From: Spirochaetales bacterium
GTDB lineage: Bacteria; Spirochaetota; Spirochaetia; UBA9216
Length of the DNA stretch: 64,000 bases
Assembly: GCA_016342585.1 (NCBI GenBank)
Contig: JAEINK010000003.1
Span: 1 to 64,000 of the forward strand
Reading direction: 5' to 3'
The position numbers and the translations under genes are program-made. Under the pieces are notes generated by a model. That model saw nothing but the letters and a program-made list of their open reading frames with translations. It did no database searches and was not told the origin of the DNA. This document shows, in pieces, positions 1 through 64,000 of the stretch (position 1 is the stretch's first letter; each line of letters opens with the position of its first letter).

Positions 1-42
1 GATCTTTCATAGAAACAGTCTACAAGAAATTTCCCTTTATGT

Positions 43-645
43 CTAGTTTTTTATACGTCGTCCTGAGTAGTTACCAAGCTTGTTTATAACAACCCCTGCA
101 TGGGTAAAAGGATCGTTGAATTTTCCATCCTCGTTGGCATCCCAGGTATTATCCCAGAATATAATATCGCCGGGAGCAGGATCTTTTGTCTGATACAGAA
201 GCTGTTTCTCATCAAGATATTTATAGAGTCTGGCAACAGAATTACCTGAATATTTTCCCAACTCTCTTCCCAGTTCTATCCCCACTCTGGCATAAAGTGC
301 TTCGATTGTTCCTGTACAGTCATTCCTGAAAGTTTTTCCACCACCGTTCAAAACTTCGGCGCCGATTAAATCATGAGCTTCGATTATCAACTGTTCCTGT
401 ATGGGAGAGAGCGTTATTCCCTCTCTCTTCTCTTCCTCCCCCCTATGCGGAATCTTCTCTGGATTCATGGTCTGGCAGGAGGAGGTGAGGATAAGCAGGG
501 TAAGTAGGAGAATAAAAACTGGAAATGGGGTAGTGGAAGAGTGGGGGGTAAAATCGGTGGGATTTTTTATGGCTCTTTTTGTCAGACTTGTTCTAATGCG
601 GGTAATTCTGGCCATCTGAATTCTCATTTTCTTCGGTTCTTTCAT
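43..645 (-). CDS. Putative NlpC/P60- or CHAP-like lipoprotein; N-terminal start uncertain, C-terminus looks truncated
   Basis: Hydrophobic stretch with lipobox-like LTSSC; motifs NDCTGTIEALYARVGIEL and PAPGDIIFWDNTWDAN...DPFTHAGVVI resemble cell-wall amidase folds; ORF stops soon after THAGVVI. Confidence 0.5.
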   Translation of the reverse strand: MKEPKKMRIQMARITRIRTSLTKRAIKNPTDFTPHSSTTPFPVFILLLTLLILTSSCQTMNPEKIPHRGEEEKREGITLSPIQEQLIIEAHDLIGAEVLNGGGKTFRNDCTGTIEALYARVGIELGRELGKYSGNSVARLYKYLDEKQLLYQTKDPAPGDIIFWDNTWDANEDGKFNDPFTHAGVVINKLGNYSGRRIKN

Positions 646-1375
646 CGGTCAGCCCTTTGAATCCTGTTCCGATGAGGAATGTTTCAAAAGAATCTTTTCG
701 ACAGGCTTTTGGTTTGAACATCCTGGCGCTCTTAAAATTCTCTCGGAAGGCGGCAAGAAGGTTTTGCTCTTCTCCTCCCTGGAATATTTTAACTGTAAGG
801 GAGCCCCCTTTTTTCAAGAGTTCTCTGGATTGATAGAGAATCGATTCTATTAGGGCCGCCGAGCGGCCTGTGTCCAATGTTCTGTTCCCTGTGGTATCCG
901 GAGCTGCATCAGAAACTACAGCATCATAAGGTCCCCGTTCTTTCAGGGCTTTTACATTTTCAGCATCGAAAAAATCTCCCTGGATGAAGAAATAATTATC
1001 AGGAATTTCCGGTAGATTCAATGGTTTTAGATCTATAGCGGAGAGGGTCCCCCTGCCGTTCAATTTTCGGAGGATAAAGAGAGACCAGGATCCCGGAGCC
1101 GCTCCGATATCTAGGATTTTCCCGGAGGAGGGGAAGACATGATATTTGTCCTGAATCTCTTCAAGCTTGTAGACCGATCGGGCTGGATACCCCTCCTTCT
1201 GGGCCCTTAGGGTGTAGTGATCCGCCTGGGCTCTTGAATTGGCACCGCCTGTTTTATTGCGGGAGGGTTGATTCCCCTTAGTTTTTGCTGTTTGATTTCC
1301 ACTTTTTCCATTACCGGTTCCTCCGCCTCTGTTCCCGCTACTTTTGCCTTTTGCTTTTCCTCTGTTTCCAGCCAT
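593..1375 (-). CDS. rlmE: RlmE/FtsJ-family 23S rRNA 2'-O-methyltransferase
   Basis: RAQKEGYPARSVYKLEEI, KILDIGAAPGSWS, DAVVSDAAPDTTGNR, GGSLTVKIFQG are FtsJ/RlmE motifs. Confidence 0.88.
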   Translation of the reverse strand: MAGNRGKAKGKSSGNRGGGTGNGKSGNQTAKTKGNQPSRNKTGGANSRAQADHYTLRAQKEGYPARSVYKLEEIQDKYHVFPSSGKILDIGAAPGSWSLFILRKLNGRGTLSAIDLKPLNLPEIPDNYFFIQGDFFDAENVKALKERGPYDAVVSDAAPDTTGNRTLDTGRSAALIESILYQSRELLKKGGSLTVKIFQGGEEQNLLAAFRENFKSARMFKPKACRKDSFETFLIGTGFKGLTDERTEENENSDGQNYPH

Positions 1376-1411
1376 CTTGACCTTCCCCCGAATTGTGGAT
1401 TCAATGTGATT

Positions 1412-2452
1412 ATGAATTCATATTATAGACAAACCCTTGAGAATGTGGAAGTAATTCTTTCAAGAACACTCCCGGCAGAGCATCTCGGTGACTGGGCCGA
1501 GCTTAATGCTGGCTGCGCAATTACCCCGGTGAAAGATGTATCCCTTTTAAAGATAAATAAGCCCGCCCTGGATCTACTTGCCCGGGGTGGAAAAAGGTGG
1601 CGTCCTGTTTTAATGTGCCTCGCCTGTGAACTCTATGATGGCGGGAAGAGGGCTCTTCCTTTCACACCTCTGGTTGAGTTTCCTCATAATGGGAGTCTTA
1701 TCGTTGACGATATTGAAGATAAATCGGATATGCGCCGTGGGAAACCAGCCGTTCACATTACCTATGGTACGGATATGGCGATTAATACAGGGAATTGGAT
1801 CTATTTTCAGCCCCTTGTTCTCCTTGAAATTCATGATATTGAAGATGAGCTGAAACTCCGGCTTTACAAGTATTATGGGGAGGCCATGCGGAGGCTTCAT
1901 CTTGGTCAGGGATTAGATATCGGCTGGCATAATGAACCGGATTTCTATCCCGAAAAAGGTGAATATCTGCAGATGTGTAGATTCAAAACCGGCTCTCTGG
2001 CCAGGTTCTCGGGACAGGCCGGGGTTGCCCTTGCCGGAAGTTCCGGGGAGGAGAGCGATTTCTTCGGAGGTTTGATGGAGAAGATGGGGGTTGCCTTTCA
2101 GATCCTTGATGATGTTAAAAATCTGACTACCGGAAACCCCGGTAAAAACAGGGGCGATGATATTGTGGAAGGTAAAAAAAGCCTTCCTGTGATCTACTTT
2201 GCCGCCGAAAACCCGGTAGAGAAGTCACGGCTTTCTGAACTTTTCAAAGTAGCAGCTGAGAAGGGGTTTGATAAGGGGTGTGACACCATCGAAGAGGCTA
2301 TCGGGATGATGGTGGACGCCGGGGTGATCGATAAAGCACGGAATGAGGCTGAAAATATGCTTAACCAGGTCAAAGAGCAACTGTCAGGGAAGTTTAAATC
2401 TTCCCAGCCTCTTTCGGCTGTTATCCAGATGCTCGACTCTTTTTTAAGCTAA
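1412..2452 (+). CDS. Polyprenyl synthetase family protein
   Basis: Asp-rich motifs DDIEDKSDMRRGKPAVH and FQILDDVKN; start set at ATG 1412 rather than ORF-track start. Confidence 0.85.
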   Translation: MNSYYRQTLENVEVILSRTLPAEHLGDWAELNAGCAITPVKDVSLLKINKPALDLLARGGKRWRPVLMCLACELYDGGKRALPFTPLVEFPHNGSLIVDDIEDKSDMRRGKPAVHITYGTDMAINTGNWIYFQPLVLLEIHDIEDELKLRLYKYYGEAMRRLHLGQGLDIGWHNEPDFYPEKGEYLQMCRFKTGSLARFSGQAGVALAGSSGEESDFFGGLMEKMGVAFQILDDVKNLTTGNPGKNRGDDIVEGKKSLPVIYFAAENPVEKSRLSELFKVAAEKGFDKGCDTIEEAIGMMVDAGVIDKARNEAENMLNQVKEQLSGKFKSSQPLSAVIQMLDSFLS

Positions 2453-2598
2453 CTAGATTGAGAAAGAGGCAAAGGAAAATCACTACACGTGGTAAAAAGA
2501 GCTTTGTCGGATTTCATTCTACCAAAGAAGCTTTCGTGGCTGTCCTAACTTTAATCAAGAAAGATCCTGCCCTTGATATTTGTATAGACAGCAATTAT

Positions 2599-2618
2599 AA
2601 TGATAATGATTACTATTT
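2599..2618. promoter_or_regulatory. Putative Fur/PerR-type 7-1-7 operator upstream of the Fur-family gene
   Basis: TGATAAT-G-ATTACTA just upstream of ATG 2635; matches operator-like motif upstream of ferritin. Confidence 0.45.
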
Positions 2619-2634
2619 TTATCAGAGAAGAGAT

Positions 2635-3018
2635 ATGAGAACGACAAAACAGAGGACAGTAATTTTAGAGCAACTCATGACTCATAAAGATCATCCAGGT
2701 GCTGATATTATTTATGAAGAGGTAAGGCAGATCCTCCCCCGGATTAGTCTTGGGACTGTTTATCGAAATCTTGAACTCCTCTCCGAGGCTGGGACTATCC
2801 TGAAATTGGAACAGGGAGGTGGTCAGAAGAGATTCGATCCAAACACTCATCCTCATGGACATTTCCGATGTCTTACCTGTGGTAAGATTGAAGACCTTCC
2901 TGAACGTATTTTGGTTCCCCAACTTGCTGATTCGGATGAATGGCTTTCCAGTAGGAAGGTATGCGGTATAAATCTCGAATATACCGGATACTGTCTGGAA
3001 TGTTCAGGGTGGGAATAA
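2635..3018 (+). CDS. Fur-family (PerR-like) transcriptional regulator
   Basis: MRTTKQRTVILEQL, HPGADIIYEEVR, ISLGTVYRNLELL, HGHFRCLTCGKIED, and C-terminal CLECSG; start set at ATG 2635. Confidence 0.87.
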   Translation: MRTTKQRTVILEQLMTHKDHPGADIIYEEVRQILPRISLGTVYRNLELLSEAGTILKLEQGGGQKRFDPNTHPHGHFRCLTCGKIEDLPERILVPQLADSDEWLSSRKVCGINLEYTGYCLECSGWE

Positions 3019-3029
3019 CAAAACCGGTA

Positions 3030-3830
3030 ATGATAGAAACTGATAAGGTCAATATTTCTAATTTTCTGGAATCAATTTATGATGAATATCATCATCCTGC
3101 GTTCATTCATCCCGACCCCCTGGAATTTCTTGCCGATTACTCCGACCCTCTGGATCGGGAGATTGTGGGGCTTATTGCTTCCTCTTTTGCAATTGGCCGC
3201 GTGACGGCTATTCTGAATGTGATTAAATCAATCCTGGAAGAACTACCTTCTCCCAGGAAAAATCTCCTTGAAATGAACAGGGAGGTTTTTGATGAAAAAT
3301 TTAAGGGGTTTAGATACAGGTTTTATGATTCTTCCTCTCTGGTTGATTTTCTCTGGGGGATTGGTCGGGTCATAAAGAGTTATGATTCATTGAATGAATG
3401 TTTTCTTTCAGGTCTTCAGGGTGATGATCTTTTATCGGCTATGATCCTTTTTACAGGTGAGCTATGCCGGGATAATAGAGGCAGCAGAAGTGTTCTTCCT
3501 TCCCCTTCCAAGGGGAGTGCCTGTAAAAGACTGAACCTCTATTTGAGATGGATGGTCAGAAATGACAGGATAGATCCGGGGGGCTGGATGGGGGTCTCTC
3601 CTTCGATCCTCCTCGTTCCCCTGGATACTCACATGCACAGAATAGGGCAGATTCTTGGATTTACTGATAGAAAAAACGGAGATTTAAGGGCTGCTATGGA
3701 AATTACGGAAAGTCTCCGGCAGTATGCTCCTGCAGATCCGGTTAGATATGATTTCAGTCTGACAAGACTTGGAATCCACCCCTTGCTCAATTACAGCAGG
3801 TTATCCGAGTTTTCAGCGGCCCGGGAGTGA
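3030..3830 (+). CDS. TIGR02757-family (DUF2400-like) protein
   Basis: PLEFLADYSDPLDREIVGLIASSFAIGRV and C-terminal PVRYDFSLTRLGI pattern. Confidence 0.7.
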   Translation: MIETDKVNISNFLESIYDEYHHPAFIHPDPLEFLADYSDPLDREIVGLIASSFAIGRVTAILNVIKSILEELPSPRKNLLEMNREVFDEKFKGFRYRFYDSSSLVDFLWGIGRVIKSYDSLNECFLSGLQGDDLLSAMILFTGELCRDNRGSRSVLPSPSKGSACKRLNLYLRWMVRNDRIDPGGWMGVSPSILLVPLDTHMHRIGQILGFTDRKNGDLRAAMEITESLRQYAPADPVRYDFSLTRLGIHPLLNYSRLSEFSAARE

Positions 3831-3875
3831 TCCTGTCTGAAATTTTTCGTATAGGTTTTATTGAGAGCGCTACTA

Positions 3876-4298
3876 TCAATCTCTTTGAAGCTTTTTAATC
3901 CTTACAAACCAGTATACCCACAATGTGTTAAACAGGACAAATATGGACAGAAGTATCACACCTACTATAGGGTAACCGAATACCCCGGTAACAAGCCCTG
4001 TGAATAATCCTATAACCGCCACTAGGGACCATATTATTTTTAAGGATAGCATCGTGCGGAATGAACCTACTCCCGCATTTCTGCTCAAAAGAGATTCGAT
4101 GCCTATCCCAAAGAGAGCAGCGGCTGTCATCCTTGCTGATATGGGATCCACGGTTTTCCAGCCAAGCAGAGTAAGAGTTCTGACAGGAACCAAGAAAAGG
4201 GGGAGGGCGAAGAGGATGTCCGCGGCAAAGTGAACCACAAACCAATTGCGTAATACTTTCGGGATCTGTTCATTCTCTTTTCGTTTGTTTTCTCTCAT
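3876..4298 (-). CDS. Small multi-pass membrane protein of unknown function
   Basis: Intact ORF with about four hydrophobic segments. Confidence 0.5.
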   Translation of the reverse strand: MRENKRKENEQIPKVLRNWFVVHFAADILFALPLFLVPVRTLTLLGWKTVDPISARMTAAALFGIGIESLLSRNAGVGSFRTMLSLKIIWSLVAVIGLFTGLVTGVFGYPIVGVILLSIFVLFNTLWVYWFVRIKKLQRD

Positions 4299-4370
4299 AA
4301 TACTATTATAATAACGATAAATGAGGAAAAATTAAATATTTTTCGTGAGACATTTGTGTTTGACCTTAAC

Positions 4371-4385
4371 AGTAATAATTACTAT
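4371..4385. promoter_or_regulatory. Putative Fur/PerR operator upstream of ferritin
   Basis: AGTAAT-A-ATTACT inverted repeat 25-40 bp upstream of the ferritin start. Confidence 0.5.
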
Positions 4386-4424
4386 TTTATCATAATAGAA
4401 TAGAATAGAATGGAGGAGAATAAA

Positions 4425-4937
4425 TTGATTAATAAGAAAATGGAAGATGCTCTTAATAAGCAGATTAATGAAGAAATGTTTTCGGCCTATCTTTACCTGG
4501 CCATGTCAGCAGATTTTGAAGAGAAGGGTTTAGCTGGTTTTGCCAACTGGATGAGGGTTCAGGCCCAGGAAGAAAATGATCATGCCATGAAAATATTCGA
4601 CTTCATTACAAGAAGAAATGGGATTGTGAAACTGGAAGCCATAGCCAAACCAGAGCAGAGCTGGGACTCTCCCATGGCAGCAATTGAAGCGGCCTACAAT
4701 CATGAAATCCATATCACTGGTTGCATAAATGCTTTAGTAAAGACCGCAAGAGAATTAAATGATAATGCTACGGAAAATGAACTTCAGTGGTTCGTTAATG
4801 AACAGGTGGAAGAAGAGGAAAATGCCTCAAAGATCATGGATAAACTGAAAACCATCGGTGAGTCTGGTCACGGGATGCTGATGATTGACAATGAACTCTC
4901 TCAGAGGGCATATACCCCCATTAATCCTGTCGTTTAA
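4425..4937 (+). CDS. ftn: Non-heme ferritin
   Basis: Ferritin helix motifs EEMFSAYLYLAMSADFEEKGLAGFANWMRVQAQEENDHAMK and QWFVNEQVEEE; SD GGAGGAG (4412-4418) favours TTG start 4425 over ATG 4410. Confidence 0.9.
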   Translation: MINKKMEDALNKQINEEMFSAYLYLAMSADFEEKGLAGFANWMRVQAQEENDHAMKIFDFITRRNGIVKLEAIAKPEQSWDSPMAAIEAAYNHEIHITGCINALVKTARELNDNATENELQWFVNEQVEEEENASKIMDKLKTIGESGHGMLMIDNELSQRAYTPINPVV

Positions 4938-4945
4938 GAAGTTAG

Positions 4946-4970
4946 AGCCCGTCAATCTGGCGGGCTTTTC
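4946..4970 (+). terminator. Rho-independent terminator after ferritin
   Basis: AGCCCG-TCAATCTGG-CGGGCTTTTC. Confidence 0.7.
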
Positions 4971-4972
4971 TA

Positions 4973-5284
4973 TTATTTGAGTTTTACAACAAGAATGCTT
5001 GCCTTTTCGTCTCCTGTATTGAGGAGGCTTTTAACTATACCAGCGGAGCAGGGTATTATCGTCTCTTTTTCAGCTTCTAGCTCTTCATTACCAATGGATG
5101 CGGTAACTTTGCCTTTGACTATGTAAAAAAGAACGTCCTCTTCTGTTGAGTGTTTTTCTATTTTACCCCCCGGGTCCAGGTTGATTTGAATCGCATCACA
5201 TTTTTCTGATGTAAAAAGTTTTTTGGCATCAATTTTTTCGGTATTGATCAGCTGAATTCCTTCCTTGAATGTTGTCTTTTCCAT
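4973..5284 (-). CDS. Small cupin-domain protein
   Basis: LDPGGKIEKHSTEEDVLFYIVKGKVTASIGNEE cupin motif; paralogous to 9225..9548. Confidence 0.75.
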   Translation of the reverse strand: MEKTTFKEGIQLINTEKIDAKKLFTSEKCDAIQINLDPGGKIEKHSTEEDVLFYIVKGKVTASIGNEELEAEKETIIPCSAGIVKSLLNTGDEKASILVVKLK

Positions 5285-5287
5285 TTT

Positions 5288-6115
5288 CTAATCCTTTTGA
5301 AAAACGTAAATAGCGGCGGAAAAAATTTCCGGCTTAAAAGGTCCTTTTTCATAGTTACCATAATGTCCCATCAGTTTAAATCCTTCTTCCTCATGCATTC
5401 GGATATACTCCTCACATTGGACAGGGTAGAGGGTGACACTCTCTTTGAAGACAGATTCACCATCGGATTTATTTTTTAGCTCCGTATTGAAGGAGAGTTT
5501 CTCCTCCGAGATATCCGTGTAGGTTCTTGAAAATACTTTGGTCCGACTTTCAATCTCCGGGAATCTGAAAAAATCCTGCTTTAAAATGAACTCCCAGTTC
5601 ATAACCTGGAAGATCCAGATGCCTCCCGGGGATAGAAGCTTTTTCATCTCCGGTAGAAAACCTTTAAAACTGTTGCAGTCGATATGAGCCATCACATTGC
5701 CTGTCGAATATATCAAATCAAAAGGAGAGGGCCCCCCGGACTGTTTTTCCTGCACCAGGGATGATATCTCTGTTAGATTCATGACTCTGAAATCCGAATC
5801 GGGGAAGGATTCCCTGGCCTTTTTAATCATACCTGAATCAAGATCAATACCGGTTGTTCTGGTTCCACCTGATGTGAACTTTCCACAGTATTTTCCCGTA
5901 CCGCATCCTAAGTCGAGAACCCTGCGTTTCCTGGTTATGTGTGACTCTAAACCTTTTAACGAATCGATACTCGGACCTGTCGCTGGACAGGCTTCCGTGT
6001 ATAGACGAGCCTCGGGAGTATCTCCTGAAAAAAGGAAACCCTCCAGCAGAGAGTATACGTCTCTGCTGAAGGGGAATATTTCATTGTAGTCTTCGGAAAA
6101 ATCCGTATAAAACAA
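5288..6115 (-). CDS. Class I SAM-dependent methyltransferase
   Basis: RVLDLGCGTGKYCGKF, TTGIDLDSGMIKKA. Confidence 0.82.
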   Translation of the reverse strand: MFYTDFSEDYNEIFPFSRDVYSLLEGFLFSGDTPEARLYTEACPATGPSIDSLKGLESHITRKRRVLDLGCGTGKYCGKFTSGGTRTTGIDLDSGMIKKARESFPDSDFRVMNLTEISSLVQEKQSGGPSPFDLIYSTGNVMAHIDCNSFKGFLPEMKKLLSPGGIWIFQVMNWEFILKQDFFRFPEIESRTKVFSRTYTDISEEKLSFNTELKNKSDGESVFKESVTLYPVQCEEYIRMHEEEGFKLMGHYGNYEKGPFKPEIFSAAIYVFQKD

Positions 6116-6116
6116 T

Positions 6117-7748
6117 TTAGTTACCAGCCATCATTGCCGCAATGTCTTCTTTCACATCACCGACAGCCTTTATATTGAAGTTGTCAACCAACACCTTGGC
6201 GACAGCAGGTGAAAGGAAGGCGGGAAGTGTGGGCCCGAGCCTGATCCCCTTCACACCCAGGTGGAGGAGGGCCAGGAGAACAGCCACTGCCTTTTGCTCA
6301 TACCATGCTATATCAAAGGATAAGGGAAGGTCGTTCAAACTGTCAAGTCCGAATACTTCCTGAAGCTTTAGAGCGATAACGACCAGAGAGTAGGAGTCAT
6401 TACATTGACCGGCATCCAGTACTCTTGGGATTCCGCCGATGTCGCCAAGGTTGAGCTTGTTGTACCTGTATTTTGCACAACCAGCAGTCATGATGATGGT
6501 ATCTTTAGGCAACTCTTCGGCCACTTCGGTAAAGTAACTTCTTCCCTTCTGTCGACCGTCACAACCAGCCATAACAACAAACCGTTTGATTGCTCCCGAT
6601 TTTACAGCGTCTACAACCTTATCGGCCAGAGCAAGCACCTGGTTATGGGCAAATCCACCTACAATTTCTCCTGTTTCAATTTCTGTAGGAGAGGCGCAGG
6701 TTTTCGCAAGTTCGATAAGCTCTGAAAAATCTTTATTTCCATCTGTTCCTGCTTCAATGTGTTTAGCACCGGGGTATCCTGCCATTCCTGTGGTAAAGAT
6801 TCTGTCCTTATAGGCATCCTTAACAGGAACGATACAGTTGGTCGTCATGAGGATGGGGCCGTTGAAGGAGGCGAATTCCTTATCCTGTTTCCACCAGGCG
6901 TTTCCATAGTTTCCCACGAAGTGATCATACTTTTTGAAGGCGGGGTAGTAGTTAGCCGGGAGCATTTCACTGTGAGTATACACATCAACACCGGTTCCCT
7001 CGGTCTGAGAAAGAAGCTGTTCCATATCTTTCAGGTCGTGACCGGAAATCAGGATTCCGGGGTTCCCTTGAACACCAATGTTTACACTTGTAATTTCGGG
7101 ATTACCGTATGTAGATGTATTCGCTCCATCAAGCAGAGCCATCCCGGCAACTGAGAATTCTCCAGCCTTGAGGACCATGGCTACCATCTCATCAACTGAT
7201 AGATCCTTTGTTGTAGAAGCTAGGGCTTCCATGAAGAAACCATAGAGATCTATATTTTCTGAACCGAGTACAGCCGCATGGTCAGCGTATGCCGCTACAC
7301 CCTTGAGACCATAGATAAGGAGTTCTCGAAGGGAGCGAACATCTTCGTTTTCGGTAGCAAGAACTGATGCAATTTCAAAAGCATTGATGTAGTCTGCCTC
7401 ATTTGAAGGGTTCCAGACAGCGGCACCGGGAAGATCTCCGGATAACCCTGCTTTCTCAGCAAGCTCAGTTTTTATCTTGAGGCCTTCGGAAATAAGCTCT
7501 TTGAATCTCTCTTCGTCGAAGTTTGCATTGGTGATTGTAGCAAAAAGACCCTCTGCTACGAATCTTCCTTCTCTGTTTCCAAGTTTCCCTTTCTTCTGGA
7601 GTTCTTCTCCATAGACGGCAATTCCCTTAAGAACATAGATCAGAACATCCTGGTATCCTGCTGTGGTATCTGGTTTTCCACATACACCCTTTATTTTACA
7701 TCCGCTATTTCCGGCGGCTTCCTGACACTGATAACAAAACATACTCAT
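6117..7748 (-). CDS. hcp: Hybrid-cluster protein / hydroxylamine reductase
   Basis: [24 protein letters not shown]-terminal cluster motif; [42 protein letters not shown]. Confidence 0.95.
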
Positions 7749-7808
7749 TTCAATTTCTCCTTGTGTGTGAGTTATGCTATGACTATAGTAGAGTTGTGAT
7801 ATGATAAC

Positions 7809-7824
7809 CGTAACATATGTTACG
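7809..7824. promoter_or_regulatory. Putative HcpR operator between hcp and hcpR-like gene
   Basis: Perfect 16-bp palindrome CGTAACATATGTTACG in the divergent promoter. Confidence 0.7.
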
Positions 7825-7837
7825 AAAGGGAAATTAA

Positions 7838-8524
7838 ATGAGAAAAGATCAATTTTCCGCTCTCTCCTGTACCAATCTGTTTAAAGGCATTCAGGATGAT
7901 GAGATGGATAAACTGATAGAAACTGCGCCTCCAACCATCAGAACTTTTCACAAGGATGCCGTTATGAGCTTTCAAGGGGATGAATACAACGAGCTGATGA
8001 TAATCCTTGCAGGGGAGCTCTCTGCCGAGATACTCAATCCTAATGGAAAGAAAATTATCATAGAAACATTGAATAAATCTTCAGCCGTCGCTACGGGGGT
8101 TCTATTTGCCGAGGATAATACACTGCCTGTAACTTTGAAGGTCGTCAAAGAGGTGGAGATTGCCCTCTTTACTAAAAAAACAGTTTTGAAATTTTGTCAG
8201 ATGAATGAACGCTTCCTTTTAAACTATATGCAGGATATGGGGGATAAGGTGATCTTCCTGGCCGAAAAGATCCGCCTTTTCAGGTTTAAATCCATAAATC
8301 AAAAGGTGGCAGGCTATCTGCTGAACTTGAGTATCAAGCAGGGGGCAGACAGTGTCAGGATGACTTACTCTCTGGAGCACCTGGCAGACCTTTTCGGGAT
8401 TGCAAGACCCTCTCTTTCACGGGTTCTGTCTGAGTTTTATGATCAGGCCATATTAAAAAAAGAGGGAAGAATAATGCATATCCTTGATAAGCAAGAGCTT
8501 GAGTATATGCTGGAAGGGGAATAG
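7838..8524 (+). CDS. Crp/Fnr-family regulator, HcpR-like
   Basis: cNMP-binding-like fold plus [22 protein letters not shown]; divergent from hcp. Confidence 0.82.
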
Positions 8525-8553
8525 CTCTCCATAAAGGGGTCGGAGCACAGGAG

Positions 8554-9211
8554 TTAAAATATATTTTCGAGCAGTTTTTTATCTTCTATTCTAATACTTT
8601 TTTTGTTCTTTACTAATATTCCCTCGGATTCCATTTCCGATATGGCTCTGGAGACCGCTTCCCGGGAGCATCCTATTTTCCCTGCTAAACCGGTCACCGT
8701 AACAGGAAACTCGAATTTTTCTCTCCGTTTATTGGGAGAGGCTGTTGTGTGGAGGTGTTTTCCATATTCAGCGTGCTCAGCTGATAGAAGCGTATAGGCT
8801 ATCTTCTGTTTGACGGTTTTAAGTGACATTATCTCGATAGTATCCGTCAGGTGAGTCAGTTTTTTTGAAATGCCTGAAATAAAAGAGATCATTGCCTCTC
8901 TGTCTTCCAGATAATCCAGGAGCAGTGAGTATTCGACTTCAATAATCCTGGTATCTTTCGAGGCTATCAGCCATCCCGGATAGGGCTCCCCGGTAAAAAC
9001 AATCAGCTCCGCGAAGAGTTCTCCCGGGGTAAACTCTTTTATCACTATCTCCTTTCCTGAGGAAAGGAGATAGTGATAATCTGATTCTACCGGAAACAAC
9101 ATTCCCCAGAGCATGGCATTTTTCATGTGCATTATGAAGGGTTTCACCTTTTGTCAGGTTGATATGCTTTCCCCTGGCAAAAAGTGCTAACTCTTTTGAG
9201 TTTCTATCCAT
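8554..9211 (-). pseudogene. Crp/Fnr-family regulator interrupted by a frameshift
   Basis: Two overlapping minus-strand ORFs (8939..9211 N-term ...VVSGRIRLSLS; 8554..9147 ...SSGKEIVIKEFTPGELFAE...GCSREAVSRAI) together reconstitute one Crp protein. Confidence 0.75.
9039..9079. repeat. Perfect inverted repeat, 19-bp arms and 3-nt loop, inside the Crp gene
   Basis: TTATCACTATCTCCTTTCC-TGA-GGAAAGGAGATAGTGATAA. Confidence 0.95.
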
Positions 9212-9224
9212 GAAATCTATCTTA

Positions 9225-9548
9225 TCATGGCCGGGGTGTTTTTGCGAACAGAACCCTTAATGGGTTCTCATTGCTTTTATTTTCAATGGCGTGCGGAATA
9301 TTTTTTGGGCTTTCGATAATACAATCTTTGTCTGCCGCTTCACGCTCTTCTCCTACTTCGATCCATGCTTCTCCTGCCAGAATATAAAAGAAAACATCAA
9401 CCGGAGTTGTATGGGTATTAAGTCTTGCTCCGGGATCCAGGGTCAGATGCACCGCATGTGCCTCGGGTATACTGTAAATTTTCTGAGCCTGTACTCCAAT
9501 TTTGGTGGCAACAATTTCTCCATCGAATGCTTTGCTTATTTTCATCAT
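9225..9548 (-). CDS. Small cupin-domain protein
   Basis: LDPGARLNTHTTPVDVFFYILAGEAWIEVGEE; start ATG overlaps the TGA of the upstream Fe-S ORF (ATGA). Confidence 0.75.
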   Translation of the reverse strand: MMKISKAFDGEIVATKIGVQAQKIYSIPEAHAVHLTLDPGARLNTHTTPVDVFFYILAGEAWIEVGEEREAADKDCIIESPKNIPHAIENKSNENPLRVLFAKTPRP

Positions 9549-9718
9549 TTCACTCCTGCTTTATTGGTCTTAAGGATAATACAATCCTTTATTTCTACTT
9601 TACCTTTTGAGGCGGCAATGGAAAATTCGGTACAGTCTGAATACCCTCATCCCCCGCAGTTTAGTCCCGGGAGGATGGATATGATAGTCTCCGGTCTCTG
9701 TTGCGGGAAAGGCCGCAT
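9545..9718 (-). CDS. Small [4Fe-4S]-domain ORF with in-frame TGA (candidate selenocysteine at codon 24) or nonsense-disrupted gene
   Basis: Translation with TGA as U: MRPFPQQRPETIISILPGLNCGGUGYSDCTEFSIAASKGKVEIKDCIILKTNKAGVK; C-x2-U-x4-C-x16-C matches the spacing of the Fe4S domain (PF04060-type); absent from ORF track because of TGA 9649-9647. Confidence 0.55.
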
Positions 9719-9917
9719 AGACGGGACCTGCCGAGAAGGATCCTATGAGCAATGAAAGAAGACGTCCTTTAATGCCGGACCCATTTCCCAACCCTTTTCT
9801 TATGACTTCTGGTGGAACCCCGATGGTTATGAGAGCCGTTATGATGAGGACCGGTGGCAGGATCTGCAGCATCTCAATTAGGAATCCTGCTGTAAGAATA
9901 ATCATAATAAATGTCAT
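9600..9917 (-). pseudogene. Permease (ArsP/YraQ-like) N-terminal half, probably truncated
   Basis: LPPVLIITALITIGVPPEVIRKGLGNGSGIKGRLLSLLIGSFSAGPVYAAFP looks like a permease half; the following residues are non-family and overlap the Fe-S frame. Confidence 0.5.
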
Positions 9918-9971
9918 ATTTTCTCCTCCTTGAATTGGTAAGGAGAAAATATCACTGAATGGTTTATCAGG

Positions 9972-9989
9972 ATGTGATATTTATCACAT
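9972..9989. promoter_or_regulatory. Putative Crp-type operator upstream of the permease/Fe-S/cupin/Crp cluster
   Basis: ATGTGATATTTATCACAT: TGTGA-N6-TCACA palindrome 55 bp upstream of ATG 9917. Confidence 0.65.
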
Positions 9990-10077
9990 ATTTAGATATA
10001 TTTTATTCGAGCCGGGTTTAACGCCCCACAGCTCACTGCGGGTTTGTTGATTTTTAGAATTTAAAGTGTAAAGTTGC

Positions 10078-10977
10078 CTATATCTTGTAGGGTGTTCTGA
10101 TATAAACGTCCTTAATCCATTGAGTAAAAAACTCCAGACCACCGCCCCGCCAGTTGTTTTTCGGATTTTTTACATCAAGATTCAGGGGGAGGGGAACATC
10201 CTTTCGGCCGGATGCCATATCCCTGTTGTATTCATTTACAAGCCTCTCGGTTTCATATTCCGGGTGCCCCAGGTGAATCATGAAGGATTGATCTGCGGAT
10301 TCAAAAATCACATAGCCTGCTTCATCAGAATGGGCCAGTAGATTTACCCTGCCGGCTTTCGCTTCCGCCTCAAGAACGTCATCATCTATTCCGGCATGCC
10401 GGGACTGGGGACACATGAACACATCATCCATATCTCCTGTTACCCTGTGGTTCCTGTCGATATTGTCTATGGGATAGACTCCAAAGAGCTTTTTATTATA
10501 GAGGAGCTTTTCTATCCCCATATAATAAGCCAGGGCCATACCACCCCAGCAAATCCCTAAGGTGGATGCAATTTTTTCTCGGGCATAATCGAGTATGGCG
10601 GTTAATTCATTCCAGAAGCGGACATCCTTGAAGGAGAGCTCCTCTACCGGAGCACCGGTAACAATGAGACCATCAAAACCGCGATCTTTTATCGCTTCAT
10701 CGAAGGTTGTATACACATCATCAAGATGCTCCTTGCTTGTGCTTTTATAAGAGTGGGTTTTTAATCTGATCCACACCGGTTCAATTTGGAGGACCGATCT
10801 TCCGATGGGAAAGAGGAGGTTGTATTCATAGGTGTTTGCCACGGGCATTATGTTCAGGATCCCGATTCGGAGAGGACGGATATCCTGTTTCTGTGCTTCA
10901 AAGGCGGACATGCAGTGAACCCGGGCTTCCTGAAGTGCTTTTCGCGCGTGATAATCGTCGGGTACTATTATTGCCAT
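10078..10977 (-). CDS. metA: Homoserine O-acyltransferase (MetA family)
   Basis: RPLRIGILNIMP, LIVTGAPVEELSF, LGICWGGMALAYYMGI, HLGHPEYE. Confidence 0.93.
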   Translation of the reverse strand: MAIIVPDDYHARKALQEARVHCMSAFEAQKQDIRPLRIGILNIMPVANTYEYNLLFPIGRSVLQIEPVWIRLKTHSYKSTSKEHLDDVYTTFDEAIKDRGFDGLIVTGAPVEELSFKDVRFWNELTAILDYAREKIASTLGICWGGMALAYYMGIEKLLYNKKLFGVYPIDNIDRNHRVTGDMDDVFMCPQSRHAGIDDDVLEAEAKAGRVNLLAHSDEAGYVIFESADQSFMIHLGHPEYETERLVNEYNRDMASGRKDVPLPLNLDVKNPKNNWRGGGLEFFTQWIKDVYIRTPYKI

Positions 10978-10996
10978 GATTTATCCTTCTTTTTTT

Positions 10997-12289
10997 CTAT
11001 TGTAGAGCCTGATCGATATCGGCCAGGATATCGTCAATATCTTCAATGCCCACTGACATTCTCACTAAATCTGGTGATATCCCTCCGGAGGCCTGCTGTT
11101 CCTCTGAGAGTTGTGAATGGGTTGTGCTCGCCGGATGTATCGCCAGGGATTTGGCGTCTCCCACGTTTGCCAGGTGGGAAATGAGTTTCAGATTATTGAT
11201 GAAAGCGGCACCGCCCTTTTTTCCTTCCTTAACCCCGAAAACAACCATTCCCCCGAATCCGTTTTTAAACTGTTCAGTGGCTATCGGATAGGCCGGGTCA
11301 TCCTCCAGGCCCGGGTACCTTACCCAGCTGACCTGTGGGTGCTTCTTTAAGTGTTGGGCCACCTTCATGGCATTCTCACAGTGACGCTCCATCCTCAAAG
11401 CCAGGGTTTCAATCCCCTGTAGAAACATCCAGGCGTTATCCGGGCTGACACAGGCCCCAAGGTTCCTTAAAGGAACAAGCCGCATGCGAAGGGCAAAAGC
11501 CAGTGGATTCAAATCCCCAAGGTCCCTGGCGAATCTCAAATTATGGTAGGAGCCATCAGGCTGATTGTACAGTCTGAATTTGTCATCGGTCCAGTCAAAT
11601 TTACCACTGTCCACCACAATCCCCCCGATGCCCGTACCATGCCCCCCCATCCATTTGGAGAGTGAGTGAATGACAATATGGGCGCCATGTTCAATCGGCC
11701 GGAAGAGGTAGGGTGTTGTAAAGGTTGAATCTACCGCCAGGGGGATATTATGTCTTTTGCCAATTTCGGCAATCGCCTTGATATTGGCCACATCCAGGGA
11801 GGGGTTCCCGATCACTTCTGTATAGAGAAGCCTTGTTTTACTTGTTATGGCTTTCTCAAACTCTTCGGGATCTATGGGGTTAACAAATCTGACCTTTATG
11901 CCGAATTCGGGAAGGATATCATTAAACATGGTGTAACTTCCACCGTAAAGATTGGATGCTGAGACGATTTCATCGCCATGTCCACAAACATTTATGGCTG
12001 TATAAAAGACCCCGGAGGTCCCCGAGGCTAAGGCCACCGCAGCGGCACCACCCTCAAGTTCAGCAACCCTCTTTTCCAGAACATCCTGAGTGGGATTCTG
12101 AAGCCTTGTATAAATATTACCCAACTCTTTCAGGGCGAAGAGATTAGAGGCGTGATCTGTATCCTTAAACATATAGGCAGTTGTTCTGTGGAGGGGGACT
12201 CCCCTTGATCCTGTTTCATCTATAACGGATCCTGCATGCAGTACTTTTGTATCAAATTTATATTCCATTCCGGCCTCCCTGTTTTTCAT
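10997..12289 (-). CDS. metY: O-acetylhomoserine aminocarboxypropyltransferase (Cys/Met metabolism PLP enzyme)
   Basis: ALASGTSGVFYTAINVC, VDSTFTTPYLFRPIEHGAHIVIHSLSKWMGGHG. Confidence 0.9.
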   Translation of the reverse strand: MKNREAGMEYKFDTKVLHAGSVIDETGSRGVPLHRTTAYMFKDTDHASNLFALKELGNIYTRLQNPTQDVLEKRVAELEGGAAAVALASGTSGVFYTAINVCGHGDEIVSASNLYGGSYTMFNDILPEFGIKVRFVNPIDPEEFEKAITSKTRLLYTEVIGNPSLDVANIKAIAEIGKRHNIPLAVDSTFTTPYLFRPIEHGAHIVIHSLSKWMGGHGTGIGGIVVDSGKFDWTDDKFRLYNQPDGSYHNLRFARDLGDLNPLAFALRMRLVPLRNLGACVSPDNAWMFLQGIETLALRMERHCENAMKVAQHLKKHPQVSWVRYPGLEDDPAYPIATEQFKNGFGGMVVFGVKEGKKGGAAFINNLKLISHLANVGDAKSLAIHPASTTHSQLSEEQQASGGISPDLVRMSVGIEDIDDILADIDQALQ

Positions 12290-12460
12290 ACCTTACTAAA
12301 GTAATAAAGATTAACCGACTATGCAAATTATTCCGTTTTAAATGTACCATTCAGATCATAGTCAGAGCCTCTCTCTATTTATAACCAAAATGGCATTAAA
12401 AATCTAAAAGAAAAGTGCCTTTTTGGAGAAATATTATTAGACTATCAGGAGAGGTAAACA

Positions 12461-13519
12461 ATGGAGAAGAAAATGGAGAGAATAAGAATAGCGTTTTTTG
12501 ATACCAAAAAGTATGACTCGGACTCTTTTTCGGGAACAAATAAGAATTATGGATTTGAGATAAAATATTTCAAATCTCATCTCACAATTGATAATGCTCT
12601 CCTTACCAGGGGTTTTAATGTTGTCTGTGTTTTCGTTAATGATACGATAGATGAAGATGTTCTTAATATTCTGATAGAGAATGGTGTTGAACTCATAGCT
12701 CTACGGTGTGCCGGATATAATAATGTGGATATTTCTTATGCCTATGAGAAGATCCATGTTGTTCGTGTTCCCGCCTACTCACCCTATGCTGTTGCCGAGC
12801 ATGCGGCGGCTCTGATCTTATCCTTGAACCGGAAGATTCATAAGGCCTACTCCCGCACAAGGGAGAGTAATTTTAATATTGCCGGTCTTGAAGGTTTTGA
12901 TCTCCATGGGAAGACTGCCGGTGTTATCGGGGCGGGAAAAATCGGCCGGATTATGATTGGAATACTTAAAGGTTTCGGGATGAACCTTCTGGTTTTTGAT
13001 CACTATAAAGACCAGGAGTATGCCAAAGCGATTGGATTTAAATATGCAGAACTTGATGAGATCTTCGGGGAGTCTGATATTATTACTCTTCATTGTCCTT
13101 TAACTGCGGAAACTCATCATATGATTAATAAAGAATCGATTAAAAAGATGAAGGAGGGGGTCATGCTGATCAACACCAGCCGTGGACATCTGATCGATAC
13201 AAAAAGTTTGATTAAAGGTCTAAAATCTGGAAAAATAGGATCAGCCGGACTTGATGTGTATGAAGAAGAGGCCAATTATTTCTTTGAGGATTTTTCCGGG
13301 TCCATGGTTACCGATGATCAGCTGGCCAGGCTTCTAACTTTCAATAATGTTATTGTAACATCCCACCAGGCATTCCTTACTACTGAGGCTTTATCCAATA
13401 TTGCTTCAACTACCCTGGGAAATATCAAGGAGTATTTTGATGGAGGACCTCTGGTGAATGAAATCTGTTATAAATGCGGAAAAGATTGCCTGAAAAAGAG
13501 AGGTGAGCGATGTTTTTGA
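12461..13519 (+). CDS. D-isomer 2-hydroxyacid dehydrogenase (D-lactate dehydrogenase-like)
   Basis: GKTAGVIGAGKIGRIMIGILKGFGM, LINTSRGHLIDTKSL, GLDVYEEE; SD AGGAG upstream. Confidence 0.88.
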   Translation: MEKKMERIRIAFFDTKKYDSDSFSGTNKNYGFEIKYFKSHLTIDNALLTRGFNVVCVFVNDTIDEDVLNILIENGVELIALRCAGYNNVDISYAYEKIHVVRVPAYSPYAVAEHAAALILSLNRKIHKAYSRTRESNFNIAGLEGFDLHGKTAGVIGAGKIGRIMIGILKGFGMNLLVFDHYKDQEYAKAIGFKYAELDEIFGESDIITLHCPLTAETHHMINKESIKKMKEGVMLINTSRGHLIDTKSLIKGLKSGKIGSAGLDVYEEEANYFFEDFSGSMVTDDQLARLLTFNNVIVTSHQAFLTTEALSNIASTTLGNIKEYFDGGPLVNEICYKCGKDCLKKRGERCF

Positions 13520-13572
13520 AAGAATTCTTTTGCTCCTTAAAGTTAATGGGATCCTGATCCGAAATTATAAGG

Positions 13573-14949
13573 GTGAAATCTACAAAATTTGATAATGCAA
13601 TAAAATCGGTATTTATTAAGATCTGGAATCTGAAAATCCATCCCCAGGGTAACTTTAAAGTTTTCTGGGAGGCATTTGTACTTCTCCTCACCCTTATCAT
13701 GACAATCATCGCCCCTTTAATGGTTGTTTTTGAAATTCCAAGTAAAGGCCCATTTCTTGTCTTCGATCTGATTCTAACTACTTTTTTTACCATAGATATT
13801 TATGTGAATTTTCATACTTCCCTTCTTGTGAAAAGAAAGGAGATTCATGACCGGAAAAAAATAGCCAAAGAGTACCTTAAAGGGTGGTTCTGGATTGATC
13901 TTTTTGCTACGGTTCCTTTACACCTGATTTTCGGCATTTCATCCTTTGTCATGTTGAATCGAATCCTGCGATTCACCAGACTCTTCCGGCTGGTTAAGTT
14001 ATTTTCTTCATCAAGTACAAAGACCCTGAAGCGTATCAGGGAGCTGCCGTTTATTAATCCAAGCATAATGCGGCTTCTTTTGATGGTTTTTCTTCTTCTT
14101 ATCGCAGGACATCTTATCGCCTGTGGATGGATGTTCATTTCCGGAAACCCGGATAATCTGGATTCCAATTCCAGGTATATTGAAGCCTACTACTGGACTC
14201 TGACGACCTTGACGACAATTGGCTATGGTGATATATCTCCCAAAACCAATACCCTACGTATCTACGTTATGTTTATCCAGCTCATTGGAGCGGGTATGTA
14301 TGGTTTTATTATTGGTAATATTGCCAACCTTATTTCTAACATTGATGTGGCCAAGACCCAGTACAAGGAGAAGGTGGATCGGATCAATACCTTTCTGAAA
14401 TATAAAAATATTCCCCTTGCTATGCAGAAAAGGATTAATGACTATTATGAGTATCTCTGGGATAATCGAAGGGGGTATGATGAATCTTCGGTTTTATCGG
14501 ATCTGCCGAAAAGTCTGAAAACTACTGTCTCGCTGTTTCTTAACAGGGAGATCATAGAGAAGGTTCCATTATTTAAAGGTGCATCCGATGAATTCCTCAC
14601 AGAACTTATACTCACCCTTGAGCCCGTAATCTATACGCCGGGAGATTACGTAATGAAGAAGGGGGAGATGGGGTTTGACATGTTCTTTATCAGTAAAGGA
14701 TCTGTTGATGTTGTCTCTGAAGATGAAAAGATCGTCTATGCAACCCTTACGGATGGGGCGTTCTTCGGAGAGATTGCCCTGTTGCTCTCTACACCCCGTA
14801 CAGCCACCATCAAGGCCAAGGATTATTGTGATCTCTATTCACTTCACAAGGATACATTTCAGAAAATTCTCCAGCGTTATCCCGATTTTGCCCAGTCTAT
14901 TGAGGAGGAAGCGATCCGGAGAAAAGATGAACTTGATAAGCAGGGGTGA
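13573..14949 (+). CDS. Voltage-sensor-type cyclic-nucleotide-gated K+ channel (SthK-like)
   Basis: S4-like RILRFTRLFRLVKLF; selectivity filter TTLTTIGYGDISP; C-linker; cNMP-binding domain GAFFGEIALLLSTPRTATIKA; GTG start. Confidence 0.88.
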   Translation: MKSTKFDNAIKSVFIKIWNLKIHPQGNFKVFWEAFVLLLTLIMTIIAPLMVVFEIPSKGPFLVFDLILTTFFTIDIYVNFHTSLLVKRKEIHDRKKIAKEYLKGWFWIDLFATVPLHLIFGISSFVMLNRILRFTRLFRLVKLFSSSSTKTLKRIRELPFINPSIMRLLLMVFLLLIAGHLIACGWMFISGNPDNLDSNSRYIEAYYWTLTTLTTIGYGDISPKTNTLRIYVMFIQLIGAGMYGFIIGNIANLISNIDVAKTQYKEKVDRINTFLKYKNIPLAMQKRINDYYEYLWDNRRGYDESSVLSDLPKSLKTTVSLFLNREIIEKVPLFKGASDEFLTELILTLEPVIYTPGDYVMKKGEMGFDMFFISKGSVDVVSEDEKIVYATLTDGAFFGEIALLLSTPRTATIKAKDYCDLYSLHKDTFQKILQRYPDFAQSIEEEAIRRKDELDKQG

Positions 14950-14978
14950 TAAAAAACAGCTTGATTAAGTCTGGCTGG

Positions 14979-15404
14979 TTAGAAAAGCTCTTCGCTGACA
15001 ATTGTCAAACTATCTAGAAACTTTCTCTGATCCTCGTCGCTCCACTCTTTTTTCCGCTTAAAAAACGCATTTTTCATCTGCTCCAGGCTTTTTTCGACTT
15101 TGGATTTTCCTTCCTCTGTGAGAGATAATTCGACAATTCGTCTGTCATCAGCCCCTTGGGATTTATGAACAAGATTGATTTGCGTCAGTTTTTTTACCTC
15201 TCTGCTGGTGTTCGGCATATTCATATTCATACATTCACTTAGGGAGCTTAAGGTTTTTGGCGTGGAAAAATAGAGGATTCGCATAAGATTATGCTGAAGA
15301 GGGGTGAGTTCATCCCTCTCTACCAGGGTTGAAAGGGATTGTTCAAGGTTGTGAATGTCCGAAATAAAGGCTGCTGTGGCATAGAAAATTTGATCTTTAT
15401 CCAT
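14979..15404 (-). CDS. MarR-family transcriptional regulator
   Basis: LSSLSECMNMNMPNTSREVKKLTQINLVHKSQGADDRRIVELSLTEEGK wHTH; start set at MDKDQIF. Confidence 0.83.
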   Translation of the reverse strand: MDKDQIFYATAAFISDIHNLEQSLSTLVERDELTPLQHNLMRILYFSTPKTLSSLSECMNMNMPNTSREVKKLTQINLVHKSQGADDRRIVELSLTEEGKSKVEKSLEQMKNAFFKRKKEWSDEDQRKFLDSLTIVSEELF

Positions 15405-15420
15405 TGGGTAATGATATAAT

Positions 15421-15444
15421 GATAATTGTAAAATAACAATTATC
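15421..15444. promoter_or_regulatory. Putative MarR operator
   Basis: GATAATTGT-AAAATA-ACAATTATC perfect inverted repeat in the divergent intergenic region. Confidence 0.65.
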
Positions 15445-15519
15445 ATTTAATAATTATCAATTGACAATAAAAAATATTTTCATTATATTTATCATATGAC
15501 AAGTAATAAGGAGGATGTA

Positions 15520-16116
15520 ATGCATATATTAATTGTTTTTTCTCACCCTAACCGTGAGAGTTTAAACGGCGCTTTTCTGGATAAGGCCATTGAAGGGCTA
15601 AAACTCAATCCGGAAAAGGTTGAGGTCGAAGTCCTTGATTTGTACAGCGATTATTTTGATCCCCGCCTGACCTTCAATGAAGAGAAGAAGAGGCGAGATA
15701 TGTATCGGGATCCGGCTATGGAAAAATATAGACAGCAAATTCTCAATGCGGATAGGATCATTTTTATTTATCCCATATGGTGGGGGAGACCTCCTGCCAT
15801 TTTACTTGGGTATTTTGATCAACTCCTTTCGTCTGGATTTGCCTATAAAAATATTCCAGGCAAAATTATGCCAGAGGGACTATTAAAAAAGAAGAGGGTC
15901 GTCTGTATCTCTACCATGAAGGGGCCGACAGGCTATCCACTTCTACTTCTAAGGAATGCCCATAAAGTTCTTATGAGAAAGGCCATTTTCAACTTCGTAG
16001 GGATCAGAGATGTTCGATTTTTCGAGTTTGGAGGGATGGAGAAGAAAAATGGAAAGCAGGCCGAATACCTTAAACGAATAAAGCGGTATATGTTGAAACT
16101 GAAATCAGTCGCATAA
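15520..16116 (+). CDS. Flavodoxin-fold NAD(P)H oxidoreductase
   Basis: MHILIVFSHPNRESLNGAFL, IIFIYPIWWGRPPAILLGYFDQLLSSGFAY; SD AAGGAGG. Confidence 0.87.
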   Translation: MHILIVFSHPNRESLNGAFLDKAIEGLKLNPEKVEVEVLDLYSDYFDPRLTFNEEKKRRDMYRDPAMEKYRQQILNADRIIFIYPIWWGRPPAILLGYFDQLLSSGFAYKNIPGKIMPEGLLKKKRVVCISTMKGPTGYPLLLLRNAHKVLMRKAIFNFVGIRDVRFFEFGGMEKKNGKQAEYLKRIKRYMLKLKSVA

Positions 16117-16119
16117 ATT

Positions 16120-16560
16120 TTGGAGGTTTCTCCGGTCTTAAAAAGTAAGCCCATACCAAAAACCGCTGCCGAGATAAAGAGTGAAGACGCCGTATCGAAT
16201 TGGGGCAGTAAAGTAGAACAGGATGTGATAACTCATCCGGACTCACCATCCTGTCGTCAGGATGTGTCCTTCCTTGTGGATGGTACTCGAATAGTTCTCT
16301 GGGGGACTTCCACCTCCGGGGCCTATGGGATTATCAATGCGGCGGAGGACCCCAATATTGCCGGTGTTATTGCCCAATGTACTCCCTTTGATCACAAAGA
16401 GGATTCCAAACCCTATCTTGCCAGAGTCGGTTACGGTTTTTTCTTCAAACTACTTATACACGGGCAGAGGTAATCATTTATCCAATCGAGCATTTTGAGA
16501 AGGCTGTTGCTAAACAGATTCAGTTTCTTGAAAAAATCAGTTCTGGTAGGTTTCCAGGAT
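16120..16560 (+). pseudogene. Remnant of an alpha/beta hydrolase
   Basis: RIVLWGTSTSGAYGIINAAEDPNIAGVIAQCTPF (nucleophile-elbow region) then, in another frame, EVIIYPIEHFEKAVAKQIQFLEKI (C-terminal His region); the intervening part is missing. Confidence 0.6.
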
Positions 16561-17682
16561 AATCTTGATCCTCTCTATTTTCTGTAAAAAGACTTCTACA
16601 ATCTCTGGATCGAACTGAATATCTGATCTCTGTGATATATATTCAATACACTTTTTCTGTGGCCAGGGCTCTTTATAGGGCCTTTCACTTCGAAGTGCAT
16701 CATAAACGTCGGCGATAGCCGTGATTCGGGCTTCTATGGGGATATCTTCCCCTTTCAATCCCAGGGGGTATCCCTCCCCGTTCCAATATTCATGGTGATT
16801 TAAGGCGATATTGGCGGCAATCTTAATCACGCAATTCTCATCAGTCGAATTGGCACAGTCTGGTGTTGTCTCCGATTCCAGTTTACAGAACGTGGTCACA
16901 AATTTGTTTGAATGAAGGATGTCATTACCATACTGACAGTGTTCCTTCATCTTTTCCCACTCTTCGGCGGTGAGTTTGCCATTTTTTAACAGGATCTGAT
17001 CGGGGATGCCAATCTTGCCGATATCGTGGACAGGTGAAGCCAGTTTTATATTGTGAACAGCGGCTTCACTCCATCCTAATCCTTCAGCTATACACCCTGA
17101 TATTTCAGAAACTCGCAGAAAGTGGTTTCCTGTTTCAAAATCCTTATATTCGGCAGCTTGAGAAAGGATTCCTATTACCTGCCGCCTTGAGATCTCAAGT
17201 TCCCTGGTCCTCTGTTCAAGCATGGATGTCCGAACAGCAACAAGCTCCTCAAGATGTTCCTTGTAGGCCCTGTTTTCCTTCATGAGAACGGCCTTTTCAA
17301 GTGCTTTATCAACCGTGTAACCGAGGAGTGAAAGGTCCTGAATCGGTTTGATGAGATAATCCCAGGCCCCCAGACGGAGGGCTTGAACGGCATCATCGAT
17401 CCTGTTCACACCGGATATAACGATGACTGGAATCTCCGGGAAATTCTCCCGGGTGTGCTTCAGGACCTCCATACCATCCCCTTCGGGCATCCGGAGATCT
17501 GTCAGGATAACTGATGGTTTTTCACTGTTTATCTTCTCGATACCGATCCTTCCGTTTTCAGCATTCGCTACCTCGAAGCCATGATCTTCAAGATAGTAGG
17601 TGAAGCTTTGCCGGATTATCCGTTCGTCATCAATTACCAGTATTTTGGCATTTTCTATATTAATATCCATAACTAATAACAA
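16537..17682 (-). CDS. Response regulator with HD-GYP domain
   Basis: REC domain KILVIDDERIIRQSF...ILTDLRMPEGDG; HD-GYP HDIGKIGIPDQILLKNGKLT, HHEYWNGEGYPLGLKGEDIP. Confidence 0.9.
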   Translation of the reverse strand: MLLVMDINIENAKILVIDDERIIRQSFTYYLEDHGFEVANAENGRIGIEKINSEKPSVILTDLRMPEGDGMEVLKHTRENFPEIPVIVISGVNRIDDAVQALRLGAWDYLIKPIQDLSLLGYTVDKALEKAVLMKENRAYKEHLEELVAVRTSMLEQRTRELEISRRQVIGILSQAAEYKDFETGNHFLRVSEISGCIAEGLGWSEAAVHNIKLASPVHDIGKIGIPDQILLKNGKLTAEEWEKMKEHCQYGNDILHSNKFVTTFCKLESETTPDCANSTDENCVIKIAANIALNHHEYWNGEGYPLGLKGEDIPIEARITAIADVYDALRSERPYKEPWPQKKCIEYISQRSDIQFDPEIVEVFLQKIERIKIILETYQN

Positions 17683-17742
17683 TTATAGTGGATGGCATAT
17701 ATAAAACAAATAATTATAGTGTTTTTTTTGTTTATTTATAAA

Positions 17743-18558
17743 TTAACAGCAGGACCCTTCCACAGGAATCTGCAGTTCTGTGAGCCATTCGGATTCATCA
17801 TCCTTATTCCATATTCCATCGATGTAGGACTCGCGGGGGTTCCCCACCGTCTCCCACTTATTTTCCCGGATCCAGGTGAAGGCAAAACTATAGGCTTCAC
17901 GGAGGGTTGAATAAGGACCTTTATGAAGGATACAGACTGCCTGTTTTACGGGTGGGATCCTTTTGTATTTAACCATGTCCGAATCTTCACAAAAATCTAC
18001 CACCGATTCGCACACCTCCACATCGATATCCTTTTCCTTGTATTCTCCGTCATGATAGATGGTAAAGCAATAAGCCGGCAAGGCGCAAACAGCTTTTTGC
18101 CGCCCCATTTCTTCTCCCATTTTCGGGACAATATCGAAGTATGTCTCATACTCCGGGATCACAACCCTCATGGAGGCAACGATTACACCAGGTAATGATT
18201 TAATAATTGGATCATAATTCATAAGACTATCTCCTTTAATCCTTTTTCGATAGGATTTGATTTGTGTCATCTGCTGCTTTGTCCTTGTTAATTCTACCTC
18301 CAGTTCAAGCTCCCTGAGCCGGAGGTAGAGATCAATCCCCTCATTTTTATCAATCATCTCTTTGATTTCATTCAAAGGTAAACCCATCTGCTTTAGAGTC
18401 AGGATCCGGTGAACGCGGGGAAGCTGGCTGGTGGTATAGTATCTGTATCCCGTATAATCATCAACCCGATCCGGTTTTAACAAATCTAACTCATCCCAAT
18501 GCCGTAAGGTCTTGGTTGTGATCCTGTTAATTTTGGAAAACATTCCTATTTGATACAA
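17743..18558 (-). CDS. MerR-family regulator with GyrI-like effector-binding domain
   Basis: MYQIGMFSKINRITTKTLRHWDELDLLKPDRVDDYTGYRYYT. Confidence 0.88.
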   Translation of the reverse strand: MYQIGMFSKINRITTKTLRHWDELDLLKPDRVDDYTGYRYYTTSQLPRVHRILTLKQMGLPLNEIKEMIDKNEGIDLYLRLRELELEVELTRTKQQMTQIKSYRKRIKGDSLMNYDPIIKSLPGVIVASMRVVIPEYETYFDIVPKMGEEMGRQKAVCALPAYCFTIYHDGEYKEKDIDVEVCESVVDFCEDSDMVKYKRIPPVKQAVCILHKGPYSTLREAYSFAFTWIRENKWETVGNPRESYIDGIWNKDDESEWLTELQIPVEGSCC

Positions 18559-18567
18559 AATTTCCTC

Positions 18568-19332
18568 CTATTCCCATTTAAAACTTTTCAGGGAAATAAT
18601 GATCCCTGCCAAAGTGGTGAAACCAAGGACTATGATTGGAATCAGTGTCACTTCCTGTGAGAGCCCAAGGGATGTGGTTTTAAGCAGCTTTATCCCCTGA
18701 GTCAGGGGGAGAATGTCCGAAACTCTCTGGAGTCCCCGGGGCATAATCTCATAAGGTATTGTACCACCCGACAGGAAAAACATGGGAAAATATATCAGGG
18801 AGCAGAGCAAATTGGCACTCTTGGTATTTTTGGAAACACTTGTGATGACCATACCGATGGAAAATATCGCCATTAAAACAAGGAGATAAGAGAGGAGGAA
18901 CCGGGGAACGGATCCAGTTATGGTGTAGCCGAAGAAGAACTTTGCAGTGAGCCATACCATAAGGGCGGATAAGATGGCAAAGAGCGCATTGGTGAGAACC
19001 TGGGCTCCCAGCATCATTCCCGGATGGGTCGGGGTCACTTTAAATCTCTTTAAAATCTTCCTTTCACGGTATCCAGACATGGTCAGCGGCAGACCCATTA
19101 AGCCGGAGGCGCATATTCCTACCGCAATTACTCCGGCGAAAGCCTGCTGCATGGCTGTGAAATCTACCCCCGGAGCGGCTGGTTTATTTCCGAAGATTAT
19201 ACCCAGAAGGATCATAATCCCCATGGGTAGAAGGATCCCGAAGAGGACCCCAGAGAACTCCCGTAATGATAGTTTGACCTCAGTTTTAAACAGCACGAAC
19301 AGTGTTTTCAATTTTTCCCTCCCGTTCTTCAA
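18568..19332 (-). CDS. ABC-2-type transporter permease
   Basis: Multi-pass; GLPLTMSGYRERKILKRFKVTP typical of ABC-2 exporters; downstream of ATPase. Confidence 0.85.
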   Translation of the reverse strand: MKNGREKLKTLFVLFKTEVKLSLREFSGVLFGILLPMGIMILLGIIFGNKPAAPGVDFTAMQQAFAGVIAVGICASGLMGLPLTMSGYRERKILKRFKVTPTHPGMMLGAQVLTNALFAILSALMVWLTAKFFFGYTITGSVPRFLLSYLLVLMAIFSIGMVITSVSKNTKSANLLCSLIYFPMFFLSGGTIPYEIMPRGLQRVSDILPLTQGIKLLKTTSLGLSQEVTLIPIIVLGFTTLAGIIISLKSFKWE

Positions 19333-20035
19333 TACAGGCTATATACGCCTCTTCAAGGTTTGAATAAGCTGAATTCTCAACAATTTCAGACGGACTCCCC
19401 TCAATTACGGTCTCCCCCCTGTGAAGGATAGCGATCCGATCACAAAGATAGGTAACCTCATCCATGTAGTGGGATGTCAGGAATATTGTCAGCCCCTGGT
19501 TTTTCAGTTTTTCAAGGTATCGCCAAACCTCTCTTCTGGCCAGGGGATCAAGACCGGTGGTCAGTTCATCCAGAAATACAACTTCAGGCCGGTGTATCAG
19601 GGCAAGCACCAGAGAGAGTTTCTGCTGTTCTCCCCCCGACAGTGATTCAACCAGAACTTTTTTCTTATCGATGAGTTGAAATTGTGTCAGAAGGGTCTCC
19701 CACTCCATTTTTTTCCGATACAAACTTGAGATGAGTTCACACATCTCTTCCACCCGGATCCTGTCGGGATAGGATGAAGCCTGGAACTGGACACCAACTT
19801 TGTTGAAAATAATTCGTCTGTTGTTCCGGGGATCCTCTCCCAGAATTTCAATAACTCCCTTATCGGGGTTCCTTGTCCCGAGAATACACTCCAGGGCTGT
19901 CGTTTTCCCTGCACCGTTAGGGCCTAAGAGTCCGAATATCTTACCCCGATCAATCTGGAGATTCAGCGATTTCAAGGCCGTAAGGCCTTCATACTTTTTT
20001 GTCAGATTCCTGACAATTATTGCTTTTTCACCCAT
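19286..20035 (-). CDS. ABC transporter ATP-binding protein
   Basis: Walker A GPNGAGKTT, signature LSGGEQQKL, Walker B VVFLDELTTGLD. Confidence 0.93.
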   Translation of the reverse strand: MGEKAIIVRNLTKKYEGLTALKSLNLQIDRGKIFGLLGPNGAGKTTALECILGTRNPDKGVIEILGEDPRNNRRIIFNKVGVQFQASSYPDRIRVEEMCELISSLYRKKMEWETLLTQFQLIDKKKVLVESLSGGEQQKLSLVLALIHRPEVVFLDELTTGLDPLARREVWRYLEKLKNQGLTIFLTSHYMDEVTYLCDRIAILHRGETVIEGSPSEIVENSAYSNLEEAYIACIEEREGKIENTVRAV

Positions 20036-20212
20036 TTTTGCCTCCTTGAATCAATCCTAAAGTTTCCCCTAAGGGGAAGGTCAAGAAGGAATTTCATTTT
20101 AAATTGTTTTTTGGAATCGAAAGGGAATCTGATAGAAGCGCCGGCCGAAATTCTCATTTAGAATTTGAGGAATTTCATTGACCTGACAGGAGATATTCTT
20201 TAAATTCAGTCA

Positions 20213-20863
20213 ATGAAACAGTCGATACTCCAAAAGCCGCTGACGTACAGCTACTTTAATGTGACCTTTGTGCTGATTGGCATTAATATTCTGGTCTATT
20301 TCTTCAATATGATGATTCCGGATACCCGGATTTATATGGCTATGATTCCTGTTCTTGTGATCCGAGATCATACCTACTGGCAGTTCCTGACCTATATGTT
20401 TACTCATGGTTCCATGACCCACATTCTGTTTAATATGCTTGGTCTCTTTTTCTTTGGTGCTTCGGTAGAACGCCGGATGGGGAGTTGGGAGTTTCTCCTT
20501 TTTTATCTTCTGACTGGGGTTCTGGCCGGCATTTTTTCCTTCATTGTATACTATTTTACCGGAGCCTATACGGTAATCCTTCTGGGGGCCAGCGGGGCGG
20601 TCTATGCTGTATTACTCGCCTATGCCTCCTATTACCCCGATTCAAGAATTTTTATCTTTGGACTGATCCCCATCAAGGCTTCCATGATGGTTCTGATCTA
20701 TACGGCTCTTGCCCTCTTTAACCAGTTTACAGGCAGTCGGGGAGGGGTGGCCCATATGACCCACCTGGCGGGATTCGGATTTGCTTTTTTATATTTTCTG
20801 ATCAGACTCGGGATAAATCCCATCGATTCATTCACCGGTAAAAAACAAAACCCCTGGAGATAG
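20213..20863 (+). CDS. Rhomboid-family intramembrane serine protease
   Basis: HGSMTHILFNMLGLFFFG, LGASGAVYAVLLAYA (catalytic Ser), HMTHLAGFGFAF (His). Confidence 0.9.
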   Translation: MKQSILQKPLTYSYFNVTFVLIGINILVYFFNMMIPDTRIYMAMIPVLVIRDHTYWQFLTYMFTHGSMTHILFNMLGLFFFGASVERRMGSWEFLLFYLLTGVLAGIFSFIVYYFTGAYTVILLGASGAVYAVLLAYASYYPDSRIFIFGLIPIKASMMVLIYTALALFNQFTGSRGGVAHMTHLAGFGFAFLYFLIRLGINPIDSFTGKKQNPWR

Positions 20864-20903
20864 AACCTTCAGGATTTGAGGGAAACGGGACGATAATATT
20901 TAC

Positions 20904-21578
20904 ATGGTAAAGTATCATACCGGATTCCGTCCTTTTATGCTCACTCTTGTTTTTTTACTTTTCTCCTCTGTGATCCTGTCTGCTTCCGATTATCTTTCCG
21001 GAACATTCTGGTGGGAGACCGAACCCTTTGTGGGTGGTGTTGATTATCCTCAGAATGAAGAGGAGGCCATAAAATACCTGCTGGAGGAGGCCCAATGGGT
21101 CTTTTCCGGGATGATTTATGGTTTTGCAGTGGATTACACCCCCGCCGATTCATCCCGGGAAATTGAACAGGTTTTTAATATGACACCCCTGGGGTCAATA
21201 CCCTGGGGAGATCCCCGGCTCAAGGTCATAACCGGCTGGCGTGAGCGGACCCGCCATTTTACCGATATTGGTTATACTCTGGAAGGGATGACCCTCCTGC
21301 GACGGCAGGCCTGGGAGTCCAATGTTCATCCCCAGGCCTCACAGCTTGGGCTCTACACCATGTATGAAGGTTTCCGGGGTCGGAGGAGGGCTGTTGAAAA
21401 TGCGGCTCTCCAGGCTATTCGTGATTATTACAGGCAGCGGATAGGTTCAAGACCGACCGAGATTCGGGGTGAGATAGCCTTATTTGATGTTCCCTATATC
21501 ATTATAAAAGAGGGCGCCTACCATGCCCGGGTCCGGATCTGCATGGATCTGGAAGTTACCGGGCAGGTGGCTTATTAA
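20904..21578 (+). CDS. Secreted protein of unknown function
   Basis: Signal-peptide-like N-terminus, intact ORF. Confidence 0.5.
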   Translation: MVKYHTGFRPFMLTLVFLLFSSVILSASDYLSGTFWWETEPFVGGVDYPQNEEEAIKYLLEEAQWVFSGMIYGFAVDYTPADSSREIEQVFNMTPLGSIPWGDPRLKVITGWRERTRHFTDIGYTLEGMTLLRRQAWESNVHPQASQLGLYTMYEGFRGRRRAVENAALQAIRDYYRQRIGSRPTEIRGEIALFDVPYIIIKEGAYHARVRICMDLEVTGQVAY

Positions 21579-21594
21579 AGGATAATTGTAAACT

Positions 21595-22683
21595 TCAATA
21601 ATCGTTGGGATTCGTTTCCGATTTAATCTTCGCATACCCCGGTTTCAATGTATCGTAAATCACCTTGAGCCTTGTCTCATAGGGAGCAAAGGCGGATTTC
21701 ATAGCATTTATGGTGATCTTTTCAAGATCTCGCAAGGTGAGATTGAAGTAGGTCACCGCTAACTCCAGCTCCTTTGAAAGGGTTGTGTCACTCATCAGTG
21801 GATTATCTGTGGAGAGTGTGACTCGGAAGTTATTTCGGTAATAGAGATTAAATGGGTGTTCATCCAGAGAAGGGGCGGCTCCGGTCTGTATATTGGAAGA
21901 GAGGCACATCTCCAGGGGGATCCTCTTGTCCCTGACAAAGGTGGCCAGTGAGCCCATGTTTTCTATCCGTGTTCCCTTGTAGACCATATCTTCCTGAAGC
22001 CTTGTTCCATGACCTATACGATGGGCACCGCAGGTCTGGATAGCCTGCCAGATGGATTCGACTCCGAAAGCCTCTCCTGCATGGATAGTGATGCTGAAAT
22101 TCCTGTTCCGGATGTACTGAAATGCTGCCAAATGGGCCTTGGGGGGATGGCCGTTTTCATCTCCCGCTATATCGAAGGCGACAACCCCCTTGTTGCGGTA
22201 GGAGACGGCCAGCTCCGCCACCTGGAGCGAGTTATCCGGGCTTTCATGACGCATGGCACAGAGGATGAGTCCGAACTCGACTCCCGTTGCCTCTCTTCCT
22301 GCTTTAAGCCCCCGGAGAGCGGCCTCCACGATCTCCTCGAGATTCAGCCCCTTGTCAGTCAGCAGGGTCGGTGCAAAACGGATTTCCGCATAAGCCACAT
22401 TCTCTTTCGCGAAATCTTCGATTGCTTCACGGGAGATCCTCTCAATAGCCTCTTTTGTCTGCATAACCGCACAGGTTACGGAGAATCCCTCCAGGTAGAG
22501 CCCCAGAGACTTTCTGTCGGCTCCCCGGTGGAACCAATCTGCCAGCTCTTTGGGATCATGGGAAGGAATTTCTATATTATCCAGTTCTGCCAGTTCTATT
22601 ATTGTTTCCGGACGAACACCGCCGTCCAGATGGTAGTGTAATTCCACCTTGGGAATTTTTTTTATCATTTCTTTGGTAATCAT
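21595..22683 (-). CDS. add: Adenosine deaminase
   Basis: KVELHYHLDGGVRPET, TIHAGEAFG, HRIGHGTRL, LSTDNPLMS. Confidence 0.93.
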   Translation of the reverse strand: MITKEMIKKIPKVELHYHLDGGVRPETIIELAELDNIEIPSHDPKELADWFHRGADRKSLGLYLEGFSVTCAVMQTKEAIERISREAIEDFAKENVAYAEIRFAPTLLTDKGLNLEEIVEAALRGLKAGREATGVEFGLILCAMRHESPDNSLQVAELAVSYRNKGVVAFDIAGDENGHPPKAHLAAFQYIRNRNFSITIHAGEAFGVESIWQAIQTCGAHRIGHGTRLQEDMVYKGTRIENMGSLATFVRDKRIPLEMCLSSNIQTGAAPSLDEHPFNLYYRNNFRVTLSTDNPLMSDTTLSKELELAVTYFNLTLRDLEKITINAMKSAFAPYETRLKVIYDTLKPGYAKIKSETNPNDY

Positions 22684-22831
22684 AATTTTATTGTAACAAA
22701 TATATGGGGATCCGGCAAATTTTAATGAATGAATTCAGCTTTTAGCGACCTTTGACAAAGGGGCTTTTTTTCCTGTAAACTCTACCCCTGAAAACAATTA
22801 TTCCAAACCTTCCCAGTATAAGGATTTACTC

Positions 22832-24451
22832 ATGATCAATCTCTCCAATATCAAAATCGCCTACGGCGGCCGGGTTCTGTTTAAAAATGGTAATGTCCAG
22901 ATTAACGACGGCGAGAAGATCGGTCTTGTGGGGCCCAATGGTGCCGGCAAAACCACAGTGTTTAAGATTATTACGGGGGATGAAAGTCCCGATGAGGGGA
23001 TGGTGACCATGGATCCCGGGACGGTTATTGGTTATTTTTCGCAGGATGTGGGCGAGATGGCTGGGACAAAGGTCCTGCAGGAGGTTCTCTCCGGTGCGGG
23101 GCGTGTGTATGAGATAGGGGAAAAGCTTGGTGAACTGGAACACCGGATGTCTGACCCTGACGGACCTGGATTAACCGATGATGAGATGGATAAATATGGT
23201 GAGCTTCAGATGGAGTTTCAGCACCTCGATGGTTATGAACTGGAAAACCAGGCCGAGACGATCCTGGAAGGGTTGGGAATCCGCCGGGACCGTTGGGAGA
23301 TGCCTGTTGAAACCTTCAGCGGCGGGTGGAAGATGAGGATCTCCCTGGCCAAGATTCTGCTTTTAAATCCACAGGTTCTTTTAATAGATGAACCTACCAA
23401 CCATCTGGATGTAGAATCCATAATCTGGTTGGAGGGGTGGCTTCGCTCCTTTAAAGGTTCGGTTGTTATGACCAGCCATGACAGGGAGTTTATGACCAGA
23501 CTTTGCGGAAAGACCATCGAGGTTGCGGCGGGTTCTCTTACCTCCTATAGCGGAGACTATGATTTCTACCTGAAGGAGAGGATCATCCGGCGGGAACAGC
23601 TTCTCTCGTCACAGAAACGGCAGCAGGCCATGCTTGCCAAGGAGGAGGAGTTTATTGCCAGGTTTGCCGCCCGGGCATCCCATGCTGCTCAGGTTCAGTC
23701 CCGGATCAAGACGATTGAAAAAATCGAAAGGATAGAGATTCCACCGGATCCCAAGGTTATGAAGCTTAGTTTCGATGAACATAAGCGAAGCGGAGATCAG
23801 GTGGTTGAGATGACCAATCTCGGTAAAGCCTGGCCGAATCCGGATGGTTCCGAACTTTCGGTTTTCAGCGGGATCTCAGGGACAGTGGTCCGGGGAAACA
23901 AGATTGCCGTAACCGGTATAAATGGAGCCGGAAAGTCCACCCTCCTTAAAGTTATTACAGAACAGACCGATCCCAGCTCCGGAAAATGTACACTTGGAGC
24001 CAGTGTGAATGTGGGCTATTTCAGTCAGTATTCATCCGATGTCCTCGATCCAGGCCGATCTATCTTCGAAGAGGTGGCCGAGCGGTTGCCCATGGCTACC
24101 ATCGGTTATATTAAGAATTTGCTTGGTGCATTCCAATTCTCCGGAGATGATGCAGACAAAAAGGTTTCCGTTCTTTCCGGGGGGGAGAGGAGCCGTGTCA
24201 TGCTGGCCTTGATCCTGGCCTCGCCGGTCAATTTCCTCGTTCTTGATGAACCGACAAACCATCTGGATATCGCCAGCCGCGAGGTTCTCCTTGCGGCTTT
24301 GAAAGATTTTAAGGGGACTATCATGATCGTAAGCCATGACCGGTATTTCCTGAAACACCTGTCCAACCGTGTTTTTGAGATTGATCACGGTCAGATGAGG
24401 ATCTTTGAGGGGGATTATGAGTATTACCTCTCGAAGAAATCGGGAAATTGA
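22832..24451 (+). CDS. ABC-F family ATPase
   Basis: Two Walker A motifs (GPNGAGKTT, GINGAGKST), two signature motifs (FSGGWKMR, LSGGERSR), no TM segments. Confidence 0.92.
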   Translation: MINLSNIKIAYGGRVLFKNGNVQINDGEKIGLVGPNGAGKTTVFKIITGDESPDEGMVTMDPGTVIGYFSQDVGEMAGTKVLQEVLSGAGRVYEIGEKLGELEHRMSDPDGPGLTDDEMDKYGELQMEFQHLDGYELENQAETILEGLGIRRDRWEMPVETFSGGWKMRISLAKILLLNPQVLLIDEPTNHLDVESIIWLEGWLRSFKGSVVMTSHDREFMTRLCGKTIEVAAGSLTSYSGDYDFYLKERIIRREQLLSSQKRQQAMLAKEEEFIARFAARASHAAQVQSRIKTIEKIERIEIPPDPKVMKLSFDEHKRSGDQVVEMTNLGKAWPNPDGSELSVFSGISGTVVRGNKIAVTGINGAGKSTLLKVITEQTDPSSGKCTLGASVNVGYFSQYSSDVLDPGRSIFEEVAERLPMATIGYIKNLLGAFQFSGDDADKKVSVLSGGERSRVMLALILASPVNFLVLDEPTNHLDIASREVLLAALKDFKGTIMIVSHDRYFLKHLSNRVFEIDHGQMRIFEGDYEYYLSKKSGN

Positions 24452-24502
24452 GGGGGCATCTTTAGCTCCTGTTCGGCTGAGATCTCTTCGGGTAGACGCT
24501 TC

Positions 24503-26368
24503 CTAAAAAAATCTCTTTCGTTTACTCAGGAGCATCATGTGTTTCAACTCTTCCGGCTTTTTAAGGCTTTGCCACTGGTCCTGAAATTTCGGATCCTGTA
24601 CCAGGGTCGCCAGTGAGGCAATGGTTTTCAGGTGAAGGATCCTCATGTCTTTGGAGCCTCCCAGGAAGAAAATCGCCTTCACAGCTTTCGTCTTTTCTCC
24701 GAAATCAACCCCTTTTTTACAGCGGACAATTTTCATGAAGGTTTTACCCTCGCCATCCAGGAGGATATGCGGGATAGCAATGAAGTCAGAGATAGCGGTG
24801 TTGTATTCATTCTGCCTTTTCCTGTACCGGGAAAGAACCTCCTCTTCATCCAATCCTGTGGTTGTTGCTATCTCACGGGAGAGGCTTAGGAGTAATCGTT
24901 CCCAATCCATGGGGCCTTCCATGTCGGAAACAGCAGCCTCCCGGATGAGCTTGTCAAAGCTATCCTGTTCGATCTCATCCCTGGAAATTATGATATCCCG
25001 CAACTCCGTCTCCAGGAGATCCTCTGTTAATTTTGAATCGGTGATTTTTTTTATCAGGTGGAGGAGTGCGAACTCGCTTTTGTTGTTTCTGCGTCCATAG
25101 AATATATAGAGGCAGAAGCAGGCGAAGATGAAGGCAAGGCTCACCTCAATCGCCTGGGAGCCCAGGTCTATGATGAAATATCCGAAAAGCAGGATACTCA
25201 GGATCTGCAGCCAGGGGTAAAATGGGGCTTTAAAACTGGGTTTATAATTGGAGATTTCCGACTCCCTCAGGACTATTACCGCCAGGTTTGTGAGGACATA
25301 ACTGGTAAGGATGACCGTGGAGGCTGTTTTAACAAGGATATCCAGGGGAAGGAGAAGCGCCAGGAACATGAGTATGGAGGTGATAACCAATGATAGTACG
25401 GGGACCTGTTTTTTGCGGGAAACACCGGCGAAGAGGGGTGGCAGGAGTTTGTCCCGGGAGAGGGCCAGTGGGTAGCGACTGGCCGACATGAGTCCCGCAT
25501 TGGCTGTAGTTATGAAGGCCAGGGCCGAGGCTATAAAGATGGCGATGTAGCCCGGTTTCCCTAAAAGCAGTCCGGCCGAATCGGCCACCGGTGTGAGACT
25601 GGTTGAGAAGTCTTCAGGGGCAAGGGTTCCTGTTAATACGACTACGATCAGGCCATAAAAGAGGGTAACCACAGCTATGGATGATATCATTCCCAGGGGG
25701 ATATTCCTCTTAGGATTTATAACCTCTTCAGAGATATTGGCCACCTTAAGCAAACCCCCGAATGAGATGAAGATGAATCCTGACGTTGTGATGATGGCGT
25801 GAATACCCTTCTCCCCGAAGGGTTTGAAATTACCGGTCTCTACCGCGGGTAGACCGAACAGGATGTAGACGAAAAGGAGGCTCAGGAGGCCGATAACCAT
25901 GATCAGTTGAAAGATGGCCGCCTCTTCCACTCCGGCAAGGTTCACCAGGAGGAATATCAGACAGAGGAGGCCGGCGGAGAGCATTGTTGGAATATTCAGG
26001 GTGAGATAGAGGATCTCGGAGATACCGAAAACCGCAAAGGCGCTTTTTAAGGCCAGGGCGAACCACCCCAGGAAGCCGGAGATAGTCCCGAGGAGGGGAC
26101 CGAAGGTTCGGTTAATGAAGTAGTAATCGCCCCCCGCTTTGGGCATGGCTGTCGAGAGTTCGATGACGCTGAAGACACCGAAGAGAGCCAGAACTCCGGC
26201 CAGAATATAGGATATGAATACGGCAGAGCCGGCCTTGGTAAAGGCCAGACCGGGTAGAATAAAGATTCCTGAGCTGATCATCGCTCCGGTGGCAATGCTG
26301 AATACACCGGCCAGGCCGATCCCTTTTTTCAGGTCCATATCTTCTCCTTCTTTTGTAGCTCTGTACAT
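24503..26368 (-). CDS. APC-family amino acid permease with C-terminal PTS EIIA type-2-like domain
   Basis: N-term GVFSIATGAMISSGIFILPGLAF; C-term TTGLDEEEVLSRYRKRQNEYNTAISDFIAIPHI...VDFGEKTKAVKAIFFLGGSKDMRILHLKTIASLA. Confidence 0.85.
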   Translation of the reverse strand: MYRATKEGEDMDLKKGIGLAGVFSIATGAMISSGIFILPGLAFTKAGSAVFISYILAGVLALFGVFSVIELSTAMPKAGGDYYFINRTFGPLLGTISGFLGWFALALKSAFAVFGISEILYLTLNIPTMLSAGLLCLIFLLVNLAGVEEAAIFQLIMVIGLLSLLFVYILFGLPAVETGNFKPFGEKGIHAIITTSGFIFISFGGLLKVANISEEVINPKRNIPLGMISSIAVVTLFYGLIVVVLTGTLAPEDFSTSLTPVADSAGLLLGKPGYIAIFIASALAFITTANAGLMSASRYPLALSRDKLLPPLFAGVSRKKQVPVLSLVITSILMFLALLLPLDILVKTASTVILTSYVLTNLAVIVLRESEISNYKPSFKAPFYPWLQILSILLFGYFIIDLGSQAIEVSLAFIFACFCLYIFYGRRNNKSEFALLHLIKKITDSKLTEDLLETELRDIIISRDEIEQDSFDKLIREAAVSDMEGPMDWERLLLSLSREIATTTGLDEEEVLSRYRKRQNEYNTAISDFIAIPHILLDGEGKTFMKIVRCKKGVDFGEKTKAVKAIFFLGGSKDMRILHLKTIASLATLVQDPKFQDQWQSLKKPEELKHMMLLSKRKRFF

Positions 26369-26464
26369 TAATAGTATAACAAATAAAAAATTGACAAAAG
26401 ACTAAATTACTAAATAAAATGGTTTTTCCCGGTGGTATACTTACCCTGGCAGGGAGAACTGAAA

Positions 26465-28567
26465 ATGAATACACTGAATCTTGAAAAACTCTTGAATCCA
26501 TCGAGCATTGCTTTGATCGGCGCCTCCGACAAGAGCGGTAAGGTGGGAACGACAATAATGAAGTACCTTTTGAAGAGCACGGCGAGGGTATATCCTGTAA
26601 ACCCGAAAATAGATTACATTATGCATATCCCCGTTTATAAGGATGTTTCGGATATTTCGGGGGATGTGGATCTTGCCATTGTCGCTTTGAGCGCCGCGAA
26701 TTCTGTTTCCGCCGTCTCTGCCTGCTCTGATAAGGGGATCCCTTTTGTTATTGTGGTGGCGGGTGGTTTTGGTGAAACCGGGGCCGAAGGCGGTGCTCTG
26801 GAGGGTAAACTCCGGGAGATCGTTTCCCGGGGAAAGACCAGGATCCTGGGGCCTAACTCCCTTGGCGTTTTTGTTCCTGAGAACGATCTGGATACTGTCT
26901 TTGTGGAACATGGTGATAAAGCACTCGCCCAGGGGGGGAGTGTGGCCTTCATAAGCCAGAGTGGTTCTGTGGGGGTCGAATCCCTGGGGCTTGCCAGTAA
27001 CACCGGTTTCGGAATGCGGGCATTCGTCGGGACGGGGAATAAAACAGATTTGACCGAACTCGACTTCATTCGTCACTTTGGCAGGGATGATAAAACCGAC
27101 TGCCTTGCCATATATGTTGAGAGTGTCGAGGGTGAGCGGGATTTCCTCCTGGAGTGCTCCGAGGTCTCCGCCAAAAAACCTGTCCTGGTCCTCAAGGCCG
27201 GGCGTACTCCCGCGGGGGCTTCGGCCGCCGGGTCCCATACGGGCAGGCTTGCCGGTTCGGACAGGGTTGTGAATGGTGCCTTCAAGCAGTATGGTATTCA
27301 GCGGGCCTTCGATGATGAGGAGCTCTGTGACGCCGCCCTCTCCCTCTCCATGCTAAAACCGGCATCGGGAAACAGGGTGGCGGTGGTAACCCCTGCCGGT
27401 GGATTCGGCGTCATGTGCACCGATTATATTGACAGTCAGGACAGCCGGGCAAAACTTATCATGGCTGAACTTTCCGGGGAGACTAAATCCCGAATTGCCG
27501 GCAACACCCTGAATTTTGCCTCAACGAATAACCCTGTCGATTTAACGGCCAGTGCGGATAACGGGATGTTTACCAATAGCCTTGATGCCCTGATCGATGA
27601 CGATGGGGTTGATATCATAATCTGTGTCACCTTCTTTGCACCTCCCACCATAGATGATGGTCTTATTAAAGAGATCGGCCGGAGGGTCAGAAACTCATCC
27701 AAACCCATCCTGGTCTTCACCGAATATGGGCCATTCACGGATGAGTATTTACTCTCCTTTTATAATGAAGGGGTGGCCGGTTTTCCCTCCATAAGCAGGG
27801 TTGTCCGTGCCGCACGTTTTCTTGTGGAGAGAGGGGAAATCATAAAACGGAAGGGGGGGATGAAAAAGGATACTCCTGTTGAACATCGGGAACTTGCCGG
27901 GATGGTGGAAACCTGGAAGTCCTCCTTAAAAGTACCCGGAAAACCTGATGAATGGGAAACATCTGGACTCTTTCGTATAGCCGGGCTGCCGGCTCAGAAA
28001 TCTGTTCTTGTTGAGCATGAAGATTATTTTCTCTCTCTTGTGGAGAACGCCTCACTTCCCGGGCCCTATGCTGTGAAAATCTGCGGGTCGGAAATCCTGC
28101 ATAAAACCGAGTTAGGCGGGGTTGCTTTAAATGTGGGGGAAGGAGAGCTCTCTGAAACTGTAGGAATGATGCTCCGGAAGTTCCCCGGGAATTCGGTAAT
28201 TATATCGAATATGATTACATATTCGGGGACAGAGTTTATTCTCGGTGCCTTGAATGATTTCACCTTCGGTCCCTCTGTTATGGCCGGGGCGGGGGGCATC
28301 CTTACCGAGCTTTATAAGGATGTGGCCTTCCGGCTGGCACCCTGCGAGCATGAGGTGGCACGGGGTATGCTGGAAGAGCTCCGTATAGCGCCAATCCTGG
28401 AAGGGTACAGGGGGAGTTCTCTGGATAAGGAGGCCCTGGTTGAGATCCTGGTAAGGTTTTCTCGATTGGCGGCGATTATCGCCGGGCAGGGCGGACAGCT
28501 GGATATAAATCCCATCGTCTGGTCCGATGACGGGTGGATAATCTTGGACGCCAAGGCCGTTCTCTGA
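26465..28567 (+). CDS. Acetate-CoA ligase (ADP-forming), fused alpha-beta type
   Basis: LLNPSSIALIGASDKSGKVGTTI; GSHTGRLAGSD; C-terminal ATP-grasp PYAVKICGSEILHKTELGGVALNV. Confidence 0.9.
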   Translation: MNTLNLEKLLNPSSIALIGASDKSGKVGTTIMKYLLKSTARVYPVNPKIDYIMHIPVYKDVSDISGDVDLAIVALSAANSVSAVSACSDKGIPFVIVVAGGFGETGAEGGALEGKLREIVSRGKTRILGPNSLGVFVPENDLDTVFVEHGDKALAQGGSVAFISQSGSVGVESLGLASNTGFGMRAFVGTGNKTDLTELDFIRHFGRDDKTDCLAIYVESVEGERDFLLECSEVSAKKPVLVLKAGRTPAGASAAGSHTGRLAGSDRVVNGAFKQYGIQRAFDDEELCDAALSLSMLKPASGNRVAVVTPAGGFGVMCTDYIDSQDSRAKLIMAELSGETKSRIAGNTLNFASTNNPVDLTASADNGMFTNSLDALIDDDGVDIIICVTFFAPPTIDDGLIKEIGRRVRNSSKPILVFTEYGPFTDEYLLSFYNEGVAGFPSISRVVRAARFLVERGEIIKRKGGMKKDTPVEHRELAGMVETWKSSLKVPGKPDEWETSGLFRIAGLPAQKSVLVEHEDYFLSLVENASLPGPYAVKICGSEILHKTELGGVALNVGEGELSETVGMMLRKFPGNSVIISNMITYSGTEFILGALNDFTFGPSVMAGAGGILTELYKDVAFRLAPCEHEVARGMLEELRIAPILEGYRGSSLDKEALVEILVRFSRLAAIIAGQGGQLDINPIVWSDDGWIILDAKAVL

Positions 28568-28642
28568 TTGTCAGCAGAGATCTGATAAAATTCGATAATC
28601 TCAAATCCAGAAAGGGTGAATAAACAGCCCGGTGGATTGCCT

Positions 28643-30184
28643 CTACCAGTCGATGGGGAAGTAATCTTTCAGAAACTGACCGCACCAGTGTTTCCCCGTA
28701 TTAATTCCATCAAAGAGAGGATCGCAGACCCGGGCCGCCCCGTCGACGATATCCAGGGGAGGCTGAAAGTCATGGAGATCCTTTTTTAACTGGGATAGCT
28801 GGGCCGGGTCTTCATCGGTCACCCATCCAGTGTCCACAGCGTTCATGAATATACCATGCCTGGCCAGTTCACTTGCCGAGGTGTGGGTGAGCATGTTGAG
28901 GGCTGCCTTGGCCATATTGGTGTGGGGATGCCGCTCTCCCTTCTTGAAGCGCATGAACTTTCCCTCCATGGCAGAGACATTTACGATATGCTTCTTTCCC
29001 GTGTTATCTCTTTCCATCATGGGTATGAGTTTATTACAGAGGACGAAGGGAGCAACCGCATTTATGAGTTGCAACTCCAGCATCTCCGATGTTTCGATCT
29101 CTCCGAGTTTAAGCCGCCAACTGTTGGTTTTTCTCAGGTCTACCTGCTGGAGATCCACATCCAGTTCCCCCTTCGGGAAGAGTGCTTTGGTGGGCAGGGT
29201 TTCATCATAGTTGTATGGGATCTGGGAAAGCCTGGCCGATTCCCTGAGCCCTATCCCTGGTACCTTGCCACTCCAGCTGACGGGCAGGGTCTTCTCCGAA
29301 TCCTGTTCCGGGAGGGCAAAGTTGTTCAATTTATTTGTGCATTCATGATAATCGCGCAGGAGTTCCCGGGCCCCCCCTGGCAACTCTTCGATTTTTCGGG
29401 ATTCGGCAGGCATCAGGTGGGCATAGAATCCCGGCGGTCTTCTGACCGTTTGGGCCGCATTATTTATCAGTATATCCAGTCTGTCATAGGTTTGCCCGAT
29501 GTAGTTGCAGAATATTTCCACACTGGGTGTATGGCGCAGATCCAGACCATAGATGTGAAGCCTGTCATTCCACTCCCTGAAGTCTCCCTCTTTTGCATAC
29601 CGGATGGCGGAATCGGCAGGAAACCTGGTGGTTGCGATGACCGTCGCACCCGCTCTGAGGAGCATGAGGGTAGCGTGGTAGCCGATCTTTAACCGGGAGC
29701 CGGTAATGATTGCCACCTGTCCGCGAAGGTCGGCTGTCTGGAACCTTTTCTCGTAATTCAGAGCGGCACAGGAGGGGCACATGGAATCATAGAAGAAGTG
29801 AAGTTTTGTGAACTCCTCTTTGCATACATAACAGTTTCGCGGGGAGTTTAACTCTCCGGCCTCACTCTCCCTGCTGTGATCCTGAATCATCAAGGGGGCC
29901 GAGAAGACCGAGGCCTCCCTGGCAGACCTGATCCCTGTGGCGGCCCTGGCCTTCCTTTCGATGGCAGTCATTTGAGTTTTCCGTAATTTCCGGGCTGCTT
30001 TTTTCCGCTGGTTTATCTTCAGGGCATCGGGGCGTGAGAGCTGGCCTGTCACCTTCATAAGTTCAATCCTGAGCTCTTCCGGGAGGCTCAGGTACGCCTG
30101 ATCATTCTCAAGGAGATGGGCGAGCATAGAGATGCACGACCTTATATCAGTTTCTGAATAGGAAGGAGAGTTTTCCTTGTCCAT
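28643..30184 (-). CDS. SDR-family oxidoreductase with N-terminal zinc-ribbon-like extension
   Basis: [22 protein letters not shown] preceding [27 protein letters not shown]. Confidence 0.8.
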
Positions 30185-30264
30185 TTTGTATCCTTTGGTT
30201 CATATACGAGACTTCAGGGATAATATCAGATTATTTTTGATAGTGGTATACGGGGAGGATTGAT

Positions 30265-30819
30265 TCACAGGGTATTTTTGAAATATCTGTAGACTCCCAG
30301 ACTGCCTGTCACCTCCGGATGGAAGGTTGTGGCCATAATTGACTCCGTACAGACCGCAACTGGGAGTCCAGCGTATTCCGACAGGATGGTGACCGACTCA
30401 CCGCAGGATAGTATTTTGGGGGCCCGAATGAAACTCACCGCTTCAAAACCGCCCCTGAAGGGCACCGTTGTCGAAAAGCTCTGCATCTGTGTTCCATACC
30501 CATTCCGGCCGGCTGTTATATCAAGCAGACCCAACGGCTCAATCTCTCCTCCCTTCACTTCTTTTGACAGGAGTATGAGTCCTGCACAGGTTCCCCAAAT
30601 CTTAAGGCCCTCCCGGGCTTTCCTTAAAATAGCCTCATCCAGCATTTTTATTTTGATCAGCTTTGTGAGGGTTGTGCTCTCACCTCCGGGGATGATAAGT
30701 CCATCGATTTTATCAAGATCCTCCGGTGATAGAACCCTCCGGAAAATATCACCATCCGATTCGATTGCCCTGCCATGTTCGGCAACCGAACCCTGCAGTC
30801 CAAGAACTCCTATGGTCAT
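30265..30819 (-). CDS. pdxT: Pyridoxal 5'-phosphate synthase glutaminase subunit
   Basis: IGVLGLQGSVAEH, GLIIPGGESTTL, WGTCAGLILL. Confidence 0.95.
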   Translation of the reverse strand: MTIGVLGLQGSVAEHGRAIESDGDIFRRVLSPEDLDKIDGLIIPGGESTTLTKLIKIKMLDEAILRKAREGLKIWGTCAGLILLSKEVKGGEIEPLGLLDITAGRNGYGTQMQSFSTTVPFRGGFEAVSFIRAPKILSCGESVTILSEYAGLPVAVCTESIMATTFHPEVTGSLGVYRYFKNTL

Positions 30820-31703
30820 TACCAGCCCCTGTCGGCAAAGGCTGTCTCTACCTGAGAGACCGGGATGGAGTCCATACAGCTCCCGAGAGCTTCGGAAACT
30901 CGGGCCAGGAGTTTGGCATCGGTATAATAGGCCACCGCCTCCACTATGGCTTTGGCTCTTTTGGCCGGATTGTCAGATTTAAAAATACCCGAACCGACAA
31001 AGACACCATCACAGCCCAGCTGCATCATCAGGGCGGCATCAGCCGGGGTGGCAATGCCGCCGGCCGCGAAATTAACCACCGGAAGTCCCCTGAGATCCTG
31101 TACCATCTTCACGAGCTCAAAGGGGGCCTTCATATCCCGGGCCATTGTCATGAGTTCTTCACTCGATGCACTGATAACCGTTCTGATCTCTTGTGTCATC
31201 CGCCTCATATGCCGAACCGCCTCTACCACATCCCCCGTCCCGGCCTCGCCCTTGGTTCTTATCATGGCGGCTCCTTCTCCAATCCTTCTCAAGGCCTCTC
31301 CCAGATTCCTTGCCCCGCAGACGAAGGGGATCCCGAAGAGTGATTTATCGATATGGAACTCCTCATCCGCCGGTGTTAAGACTTCACTCTCATCAACAAA
31401 GTCGATCTCCAGGGATTCCAGAATACTCGCCTCCACAAAATGACCGATCCTTACCTTGGCCATGACCGGAATGGAGACAGCTTTCTGAATGGATTTGATC
31501 ATGGCCGGATCGGACATCCTGGAGACCCCTCCCTCCTTCCGTATATCTGAAGGAACCCTTTCCAATGCCATAACCGCTACGGCTCCCGCTTCCTGGGCAA
31601 TCCGGGCCTGTTCGGGGTTTATGACATCCATGATAACGCCCCCCTTCAGCATCCGGGCAAGATCTCTATTGATATCTGTTCTTGTGTTTAAATTCTTTTT
31701 CAT
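30819..31703 (-). CDS. pdxS: Pyridoxal 5'-phosphate synthase synthase subunit
   Basis: [70 protein letters not shown]. Confidence 0.97.
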
Positions 31704-31717
31704 AATTACTCCTTTTT

Positions 31718-31741
31718 GTTTATTGTATCGATACAATAAAC
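31718..31741. promoter_or_regulatory. Putative PdxR operator
   Basis: 24-bp perfect palindrome GTTTATTGTATCGATACAATAAAC upstream of pdxS. Confidence 0.75.
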
Positions 31742-31867
31742 TGTTTTTATGACTTTTTTGATTGAAATATAGAATCTATATGGGTACAAATTAAAGGTTA
31801 TCAAACAAGATGTCAATAAAAATCGATACAAAATCTAAATATTGACTATATATACAAAAAAACGTAA

Positions 31868-31887
31868 AATTGTATCGTAACAATAAA
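31868..31887. promoter_or_regulatory. Second PdxR-like site near pdxR
   Basis: ATTGTATCGTAACAATAAA resembles the palindrome at 31718-31741. Confidence 0.5.
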
Positions 31888-31953
31888 ATTATTAAGCACT
31901 ATAATTGTAAAGCAATGATGTTGTGACGCTATGAAAACGGAGGGTCCGCAAAT

Positions 31954-33336
31954 ATGGATTACAGGGATATAAAGCTGAAAAAGGGTGAGCTTCCCCTTTA
32001 CCGGCAGCTTGCCCGGGGGATTGAGGAGATGATCCTGAATGATGATATTTCCTGTGGTATGAAATTACCGACAATCAGGGAAATGTCCGGGAAATTCAAC
32101 CTTAACAATGTGACGGTCATAAACGCATATAAGCTGCTTGAAGAGAAAGAGTTGATCGATAAAATCCCGGGTAGTGGTTCATATGTGACCTATAACAATA
32201 TGGCCTATCGGACAGAACTTATGGATTTCACAGGCAGAGACTCCAATATAGAGGCCTTTCCCCTTAAGGATATACGTGAATCCATTGAATCGGTTTTGAA
32301 GGACGACGGGGTTGAGGCTTTCAAATATGAGGATTCGAATGGTTTTCCGGGGCTGCAGCGGGCCCTGACCCATTATTTTGCCTTTTTTAATATTGATACC
32401 CCTTCTGAGTATATTCAGATCGTCTCCGGTGGCCAGCAGGCTCTGGATATAATCTCAAAGGCTTTGATCAATCTGGGGGATCTCGTCATGACCGAAGCGC
32501 CGACCTATGGGGGGGCCGTAAACAGTTTTTTGAGTCGGGAAGGGCGTGTTATATCCATTCCCCTTATAAAGGAGGGGATAGATCTTGTTGAACTTGAATC
32601 CAAGATTATCGCCCGTAAACCAGTCTTTCTCTATCTCATGCCCTTCAATCAGAAACCCACCGGGATCAATTACTCACTTGAACAGAAAAAGAGGCTCATC
32701 GCTCTCGCAAATGAGTATAACTTTTATATAGTCGAAGATGATCTGGGGAGTGAGATCGCCCCGGTGGGCAGCGCTTCTATCACCTTAAAAAGTCTGGATA
32801 CTGAAGAGCGGGTCATTTATATAAAGAGTTTTACCTCCCTTTTCATGCCGGGTTTACGGCTTGGATGCATTATTGCACCGGAAAAACTCTATTATAAGTT
32901 CCTTTCCATTAAACAGACCACGGATATCTCAAGCCCGGGGCTGCTTCAGCGGGGATTTACCGCCTACCTCGAACAGAAGGATTGGCATTCCTATTTTAAA
33001 ACTCTCGCTTTAAATCTTAATGAAAAAATTAATCTTACACGTGAAATCCTGAAGGAGAGTTTTTCCGATCTTCTTGAGTTTGATATAAATACCCAAGCGC
33101 CTTATTTCTGGCTGAAGCTGAAATTCTCCAATGGAGAAGCTTTGAGTAGAATCTGTCGGCAAAAAGGGGTGCAGATCATTCCGGGAGTCAGTTCCGGTGA
33201 GGATTATCAGCGGTATTTCATGCTTTCAGTGGAGAGTATTCCCCTGGATAATATGGGGATGGGATTTAATCTTTTAAAGGAATCTCTCCGGGAGCTCTAT
33301 ACTGAAAATCAGAACTTTACTCCCGATGGGGAGTGA
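31954..33336 (+). CDS. pdxR: MocR/PdxR-type GntR-aminotransferase regulator
   Basis: GntR wHTH LPLYRQLARGIEEMIL...KLPTIREMSGKFNLNNVTVINAYKLLEE plus fold-type I aminotransferase domain; divergent from pdxST. Confidence 0.88.
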   Translation: MDYRDIKLKKGELPLYRQLARGIEEMILNDDISCGMKLPTIREMSGKFNLNNVTVINAYKLLEEKELIDKIPGSGSYVTYNNMAYRTELMDFTGRDSNIEAFPLKDIRESIESVLKDDGVEAFKYEDSNGFPGLQRALTHYFAFFNIDTPSEYIQIVSGGQQALDIISKALINLGDLVMTEAPTYGGAVNSFLSREGRVISIPLIKEGIDLVELESKIIARKPVFLYLMPFNQKPTGINYSLEQKKRLIALANEYNFYIVEDDLGSEIAPVGSASITLKSLDTEERVIYIKSFTSLFMPGLRLGCIIAPEKLYYKFLSIKQTTDISSPGLLQRGFTAYLEQKDWHSYFKTLALNLNEKINLTREILKESFSDLLEFDINTQAPYFWLKLKFSNGEALSRICRQKGVQIIPGVSSGEDYQRYFMLSVESIPLDNMGMGFNLLKESLRELYTENQNFTPDGE

Positions 33337-33345
33337 GTAAAAAAA

Positions 33346-33379
33346 AGACCCGACAGTTCTGAAGAATCTGCCGGGTTCT
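33346..33379. terminator. Terminator-like hairpin between convergent pdxR and aspS
   Basis: GACCCGACAG...CTGCCGGGTTC. Confidence 0.6.
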
Positions 33380-33385
33380 ATTCGG

Positions 33386-35173
33386 TTATTTATTCTCTTT
33401 TTTCTTCTCTACCGGAATTGTTTTCAGGTGGAGGTCAATTAACTGCTGTTCGTCAACAAAGGCGGGTGAGTCCTCCATGGGGGAGGCTCCCTGGGTGTTC
33501 TTGGGAAAGGGGATTACCTCCCTGATTGAATCTTCTCCTGCCATAATCATGATTGTTCTGTCAAAACCGGTGGCAATGCCGCCATGGGGGGGGGCACCAT
33601 ATTCAAAGGAGTCCAGCAGGAAGCCGAACCTCTCCTGAGCCTCTTCCTCGGAGAAACCTACAATTTTAAAGATCCTTTTCTGAATTTCCGGGTCGTGTAC
33701 CCTGATGGAACCGGAGCCTAACTCATACCCATTGCAGACAAGATCATACAGGTCTCCGATAACCTCACCGGGGTTCTCCTCCATGGTATCGATAAATCTC
33801 TCCTGGGGCATGGAGAACATATGGTGGGCCGGATCCCACTTCTCTTCCTCTTCGTTGTATTCAAAGAGGGGGAAGTCAAGTACCCATGAAAAATGGAAGA
33901 TGGATTTGTCTATCAGTTTCAGATCCTGTCCCAACCTGAGTCTTACGGCTCCCAGAGCCTTACAGGCTGTTTCGTATTTATCGGCAACGAAGAGGAGCAG
34001 ATCCCCCTCTTTTGCACCAAGTTTTTCCTTTATATTATCTGCCTGATTTGTAAAGAACTTGCCAACACCGCCGTCCACGCCGTCAGCGGTTACCTTCATC
34101 CAGGCAAGGCCCTTTGCGCCGTAGGTTTTAGCCACATCTTCAAGTTCGGTGATCATTTTGCGAGAGTAGCTGGAACAGTTTTCAGCTACCAGGACCTTAA
34201 CACTCCCGCCGGATGCAAGAACATCTTTGAATACCTTGAAGTCGCAACCGGGTACCAGGGGGGCAAAATCCTGAAGCTCCATGGCGAATCTCTGCTCTGG
34301 TTTATCACTCCCGAACCGGTCCATGGCCTCTTTGTAGGAGAGTCTGGGGAAGGGGGTGATGAGATCCACATCCATGGTCTTTTTGAAGAGATGAGTCATC
34401 ATCCTTTCTGTCATGGCAAGCACATCATCCCTGGAGACAAAGCTCATCTCAACGTCGACCTGGGTGAATTCAAGCTGCCGGTCTCCCCTTGCATCTTCAT
34501 CACGGTAACATCGCGCCACCTGGAAGTATTTATCAAAGCCTGAAACCATCAAAATCTGCTTGAAAAGCTGGGGGGACTGGGGGAGGGCAAAGAATTTGCC
34601 CGGGTTGAGTCTGGCCGGTACGAGAAAGTCCCTGGCACCTTCGGGGGTGGATTTTATTAAGGTTGGCGTTTCTATTTCGTAGAAGTCTTCACCTTCAAAG
34701 AACTCGCGTACCGCAAAAGCAGCCTTGTGGCGGAGTCGTATTTTTTTCTGCATTGATTCGGTTCTAAGATCGAGGAACCGGTATTTGATCCTTATGTCGT
34801 CCCTGGCATCGGCTTTTTCATCGATCATGAAGGGAAGAACCTTGCAGGTGGAAAGGATGGATATTGTTTTCGCCTCTATCTCGATCTCACCAGTGGCCAT
34901 ATCCTTGTTGATCATCTCATCCGGGCGTTTATGAACCAATCCCTCTATCGCGACACAGTATTCGAATTTGAGGCTACCGGCAATCTTTTCAAGTTCCGGT
35001 TCCGCATCCGGACCGACAACTATCTGGGTTATACCATAGCGATCTCTCAGATTGATAAAGTGAATTCCTCCGTGATCCCTGTTTCTGTGGACCCAGCCAT
35101 TAAGTATTACGGTTTTTCCGTCATCCGCGGCTGTAAGAGATCCGCAGGTATGTGTTCTTTTCATAATTTCCAT
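33386..35173 (-). CDS. aspS: Aspartyl-tRNA synthetase
   Basis: HTCGSLTAADDGKTVILNGWVHRNRDHGGIHFINLRDRYGITQIV; FALPQSPQLFKQILM; GGIATGFDRTIMIMAGEDSIREVIPFPKN. Confidence 0.97.
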   Translation of the reverse strand: MEIMKRTHTCGSLTAADDGKTVILNGWVHRNRDHGGIHFINLRDRYGITQIVVGPDAEPELEKIAGSLKFEYCVAIEGLVHKRPDEMINKDMATGEIEIEAKTISILSTCKVLPFMIDEKADARDDIRIKYRFLDLRTESMQKKIRLRHKAAFAVREFFEGEDFYEIETPTLIKSTPEGARDFLVPARLNPGKFFALPQSPQLFKQILMVSGFDKYFQVARCYRDEDARGDRQLEFTQVDVEMSFVSRDDVLAMTERMMTHLFKKTMDVDLITPFPRLSYKEAMDRFGSDKPEQRFAMELQDFAPLVPGCDFKVFKDVLASGGSVKVLVAENCSSYSRKMITELEDVAKTYGAKGLAWMKVTADGVDGGVGKFFTNQADNIKEKLGAKEGDLLLFVADKYETACKALGAVRLRLGQDLKLIDKSIFHFSWVLDFPLFEYNEEEEKWDPAHHMFSMPQERFIDTMEENPGEVIGDLYDLVCNGYELGSGSIRVHDPEIQKRIFKIVGFSEEEAQERFGFLLDSFEYGAPPHGGIATGFDRTIMIMAGEDSIREVIPFPKNTQGASPMEDSPAFVDEQQLIDLHLKTIPVEKKKENK

Positions 35174-35293
35174 ACTATTTTTGTATCATTTGAGGGGGCT
35201 TGTATCAAGGGTGTGTTCAGGTTTTCAATTTGTCTATTCACACACTGCACACTCTGTGGAATGCTGGTTCTCTGTTTGCTCGCGGGCCATGTT

Positions 35294-35758
35294 TCAATAG
35301 CCTGAAGGTTTGTAACACCGGGGGCACCCCAGTACATTCACCTGATTTTTCCCCGGTTTTTCATATCTTCTGGCGATAATAACCTCTCCATCCATAATTT
35401 TTGACTGGCAGACCGGACATCTCCTTGACTTTGACCCCTTTGGCGAAATACAGGAATCACACCCATGGAACTCCATGAGCCTTCCTCCCTTTTTGTCTTC
35501 CGGGTAGAGGGTGGTACGCATGGGGCTTCCAGGCAAAAGTTCTGCTCCGCAGAGAAGGCAGAAGGTGGGTGTCTTGCTGCTTTCTTGCTGTTTACCGGAT
35601 TTCTCTCTGTTTTTTTGTTTTTCCTTCCCATAGAGTTCCCTTTTGGCCGGTTTTCTTCCCAGGAGGATTATCAGCAAAGCGATTATTATGATCAGAAGGA
35701 TGAGGATCGTTTTATGCATGAGATGATTATAACCACCCGGGACAATTGCGGCAATCAA
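35294..35758 (-). CDS. Membrane-anchored zinc-ribbon protein of unknown function
   Basis: N-terminal TM segment and CxxC pairs (CLLCG, CDSC, CPVC, CPRC). Confidence 0.6.
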   Translation of the reverse strand: MIAAIVPGGYNHLMHKTILILLIIIIALLIILLGRKPAKRELYGKEKQKNREKSGKQQESSKTPTFCLLCGAELLPGSPMRTTLYPEDKKGGRLMEFHGCDSCISPKGSKSRRCPVCQSKIMDGEVIIARRYEKPGKNQVNVLGCPRCYKPSGY

Positions 35759-35812
35759 GATAAATACTTTGTCAGCTTGACTCGGGCTGCTTTAATCTCC
35801 TAAACTATCTCC

Positions 35813-36493
35813 ATGTCTACACTTTATATGGTTGCCACTCCAATTGGAAATCTCAAGGATATTACCTTAAGGGCCCTCGAAATTCTCGGGAGTGTCGAAG
35901 TCATCGCCTGTGAGGATACACGGCATACCCTGAGGCTGCTTAATGCCCACGGGATCAGCAAAAGACTCATCAGCTGCCGGAGTCAAAATGAGGCTAAAGC
36001 TGCCTTGAAGGTGGTAGAACTCCTGGAAGAGGGGCATGATGTTGCCTATGCCAGTGATGCGGGCACACCCGGTTTAAGTGATCCGGGAGCCGTTCTTGTC
36101 CGGATTGTCCGGGAGGCCGGCTTCAAAATTTTACCCATTCCGGGAGCCTCCGCCCTGGCGGCCCTCCAGTCGGTAAGCGGTTTTGGGGGCAGAACCATCG
36201 TTTTTGACGGTTTTCTCTCCCCAAAAGGGGGGAAAAGGAGGACCCGGCTTAAAGAGCTCCTGGAAAGGGGGGAAACCTTTGCCGTTTATGAGTCTCCTTT
36301 TCGGGTTGTAAAACTATTGGAAGACCTTGATACCCTGGCACCTGATTGTGAAATTCTGATAGGGCGGGAGATGACCAAGCTTTATGAGGAATTTATCGAA
36401 GGATCACCGGCAGATCTCTTGCAGGATTTCAAAGGCCGCAGTACAATTAAGGGAGAGTTTGTTTTACTTGTGAATGGGAAGAAAAAGCGTTAA
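35813..36493 (+). CDS. rsmI: 16S rRNA (cytidine(1402)-2'-O)-methyltransferase
   Basis: LYMVATPIGNLKDITLRALEIL, IACEDTRHTLRLL, SDAGTPGLSDPGAVLV. Confidence 0.95.
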   Translation: MSTLYMVATPIGNLKDITLRALEILGSVEVIACEDTRHTLRLLNAHGISKRLISCRSQNEAKAALKVVELLEEGHDVAYASDAGTPGLSDPGAVLVRIVREAGFKILPIPGASALAALQSVSGFGGRTIVFDGFLSPKGGKRRTRLKELLERGETFAVYESPFRVVKLLEDLDTLAPDCEILIGREMTKLYEEFIEGSPADLLQDFKGRSTIKGEFVLLVNGKKKR

Positions 36494-36542
36494 ACTCTAT
36501 GAGTAATATGACGATATTAAAACTGTAAGGTAGGGTTTGAGA

Positions 36543-36827
36543 ATGACAATAGACAGATTAGGGCCTATTGACCCGGTTTCGAAGTTTAATAAGACCTCCA
36601 AAGCAGGTAAGGTAGCGCCAAAGGCAAAAACCGATGCGGTAAATGTATCGGATGAAGCCCAGAAGATGAGCGAGATCTATAAGGCTACAGAAGAGGTAAG
36701 AGTCTCTCCTGACATAAGGATGGACAGGGTTGAGGAAGTTAAATTGAAACTTCAGGATCCAAATTATATAGATGATACAGTGCTGGAATCGGTCGCTGAT
36801 GGTATCATGAAAAGTTTCGGTTTATGA
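36543..36827 (+). CDS. flgM: Anti-sigma-28 factor FlgM
   Basis: MTIDRLGPIDPVSK...DAVNVSDEAQKMSE; RMDRVEEVKLKLQDPNYIDD. Confidence 0.85.
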   Translation: MTIDRLGPIDPVSKFNKTSKAGKVAPKAKTDAVNVSDEAQKMSEIYKATEEVRVSPDIRMDRVEEVKLKLQDPNYIDDTVLESVADGIMKSFGL

Positions 36828-36886
36828 TATTAAACTGCCGGTCGGATCTTTTCTGATATCGGCACGGTATTGAACTATAAAATTAG

Positions 36887-36919
36887 GCAGAGGGTATCGT
36901 ACCGCTCTGCTTTTTTTTT
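36887..36919 (+). terminator. Rho-independent terminator after flgM
   Basis: GCAGAGGGTA-TCG-TACCGCTCTGC followed by T9. Confidence 0.8.
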
Positions 36920-36978
36920 AGGTTAGCCAGGCTTCTTTTATGGTTTTATTTTGAAGCAGCATTGGAGATTCAACTTCT

Positions 36979-38127
36979 ATGGATGAAATTCAAATCTACA
37001 TTCCTTCAAGGATATTTCTTGGTGATGAAACACTTGCTCGTTTAGGCGGCATCGCGGAAAACTACGGCAGCCGGGCCCTTCTTGTTGCCGATTCTATTTT
37101 CACCGATACATCACTTCCCGAACGTATAGGCACAATTCTCGAAAGAAAGGGGATTAAACTGATCAACTCTCCGGGGATCAAAACCGGAGCCTTTCATGAT
37201 GTCGTTGAAGAGCTTGTCTCCCTCTCCAGGGCCAGTAAAACCCAGATGATCATCGGTCTGGGAGGGATTAGAACCCTTTCCATTGCGAAATGTGCTTCTG
37301 CCCTGGTTCATGGAAACAGACTGGTGGATGATCTTCTCGATGGTTACCCTGTCACAGGTCAGCGGATTTCCTACATCGAGATCCCAACAACCTGTCGAAA
37401 TCCATTCATGCTTAATTCCAGGCTCCTGCTTCTAGACAGTCGAAATAGACGGAACAGGATTTTAGATATTCCGGAGCTGATTCCCAATGCCGTAATTATT
37501 GATTCGTCACTTGCTTCCACCCTTTCGTCCAAATATGCACTATCTACCCTTATGGATACATTCCTCTATGCTTTGGAAGGATACCTTTCCATCAGAAACA
37601 ACTTTTTTTCCGAAAGTCAGTTTCTTAAAAGTTTCGCCCTGGTAGACTCCGCCCTGAGTATTTATGGAAATCCCGAGTATGAGAAGGAATTCCTTGTGAA
37701 GGCCTCCGAGGCGGGGCTTTCTGCCGCCATGGGCCTTTCGACAAGCGGTATGGGGGCTGGATCGGGAATAGCTTTTGCGGTGGCTGGAAAATTCGCCGTA
37801 CCCAAATCCCTTACCGCTGCTATGATGATTCCCGCCATGTTGGAGTTTGGAGCGACAACTGTTCCCGATAAAATGGCCCGGATTGCCTCGATTTTAGAGG
37901 CGGATACCCGGGGAATGGAAATCGCAGAGGCAGCATACAAAGCCGTCGAAATCATGCGAAACCGGCTGGGAGTACACATTGGTGAGCTGAGACTTGCAAA
38001 GTTGAAGATTCATAAGGATGAAATTACCGACATTGCCGAATTTGTAAGTGACTCCCCCCTGATTAAGAATATGCCCGGGGCCATGACTGTTACCGACATC
38101 CAGGATATGATCCGCAGGAGTTTATAA
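36979..38127 (+). CDS. Iron-containing alcohol dehydrogenase family
   Basis: IFLGDETLARLGGIAENYGSRALLVADSIFTD; Fe-ADH-like layout. Confidence 0.75.
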   Translation: MDEIQIYIPSRIFLGDETLARLGGIAENYGSRALLVADSIFTDTSLPERIGTILERKGIKLINSPGIKTGAFHDVVEELVSLSRASKTQMIIGLGGIRTLSIAKCASALVHGNRLVDDLLDGYPVTGQRISYIEIPTTCRNPFMLNSRLLLLDSRNRRNRILDIPELIPNAVIIDSSLASTLSSKYALSTLMDTFLYALEGYLSIRNNFFSESQFLKSFALVDSALSIYGNPEYEKEFLVKASEAGLSAAMGLSTSGMGAGSGIAFAVAGKFAVPKSLTAAMMIPAMLEFGATTVPDKMARIASILEADTRGMEIAEAAYKAVEIMRNRLGVHIGELRLAKLKIHKDEITDIAEFVSDSPLIKNMPGAMTVTDIQDMIRRSL

Positions 38128-38129
38128 AA

Positions 38130-38921
38130 TTGATAAGTCTGCGAAAACTTGCTTCACTCCGGGAGGAGACCAGATTACGAAAGTCGGCCTGGATATGCCG
38201 TGAGGTTTCTGAACAGCTCTTAAGGGGGGAATCAGCAGATTTCATCTTTATACACGGCCTGGGCCGGCAGCTTGGTTTTGAACTTCTACCCGAAGAAATC
38301 CTTAAAAATGCAAAACTCCTCAATGATTGGGAACCCAATGCTTCCCGGGAAGACCTCGCCAGGCTGCTGGACAGTATGTATTACCTTATCTCCGCGCACC
38401 TGGGGACGACTCCCGGTGATTGGGACCTGAAGGATAGAGCCGGGACTTTAAACCAGGCAGAGCGGCTTGTACGGCCCTTCAGGGTGTATCTGGATGATAT
38501 CCGGTCCCCCTTTAATGTCGGTTCTGTATTCCGTACCTCCGAGGCATTCGGTGTTGAAAAAATTTTCCTGTCAACCGCTACACCCACTCCCGACCACCCC
38601 CGGGTAAGACGAACAGCCATGGGCTGCGATGAGGTTATTCCCTGGGACAGGAGGGGGTTGGACTCTCTTGAAGATGAATCAGCCGTTTTTGCCCTGGAAC
38701 TGGGCGGCACTGATATCGGTAATTTCGAGTTTCCGGAAAGTGGTGTTGTTATACTGGGGTCTGAAGAACTGGGGCTAAGTCCCGCCGCCCAGGAAATAGT
38801 GGAGCGCAAGGGCGGCCGGGTTTCCATCCCCATGCTGGGGGCAAAGGGATCTGTGAATGTCTCGGTGGCTTTCGGTATACTCATGTATGCCTGGAACAGC
38901 TACTGTTGCTCCTCACGCTAG
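38130..38921 (+). CDS. TrmH/SpoU-family RNA 2'-O-methyltransferase
   Basis: YLDDIRSPFNVGSVFRTSEAFGVEKIFL, VVILGSEELGLSP, VSIPMLGAKGSVNVSVAFGI. Confidence 0.9.
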   Translation: MISLRKLASLREETRLRKSAWICREVSEQLLRGESADFIFIHGLGRQLGFELLPEEILKNAKLLNDWEPNASREDLARLLDSMYYLISAHLGTTPGDWDLKDRAGTLNQAERLVRPFRVYLDDIRSPFNVGSVFRTSEAFGVEKIFLSTATPTPDHPRVRRTAMGCDEVIPWDRRGLDSLEDESAVFALELGGTDIGNFEFPESGVVILGSEELGLSPAAQEIVERKGGRVSIPMLGAKGSVNVSVAFGILMYAWNSYCCSSR

Positions 38922-38938
38922 TTAAAAGTCCATTGACC

Positions 38939-39169
38939 TTATCGGGCGATGGCCCGCTCGATCTCCGGTTGATTAAAGCCAATGATTACCTTTCCATTTA
39001 TATCCAGAACAGGAACGCCCATTTGGCCCGATTTTTTTACCATCTCTTCCGCTCTTCGGTGATCAACCGCCACATTATAATCGTTATATTTTACACCCTT
39101 TTCTTTCAGGAATCTTTTAACCAATGTACAATAGGTACATGATGGGGTTGAATAAACATTTACTGACAT
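38939..39169 (-). CDS. Glutaredoxin-like (NrdH/Grx) protein
   Basis: VNVYSTPSCTYCTLVKRFLKEKGV, GVPVLDINGKVIIGFN. Confidence 0.88.
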   Translation of the reverse strand: MSVNVYSTPSCTYCTLVKRFLKEKGVKYNDYNVAVDHRRAEEMVKKSGQMGVPVLDINGKVIIGFNQPEIERAIAR

Positions 39170-39264
39170 ATAATGCCTCCTTATTAGCTTATCTGTATAT
39201 ATAAAATACCATATATTCAGTTGCAAGTCAACAAAGAAGGCATTAAATAAGTTAAAGAATCGAA

Positions 39265-40743
39265 TTACATATTTTTCTGACTCTCTTCAAAAGCCTCATT
39301 AAGTTTTGTCATTATCATTGTCAGTTGTTCTTCGCTGGAGATCCCAAAACTTCGAAGGACATCAGGATCCACCTGATCGAAATGGATCTCCTTGTTTTCA
39401 AGGTTCGCTATCGCATTGGCGAGATAGACCGTTTCAACAACATCCCTGAATTCCGGGGCAGCCAGGTGAGGTTCGTGATGATATTTTATGGCACTGACCA
39501 GGGATTCAGGAAAATTCCATTTTTTGGCAATCATACCGCCGATTTCTGCATGATTCAGCCCGGCAGAAAAATCCTCAAAGAGATTTCGATTAATCTCTTT
39601 GGCAGAACAATAGGCTGTAATTCGATCCAGAAGATGGGGGTGGACTTCCGAGAAAATAATTTTACCCATGTCATGAAGTATGCCGCCCACATAGGCATCA
39701 TCTAGTAGATCCCTCTTTTTCTTGAAATTCCGGGCAAGGTTATAGGATAAAAAGGCTGTTTTGGCCGAATGGTCCCAGAGATCTTTCTGTTTGGTATTTA
39801 ATACTTTCTGGGTTCCATAGGTGTATAACTGGTTTTTAAGCCCTTTCAGGCCAAGGAGTTTTACAGCTTCAACAATATTATCTACCTTTTTCGGTAACAT
39901 AAACTGGGCTGAGTTTACGATTTTCAGGAGATCCGCGGTAAGGGATGGATCCATACTGACTTGTCTGGCTATATCGGAAATCTCCGACTCCGGATCGTTG
40001 ATCAATTTCTGAAGCTGTACGATATTATCGGGAAACTGGGGTAATTTATCGATTTGATCCACAATCTCCTGAGAGAGTTCCGATATATTTTCAATGTGAA
40101 CATCTGAAAAGGGGACGGATAATCGGGCGACCGTCTCGTCTCCTTCAACATCGATGTCAAAAGCCTCTTCATTAAGACCGATTTTTTTTAGCATGAGGAC
40201 AAGGATTACAATCCCCAGTCCAGCCCCTTCCGAATCATCTAAAACCGATGTGAGGGCCTCTTCCATGGAAGAGAAAGCCCGGGATCTGGCAATTCTGTCG
40301 TAAATTCTCATCTGCTCTTTTCTGGAAATGAGGGAATTGTTCCGGATACTCATGGTGAAAACTTTACCTTTGGTGTGAAAAACCACCTTTATGTAAAGGC
40401 CTGCTTCCTTCTGCTTCTCCAGATAGTAATTGATATTACCCAGGGTTTCCTCTTTAAAAGAGCGCATTCCCTCTTCATAATCCAGTTTGTCGGAAAGGTC
40501 CAGATTTTTTTCAACAAAATAGACCCTTTTTGTATTCGCTTTCTTGGCATTTACAGCAAGTTCACGCATGCAGTAGGCAATTCTGTCTTTAAGCTCACCC
40601 TGCCCCGATTCATCAAGGTAGATCCCAAGCACTTCCTCAATATAATTTTCAGTTTCATGTGGAAGTGTGTATGTCTTTATAGAAAGGGGAACAGCATTTC
40701 TTGCTGCCTTCCTAATTTGATTTTCATCAATCTTATGTGCCAT
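39265..40743 (-). CDS. HATPase-like domain fused to HDOD domain
   Basis: N-box-like CMRELAVNAKKAN, G-box-like DDSEGAGLGIVILVLML; HDOD LPQFPDNIVQLQKLINDPESEISDIARQVSMDPSLTADLLKIVNSAQF. Confidence 0.8.
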   Translation of the reverse strand: MAHKIDENQIRKAARNAVPLSIKTYTLPHETENYIEEVLGIYLDESGQGELKDRIAYCMRELAVNAKKANTKRVYFVEKNLDLSDKLDYEEGMRSFKEETLGNINYYLEKQKEAGLYIKVVFHTKGKVFTMSIRNNSLISRKEQMRIYDRIARSRAFSSMEEALTSVLDDSEGAGLGIVILVLMLKKIGLNEEAFDIDVEGDETVARLSVPFSDVHIENISELSQEIVDQIDKLPQFPDNIVQLQKLINDPESEISDIARQVSMDPSLTADLLKIVNSAQFMLPKKVDNIVEAVKLLGLKGLKNQLYTYGTQKVLNTKQKDLWDHSAKTAFLSYNLARNFKKKRDLLDDAYVGGILHDMGKIIFSEVHPHLLDRITAYCSAKEINRNLFEDFSAGLNHAEIGGMIAKKWNFPESLVSAIKYHHEPHLAAPEFRDVVETVYLANAIANLENKEIHFDQVDPDVLRSFGISSEEQLTMIMTKLNEAFEESQKNM

Positions 40744-40869
40744 TTAGGTATCCTTGTAGAATTTTATATATTAAGAAGTATATTAGGTCAGCCATGGGGG
40801 GTCAAGGATATTTGATAAATCAAATTATTATCCCGAATTATTATATCTTCAGGGAGAGAGCTATAAAAA

Positions 40870-43284
40870 TTATTCCGATGATGATTTCACTTTCTGGTGG
40901 AGTGCTTTCAGATTTTTTTCCACGGCATGGTTGAAGGTCCCTGTGGGATAGGCTCCCCTTGCTCCCCGCTCTCCGGCCCTCATTCCTGTCAGGATCTCAA
41001 TCCCGTCATTAATGGTGCCCACCGGGTAGATATGAAACATATTTTCCTTAATTGCTTGAAGAACCCGGTCTGCCAGGATAAGATTTTTTACATTCTGCTC
41101 CGGCAGGATAACCCCCTGTGTTCCAGTTAAACCTGCGGAGGAGCATATGTCGAAAAACCCTTCAACCTTCTCGGTACATCCGCCAATCGCCTGTACATTC
41201 CCCGTCTGGCTGAGGCTTCCTGTCACGGCCAGATCCTGCCTGATGGGAATCCGGGCTATGGAAGAGAGAATCGCATAGAGTTCTGCGGAAGCCGCGGAAT
41301 CGCCATCCACCTCACCGTAGGATTGCTCAAAACAGATGGTGCAGTGGAGTGAGAGGGGAACGTTGGACGCATAATGGTGCCGCAGGAATCCTTCGAGCAT
41401 CATAAGCCACTTATCATGAATTTCACCGGAGAGTCCAACCTCACCTTCAATATTAATGATCCCCGTGTCACCGGGAGATGTTCTGGATGAGATAAGGCAA
41501 GGGGTTCCAAAGGCCATGTATCCCCGATCATGAATCGCCAGGGCATTCACCAATCCCTCAGCCGAGCCCTTCAGGGGGATGGATATATCCCCCACAGAGA
41601 TCATTTCATTGATCTTCTCTTCGGGAAGGTTGTTCAGATACTGTCTCTCCCTCTGGGTGCGGATTATCATTTCCCTGCCAATCTCTTCCTGATCTTCCTT
41701 CCTTGTCCAGTAGTCAGCCTCTATCAGGAGATCCTGCAGATCTGATAATCTGGTGCTTAATTTATACCTGTCTTCTGCGATCCTGGCCCCGAATTTAATG
41801 ATTTCAGCCTTCCCCCCGGCAGTCACAGGAAGGAGATTCTGTTCGATACAGAGCTTATCGATAAAGTGAATATACTGACCCATGGTCTCGTCATTTCGAT
41901 CAAAAGTGGTGTCAAATTCTGCGGAAATCTTAAAATAGCGATGGAAATCAGGATCTTTGTTATAAAGGATCTCATAAAGGTTTTCATTACCAATGAGGAT
42001 CACCTTGACATCGATGTCAATTTCGGCCGGTTTGATCGCCCCCGGGTTATCCGAGGCCCTGTTACCCTCGGGCAGGATAGAAACTTTTCCATTTTTCAGG
42101 GTTCTCTTCATATACTTCCAGGCCTTTTCGTCCTGAAAAAGATCCTCTGCCTGGATGATTAAAAAACCTCCCGAGGCTCGTAAAAAGGCCCCGCTCTTAA
42201 TGGAAAGATAGTCTTCAAGATTATCCTCATTTGTTTCCTTACGTTTCTCGATTGTGCCAAAGAGATTTTTGAAGGTGGGGTGGGACTCAAATATGATGGG
42301 CGCCGAAGTTGCTCCGCTTCTATCTTCAAGAATATTCAACCCATATCTTATCTTTCTGATTTTTTCCAGTAGTTCTGCCACAGAGGCGTCTCCGCTGAAT
42401 AGATGGAGGTTCTCCGAGACATCCTCTGCTATTGAATCAAGATAGGTTTTTATCCGGGGATCCGGGTACTCTCTCTTTAAATTGGATATTTCAGTATGGA
42501 TTTCCGGAGTAACTGTTACGATCCGGAGAGTATTCAGCTCCCTGTGCATTTCGTTTTTAGTCTGAAGGACTGACCTGAATATACTCCGGAGGTCATCCTT
42601 CAGTGAGAAATATTTTTTTTGAATATCCTGGTACTCTTTTTCGGGAATTGCCCCCCTGGAGGCCATCTCTGTCAGTTGCCCGAGGGGCATCGGTTTTCCC
42701 TTATAAAGGTAGGCAATGTCGATAGAGTCGGCCGTGCCCTCTTTTGCATTGTCCATGATGGAAGTGAATCCCTCCAGATTCAATCTTGCCTCGAAAACCT
42801 GGAGAACCTTCCGTTCATGGTTCTGTGTCGAAGAAATTATATCGGTTTTAATCTTTTTATACCCCTGACTCTCCAGTTTACTGAAAATCTGAGCCTGCAG
42901 GGTCTTAATCATATCCTGAAGGCTATCCCGGAATAGTCTGGCTCCGCCGGGGGGGAAATAGAGGACTGAGGGTGTTTCATGCCTTTTAAAATTATTGACT
43001 ATGGCTATATCCCGTGAAGGGAAGGGTGTATTCTCGAATTTTTCAAGGATCTTACGGACGGCGGTATTCCTTCCAGTGCCGGGGAGCCCCGTTACGAAGA
43101 TGTTATACCCCATTGTCTTTATTTCCGTACCCATCTCCAGGGCCTTAACGGCTCTGGGCTGACCTATTATCTGGATGTCGTTAGAAGGGGTGGGGATATT
43201 TTTTATCTCATCATCGGAAATATGGAACCGTATTTCTTCGTAGGTTAAGGTCTTGTGATCGGCCATATGTCTCTCCTCGCTCAC
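40870..43284 (-). CDS. Lon-related ATP-dependent protease (LonB-like)
   Basis: VTGLPGTGRNTAVRK Walker A; SYGEVDGDSAASAELYAILSSIARIPIRQDLAVTGSLSQTGNVQAIGGCTEKVEGFFD Lon S16 catalytic region. Confidence 0.93.
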   Translation of the reverse strand: MSEERHMADHKTLTYEEIRFHISDDEIKNIPTPSNDIQIIGQPRAVKALEMGTEIKTMGYNIFVTGLPGTGRNTAVRKILEKFENTPFPSRDIAIVNNFKRHETPSVLYFPPGGARLFRDSLQDMIKTLQAQIFSKLESQGYKKIKTDIISSTQNHERKVLQVFEARLNLEGFTSIMDNAKEGTADSIDIAYLYKGKPMPLGQLTEMASRGAIPEKEYQDIQKKYFSLKDDLRSIFRSVLQTKNEMHRELNTLRIVTVTPEIHTEISNLKREYPDPRIKTYLDSIAEDVSENLHLFSGDASVAELLEKIRKIRYGLNILEDRSGATSAPIIFESHPTFKNLFGTIEKRKETNEDNLEDYLSIKSGAFLRASGGFLIIQAEDLFQDEKAWKYMKRTLKNGKVSILPEGNRASDNPGAIKPAEIDIDVKVILIGNENLYEILYNKDPDFHRYFKISAEFDTTFDRNDETMGQYIHFIDKLCIEQNLLPVTAGGKAEIIKFGARIAEDRYKLSTRLSDLQDLLIEADYWTRKEDQEEIGREMIIRTQRERQYLNNLPEEKINEMISVGDISIPLKGSAEGLVNALAIHDRGYMAFGTPCLISSRTSPGDTGIINIEGEVGLSGEIHDKWLMMLEGFLRHHYASNVPLSLHCTICFEQSYGEVDGDSAASAELYAILSSIARIPIRQDLAVTGSLSQTGNVQAIGGCTEKVEGFFDICSSAGLTGTQGVILPEQNVKNLILADRVLQAIKENMFHIYPVGTINDGIEILTGMRAGERGARGAYPTGTFNHAVEKNLKALHQKVKSSSE

Positions 43285-43556
43285 TTGTTTAGATACACAT
43301 TTCTAATTCTATTCTATTTTCTACAATTTATCTTTAAAAAAAGGATGAAGTCGTTGCAGATTATTCATCAAATAACCATTTTAGTAAACCTTCTGCATTT
43401 ACTTTTATCAGGTATCTTCTCCCAACCTGTCGGTAAAAATACCGATGACACTTTTTGGCCAGGTTTGAATCTCAAATGTATACATTAAAAATAGTCTCAT
43501 CAATATTGCCCATTTTATGTACTTGAATATACTATCCTCCCATCTTATATTGGGGT

Positions 43557-44318
43557 ATGACTTTAACTGAACTTGATCTATATTTCCGGGACTACCTGGA
43601 ACTGGCCGATTATGAACAGAGTGATGTTTCTCTCAATGGAATTCAGATAGGTGAGGGGAGCCGGGAGGTAAAGAAGGTTGCCTTTGCTGTAGATGCCTGC
43701 ATGGAAACGTTTATTCGTGCTGTAAGGGAAGGCGCCGATATGCTTTTTGTTCATCATGGTCTCTACTGGGGCACTCCCATCCGGATTACCGGGGATTTTT
43801 ACAAACGGATCAAATACCTTCTGGATAATAATCTGGCCCTGTATGCCGCCCACCTGCCTTTGGATAGTCATCCCGAAGTCGGGAATAATGCACGGATAGC
43901 TATGCAGATGGGACTCCAGAGTATCGAACCTTTTGGGGCCTATCATGGGAAAATGATCGGGTGTAAAGGGGTCCTTCCCGGGACTATGGATTTGGATGGT
44001 GTTCTCGGACTTTTAGGTCTTGATAGGGATGGATGTCACGCCGTACTGCCCTTCGGCAAGCGGGAGATTCGAACCATCGGGATTATATCCGGCGGCGGAA
44101 CCCGGGATGTGGCACAGGCTATGGAGCAGAACCTGGACCTCTATTTGACCGGAGAGGTTTCACATCAGATTTATCACAGCTGTATGGAGGGGGGGATCCA
44201 TTATATCGCCGCCGGCCATTATTTCAGTGAAACCTTTGGTGTAAGAGCCATGGCAGAGAAAATGACACAAACCATGGGACTTGAGACTGTTTTTGTCGAT
44301 GTCCCCACAGGACTATAA
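43557..44318 (+). CDS. Nif3-like dinuclear metal-centre protein
   Basis: NGIQIG, DMLFVHHGLYWG, YAAHLPLDSHPEVGNNARIA, DLYLTGEVSHQIYH, GHYFSETFGV. Confidence 0.92.
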   Translation: MTLTELDLYFRDYLELADYEQSDVSLNGIQIGEGSREVKKVAFAVDACMETFIRAVREGADMLFVHHGLYWGTPIRITGDFYKRIKYLLDNNLALYAAHLPLDSHPEVGNNARIAMQMGLQSIEPFGAYHGKMIGCKGVLPGTMDLDGVLGLLGLDRDGCHAVLPFGKREIRTIGIISGGGTRDVAQAMEQNLDLYLTGEVSHQIYHSCMEGGIHYIAAGHYFSETFGVRAMAEKMTQTMGLETVFVDVPTGL

Positions 44319-44331
44319 CAGGAGCCTTCAG

Positions 44332-44853
44332 ATGAAAATTCAGCCTAAAATATTACTCCCTTTTTCACTCACCCTTTTTATTCTGATAAGTGATCAGTTG
44401 ACAAAACTTCTGGTTGTACAAAATATTCCTATAAATACCATCGGACATACTCTCTTTGGCGGGTTCCTGAGGATTATTCATGTACGAAACCTTGGAATTG
44501 CCTTCAGTATGGGAGATGGGTTATCCAATATTTTCAGGATTGGCCTCTTTATTGTTCTTCCTCTCTGTGTTTTGACATTCATGGTTTTTTACTATCTTCG
44601 GCATACCGATATCACCTTTCTCCAGAGATGGATAATGACGGGGATCCTCGGTGGAGGTCTTGGTAATATTATTGATAGAATTTTCAGAACTGAGGGTGTG
44701 GTGGATTTTATTGATTTCAAATTTTATGGGATACTGGGAATGAATCGCTTCCCAACATTTAATATTGCGGATATGTCGGTGGTAATCTGCGGATTCCTGC
44801 TGGTTGTTTCATTCATCATTGAGGAAAGGAAAAAAAATGAACAAGAAAGTTAA
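44332..44853 (+). CDS. lspA: Signal peptidase II
   Basis: SDQLTKLLVVQNI, GNIIDRIFRTEGVVDFIDF, FNIADMSVVICG. Confidence 0.93.
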   Translation: MKIQPKILLPFSLTLFILISDQLTKLLVVQNIPINTIGHTLFGGFLRIIHVRNLGIAFSMGDGLSNIFRIGLFIVLPLCVLTFMVFYYLRHTDITFLQRWIMTGILGGGLGNIIDRIFRTEGVVDFIDFKFYGILGMNRFPTFNIADMSVVICGFLLVVSFIIEERKKNEQES

Positions 44854-45112
44854 TACAGCACTCTTTATTTTAGGGGCAACATTTTTAAATATGCTGATAA
44901 TGGTCCTCCTTATCCTGCTGGGACTCTTTATTATATCCCTTATTTTCAAGGATCGGGAAATGGGAGCTGGTGGTCAGATTGCTCTGATTGTTGTTTTCGC
45001 TGGTGGTGTAATCGGTGCTTTTTTCATCTACAACAAAATAATTCGAATCGTTGCCAATAAAGTCGATATGGAGAAGTATTTCCACCCTATTATCAAACCG
45101 AGGAAGAGGTAG
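44837..45112 (+). CDS. Small two-TM protein of unknown function
   Basis: SD GGAAAGG-like, translationally overlapping lspA; start 44837. Confidence 0.6.
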   Translation: MNKKVNTALFILGATFLNMLIMVLLILLGLFIISLIFKDREMGAGGQIALIVVFAGGVIGAFFIYNKIIRIVANKVDMEKYFHPIIKPRKR

Positions 45113-45149
45113 AGTTTTTCCGTTTGCGAGTGCTCTCTCAAATAGAGAC

Positions 45150-45180
45150 AAAAAAAAGACAGCCACGGCTGTCTTTTTTT
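45150..45180. terminator. Bidirectional terminator
   Basis: AAAAAAAGACAGCC-AC-GGCTGTCTTTTTTT. Confidence 0.92.
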
Positions 45181-45189
45181 ATTCCTGTT

Positions 45190-46839
45190 TTAATACCCAT
45201 CCGATTTTGCTCGATTCGAATCTTTTTTATACAATTCGCTATATACAAATCCTCTGTTCTTCAGATTCTCCCTGATAGGATCAGGGAAGGGGACGTATCG
45301 CCAGAATACGGATCTGGCTTCCTTTTCCAGTTTCTGGGTTCCTTCACTCTCTTTGGTAATCCAAAGGTAGTAGTCCTGAACAAAGCTCTCTTTTATATCA
45401 CCCTTCATCCTTCTTTCGGTGAAGTAATCATAGTACCTTCCGGTAAGCCCCTCTTCCATCCAGTAATGCTGGGCCTTTTCCTTGGCTACCTGCCACCTAA
45501 GATCACCAAGAGCCATTATTATGGCCTCTTTAAGATTTTTAGGATAAAGGGGGATACCGATTCGACCCCGGCTGGTGGCTCTATTGAATTTTTCGAAAGG
45601 CTCCCAGCAGACACCACGTTCTCCATAGCAGGGAAGGATTATCACATAAGGTATAATCCTGTTTGTCTGCCGTTTGAATGTTCTCTTAAAGACGCCGGGA
45701 TCAATTGCTTCAACCGCGGCAAACTCTATAGTGATGTTTTCCCTGGTTCCCCACTCCCTTATGTTGGGACGAAAATACTGTTTCATCAGTATGGGGAAGT
45801 GATTTCCCTGTCTTCCTACCGACATTTTTGCCAGCTGCCTGAGTGTATTAATCTCATTAAGCAGAACCTTGGCATCCACCCTGGTTTCTACACCCAGTTC
45901 CTTTGCTTTAAGCTGGAGAGACCTGTAGTTTTCATCTATCCTTTCAAGTTCCAGGTATCCCCTGGTAATATCTTTATCGATGGTAGACATTTCCCGCATA
46001 AGATTGGAAACCTCTGACAGGACCTGTCGCTGGGGAGCGTCATATCCCTCTTTGAGTTCAGGAAATTGGGGGTGCTGGTTATGGTGGTGAAGTATCTTCA
46101 GTTTCTCCATAACCATATTTTCACAACTTTCCAGGGTGCCCATCTTGTTTCGGATGGTTCCCATATGAATTTCCCGGCCTCCCCGGGCTTTATCCAGCTG
46201 GGCCTGAATTTTAGAGTTATCTTTTTTAGCCGACGGTTTTGTCTCATCGGTTGCCGAAGGATTAACCTGTCCCGAACCTACTTTCCTTAACCATTCATCC
46301 ATATAGTAAAATGGCTCTGCTTCGTCATGTTCCACGATGATTTTTGATAAAGTTTTTCGCTGTTCCGGAGAGATGATGTTGGGCAGGAGATAACCCAATC
46401 TGAAGGCTGTCTGTTTTGGCCCGGAAAAACCGGGGCCTACCTTGGAGGCCACAGATGTCATCAGATTCCAGTAAGCCGAGATAATTTTTCCCCGGTACAG
46501 AGATTTATCTTTGGGATCCTGGGCATTTATAAACTGGGTAAGAAGTTTATGGAGTCTCTGAGAGACCTCGCCCTCATTGGATAGAACTTTTTTATAAAAT
46601 TCCTTATCTAAAAAATCTTTATTGGGAGTATCTGATTCTATTCTTGAAGGTAATACAAATGAGGTCTTAGAAAAATCCACCTCATCATTTGGGGTTTCAT
46701 CCTGAACATTTGAGTTATTCGATTCAAATAAATCACCAAAATCAGGCGTTGAAGTCTGTGAAGCTGATGGGTCTATACCCATCAGGTCGGCAATATCAGA
46801 ATCTATCGACCCGCCATAAAGGTTATTATCATCATTCAT
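45190..46839 (-). CDS. Protein of unknown function (possibly spirochaete-specific)
   Basis: Intact 549-aa ORF; low-complexity N-terminus; no recognised motif. Confidence 0.6.
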   Translation of the reverse strand: MNDDNNLYGGSIDSDIADLMGIDPSASQTSTPDFGDLFESNNSNVQDETPNDEVDFSKTSFVLPSRIESDTPNKDFLDKEFYKKVLSNEGEVSQRLHKLLTQFINAQDPKDKSLYRGKIISAYWNLMTSVASKVGPGFSGPKQTAFRLGYLLPNIISPEQRKTLSKIIVEHDEAEPFYYMDEWLRKVGSGQVNPSATDETKPSAKKDNSKIQAQLDKARGGREIHMGTIRNKMGTLESCENMVMEKLKILHHHNQHPQFPELKEGYDAPQRQVLSEVSNLMREMSTIDKDITRGYLELERIDENYRSLQLKAKELGVETRVDAKVLLNEINTLRQLAKMSVGRQGNHFPILMKQYFRPNIREWGTRENITIEFAAVEAIDPGVFKRTFKRQTNRIIPYVIILPCYGERGVCWEPFEKFNRATSRGRIGIPLYPKNLKEAIIMALGDLRWQVAKEKAQHYWMEEGLTGRYYDYFTERRMKGDIKESFVQDYYLWITKESEGTQKLEKEARSVFWRYVPFPDPIRENLKNRGFVYSELYKKDSNRAKSDGY

Positions 46840-46854
46840 CTATTTTTCTCTATT

Positions 46855-46928
46855 TGGAGGTGGCGGGAGTCGAACCCGCTACCTCGTGAATGCCATTCAC
46901 GCGCTCTAGCCAAGTGAGCTACACCCCC
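46855..46928 (-). tRNA. tRNA-Ala (anticodon GGC)
   Basis: GGGGGTGTAGCTCACTTGGCTAGAGCGCGTGAATGGCATTCACGAGGTAGCGGGTTCGACTCCCGCCACCTCCA; cloverleaf with G3:U70 and anticodon loop ATGGCAT. Confidence 0.96.
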
Positions 46929-47008
46929 AAGTTGTGGAGCAATAATAACTGGATAGAGATTTCGTGTCAAGTAATCTTTGATGAAAAAAAACATCATACT
47001 CCTCCTCT

Positions 47009-47830
47009 TTATTTTCTTACCCTTACTGTATAATCCCTTGTGACCAGGGATGAAAATGCGGTGATCTTTTTCATTTTAACTGAATTCAGAAAAACCCCCC
47101 TCGGGATGAGGAGCATTCCATTTTCAAGGTATATATCATCAAGTATAAACTGCCCCTCGGACAGTTCTGATACCTTTACTTTTTCCTCCTCAGCGTCCGA
47201 ATAGAGACCACATGATCGGAGATGGTTTACAAATCTTTCAAGGATTTCCGGATCGTATAAACTTCCTGCTCCATTTTGAAGACTTTTTACGGCCTTGGTT
47301 TCAGATAGCCCATCCTTATAAAGCAGATTGTCGTAATCATTCACGATTCTTAAAATCCGTGCTCCCTGCGGAATGGCCTCTCCGGAAATACCATCGGGGT
47401 ATCCATTTCCATTCAGGTCCTCATGGTGATGCCGGATGATTTTGCAGATACGCTTTAGATCATAAACTGTGCTGATTATGCTCTCACTCGTTTCCGGATG
47501 TTTTCGATACTCATTGAATTCTTCTTCAGTCATTTCTGAGGAGCTCTTCGATATGACATCCTCAGTCATTCCCAAAAGACCAATATCGTGAAGAAGCCCT
47601 GCGTAATAAACACTGTAGGCCTCTTCCTTATCTTCATTTATCTGATCTGCGAGATCCTTGGCGTTTTCTGCGACCCTGCGAAGGTGTCCCCCCAGATAGG
47701 GACTGGAAATCGAAATGGTGGAAGTCAGAAGATTTACCATATCCTGGAAGTTTCTTCTGGTGGTCTCTTTGATCCTGTTTATCATTTTAGTCTGTTTTTC
47801 AAGTTTTTCAATATACTCTTTTTCTGTCAT
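47009..47830 (-). CDS. HD-GYP-domain protein
   Basis: LLHDIGLLGMTEDVIS, RHHEDLNGNGYPDGISGEAIPQGARIL. Confidence 0.88.
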   Translation of the reverse strand: MTEKEYIEKLEKQTKMINRIKETTRRNFQDMVNLLTSTISISSPYLGGHLRRVAENAKDLADQINEDKEEAYSVYYAGLLHDIGLLGMTEDVISKSSSEMTEEEFNEYRKHPETSESIISTVYDLKRICKIIRHHHEDLNGNGYPDGISGEAIPQGARILRIVNDYDNLLYKDGLSETKAVKSLQNGAGSLYDPEILERFVNHLRSCGLYSDAEEEKVKVSELSEGQFILDDIYLENGMLLIPRGVFLNSVKMKKITAFSSLVTRDYTVRVRK

Positions 47831-47867
47831 CCGCCACTCCCTGATTATAGGCCCGTCCTAATTTTTT

Positions 47868-48707
47868 TTAGATTCCCTTCCCCAGCCATTTCCCATCTAT
47901 AAGAATTTGAAGTTCCCTGTACCCGATATCTTTAATTATCGTCATCGATTCGGTATAAGATTCAGAAATTTTTTCCGGTTGGTGGCAGTCAGAGTTCAGT
48001 GTAATTGGAATATTCATTCTGAAGGCCTCTTTCAGCATCCAGAGGTTGGGGTAGAATTCGGTCTGATAACCCCTGGCAATGGCTCCTGTGTTAATTTCCA
48101 TGATAATATCCTTACCTGCCAGGACTTCCAGCATTCCCAGAGCCTCTTTTCGGTACCAGGCTTCGTTCTGATCGAAGAATTTGTTATCCTTGTTTTTTTT
48201 CTTTATAAGATCACAGTGTCCGAGAATATCAAATTCATGTTCTTCCATCAGAGATATCTCCGCATGGAAGTAGGCTGCGACCATTTTTTTTATATCGTTT
48301 TTGTATACATTTTTGAGAAGATGAAGGAAGCCTTCATCCGGACCGTCCACATCGTAATAAGTGCCTGTTGCCGGATCTTCAAGCATATGTACAGAGCCGA
48401 TCACATAGTCTAATTTTAGATCTTTAATCCATTGTGATGAAGGTCCCATTTTTCCCGGAATGTAATCGACTTCCAGTCCCAGGGCAATATCGAGTCTCTC
48501 TTTATATTCTGATTTGAGTTTTTTAACACCCTCAAGGTAGGTTGGCAGGGTTTTCGTCGTTAAGGTCCATTCGTTTATAAAGGGGAGGGGGGCATGACAG
48601 CTGAATCCCAGGCCTGTCAGGCCGTTTTTTATAGCAGAATCGGCATGTTCGAACAATTCTCCGTTACCGTCATCAAGGTAACAATGGTTATGATAATTGG
48701 TTTTCAA
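47868..48707 (-). CDS. PHP-domain histidinol-phosphatase family
   Basis: NYHNHCYLDDGNGELFEHADSAIKNGLTGLGFSCHAPL, GLEVDYIPG, LNSDCHQPEKI. Confidence 0.87.
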   Translation of the reverse strand: MKTNYHNHCYLDDGNGELFEHADSAIKNGLTGLGFSCHAPLPFINEWTLTTKTLPTYLEGVKKLKSEYKERLDIALGLEVDYIPGKMGPSSQWIKDLKLDYVIGSVHMLEDPATGTYYDVDGPDEGFLHLLKNVYKNDIKKMVAAYFHAEISLMEEHEFDILGHCDLIKKKNKDNKFFDQNEAWYRKEALGMLEVLAGKDIIMEINTGAIARGYQTEFYPNLWMLKEAFRMNIPITLNSDCHQPEKISESYTESMTIIKDIGYRELQILIDGKWLGKGI

Positions 48708-48711
48708 ATTA

Positions 48712-48734
48712 AAGCTCCCTTATACAGGGAGCTT
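48712..48734 (-). terminator. Hairpin between the DUF4097-like gene and the PHP gene
   Basis: AAGCTCCCT-TATAC-AGGGAGCTT perfect hairpin. Confidence 0.6.
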
Positions 48735-48757
48735 ATTTATTAAAGATATAAACTCCC

Positions 48758-49630
48758 CTATTCAATACTAATAGAACCGGAAGTTGTTTTCATCCTTAAA
48801 TTTCCATCGCCTTCACCAAGACGTCCTTCCAGACTGTTCCGACTCTGTTTCTCTAGTATAACAGGAAGTTTGCTTTTCAGGGAACCACTGACACTGCTCA
48901 TTTTTACAGACCCTCCCCAATTATCGGGAATATCCAGGTTTATTGAGCCTGATATGGAGTCACAATCGATGGTTTGATTATTGGTATTTGCTGAAACAAC
49001 TCCTGTTATCCTGCCGGATACGGTCTTCGCTTCAACCTCGTCTCCGCCTGCGGTAAACCTCAGGGAACCGCTGATCGATGAAATACTCAGTGTGAAGGCG
49101 CCTGCAGTGAATATGGAACCAGAGGTTGTTTTCAACTCCTGATTGATCTCATCGAACAGGTTTGCCCCGGAGTCCTCTCCTATCGTAATAGAACCGCTTA
49201 CAGATTTGGCATCAATTTGCTCAAGGATAGCGGGGATTTTGATCAGGTATTCAACCCATCCCGTATTTCCTGCCGAAACCGGGGGGAACTCCGTCCAGAC
49301 ATTCAAGGAGGACCCTTCCTGCTGCATTATTACATTGATCTTATCCATTCCTGCCTGGGTGAGTCCTCTTTTTCGATAGTTCACCTCGATGCCATCCCCA
49401 TCCCAGGTTTCTATCTGTATAGATCCGGCCACAGCCCTGACTGAAAGGGTCTTAATGTTTCCATTGAAGGTCTCTGTTCCTGTTACTTCCTGATCCATCT
49501 CTTCGTAATTCATTGAAGTCCCTTTCCATCCCCCGAAATCTCCGAAAAGATACCAGCCTGCTCCTATCACCATGGCCAGGACAATGAGGAAGGCCAGAAA
49601 AGCCGCAATATTCAGAAGATTTATCTTCAT
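48758..49630 (-). CDS. DUF4097-family beta-repeat (adhesin-like) protein
   Basis: Repeated xxSGSIxI units (SVSGSITI, TTSGSIFT, SISGSLRF, SISGSINL, SVSGSLKS, TTSGSISI) after N-terminal TM. Confidence 0.85.
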   Translation of the reverse strand: MKINLLNIAAFLAFLIVLAMVIGAGWYLFGDFGGWKGTSMNYEEMDQEVTGTETFNGNIKTLSVRAVAGSIQIETWDGDGIEVNYRKRGLTQAGMDKINVIMQQEGSSLNVWTEFPPVSAGNTGWVEYLIKIPAILEQIDAKSVSGSITIGEDSGANLFDEINQELKTTSGSIFTAGAFTLSISSISGSLRFTAGGDEVEAKTVSGRITGVVSANTNNQTIDCDSISGSINLDIPDNWGGSVKMSSVSGSLKSKLPVILEKQSRNSLEGRLGEGDGNLRMKTTSGSISIE

Positions 49631-49908
49631 TTGTCCTCCATATTGTCTAATTCTTTCCTAATTAACCTTGATTCAAGCTCTCCGCCCTTAAAGAGGAAGA
49701 GTGAAAAGAAGTGCATGACCAATCCGATTCCCCAGCCCAGAGCCGGCCATAGCCACCATTGGTAGCCACCATAGGTCATGTTATTAATTACTGCCAGAAA
49801 AGCAATGACAACGACATAGCTTATGAAGTGTTTAAAGAAATCAAGTTTTGCTCTGACCCTCTTCCTGGCAATCTTTAATTTTTCTTCCGGATCTCTATAA
49901 TCAGACAT
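49627..49908 (-). CDS. 2TM-domain protein
   Basis: AKLDFFKHFISYVVVIAFLAVINNMTYGGYQWWLWPALGWGIGLVMHFFSLF. Confidence 0.83.
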   Translation of the reverse strand: MSDYRDPEEKLKIARKRVRAKLDFFKHFISYVVVIAFLAVINNMTYGGYQWWLWPALGWGIGLVMHFFSLFLFKGGELESRLIRKELDNMEDK

Positions 49909-50032
49909 TTATTTCTCCTTTTTTCTTTTTATTGTCTCTATTGTAACACTCCAGCGGAGGATGTCTGTCACCTTTTCTTTTCTCAAGGTCAAACTCTTGC
50001 AAGATTCCCTTATTAAGGGATATAAATATAGA

Positions 50033-51316
50033 ATGACCGAAAATTTTATATCTGAATCCGCTTATTTAGCTGACCTTGAAAAAAGGGGGCAGCTCCCCAG
50101 GGGGTTTCGTACCGCTTCTGTACCCCTTTTATTTCTTCCTTCAGAAAGACCTCAGGGGGGGGAGCAGAAGATGATGCTCTCCATGATCCTTATGGATGAA
50201 CCTTCGGATTCATTTGCCGGTGTTTTTACAAGCAATCGGTTTCCCGGGAGTCCTGTAATCGTGGGGAAGGAAAGGATGGATGCCCCCCATACCCGGGGTG
50301 TTATTATTAATAATCGAATTGCCAATGTCTGTTCTCCCACCGGGATTGAGGATATTGAACGTCTCCTTTCAGCTCTCAGTAAGAGTACCGGAGGGGATGT
50401 GCATGATTATTTTTCAAGCTCCACCGGAATAATCGGCTGGCAGCTTCCGGTGGATAAGATGATATCCGCCCTCCCGGATCTTCTTTCAGGTTTAAACAGG
50501 GATTCGGCTTTAAAGCTTGCGAAAGGGATCATGACCACCGACTCCTTTCCTAAAATCAGATCTATCCAGGTAGGAGGGGGGCGAATTGTTGCCGTTGCCA
50601 AGGGTGCCGGAATGATTGAACCCAATATGGGGACCATGCTCTGTTTTATAATGACCGATCTTGATGTTTCACGGTTTGAGCTGCGCGGGCTTCTTCCCGG
50701 TGTCGCCGAAAGGACTTTTAACAGAGTTTCCGTGGATGGGGACCAGAGTACAAGTGACATGGTTCTTGTATTCAGTTCCAAAAAAGCGGGAAAGGTGGAT
50801 CTCGAAGAGTTTCGAATCGCTCTTGAGGGGGTCATGGGGGCGCTGGCCGAGGATATCGTCCGTAACGGCGAAGGAACGGCCCATGTCATAAAAGTGAACC
50901 TGACAGGAGCTTCCGATGATAAATCCGCAGGACTCCTTGCCCGTGCCGTGGTAAATTCACCCCTGGTCAAGACTGCTGTTGCCGGAAATGACCCTAATGT
51001 GGGGCGGATAATCTCCTCTCTTGGCGATTGTGCGGGTAATCTGGATTTGCCGCTGGATCCCCGCCGGGTGAGTGTCTCTTTAGGAGGTACACTTCTCTTT
51101 AAGGAGAGCAAGTTTATGCTGGATGCCGAGCGTGAGGAAAAAATGTCGGCCTACCTGAAGAGTGCCGAGTTAAACTCTGAACTTAAAGCGTACCCCGAGC
51201 ACAGCAGAACAGTGGATATTGATATAGATCTTGGACTTGGTGGTGGTGTTTCCTCGGTTTTTGGAAGCGACCTCACCCATGAATATGTTTCAGAAAACGC
51301 AGATTACAGAACTTGA
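50033..51316 (+). CDS. argJ: Glutamate N-acetyltransferase / ArgJ-family
   Basis: FAGVFTSNRFPGSPV, AKGIMTTDSFPK, AKGAGMIEPNMGTMLCFIMTD, GDQSTSDMVLVFSSKKAG, GNDPNVGRIISSLGD. Confidence 0.92.
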   Translation: MTENFISESAYLADLEKRGQLPRGFRTASVPLLFLPSERPQGGEQKMMLSMILMDEPSDSFAGVFTSNRFPGSPVIVGKERMDAPHTRGVIINNRIANVCSPTGIEDIERLLSALSKSTGGDVHDYFSSSTGIIGWQLPVDKMISALPDLLSGLNRDSALKLAKGIMTTDSFPKIRSIQVGGGRIVAVAKGAGMIEPNMGTMLCFIMTDLDVSRFELRGLLPGVAERTFNRVSVDGDQSTSDMVLVFSSKKAGKVDLEEFRIALEGVMGALAEDIVRNGEGTAHVIKVNLTGASDDKSAGLLARAVVNSPLVKTAVAGNDPNVGRIISSLGDCAGNLDLPLDPRRVSVSLGGTLLFKESKFMLDAEREEKMSAYLKSAELNSELKAYPEHSRTVDIDIDLGLGGGVSSVFGSDLTHEYVSENADYRT

Positions 51317-51323
51317 GGATATA

Positions 51324-52316
51324 ATGGAAAATCAGAAGAATGGCTCAAATCTTAGTGAAGTAATTGAGAAATCAACACAGCTCCTGAATCGTTGTCGGGA
51401 GGAGATTGCCCGGAGGGTGATAGGTCAGACTGTCATGGTCGATGGCCTGCTCATGGGGCTTATTGCCGGAGGTCACGTCCTGATCGAAGGTGTTCCGGGG
51501 CTTGCAAAAACCCTGGCAGTCCAGACCATGGCCGAGGTGCTGGATCTGGATTTTAAACGAATCCAGTTTACGCCGGATCTTCTTCCGGCAGATCTTGTCG
51601 GTAATATGATCTATCGTCAGGAAAGTGGTATTTTTGAGGCCCGAAAAGGACCTGTTTTTACAAATATCGTTTTGGCTGATGAGATTAACAGGGCTCCGGC
51701 AAAGGTTCAATCTGCCCTTCTTGAAGCAATGCAGGAGAAACAGGTTACCCTGGGGAATGAAACATTCCCCCTGCCGGATCCTCTTTTTGTCCTTGGAACC
51801 CAGAATCCTATCGAGCAGGAAGGAACCTACCCCCTGCCGGAAGCCCAGCTTGATCGTTTTATCATGAAACTGAAGATCGATTACCCCTCCGATGCGGAGG
51901 AGCTTCAGATCATCCGTCGCATGGGTGTTGAAAAGGTGATTCCAGTTAAGAAAATCTTAAGTCGGGAGCAACTTTCGGGGCTTCGGAAAACCGCTAATAA
52001 TATTCGGATAGAGAGCAGGATCGAAGAGTATATCGTTGCCATTATTACTTCGACCAGAGAGACGGACAGGATAGTCTATCCCTATGCTAAATTCATTGAT
52101 TTTGGGGCCTCCACGCGAGGGTCATTAAGTCTTGTCAGATGTGCCCGGGCTGCCGCTCTCTTCGATGGACGTGACTTCGTCCTCCCTGAGGATGTCAAAT
52201 CTGTCGTTCATGATGTTCTTCGTCATCGTCTTGTCCTCTCCTATGAGGCTGAGTCGGAAGAGCTGACCTCTGATGATGTGATCGATAGAATCCTCAAAAA
52301 GGTCCCGGTTCCCTAA
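51324..52316 (+). CDS. MoxR-family AAA ATPase
   Basis: HVLIEGVPGLAKTLAVQTMA, FTNIVLADEINRAPAKVQSALLEAMQEKQVT, LGTQNPIEQEGTYPLPEAQLDRF. Confidence 0.95.
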   Translation: MENQKNGSNLSEVIEKSTQLLNRCREEIARRVIGQTVMVDGLLMGLIAGGHVLIEGVPGLAKTLAVQTMAEVLDLDFKRIQFTPDLLPADLVGNMIYRQESGIFEARKGPVFTNIVLADEINRAPAKVQSALLEAMQEKQVTLGNETFPLPDPLFVLGTQNPIEQEGTYPLPEAQLDRFIMKLKIDYPSDAEELQIIRRMGVEKVIPVKKILSREQLSGLRKTANNIRIESRIEEYIVAIITSTRETDRIVYPYAKFIDFGASTRGSLSLVRCARAAALFDGRDFVLPEDVKSVVHDVLRHRLVLSYEAESEELTSDDVIDRILKKVPVP

Positions 52317-52320
52317 ATCA

Positions 52321-53193
52321 ATGGATAGTCTGCAGTTTCTATCAAAGATTCGACATATTCCCCTTGTCTCTCTTAAACTCGTTGAGGGGCTGCTTGCAGG
52401 AAACTACAGATCCGTTTTTCGTGGGCCAGGACTTGAGTTTGATGAGGTTCGGGATTACACCCACGAGGATGATTCCAGGTTTATCGACTGGAATGTAACC
52501 TCAAGAATGGACTCTCCTTATATTAAAACCTTCAAGGAGGAGCGTGAACTTGTCATGTTCCTCGTTGTGGATGTCTCTGCCTCCATGAGATCCGGGAGCG
52601 GAAAGATGAGCCGTGAGGATACCGCCGCCGTCCTTTCCGTTCTTCTTGCCCATGCGGCGATTGAAAATAATGACAGGGTCGGAGCACTTTTTTATTCTGA
52701 CGGTATCGAGCACTGGGTTCCACCCTTAAAAGGTAGAAAGCATATTAGTCGGCTCATTGCGGATATGCAGGAGATTACTCCCAAAGGGAAAGGCTCCGGC
52801 CTGGATCTTGCTATCCGGACTGTGCAGGAATCGCTGAAACGCCGCAGCATCTGTGTTATCCTTTCGGATTTTAGAACGTCACGCGGGTGGCAGGAGTTAA
52901 CCCTCTTATCGAGAAAACACGATGTCATCGCTATTAAAATATCTGATCCTGATGATAGAAGATTTCCCGACACGGGGCTCATGTATCTCCAGGATCCTGA
53001 AACCGGGAGAGTTATCCCTTCCCTCGGGAAATCCGGGAATTTCAGGAAAGAGCATCACGATTTCTGGGCTACTCAGGAGATTTTCTGGCTCCGTGAGTGC
53101 CGAAGACGAGGGATAGATACCCTCACTGTCTCAACAAATGATGATCCTGTCATGAAATTAATCTCTTATTTTAAAAGAAGAAAACGCCGGTGA
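52321..53193 (+). CDS. DUF58-domain protein
   Basis: GPGLEFDEVRDYTHEDDSRFIDWNVTSRM. Confidence 0.93.
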   Translation: MDSLQFLSKIRHIPLVSLKLVEGLLAGNYRSVFRGPGLEFDEVRDYTHEDDSRFIDWNVTSRMDSPYIKTFKEERELVMFLVVDVSASMRSGSGKMSREDTAAVLSVLLAHAAIENNDRVGALFYSDGIEHWVPPLKGRKHISRLIADMQEITPKGKGSGLDLAIRTVQESLKRRSICVILSDFRTSRGWQELTLLSRKHDVIAIKISDPDDRRFPDTGLMYLQDPETGRVIPSLGKSGNFRKEHHDFWATQEIFWLRECRRRGIDTLTVSTNDDPVMKLISYFKRRKRR

Positions 53194-54098
53194 AGCAACG
53201 AATCTCATTAATCCTTTTATTTATATTACTGATTAGCTTCCTTTCTTTCGGTTATGATATTGAACAGGTAACTTTTATCCCCCGGGAGTTTTATATTGGC
53301 GATACGGTTGATATGAGGGTTACCCTGAAAATACCCTCGGGAACCTATCTGAATATTCCTGAAGAGTTTCCCCGGGCCGGCTGGATTCATATTCACGACA
53401 TTAATTTTCTTGAAAATGAAGAGTTTACCACGATACACATCATCTTTTCCTCTTTCCAGCCGGGGATCCGGGTACTTCCTCCCATAGATTTGGGAGGCCT
53501 TGTGCTTGAGGGGGTAAGGATCGATACCGCTTCCATCCTCGACCAGGAGTACTCTTCCTTTGTTTCGGCCTCCGACCCCATGTATCTCCCGGGAACAGCG
53601 TTCTATTTTGGACTCCTTGTGGGGGGGCTGATAGGTCTCCCCCTGTTCATACTCTTTTTCTTCAGAGTCCTGAGAAGCCGGATCCTGAGATCTGTTTTAA
53701 CCGCAGGTCGCAGGAGGCCCTACATCAGGCTCCAAAAGGTTCTGAAGGAGCTTGAACGGAAGATTTTGAACAGGGATGGCAACGAGTTCTATACGACTCT
53801 CCTGCTTGAATTGAAGGTTTACCTTTCCAATCGGACGGGTAGTGATTTTAATACCCTGACAAGTCGGGAGGCCTGCCTCATCCTCGATGATCTTTACCCT
53901 GAGGAATTTTTCCGCGGGACCCTCGAGGCTTTGTTCCGATTTTCTGACAAGGTTAAATTTGGCGGAGTGGATCCTTATACGGCAAGGAAAAAAGAAGATT
54001 TGAACAGACTTGATGAGGCCGTTAAGGCCCTGGAAATATATTATAAGCATCTTTGGGCTGCCGAAGATGATAAGGGAGTCGCCGATGTGGACCGTTGA
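53190..54098 (+). CDS. Unknown membrane protein within bat operon
   Basis: Signal peptide, beta-rich ectodomain, one TM, cytoplasmic tail; position between DUF58 and batA. Confidence 0.65.
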   Translation: MKQRISLILLFILLISFLSFGYDIEQVTFIPREFYIGDTVDMRVTLKIPSGTYLNIPEEFPRAGWIHIHDINFLENEEFTTIHIIFSSFQPGIRVLPPIDLGGLVLEGVRIDTASILDQEYSSFVSASDPMYLPGTAFYFGLLVGGLIGLPLFILFFFRVLRSRILRSVLTAGRRRPYIRLQKVLKELERKILNRDGNEFYTTLLLELKVYLSNRTGSDFNTLTSREACLILDDLYPEEFFRGTLEALFRFSDKVKFGGVDPYTARKKEDLNRLDEAVKALEIYYKHLWAAEDDKGVADVDR

Positions 54099-55086
54099 AG
54101 ACCCCGTCTACCTGCTGCTGCTTCTTGTTTTAATCCCTGGAATTTATTTCTCCCATTTCTATCGGGGGCGGGGAGGGGTCTTTATTTTTCCTCTGGGACT
54201 CTGGGAAGGGGATAATTTTAAACCAAAGAAGCACTTCTGGCAGGTCATCCTTTTTCTCTCGACATTTTTATTCTGGGTCGGTACAGCTTTGATGATAGTA
54301 GCGCTGGCTGGTCCTGTGAAGGTTGAAAAAGAGAAGATATACCTTTCCCGGGGAATTGATATCATGTTTGTTCTGGATGAGTCCCCCAGCATGGCGGCAG
54401 GAGATTTTCCGCCGATAAACAGATTTGAGACGGCCAAGACATTAATTCTGGAATTCATGAGGGGGCGGGAAAACGATGCCCTGGGACTGGTCTCCTTCAG
54501 TGGTGAGGCGGCCCTGAGAGTACCCCCAACCCTGGATTATAGGGCCTTTGCCGCAGAGGTTGAAGCTCTCAGGATAATGACCCTGGGAGAGGGCACTTCA
54601 GTCGGTCTCGGTCTGGCGATTGCCGCTCTCCATGAGCAGGGGTCCAGTGCCGATGAAAAGGTTATTATCCTCATGACTGATGGTGAGAATAATTCAGGAG
54701 AGATTGCTCCTCTTTCGGCGGCCAGGATAGCCGCGGATATGGGTATTCGAATCTATGCAATAGGGATCGGTTCCGAGGGGCGTTTTCCCCTCGAGTATCA
54801 GGATCCTGATACAGGGAAAATTTACCGGGGAATTTATGAGAGTGGCTTTAACGAAGAGCTTCTGGAAGAGATAGCCCTCCTTTCATCGGGTAAGTATTTT
54901 TCGGCAGTCAGTCCGGGAGCCATGGAGCAGATATTCAGGACTATCGATTCCCTTGAGAGTCGGGAGACCCGGGTTAAAATTAAGGTGAGCACCACTCCGG
55001 GATACAGGATCGTAATATTTGCCGGCTTTCTTTCCATACTTTTAAGTTTCATCATACGAAAAATCATTCTTCGGGAGGTATTTTAG
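54085..55086 (+). CDS. batA: VWA-domain protein BatA-like
   Basis: IMFVLDESPSMAAGDF MIDAS-like, ILMTDGENNSGEI, C-terminal TM. Confidence 0.87.
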   Translation: MWTVEDPVYLLLLLVLIPGIYFSHFYRGRGGVFIFPLGLWEGDNFKPKKHFWQVILFLSTFLFWVGTALMIVALAGPVKVEKEKIYLSRGIDIMFVLDESPSMAAGDFPPINRFETAKTLILEFMRGRENDALGLVSFSGEAALRVPPTLDYRAFAAEVEALRIMTLGEGTSVGLGLAIAALHEQGSSADEKVIILMTDGENNSGEIAPLSAARIAADMGIRIYAIGIGSEGRFPLEYQDPDTGKIYRGIYESGFNEELLEEIALLSSGKYFSAVSPGAMEQIFRTIDSLESRETRVKIKVSTTPGYRIVIFAGFLSILLSFIIRKIILREVF

Positions 55087-55088
55087 GT

Positions 55089-56090
55089 ATGGCCCGATAT
55101 CCAGAGGTTTTCTGGCTTTTTACAATACTTTTTCCTCTTGTGATTATGCTCATCTGGCGTTACTTTTCAGGAATAAAAGGTTTGCATACTTTTGGAGGAG
55201 AGTGGCGTTTCAATTCTCTCAGGGAGATTTACCTTGTAAAATGGTTTTTCTCTTCCTTCGGGTTTCTTGTTTTTATTATCGCTTCGATCCTGGCCCTTGC
55301 CGGGTTTCCCGGTCAGGGGATTAAAGAACCTTTTAAACCATCGGGGCATGATATCATTTATGTTATCGATATTTCCCGCTCCATGCTTGCTGAGGATGCA
55401 CTCCCATCCCGCCTCGAAAAGGCGAAGGCGATTATCCGTTCAATCAGTGATGGTCTTGAAGCGGGTGAATCGGGAACAGGAAACCGATATGGTCTTGTCG
55501 TTTTTCGAGGGGCAGGGAGTCGTATCCTTCCTCTGACCGAAGATCGGGGTGGCCTGTACGGTGTTCTTGAAATCATAACTCCTGATTTCATGAGTTCTCC
55601 GGGAACTGATATAAGTTCGGGCCTCAATGCCGCCCTTGAATCTTTTGTGCCCGGCTCGGAGAGCGGTCGGCATGTTGTCCTTTTTTCCGATGGAGAAGAT
55701 TTGGATGGCGACCCGGGAGTGGTTTTGAACCGGTTCAGGGAAGAGAGGATCGATTTTAATGTCATCGGCCTGGGGGGAGCCGAGGGGGCGTTTATTCCCC
55801 TTGGTAATGGCGAGAAGGTAACCGATAATTCCGGGAGGGATATTGTTACGAAATTGGATGAGAGGTTCCTACGGCTACTTGCCCAGCAGGGGGGCGGCTC
55901 TTTTCTAGAGGGAGAGGATTCGAGGCTGTTAGAGCATCTGTTTTCCAAGTTTCAGAACTTTGAGTCTGCCAAGAGTCCCGGTTTTATTCATATTGAGACG
56001 GAGATGTTCAGAATCTACCTCTTGATTGCCCTTGCCGGTCTTACTATTTATCAGATTTCCGGAATTATCCGAAGGCGGGAGAATATATGA
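55089..56090 (+). CDS. batB: VWA-domain protein BatB-like
   Basis: IIYVIDISRSMLAEDALPSRLEKAK, VLFSDGEDLDGD, C-terminal TM. Confidence 0.87.
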   Translation: MARYPEVFWLFTILFPLVIMLIWRYFSGIKGLHTFGGEWRFNSLREIYLVKWFFSSFGFLVFIIASILALAGFPGQGIKEPFKPSGHDIIYVIDISRSMLAEDALPSRLEKAKAIIRSISDGLEAGESGTGNRYGLVVFRGAGSRILPLTEDRGGLYGVLEIITPDFMSSPGTDISSGLNAALESFVPGSESGRHVVLFSDGEDLDGDPGVVLNRFREERIDFNVIGLGGAEGAFIPLGNGEKVTDNSGRDIVTKLDERFLRLLAQQGGGSFLEGEDSRLLEHLFSKFQNFESAKSPGFIHIETEMFRIYLLIALAGLTIYQISGIIRRRENI

Positions 56091-56677
56091 TGAGAAAAAG
56101 TTCTCTTTATGTGCTTATAATCTCCCTGATTTTCCTGACATCCTGTTCGGAGTTCAATGCCTCCTATAAGGTTTTTCGGGGGAATTATCAATTCCTTCAA
56201 GGTGAATATCAGACTGCGAATATTCAGTATCTTCGAGCGGCTGAAAAGGGAATTGAAGAGGATATTATTAATTATAACCTGGGGACTGTCTACAATGCTC
56301 TTGGAGAGATGGATTCGGCTGTAACCCAGTGGGAGTCGATCGATCCGGGAGAGAATATACAGTTGGCCTTCAGATTGGCATATAATCAGGGGGTTCTTCA
56401 CTATCAGCTTGGGGACTATCAATCTGCTTTCGACTCCTTTAAGGAGGCCCTGCTTTTTGACTCCTCCAGCCGTGAGGCCCGGATAAATCTTGAGCACAGT
56501 TTCCGTAAGCTGAACTTCCAGGAGGAGCCTGTTACCTCGGGAACCGGAGAGAGCAGGGAGAGTGAGCCTGGAGATGAAGATATCCAGCGTGTGCTTGAAT
56601 ATATCAGACGAAATGAGCCTTACTATCCTCCGGGGGTTCAGAAAGGTGATGATGTGGGAAGGGGTATGGATTGGTAA
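56087..56677 (+). CDS. batC: TPR lipoprotein BatC-like
   Basis: Lipobox LTSCSEF; TPR-like NLGTVYNALGEMDSAV, NQGVLHYQLGDYQSAFDSFKEALLFD. Confidence 0.78.
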   Translation: MMRKSSLYVLIISLIFLTSCSEFNASYKVFRGNYQFLQGEYQTANIQYLRAAEKGIEEDIINYNLGTVYNALGEMDSAVTQWESIDPGENIQLAFRLAYNQGVLHYQLGDYQSAFDSFKEALLFDSSSREARINLEHSFRKLNFQEEPVTSGTGESRESEPGDEDIQRVLEYIRRNEPYYPPGVQKGDDVGRGMDW

Positions 56678-58800
56678 AACGACTAGCACTTTCACTTATA
56701 ATACTTGGCCTTATACTCTCCTCCCTCTCTTCTCAGGAAAGAATTTCCATAGAGGTTTCTCCAAACCCTGTAGGAGTCAATGATGATTTCAATGTGGTTA
56801 TCGAGGTAAATCACCCCGAATCCCGTGATGTTGCACTAGAAAAGCCTGTTTACCCTGACGGTATCCAGCTCCGGCGTGGGCCGTATATCAGACCGGCAAC
56901 GGTAAACACCAAGGATGGCTTTTCCAAGAAGATAACCCGAATCTCATTTACCTTCAGATCGAGGCGTTCCGGAATGATCCTCTTTGATCCATTCTTTGTT
57001 TCGATTAAGGATGAGGTTTTGACAAGCCCCTCGTTCATCATGGAGGTCGGTACTTATATTAATAGAAAACTCATCATGCCCCTTGAGGCCGAGTGGTCAA
57101 CCCCCTATGATTTTGTGTACACAGGAGAGGCGGTACCTCTGCTCCTGAATGTGAAAAATCAGAAGGAGATTGTCCTTTTTGATTCTGTGAATATTGCTCC
57201 GCCGGCGGGAGGTATTTTTGAGGAGTATTTCGGGGTTGGGGAGATCTCTTCTGAAATTTTAGGTTCAACCCTTCTGTATAATGTGCCAGCTTCATTTGCC
57301 ATCCTGACCCCTACCAGAGCTGCTAAAATTACCATCCCTTCTGCCCGGGTAAGTCATGGGGTCAGAACTGGTGAAACAGGCAGGCTTATACTTGATGTCC
57401 TTCCTCTTCCCGGGGAAGTTGCTGAAACAGGGGCTATCGGTCGTTTTACAGTCACCACGCGTATGGAACAGAGTGAACTTTACCGCATGGATGAAGCCGT
57501 TTTCCGAGTACGACTCGAGGGTGTCGGAAACCTGAACTATCTGCAAATGCCTGTTCCGGAATTTACCGGAGCAGATCTTCTCTCCTCCTATGAGAGTGAG
57601 GATTATAAGCCGGATTTACATGGATATAAGGGGTACCGGGAAGCTGTCTATACTATCAAGATTGGGGATACTGACCGGCTGAAAATCGGCATCCCTCCCT
57701 TTCCTTATCTAGAACGCCCCTCCGGCAAGGTAATTCCTTCAAGGGTGGAGGTTGAAAATTTCGATATTCTTCCAGCTCTTCCGGAAGAGGTTGAAACTGC
57801 CGAGCTGAACGAGGTTCTTTTGCCCCTCTTAAGGGATGGCGGTCCTGATTACGATTTTCTGGATTATCAAAAGGGCAGGATGCTCCTTTTACTCTTTCTG
57901 CCAGGTCCTTTAGCTTTGTTGGTTTTCAGGCTGATTCGGGGAAAGGGGCAACAGGGTGGCCGGCGAACCATTTTTATGCTTGTTCTCCTGCTCTCCTCCC
58001 CTTTATTCTTCTCCGCAGGCAATACTGGTTCACTCAAAGAGAGAACCCTGTTCTCCGGGGATGCTTTTAATTTATGTTTTGATTATTATGCTGAGGGCTC
58101 TTTCGGGGAGGCCCTGACAGCGCTTGATGAGGTTGTCGGTGATGTTGATACCGGTTTCATTTTTTACAATAGAGGACTTATTCTGTCAGGCATGAACCAA
58201 TGGGACGAAGCTGTCTATAATATGGCCTCAGCTGTCGCCAGACAGCCTCAGAGTCAACTTTACAGGGATGCCTATAATAGAATTATAAATAAGGGCGGTT
58301 TTACCAGCTCTTACACTCTTGAGTTTCCCCTGGACAGGGGATTTCTGTTCATTATTCTTATAATTCTTGTGAATCTTCTCTCTCTTATGCTCCTCCTTTC
58401 TCAGATTCGAAATAATGGAATTCTGAGGATCCTTGAGATTCTATCCTCTTCTTTTATCCTTGTTGTTCTTTTTCTTGTTTTTTTTACAAGTTACTCAGCA
58501 TCCATCCCGCGGGGAGTTGTCGTTTCTACCGCAGTACAATCTCTTGATGATGGTTTAAAATTACCAATATCTGGAACAGAGGGCGAGGGAGATCCTGACC
58601 CCGGGGATGATATGGAAAATGATGGGATCTTTTTTAAAAAAATTCCCGAGGATGCCGGAGAGGAGTGGCTTCAGGTAAAGCCAGGTACGCTCTTAAGGAT
58701 CAGGGACCGGGCCGGCGATTATCTCCTTGCGGAGAATGGGGAGAAAATAAATGGCTGGATCCATTATTCCCATATTCGAATCGTTGGAGATCCGGAATGA
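56671..58800 (+). CDS. batD: BatD-like protein (oxygen-tolerance) with C-terminal SH3-like region
   Basis: RISIEVSPNPVGVNDDFNVVIEVNHPE; later TPR and SH3-like EEWLQVKPGTLLRIRDRAGDYLLAENGEKINGWIHYSHI. Confidence 0.83.
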   Translation: MVKRLALSLIILGLILSSLSSQERISIEVSPNPVGVNDDFNVVIEVNHPESRDVALEKPVYPDGIQLRRGPYIRPATVNTKDGFSKKITRISFTFRSRRSGMILFDPFFVSIKDEVLTSPSFIMEVGTYINRKLIMPLEAEWSTPYDFVYTGEAVPLLLNVKNQKEIVLFDSVNIAPPAGGIFEEYFGVGEISSEILGSTLLYNVPASFAILTPTRAAKITIPSARVSHGVRTGETGRLILDVLPLPGEVAETGAIGRFTVTTRMEQSELYRMDEAVFRVRLEGVGNLNYLQMPVPEFTGADLLSSYESEDYKPDLHGYKGYREAVYTIKIGDTDRLKIGIPPFPYLERPSGKVIPSRVEVENFDILPALPEEVETAELNEVLLPLLRDGGPDYDFLDYQKGRMLLLLFLPGPLALLVFRLIRGKGQQGGRRTIFMLVLLLSSPLFFSAGNTGSLKERTLFSGDAFNLCFDYYAEGSFGEALTALDEVVGDVDTGFIFYNRGLILSGMNQWDEAVYNMASAVARQPQSQLYRDAYNRIINKGGFTSSYTLEFPLDRGFLFIILIILVNLLSLMLLLSQIRNNGILRILEILSSSFILVVLFLVFFTSYSASIPRGVVVSTAVQSLDDGLKLPISGTEGEGDPDPGDDMENDGIFFKKIPEDAGEEWLQVKPGTLLRIRDRAGDYLLAENGEKINGWIHYSHIRIVGDPE

Positions 58801-59297
58801 ACGGCTTTGGTGATATTCTTGATGCCTGGGAATCGGAATCGATAAAGGGTCGGAAAAAAGGGACAGAAGTTAAGAATCCACCGGAAAAAAAGGTTGTTTC
58901 CGGAAAGATGGAGGCGAATTGGCTCGATCTCTACCCGCCCGGGGATAAAGATTCGGTTAATAAGGATCCGTCAGATTCTGAAAGTTTGCATCAACGAGTA
59001 AACCCCGAAAGGCTTCCCATCGAAGCAAGCCTTGACCTGCATGGGATGACAAGTGCTGAAGCCCTTGCGGCAACTGAAAAATTCCTGAAGACAGCTAGCC
59101 GGCAGGGGTATAAAAAAGTTCTTTTAATTCATGGAAAGGGGTATCACTCCCCCGGGGGTAAATCTATCCTCAAAAAAGAGGTCCGTTTTTTTCTTGAGCG
59201 ATCCACTTTTGTATCATCATTTGGGTATGGGGATAGATTTAATGGAGGCAAGGGTGCCTCCTGGGTGATTCTAAATAGGATTAAAAGGAAGGGTTGA
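58797..59297 (+). CDS. Smr-domain protein
   Basis: LDLHGMTSAEALAATEKFL...KVLLIHGKGYHSPGGKSILKKEV. Confidence 0.9.
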   Translation: MNGFGDILDAWESESIKGRKKGTEVKNPPEKKVVSGKMEANWLDLYPPGDKDSVNKDPSDSESLHQRVNPERLPIEASLDLHGMTSAEALAATEKFLKTASRQGYKKVLLIHGKGYHSPGGKSILKKEVRFFLERSTFVSSFGYGDRFNGGKGASWVILNRIKRKG

Positions 59298-59319
59298 AAT
59301 AGACGACCCCTTTTTAACT

Positions 59320-59538
59320 CTACCTTTCCCGGTAGATTATTCTTCCTCGTGTGAGATCGTAAGGGGAGAGGGCAACACGTACTTTATCGCCGGGAACAAT
59401 CCTGATATAGTGTTTTCTCATTTTTCCTGACAAATGTGCCAGTATAAGATGACCGTTCTTAAGCTCTACCCTGAACATCGTATTGGGAAGAGATTCCCGA
59501 ACAATACCTTCTACCTCAATTGCTTCTTCTTTTGCCAC
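59320..59538 (-). CDS. infA: Translation initiation factor IF-1
   Basis: [71 protein letters not shown]. Confidence 0.98.
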
Positions 59539-59783
59539 AATTTCTCCTGTGATTTAAATCAATAGTTTTCTGACGAAATAGTAGGGGAAAGAACCTCCTT
59601 TGTCAACCGAACTATAGGGGGCTCCATACGCCTCTTTTTTATAGAAAATATGGAATTTTTCTGATGTAAAACCAATGCTTGACTTTTTTAGTCATTTAAG
59701 GCAAATTATCGTGCTTATTAAAGGGTTATTCCTCCAATGGAGGAAACCTTGATAATGACCTAAAAAGAAGAGGGAATTATATT

Positions 59784-60140
59784 ATGGACAAGGCTTTTTT
59801 AGAAAAAATGCATCAGAAACTGCTCGACCAGAAAGAAGAACTAATGAAGACTCTTCTGTCTGAGAGTGATGAGTTTAAAGGAATCGTTCAAGAGATGGAT
59901 CCCAAGGACCTTGCAGATATTGCTGCTGATGATATCGATCGTAATACCCTTGATGCTCTTGGCGCTCAGGAATCAAAGCGATTGAGATTGATCGACTCGG
60001 CACTCTCCAGATACAAGAATGGCCGTTTCGGCCTCTGTATGCGATGTAATAAGAAGATCCCTGTGGCAAGGCTGGAGGCTATTCCATATGCAATGATGTG
60101 TATTGAATGTAAATCCTCGGATGAACGAAAGAATCGATAG
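59784..60140 (+). CDS. DksA/TraR-family zinc-finger regulator
   Basis: RYKNGRFGLCMRCNKKIPVARLEAIPYAMMCIECK. Confidence 0.92.
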   Translation: MDKAFLEKMHQKLLDQKEELMKTLLSESDEFKGIVQEMDPKDLADIAADDIDRNTLDALGAQESKRLRLIDSALSRYKNGRFGLCMRCNKKIPVARLEAIPYAMMCIECKSSDERKNR

Positions 60141-60212
60141 TATAAGTATACAGATTATTAAAAGTGTTAAATGACCCTTCCTTACTGCCGATAATGAGTA
60201 CAGGAAGGAGTC

Positions 60213-60617
60213 ATGAACGTAGAAAATATAAATAGTTTATCTTCTATTTCTCTTAACAGCATAGTCAGAGCGAAACATAGTCAGGGGGCAATTTCTTTGC
60301 CTGTGGATTCCTCAAGCTTTATGTATTCAAATTTAAAGCATATTCGGGGAATTCCTGCTTTTGGGGGAACTCCCGGATACTCTATGTCCAGGTTACGCGT
60401 TCTTGATAATTTGATTGACCGCCTTCAGGATTTGAAGGGAGATGATTATTCGCAGGAGAGGGTAGATGAGGCCATTCTCTTTTCCGATGTCAGTCAGCTT
60501 GAAGAGATGACAGAGACCTTGAAAAATGAACTTCGGGATGTGCTTTCGAATAGAATTCCCGGGTTTTTGGGGCCTTCAGAGTATGACACAGGTCTTATCC
60601 TGAACCTTTCGGTTTAA
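60213..60617 (+). CDS. Protein of unknown function
   Basis: SD AGGAGT, intact ORF. Confidence 0.5.
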   Translation: MNVENINSLSSISLNSIVRAKHSQGAISLPVDSSSFMYSNLKHIRGIPAFGGTPGYSMSRLRVLDNLIDRLQDLKGDDYSQERVDEAILFSDVSQLEEMTETLKNELRDVLSNRIPGFLGPSEYDTGLILNLSV

Positions 60618-60627
60618 ACTTCAAGGT

Positions 60628-61830
60628 ATGAATTTAATTATTATCGTCGCATTTTTAATTGCCATATTCTTTTATCTCCTTATTCCTGCCGGTGGTGCTT
60701 TTTATGTCCGCCGCAGGTGGCGCCTTTTTCGTAAAAGTGTTATCGACTCTTCAAGCCTGCCCGAAGTCAGTTATGCTAAGCTTAAAAATGTTTCCGATGG
60801 GTATGCTGGAGAGTTCAGGATGCTTGGTAGCCTTCAGGCCATACAGGGGGATGATTCTGTTTGGATATCCAATCGTGCTATCAGTCTCCGTGTTCAGCTT
60901 ACCGGTGTAGATGTGTATACCCTCCCGCATTCGGCACTTATCGGGAAAGGGCGAAATATCTCCATCCGTGAGAATTTGACTGATGAGATCCCCGTCAGAA
61001 TGCCCTGGAACCGCTTTTCTTCCCTGCCGGAGGGGACAAGATTACTTGTTTCCGGTTCTCTTTATCGTGAAAAGGGACAACTGCTGTTTAAGACCAGCCG
61101 GGAGACCCCTTTGTTGGTCCTGATTTATGATGGTTCTGAGAATACAATCCTGATAAGAACTATCTGGGCAGGAAGGCAGCAAAATGAGTATATAAATGAT
61201 TTTACCCCCGGATCCATGGCCGCCGGGGGGGTTATTCTTCTTTTGTTAACCTACTTGTCTACCCGCTTAACCGGTGCTGATTTCTACAGTTGGCTGATTT
61301 TTACCATGGCCCTCTCGCCCTTGTTTGCTATTCTACCCCCGGGACTCGGACTTTTCGAGCTCTATCTGATTTTCTGGCGGAGAGGGCGGCGATACAGGGC
61401 TGAACGTGATCTTGTGCTTCTCTCCTTAAGATATTGGCCCGGGGTTGATTCTCTCTCATACTGTTCAGATATAAGGCTTCACGGCAGTCAGACTTACGGT
61501 TACAGGCTGCTGGAGTCGGGTAGAATTGCAATAGAGCAGGTTAATGGTGGTAGACTGATCAATACCGGATTTTTGGATAATGATACGGTAATGGATTCGC
61601 CTGTCTTTGTATTTGGAATTGTGGGAGATGAGGCCGGGCAGGAGCTCTTCCCGCCTTCAAAGGATCTAATGATCTCCCCCTTGATTATTCCCGGTGATCC
61701 GTCAGTCCTTTTTAAAATATGCTCAAAAAAGGCCAGAATTATGGAAATCCTGGCCGGTTTGTCATTGCTTGCCGGTTTTGCGTTGAATCTGTTTCTTTTC
61801 TTATTGATTCTCCGTTATATTATCTATTAA
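60628..61830 (+). CDS. Membrane protein of unknown function
   Basis: Intact ORF with several TM segments. Confidence 0.6.
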   Translation: MNLIIIVAFLIAIFFYLLIPAGGAFYVRRRWRLFRKSVIDSSSLPEVSYAKLKNVSDGYAGEFRMLGSLQAIQGDDSVWISNRAISLRVQLTGVDVYTLPHSALIGKGRNISIRENLTDEIPVRMPWNRFSSLPEGTRLLVSGSLYREKGQLLFKTSRETPLLVLIYDGSENTILIRTIWAGRQQNEYINDFTPGSMAAGGVILLLLTYLSTRLTGADFYSWLIFTMALSPLFAILPPGLGLFELYLIFWRRGRRYRAERDLVLLSLRYWPGVDSLSYCSDIRLHGSQTYGYRLLESGRIAIEQVNGGRLINTGFLDNDTVMDSPVFVFGIVGDEAGQELFPPSKDLMISPLIIPGDPSVLFKICSKKARIMEILAGLSLLAGFALNLFLFLLILRYIIY

Positions 61831-61849
61831 ATCTTCCTTATATTAGAAA

Positions 61850-63025
61850 CTATCTCTTCTTTGCGTAATTAACAGTTAGCTTTCTTCCTCGAAATTCCTG
61901 TTCGTTTAAGTTGTTGACAGCGGCATCGGCATGATCAATATGAATATCTACGAATGAGTATGAATCAAGGATTTTTATCGTTCCAATTTTGTTAGAGTCC
62001 ATATTCAGCTGGGTACAGATAAATCTTGTAAGATCTTTTGGAAAAACTCTTCTGTTTTTTCCTATACTAAAGAAAAGGGTTGTATAATTTCCTGTCGCTT
62101 TTGGTCGTTCCGATGCCTTCAGGTTTGGCTGGATCCGGGATCTCCCCCGGGAAGGGGCTGCTGATGTTGCTGCCGGGGCCGGACTTTCATCTATCAATGC
62201 TCTGAGAAGGTAGGCACCTATATAGGAGCGCATAGTCAGAGGAACACTCTTTTTGATCAATTTCTTGTACTTATCCAAGCCCTTGGGATCCTTATCCGAT
62301 TTTATCAGGGTTACGAGATCTTTAATTTTGTCTTTTACAAATTCTTCATTGTTGTCTGATACATTTTTTGTATCCATTGTTTCTTCCTTCTTCTCTTCTG
62401 TCTGGGAAATAAATTGTTTGAAGGGTTTCCTGGAAAATTCCTCAAAAACGGTTAAAAATTCATCTTTGGGTGCAAAAAATATGGTTTGCACTTTTTTGGG
62501 AAGTCTGGATGAGATAAAGAAAAGATCCTTGTCAAATCCTGATGGTATTGTATCACGTGCAATAAAGACGATAACAATCGAGGTATTATTCATTGGCAGG
62601 TTCTTTTTCCGAATCTGGTCAATAATACGGTCTGTATTGCCGATTATGATATCGGGATTACGTGACAACTCCTGGAATTCCCGCTTAGACTCCCCATTGG
62701 CACTTAAAGTTGTGGCAATATAGGGGAGTCTGTTACTGGAAATAATATTGGATGCCAGGGAACCGAGTTTTCCGATTTCCTTACTGTCCGGCGAAATGAT
62801 GAGGGCCTTTGCTGGTTTCCCTTTTTCAGGGACTCCTGTGAAGGCAGACAACAGGGCTGCCAAAGTTTTTCCTCGATTATTTCCTGTGTTGATGAAAAGG
62901 TCCTTGCCTTCTGCAATTTTGGGCAGAACTTCTTCCTGGAATGGGGTTAGCCTGCGGAAGCCGGCATTTTGTGCCAGATTCTTTAAATTCGTGACGGTAG
63001 ATACAACGTTGCTTTCATGGAACAT
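61850..63025 (-). CDS. Degenerate DEAD-box-like protein with C-terminal DbpA-type RNA-binding domain
   Basis: Q-motif-like RRLTPFQEEVLPKIAEGKDLFINTGNNRGKTLAALL; DEAD motif absent (SIVIVFIARDTIPSGF); C-term TTLFFSIGKNRRVFPKDLTRFICTQLNMDSNKIGTIKILDSYSFVDIHIDHADAAVNNLNEQEFRGRKLTVNYA. Confidence 0.78.
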   Translation of the reverse strand: MFHESNVVSTVTNLKNLAQNAGFRRLTPFQEEVLPKIAEGKDLFINTGNNRGKTLAALLSAFTGVPEKGKPAKALIISPDSKEIGKLGSLASNIISSNRLPYIATTLSANGESKREFQELSRNPDIIIGNTDRIIDQIRKKNLPMNNTSIVIVFIARDTIPSGFDKDLFFISSRLPKKVQTIFFAPKDEFLTVFEEFSRKPFKQFISQTEEKKEETMDTKNVSDNNEEFVKDKIKDLVTLIKSDKDPKGLDKYKKLIKKSVPLTMRSYIGAYLLRALIDESPAPAATSAAPSRGRSRIQPNLKASERPKATGNYTTLFFSIGKNRRVFPKDLTRFICTQLNMDSNKIGTIKILDSYSFVDIHIDHADAAVNNLNEQEFRGRKLTVNYAKKR

Positions 63026-63171
63026 TTTGATTTCCTGGTGATCCCTTAGGGGTAATCGGTATAGTTTGATTACCTAGTTTCGACAACTTTATAAATAGTT
63101 GGATTTTTTGTCAAGGAATAACAGCCATTCGATCGATTTATCGATCATATTGGATGGAGGAGAGACTGAAT

Positions 63172-64000
63172 ATGTTAAGAAAAAAATGGATTATCATGAT
63201 AATCCTGGTTTCAGGGATGCAAATTGCCTTTTCCGGTGAGATTTTCCGATTTCAATATACGACTGGTGATCGGTTTAGAATCCTCTCTGAAGTCAATGAA
63301 GATGTATATATTAATGGGTTCTACTCCCATTCTGCGGAAATCCTAAATAGGATTGCCATGGAGATAGAGGCATCCGATGAGGATGGCGGAACAATCTCCG
63401 GGATGTTTCAGACCTCGGAAAGGGTTTTTGGTTCGGGACAGGCCTACAGTTGGGGGCGGGAATATCCATCTCGATTTACACGGGATAACCGTGGTCATTA
63501 TAATATTGAGAGACAATACTATATGCCGGTAGTCCGGAATGTCCCCATATTTCCGGAAGGTCCGGTAGAGCCTGGAGAGAGCTGGAGCTTTCCTGCCCAT
63601 GAAGTTCATGATTTTCGGGAGAATCTTGGTGTTGATGAGCCTTTTATAATTCCTGTTGATGTTAAATATACTTATCTTGGTCCTGAAACATTCGAAGGGC
63701 AGGAGTATCATCTCATCTCAATTGACTATACAATCTTTTACCAGCCTGAATTCCCCGGGGGGAACAGGGTAAATCCTAATTATCCTGTACGTATCTCCGG
63801 GTTTTCAAATCAGATCCTGTACTGGAATCTTGAGGCCGGCCGGGCGGATGCCTATGCTGAGGAGTTCGATATATTTTTTGATCTCCTGTCGGGTAATTCC
63901 GTCGAGTATCAGGGGACTGCCGGGGCTCATGTGGTTGAGGCCCTGCTGATGGACAGGGAGGCTCTGGCGGAAGATATTACTGATGCCCTGGCGGAACATG
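63172..64000 (+). CDS. Secreted protein of unknown function, truncated by window end
   Basis: Signal peptide MLRKKWIIMIILVSGMQIAFSG; open to window end; not in ORF track. Confidence 0.6.
   Translation, partial: MLRKKWIIMIILVSGMQIAFSGEIFRFQYTTGDRFRILSEVNEDVYINGFYSHSAEILNRIAMEIEASDEDGGTISGMFQTSERVFGSGQAYSWGREYPSRFTRDNRGHYNIERQYYMPVVRNVPIFPEGPVEPGESWSFPAHEVHDFRENLGVDEPFIIPVDVKYTYLGPETFEGQEYHLISIDYTIFYQPEFPGGNRVNPNYPVRISGFSNQILYWNLEAGRADAYAEEFDIFFDLLSGNSVEYQGTAGAHVVEALLMDREALAEDITDALAEH

Follow-up and report, generated by a model that had tools for sequence, protein, structure and literature searches.

A perfect palindrome at the frame break of a Crp/Fnr-family regulator gene: most likely the scar of a templated frameshift

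Why should a perfect palindrome lie exactly where a bacterial regulator gene changes its reading frame? The question is raised by positions 9039-9079 of the window, the whole stretch of 64,000 nucleotides of Spirochaetales DNA that was analysed here. Such a structure might be a device that controls the gene, an insertion, a product of sequencing, or the trace of the mutation that broke the frame. The palindrome is most likely the scar of a frameshift templated by the hairpin, in a regulatory operon undergoing decay.

The regulator is represented by two open reading frames:

8939-9211, minus strand: N-terminal reading frame of the regulator, with its start at 9211 and in frame with the relatives up to the palindrome
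8554-9147, minus strand: remainder of the regulator, whose homologous part covers 8557-9069 and contains a cNMP_binding fragment and HTH_Crp_2, with no internal stops

These lie in different frames, and jointly they correspond to one continuous protein in the relatives, which bears out the earlier reading of a regulator split over two frames with the switch inside the hairpin. The change of frame coincides exactly with the palindrome. Pfam domains PF00027 (partial) and PF13545 score above the cut-off and place the protein in the Crp/Fnr superfamily; the PF00027 match is only partial because of the frameshift. The initial annotation had spoken of a Crp gene. The superfamily holds but Crp proper does not, as the NCBIfam Crp equivalog scores 36.8 bits where 266 are required, and matches only the C-terminal part; the regulator is thus a member of the Crp/Fnr superfamily and not Crp itself. 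A second intact copy was not found in the source genome, where the sole other match is a distant paralogue (24% identity) that adjoins the regulator at 7838-8524 on the plus strand. Downstream of the break, 171 C-terminal codons are conserved and free of stops, so that the lesion, if real, must be recent. This stretch fits a recent event, and it is also compatible with an error or with a gene that is still in use. As a separate observation, at positions 6117-8524 an intact Crp/Fnr regulator and the gene for a hybrid cluster protein (hydroxylamine reductase) are arranged divergently, a pairing that we take to suggest a nitrosative-stress regulator.

The palindrome itself is composed of three parts:

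9039-9058, plus strand: arm 1, the downstream arm on the minus coding strand, which encodes the conserved G-K-E-I-V-I region; the probable template arm
9059, no strand assigned: centre, a single base; in the folded strand the loop is 3 nt, 9058-9060
9060-9079, plus strand: arm 2, the upstream arm on the coding strand, which holds a stretch of 7 nt (6 nt in six relatives); the probable rewritten arm

Arms 1 and 2 are exact reverse complements of each other, giving 20-bp arms and a 1-nt centre as duplex DNA, while the folded single strand forms 19 pairs with a 3-nt loop. The hairpin previously described here as 19-bp arms around a TGA is therefore real, and that description is the same object seen as a folded strand. 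RNA folding of an 81-nt stretch around the palindrome gave -39 kcal/mol (z = -6.9 against shuffled sequences), with 19 pairs in the stem. A search of the hairpin against Rfam returned no match, and neither arm occurs elsewhere in the genome at up to 2 mismatches. A Rho-independent terminator was considered and rejected, because the hairpin lies within a coding region, has a T run on neither side and is absent from the terminator scan.

A coding palindrome of such length had been called unusual, and the survey agrees. Apart from 9039-9079, close-set perfect inverted repeats in the 64-kb window have arms of at most 14 bp. In the 1.46 Mb surveyed of the 5.0-Mb source genome, two palindromes have arms of at least 18 bp, both in fact at least 20 bp: the present one and one with 21-bp arms at 15900-15942 of L095. 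In eight order-3 Markov simulations matched in size to 1.46 Mb, the longest arm was 15 bp and none reached 16 bp. A few long palindromes occur in relatives too; G003 has two with arms longer than 20 bp in 0.52 Mb. Of the 18 palindromes with arms of 14 bp or more that were listed from three genomes, 9039-9079 alone lies well within a protein-coding gene of recognised homology. Three others fall within mechanically called reading frames, two of which are short, and the third (45124-46017, plus strand) overlaps a longer reading frame on the opposite strand.

Several of these repeats deserve a description of their own. The palindrome in L095 (G000:C34) is perfect, with 21-bp arms and a 1-nt centre, and spans the likely start codon and 5' leader of a large, sensor-like gene whose translation bears a GGEEF-type motif at the C-terminus; it may have a similar origin to 9039-9079 and may affect translation initiation. 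The two in G003 (L189, 19739-19787; L187, 170-215) are perfect as well, with 21-22-bp arms and 4-5-nt loops, and are located outside any long reading frame. Within the window, 31719-31887 holds an imperfect inverted repeat of 33 nt (76%) with its arms 103 nt apart.

Comparison with homologues indicates what has changed at the site. Six relatives were compared (G002, G003, G005, G008, G054 and L131), the best being about 54% identical over almost the whole protein, and each of them reads through the site in a single frame. In all six, two residues (6 nt) separate the R-L-S-like stretch from the L-S-S/T-G-K/R-E-like one. Here the spacer is 7 nt, which match exactly, as a reverse complement, the equidistant 7 nt of the opposite arm; the latter encode part of the conserved K-E-I-V-I region. 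The conserved residues flanking the break are present on both sides; the lesion is therefore a net gain of one nucleotide in a short tract and not an inserted element. Likewise, alignment at the SLS-SSGKE region, where a check for an insertion had been proposed, gave a spacer that differs by +1 nt only. No comparable palindrome or inverted repeat was found at the DNA level in the five relatives whose DNA was inspected (up to about 54% identity), so the situation that would have spoken against a lesion, the same palindrome in an intact frame of orthologues, was not encountered. A scan of named genomes with an alignment returned distant relatives from spirochaete metagenomes, such as Candidatus Thalassospirochaeta sargassi and Spirochaetales bin_125, with no relative of the same genus among them; with the protein alone it returned no relatives, and a scan of viral contigs was empty.

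These observations point with good probability to a quasipalindrome template switch that recently put this Crp/Fnr-family regulator out of frame and abolished its function. An imperfect inverted repeat was probably present at the site in the ancestral gene. During replication the polymerase would have stalled, and the nascent strand would have folded back, used one arm as the template for part of the other and then rejoined its proper template, which would leave the repeat perfect and the coding sequence longer by one. The template would be the arm that encodes the conserved G-K-E-I-V-I, the rewritten arm the one adjoining R-L-S, and the copied tract perhaps about 1 to 13 nt. Two marks of such an event are seen: the product is a perfect inverted repeat, and the altered stretch, 7 nt in place of a 6-nt spacer, corresponds to the opposite arm as its reverse complement. 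When the local peptide was recoded synonymously in 200,000 samples, the complementary inner flank appeared in 0.33%, the outer flank in 0.07% and both together never. Since complementarity of the flanks is so rare by chance, copying may have extended to part of the outer arm as well. The ancestral repeat itself is postulated rather than proven: its flanks are rare in the recodings, and the relatives' DNA holds no similar repeat.

The neighbouring genes provide a context in which such a lesion could persist:

9225-9548, minus strand: cupin gene, intact and immediately upstream of the regulator, with 64-72% identity to the neighbour gene in two relatives
9554-9917, minus strand: remnant of an ArsP_1/FeS permease, with a central stretch of about 70 residues and a C-terminal Fe-S motif left in different frames and an in-frame TGA at 9647-9649

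The order permease-cupin-regulator is common to the window and relative G005 (L052), where the permease counterpart has ArsP_1 and an Fe-S domain. The cupin is also found upstream of the regulator in G003 (L051), and in G002 and G008 the permease is again close to the regulator. In G003 and G005, the regulator beside a cupin and an ArsP-type permease has the same domains and gene order as in the window, whereas here the regulator is frameshifted and the permease is a remnant. Relative to those genes, the first permease reading frame and the N-terminus of the second are lost, an internal deletion of about 85 residues is accompanied by a change of frame, and the in-frame TGA falls where the Fe-S motif has a conserved Cys. 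Selenocysteine at this TGA was rejected: no SelB match reached the cut-off in the genome, so the codon is best read as a stop, and the gene is broken elsewhere too. An operon already in decay, as the permease remnant suggests, would account for the tolerance of a frameshift in the regulator.

The strongest competitor is an artefact of sequencing, amplification or assembly, in which a polymerase switched templates at an imperfect hairpin of the library, or a consensus error arose, and produced a palindrome that is absent from the cell. Template switching at hairpins occurs in vitro as well, the assembly is fragmented into 127 contigs with 5.35% contamination, and the remainder of the regulator looks conserved and has no stops. 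Against this, the site lies within a 196-kb contig, so that read support is presumably consistent, and a general artefact would sit poorly with just one other such palindrome in 1.46 Mb. Nor does a sequencing error account for the truncation, internal deletion and stop in the permease. Because the permease of the same operon carries several independent and unrelated lesions, true and recent pseudogenisation of the regulator is preferred and a sequencing or assembly error is less likely; we consider an artefact doubtful, and the lesion would then be present in the living genome.

An ordinary insertion of one nucleotide, by slippage or at random and with or without a substitution, could have completed an imperfect hairpin by chance, and one or two changes could suffice, depending on the ancestral residues. 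For slippage, the changed arm offers no homopolymer run longer than 3. The earlier suggestion of a frameshift by replication slippage is thereby divided, with a true frameshift supported and simple slippage not. More generally, the untemplated completion of a 20-bp perfect palindrome would be a coincidence when set against the simulations, which makes this explanation improbable.

A functional reading, in which the hairpin governs ribosome slippage or a reversible mutation of the regulator, could appeal to the stable hairpin placed precisely where the frame changes and to two reading frames that are otherwise intact. For ALTERNATIVES, however, a programmed frameshift would lead one to expect a conserved site, and conservation is absent: the frame is unbroken in 6/6 relatives and the palindrome missing from 5/5 whose DNA was read. 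Inspection of the sequence revealed nothing recognisable as a +1 slippery site accompanied by a stop and, upstream, an SD-like sequence; the lack of an Rfam match and the degenerate operon speak against it too. A programmed frameshift or switch, one of the options raised initially, is accordingly very unlikely. The same low probability is given to the variant in which the hairpin is a reversible mutational switch and template-switch events toggle the regulator in and out of frame, with phase variation of its regulon, and the one assembly gives no sign of it. The remaining option of a recent palindromic insertion, by a mobile element whose appearance a perfect palindrome within a gene does have, can be dismissed almost entirely, as 7 nt here against 6 nt in the relatives is a net change of +1 nt and not of the about 41 nt that an element would add, and this dispersed-element reading finds a single copy and no further ones in the genome.

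A templated origin would make the locus a clear natural case of a hairpin-templated frameshift that breaks a bacterial regulator, in a lineage that has probably gone unexamined for such events. It also advises caution: where a frame breaks at a striking perfect palindrome, the palindrome can be a mutation scar and is not necessarily a regulatory device.

The mutational process behind the palindrome is most likely of an already known kind. In quasipalindrome template switching, as described for E. coli (PMC7202029), the polymerase stalls at an imperfect inverted repeat, takes an arm of the nascent strand as its template and then goes back, so that the repeat ends up closer to perfect. That source cites Ripley 1982 for a template-switching model of frameshift mutation and describes the thyA quasipalindrome hotspot of Dutra and Lovett 2006. 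Mutations of this kind resemble the present locus in the perfect inverted repeat in coding sequence, the small net change of length within an arm that exactly matches the other arm, and the frameshift; here, by contrast, the imperfect ancestral repeat is deduced through distant relatives and not observed, and the host, a spirochaete-like bacterium, is uncultured. For bacteria, PMC7023247 cites van Noort 2003 on the correction of repeats to perfect ones. In coding genes of yeast, the homogenisation of inverted-repeat arms is documented in PMC8604942, where likewise one arm has served to rewrite the other and the resulting changes cluster within a protein-coding gene; the yeast cases described are amino acid replacements, whereas here the frame is lost. 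Perfect inverted repeats in protein-coding genes are also found in the mitochondria of Nematomorpha, for which template switching has been proposed (PMC6649704), but those repeats are many and long and both of their arms encode conserved protein, in contrast to the single, gene-breaking 20-bp event at 9039-9079.
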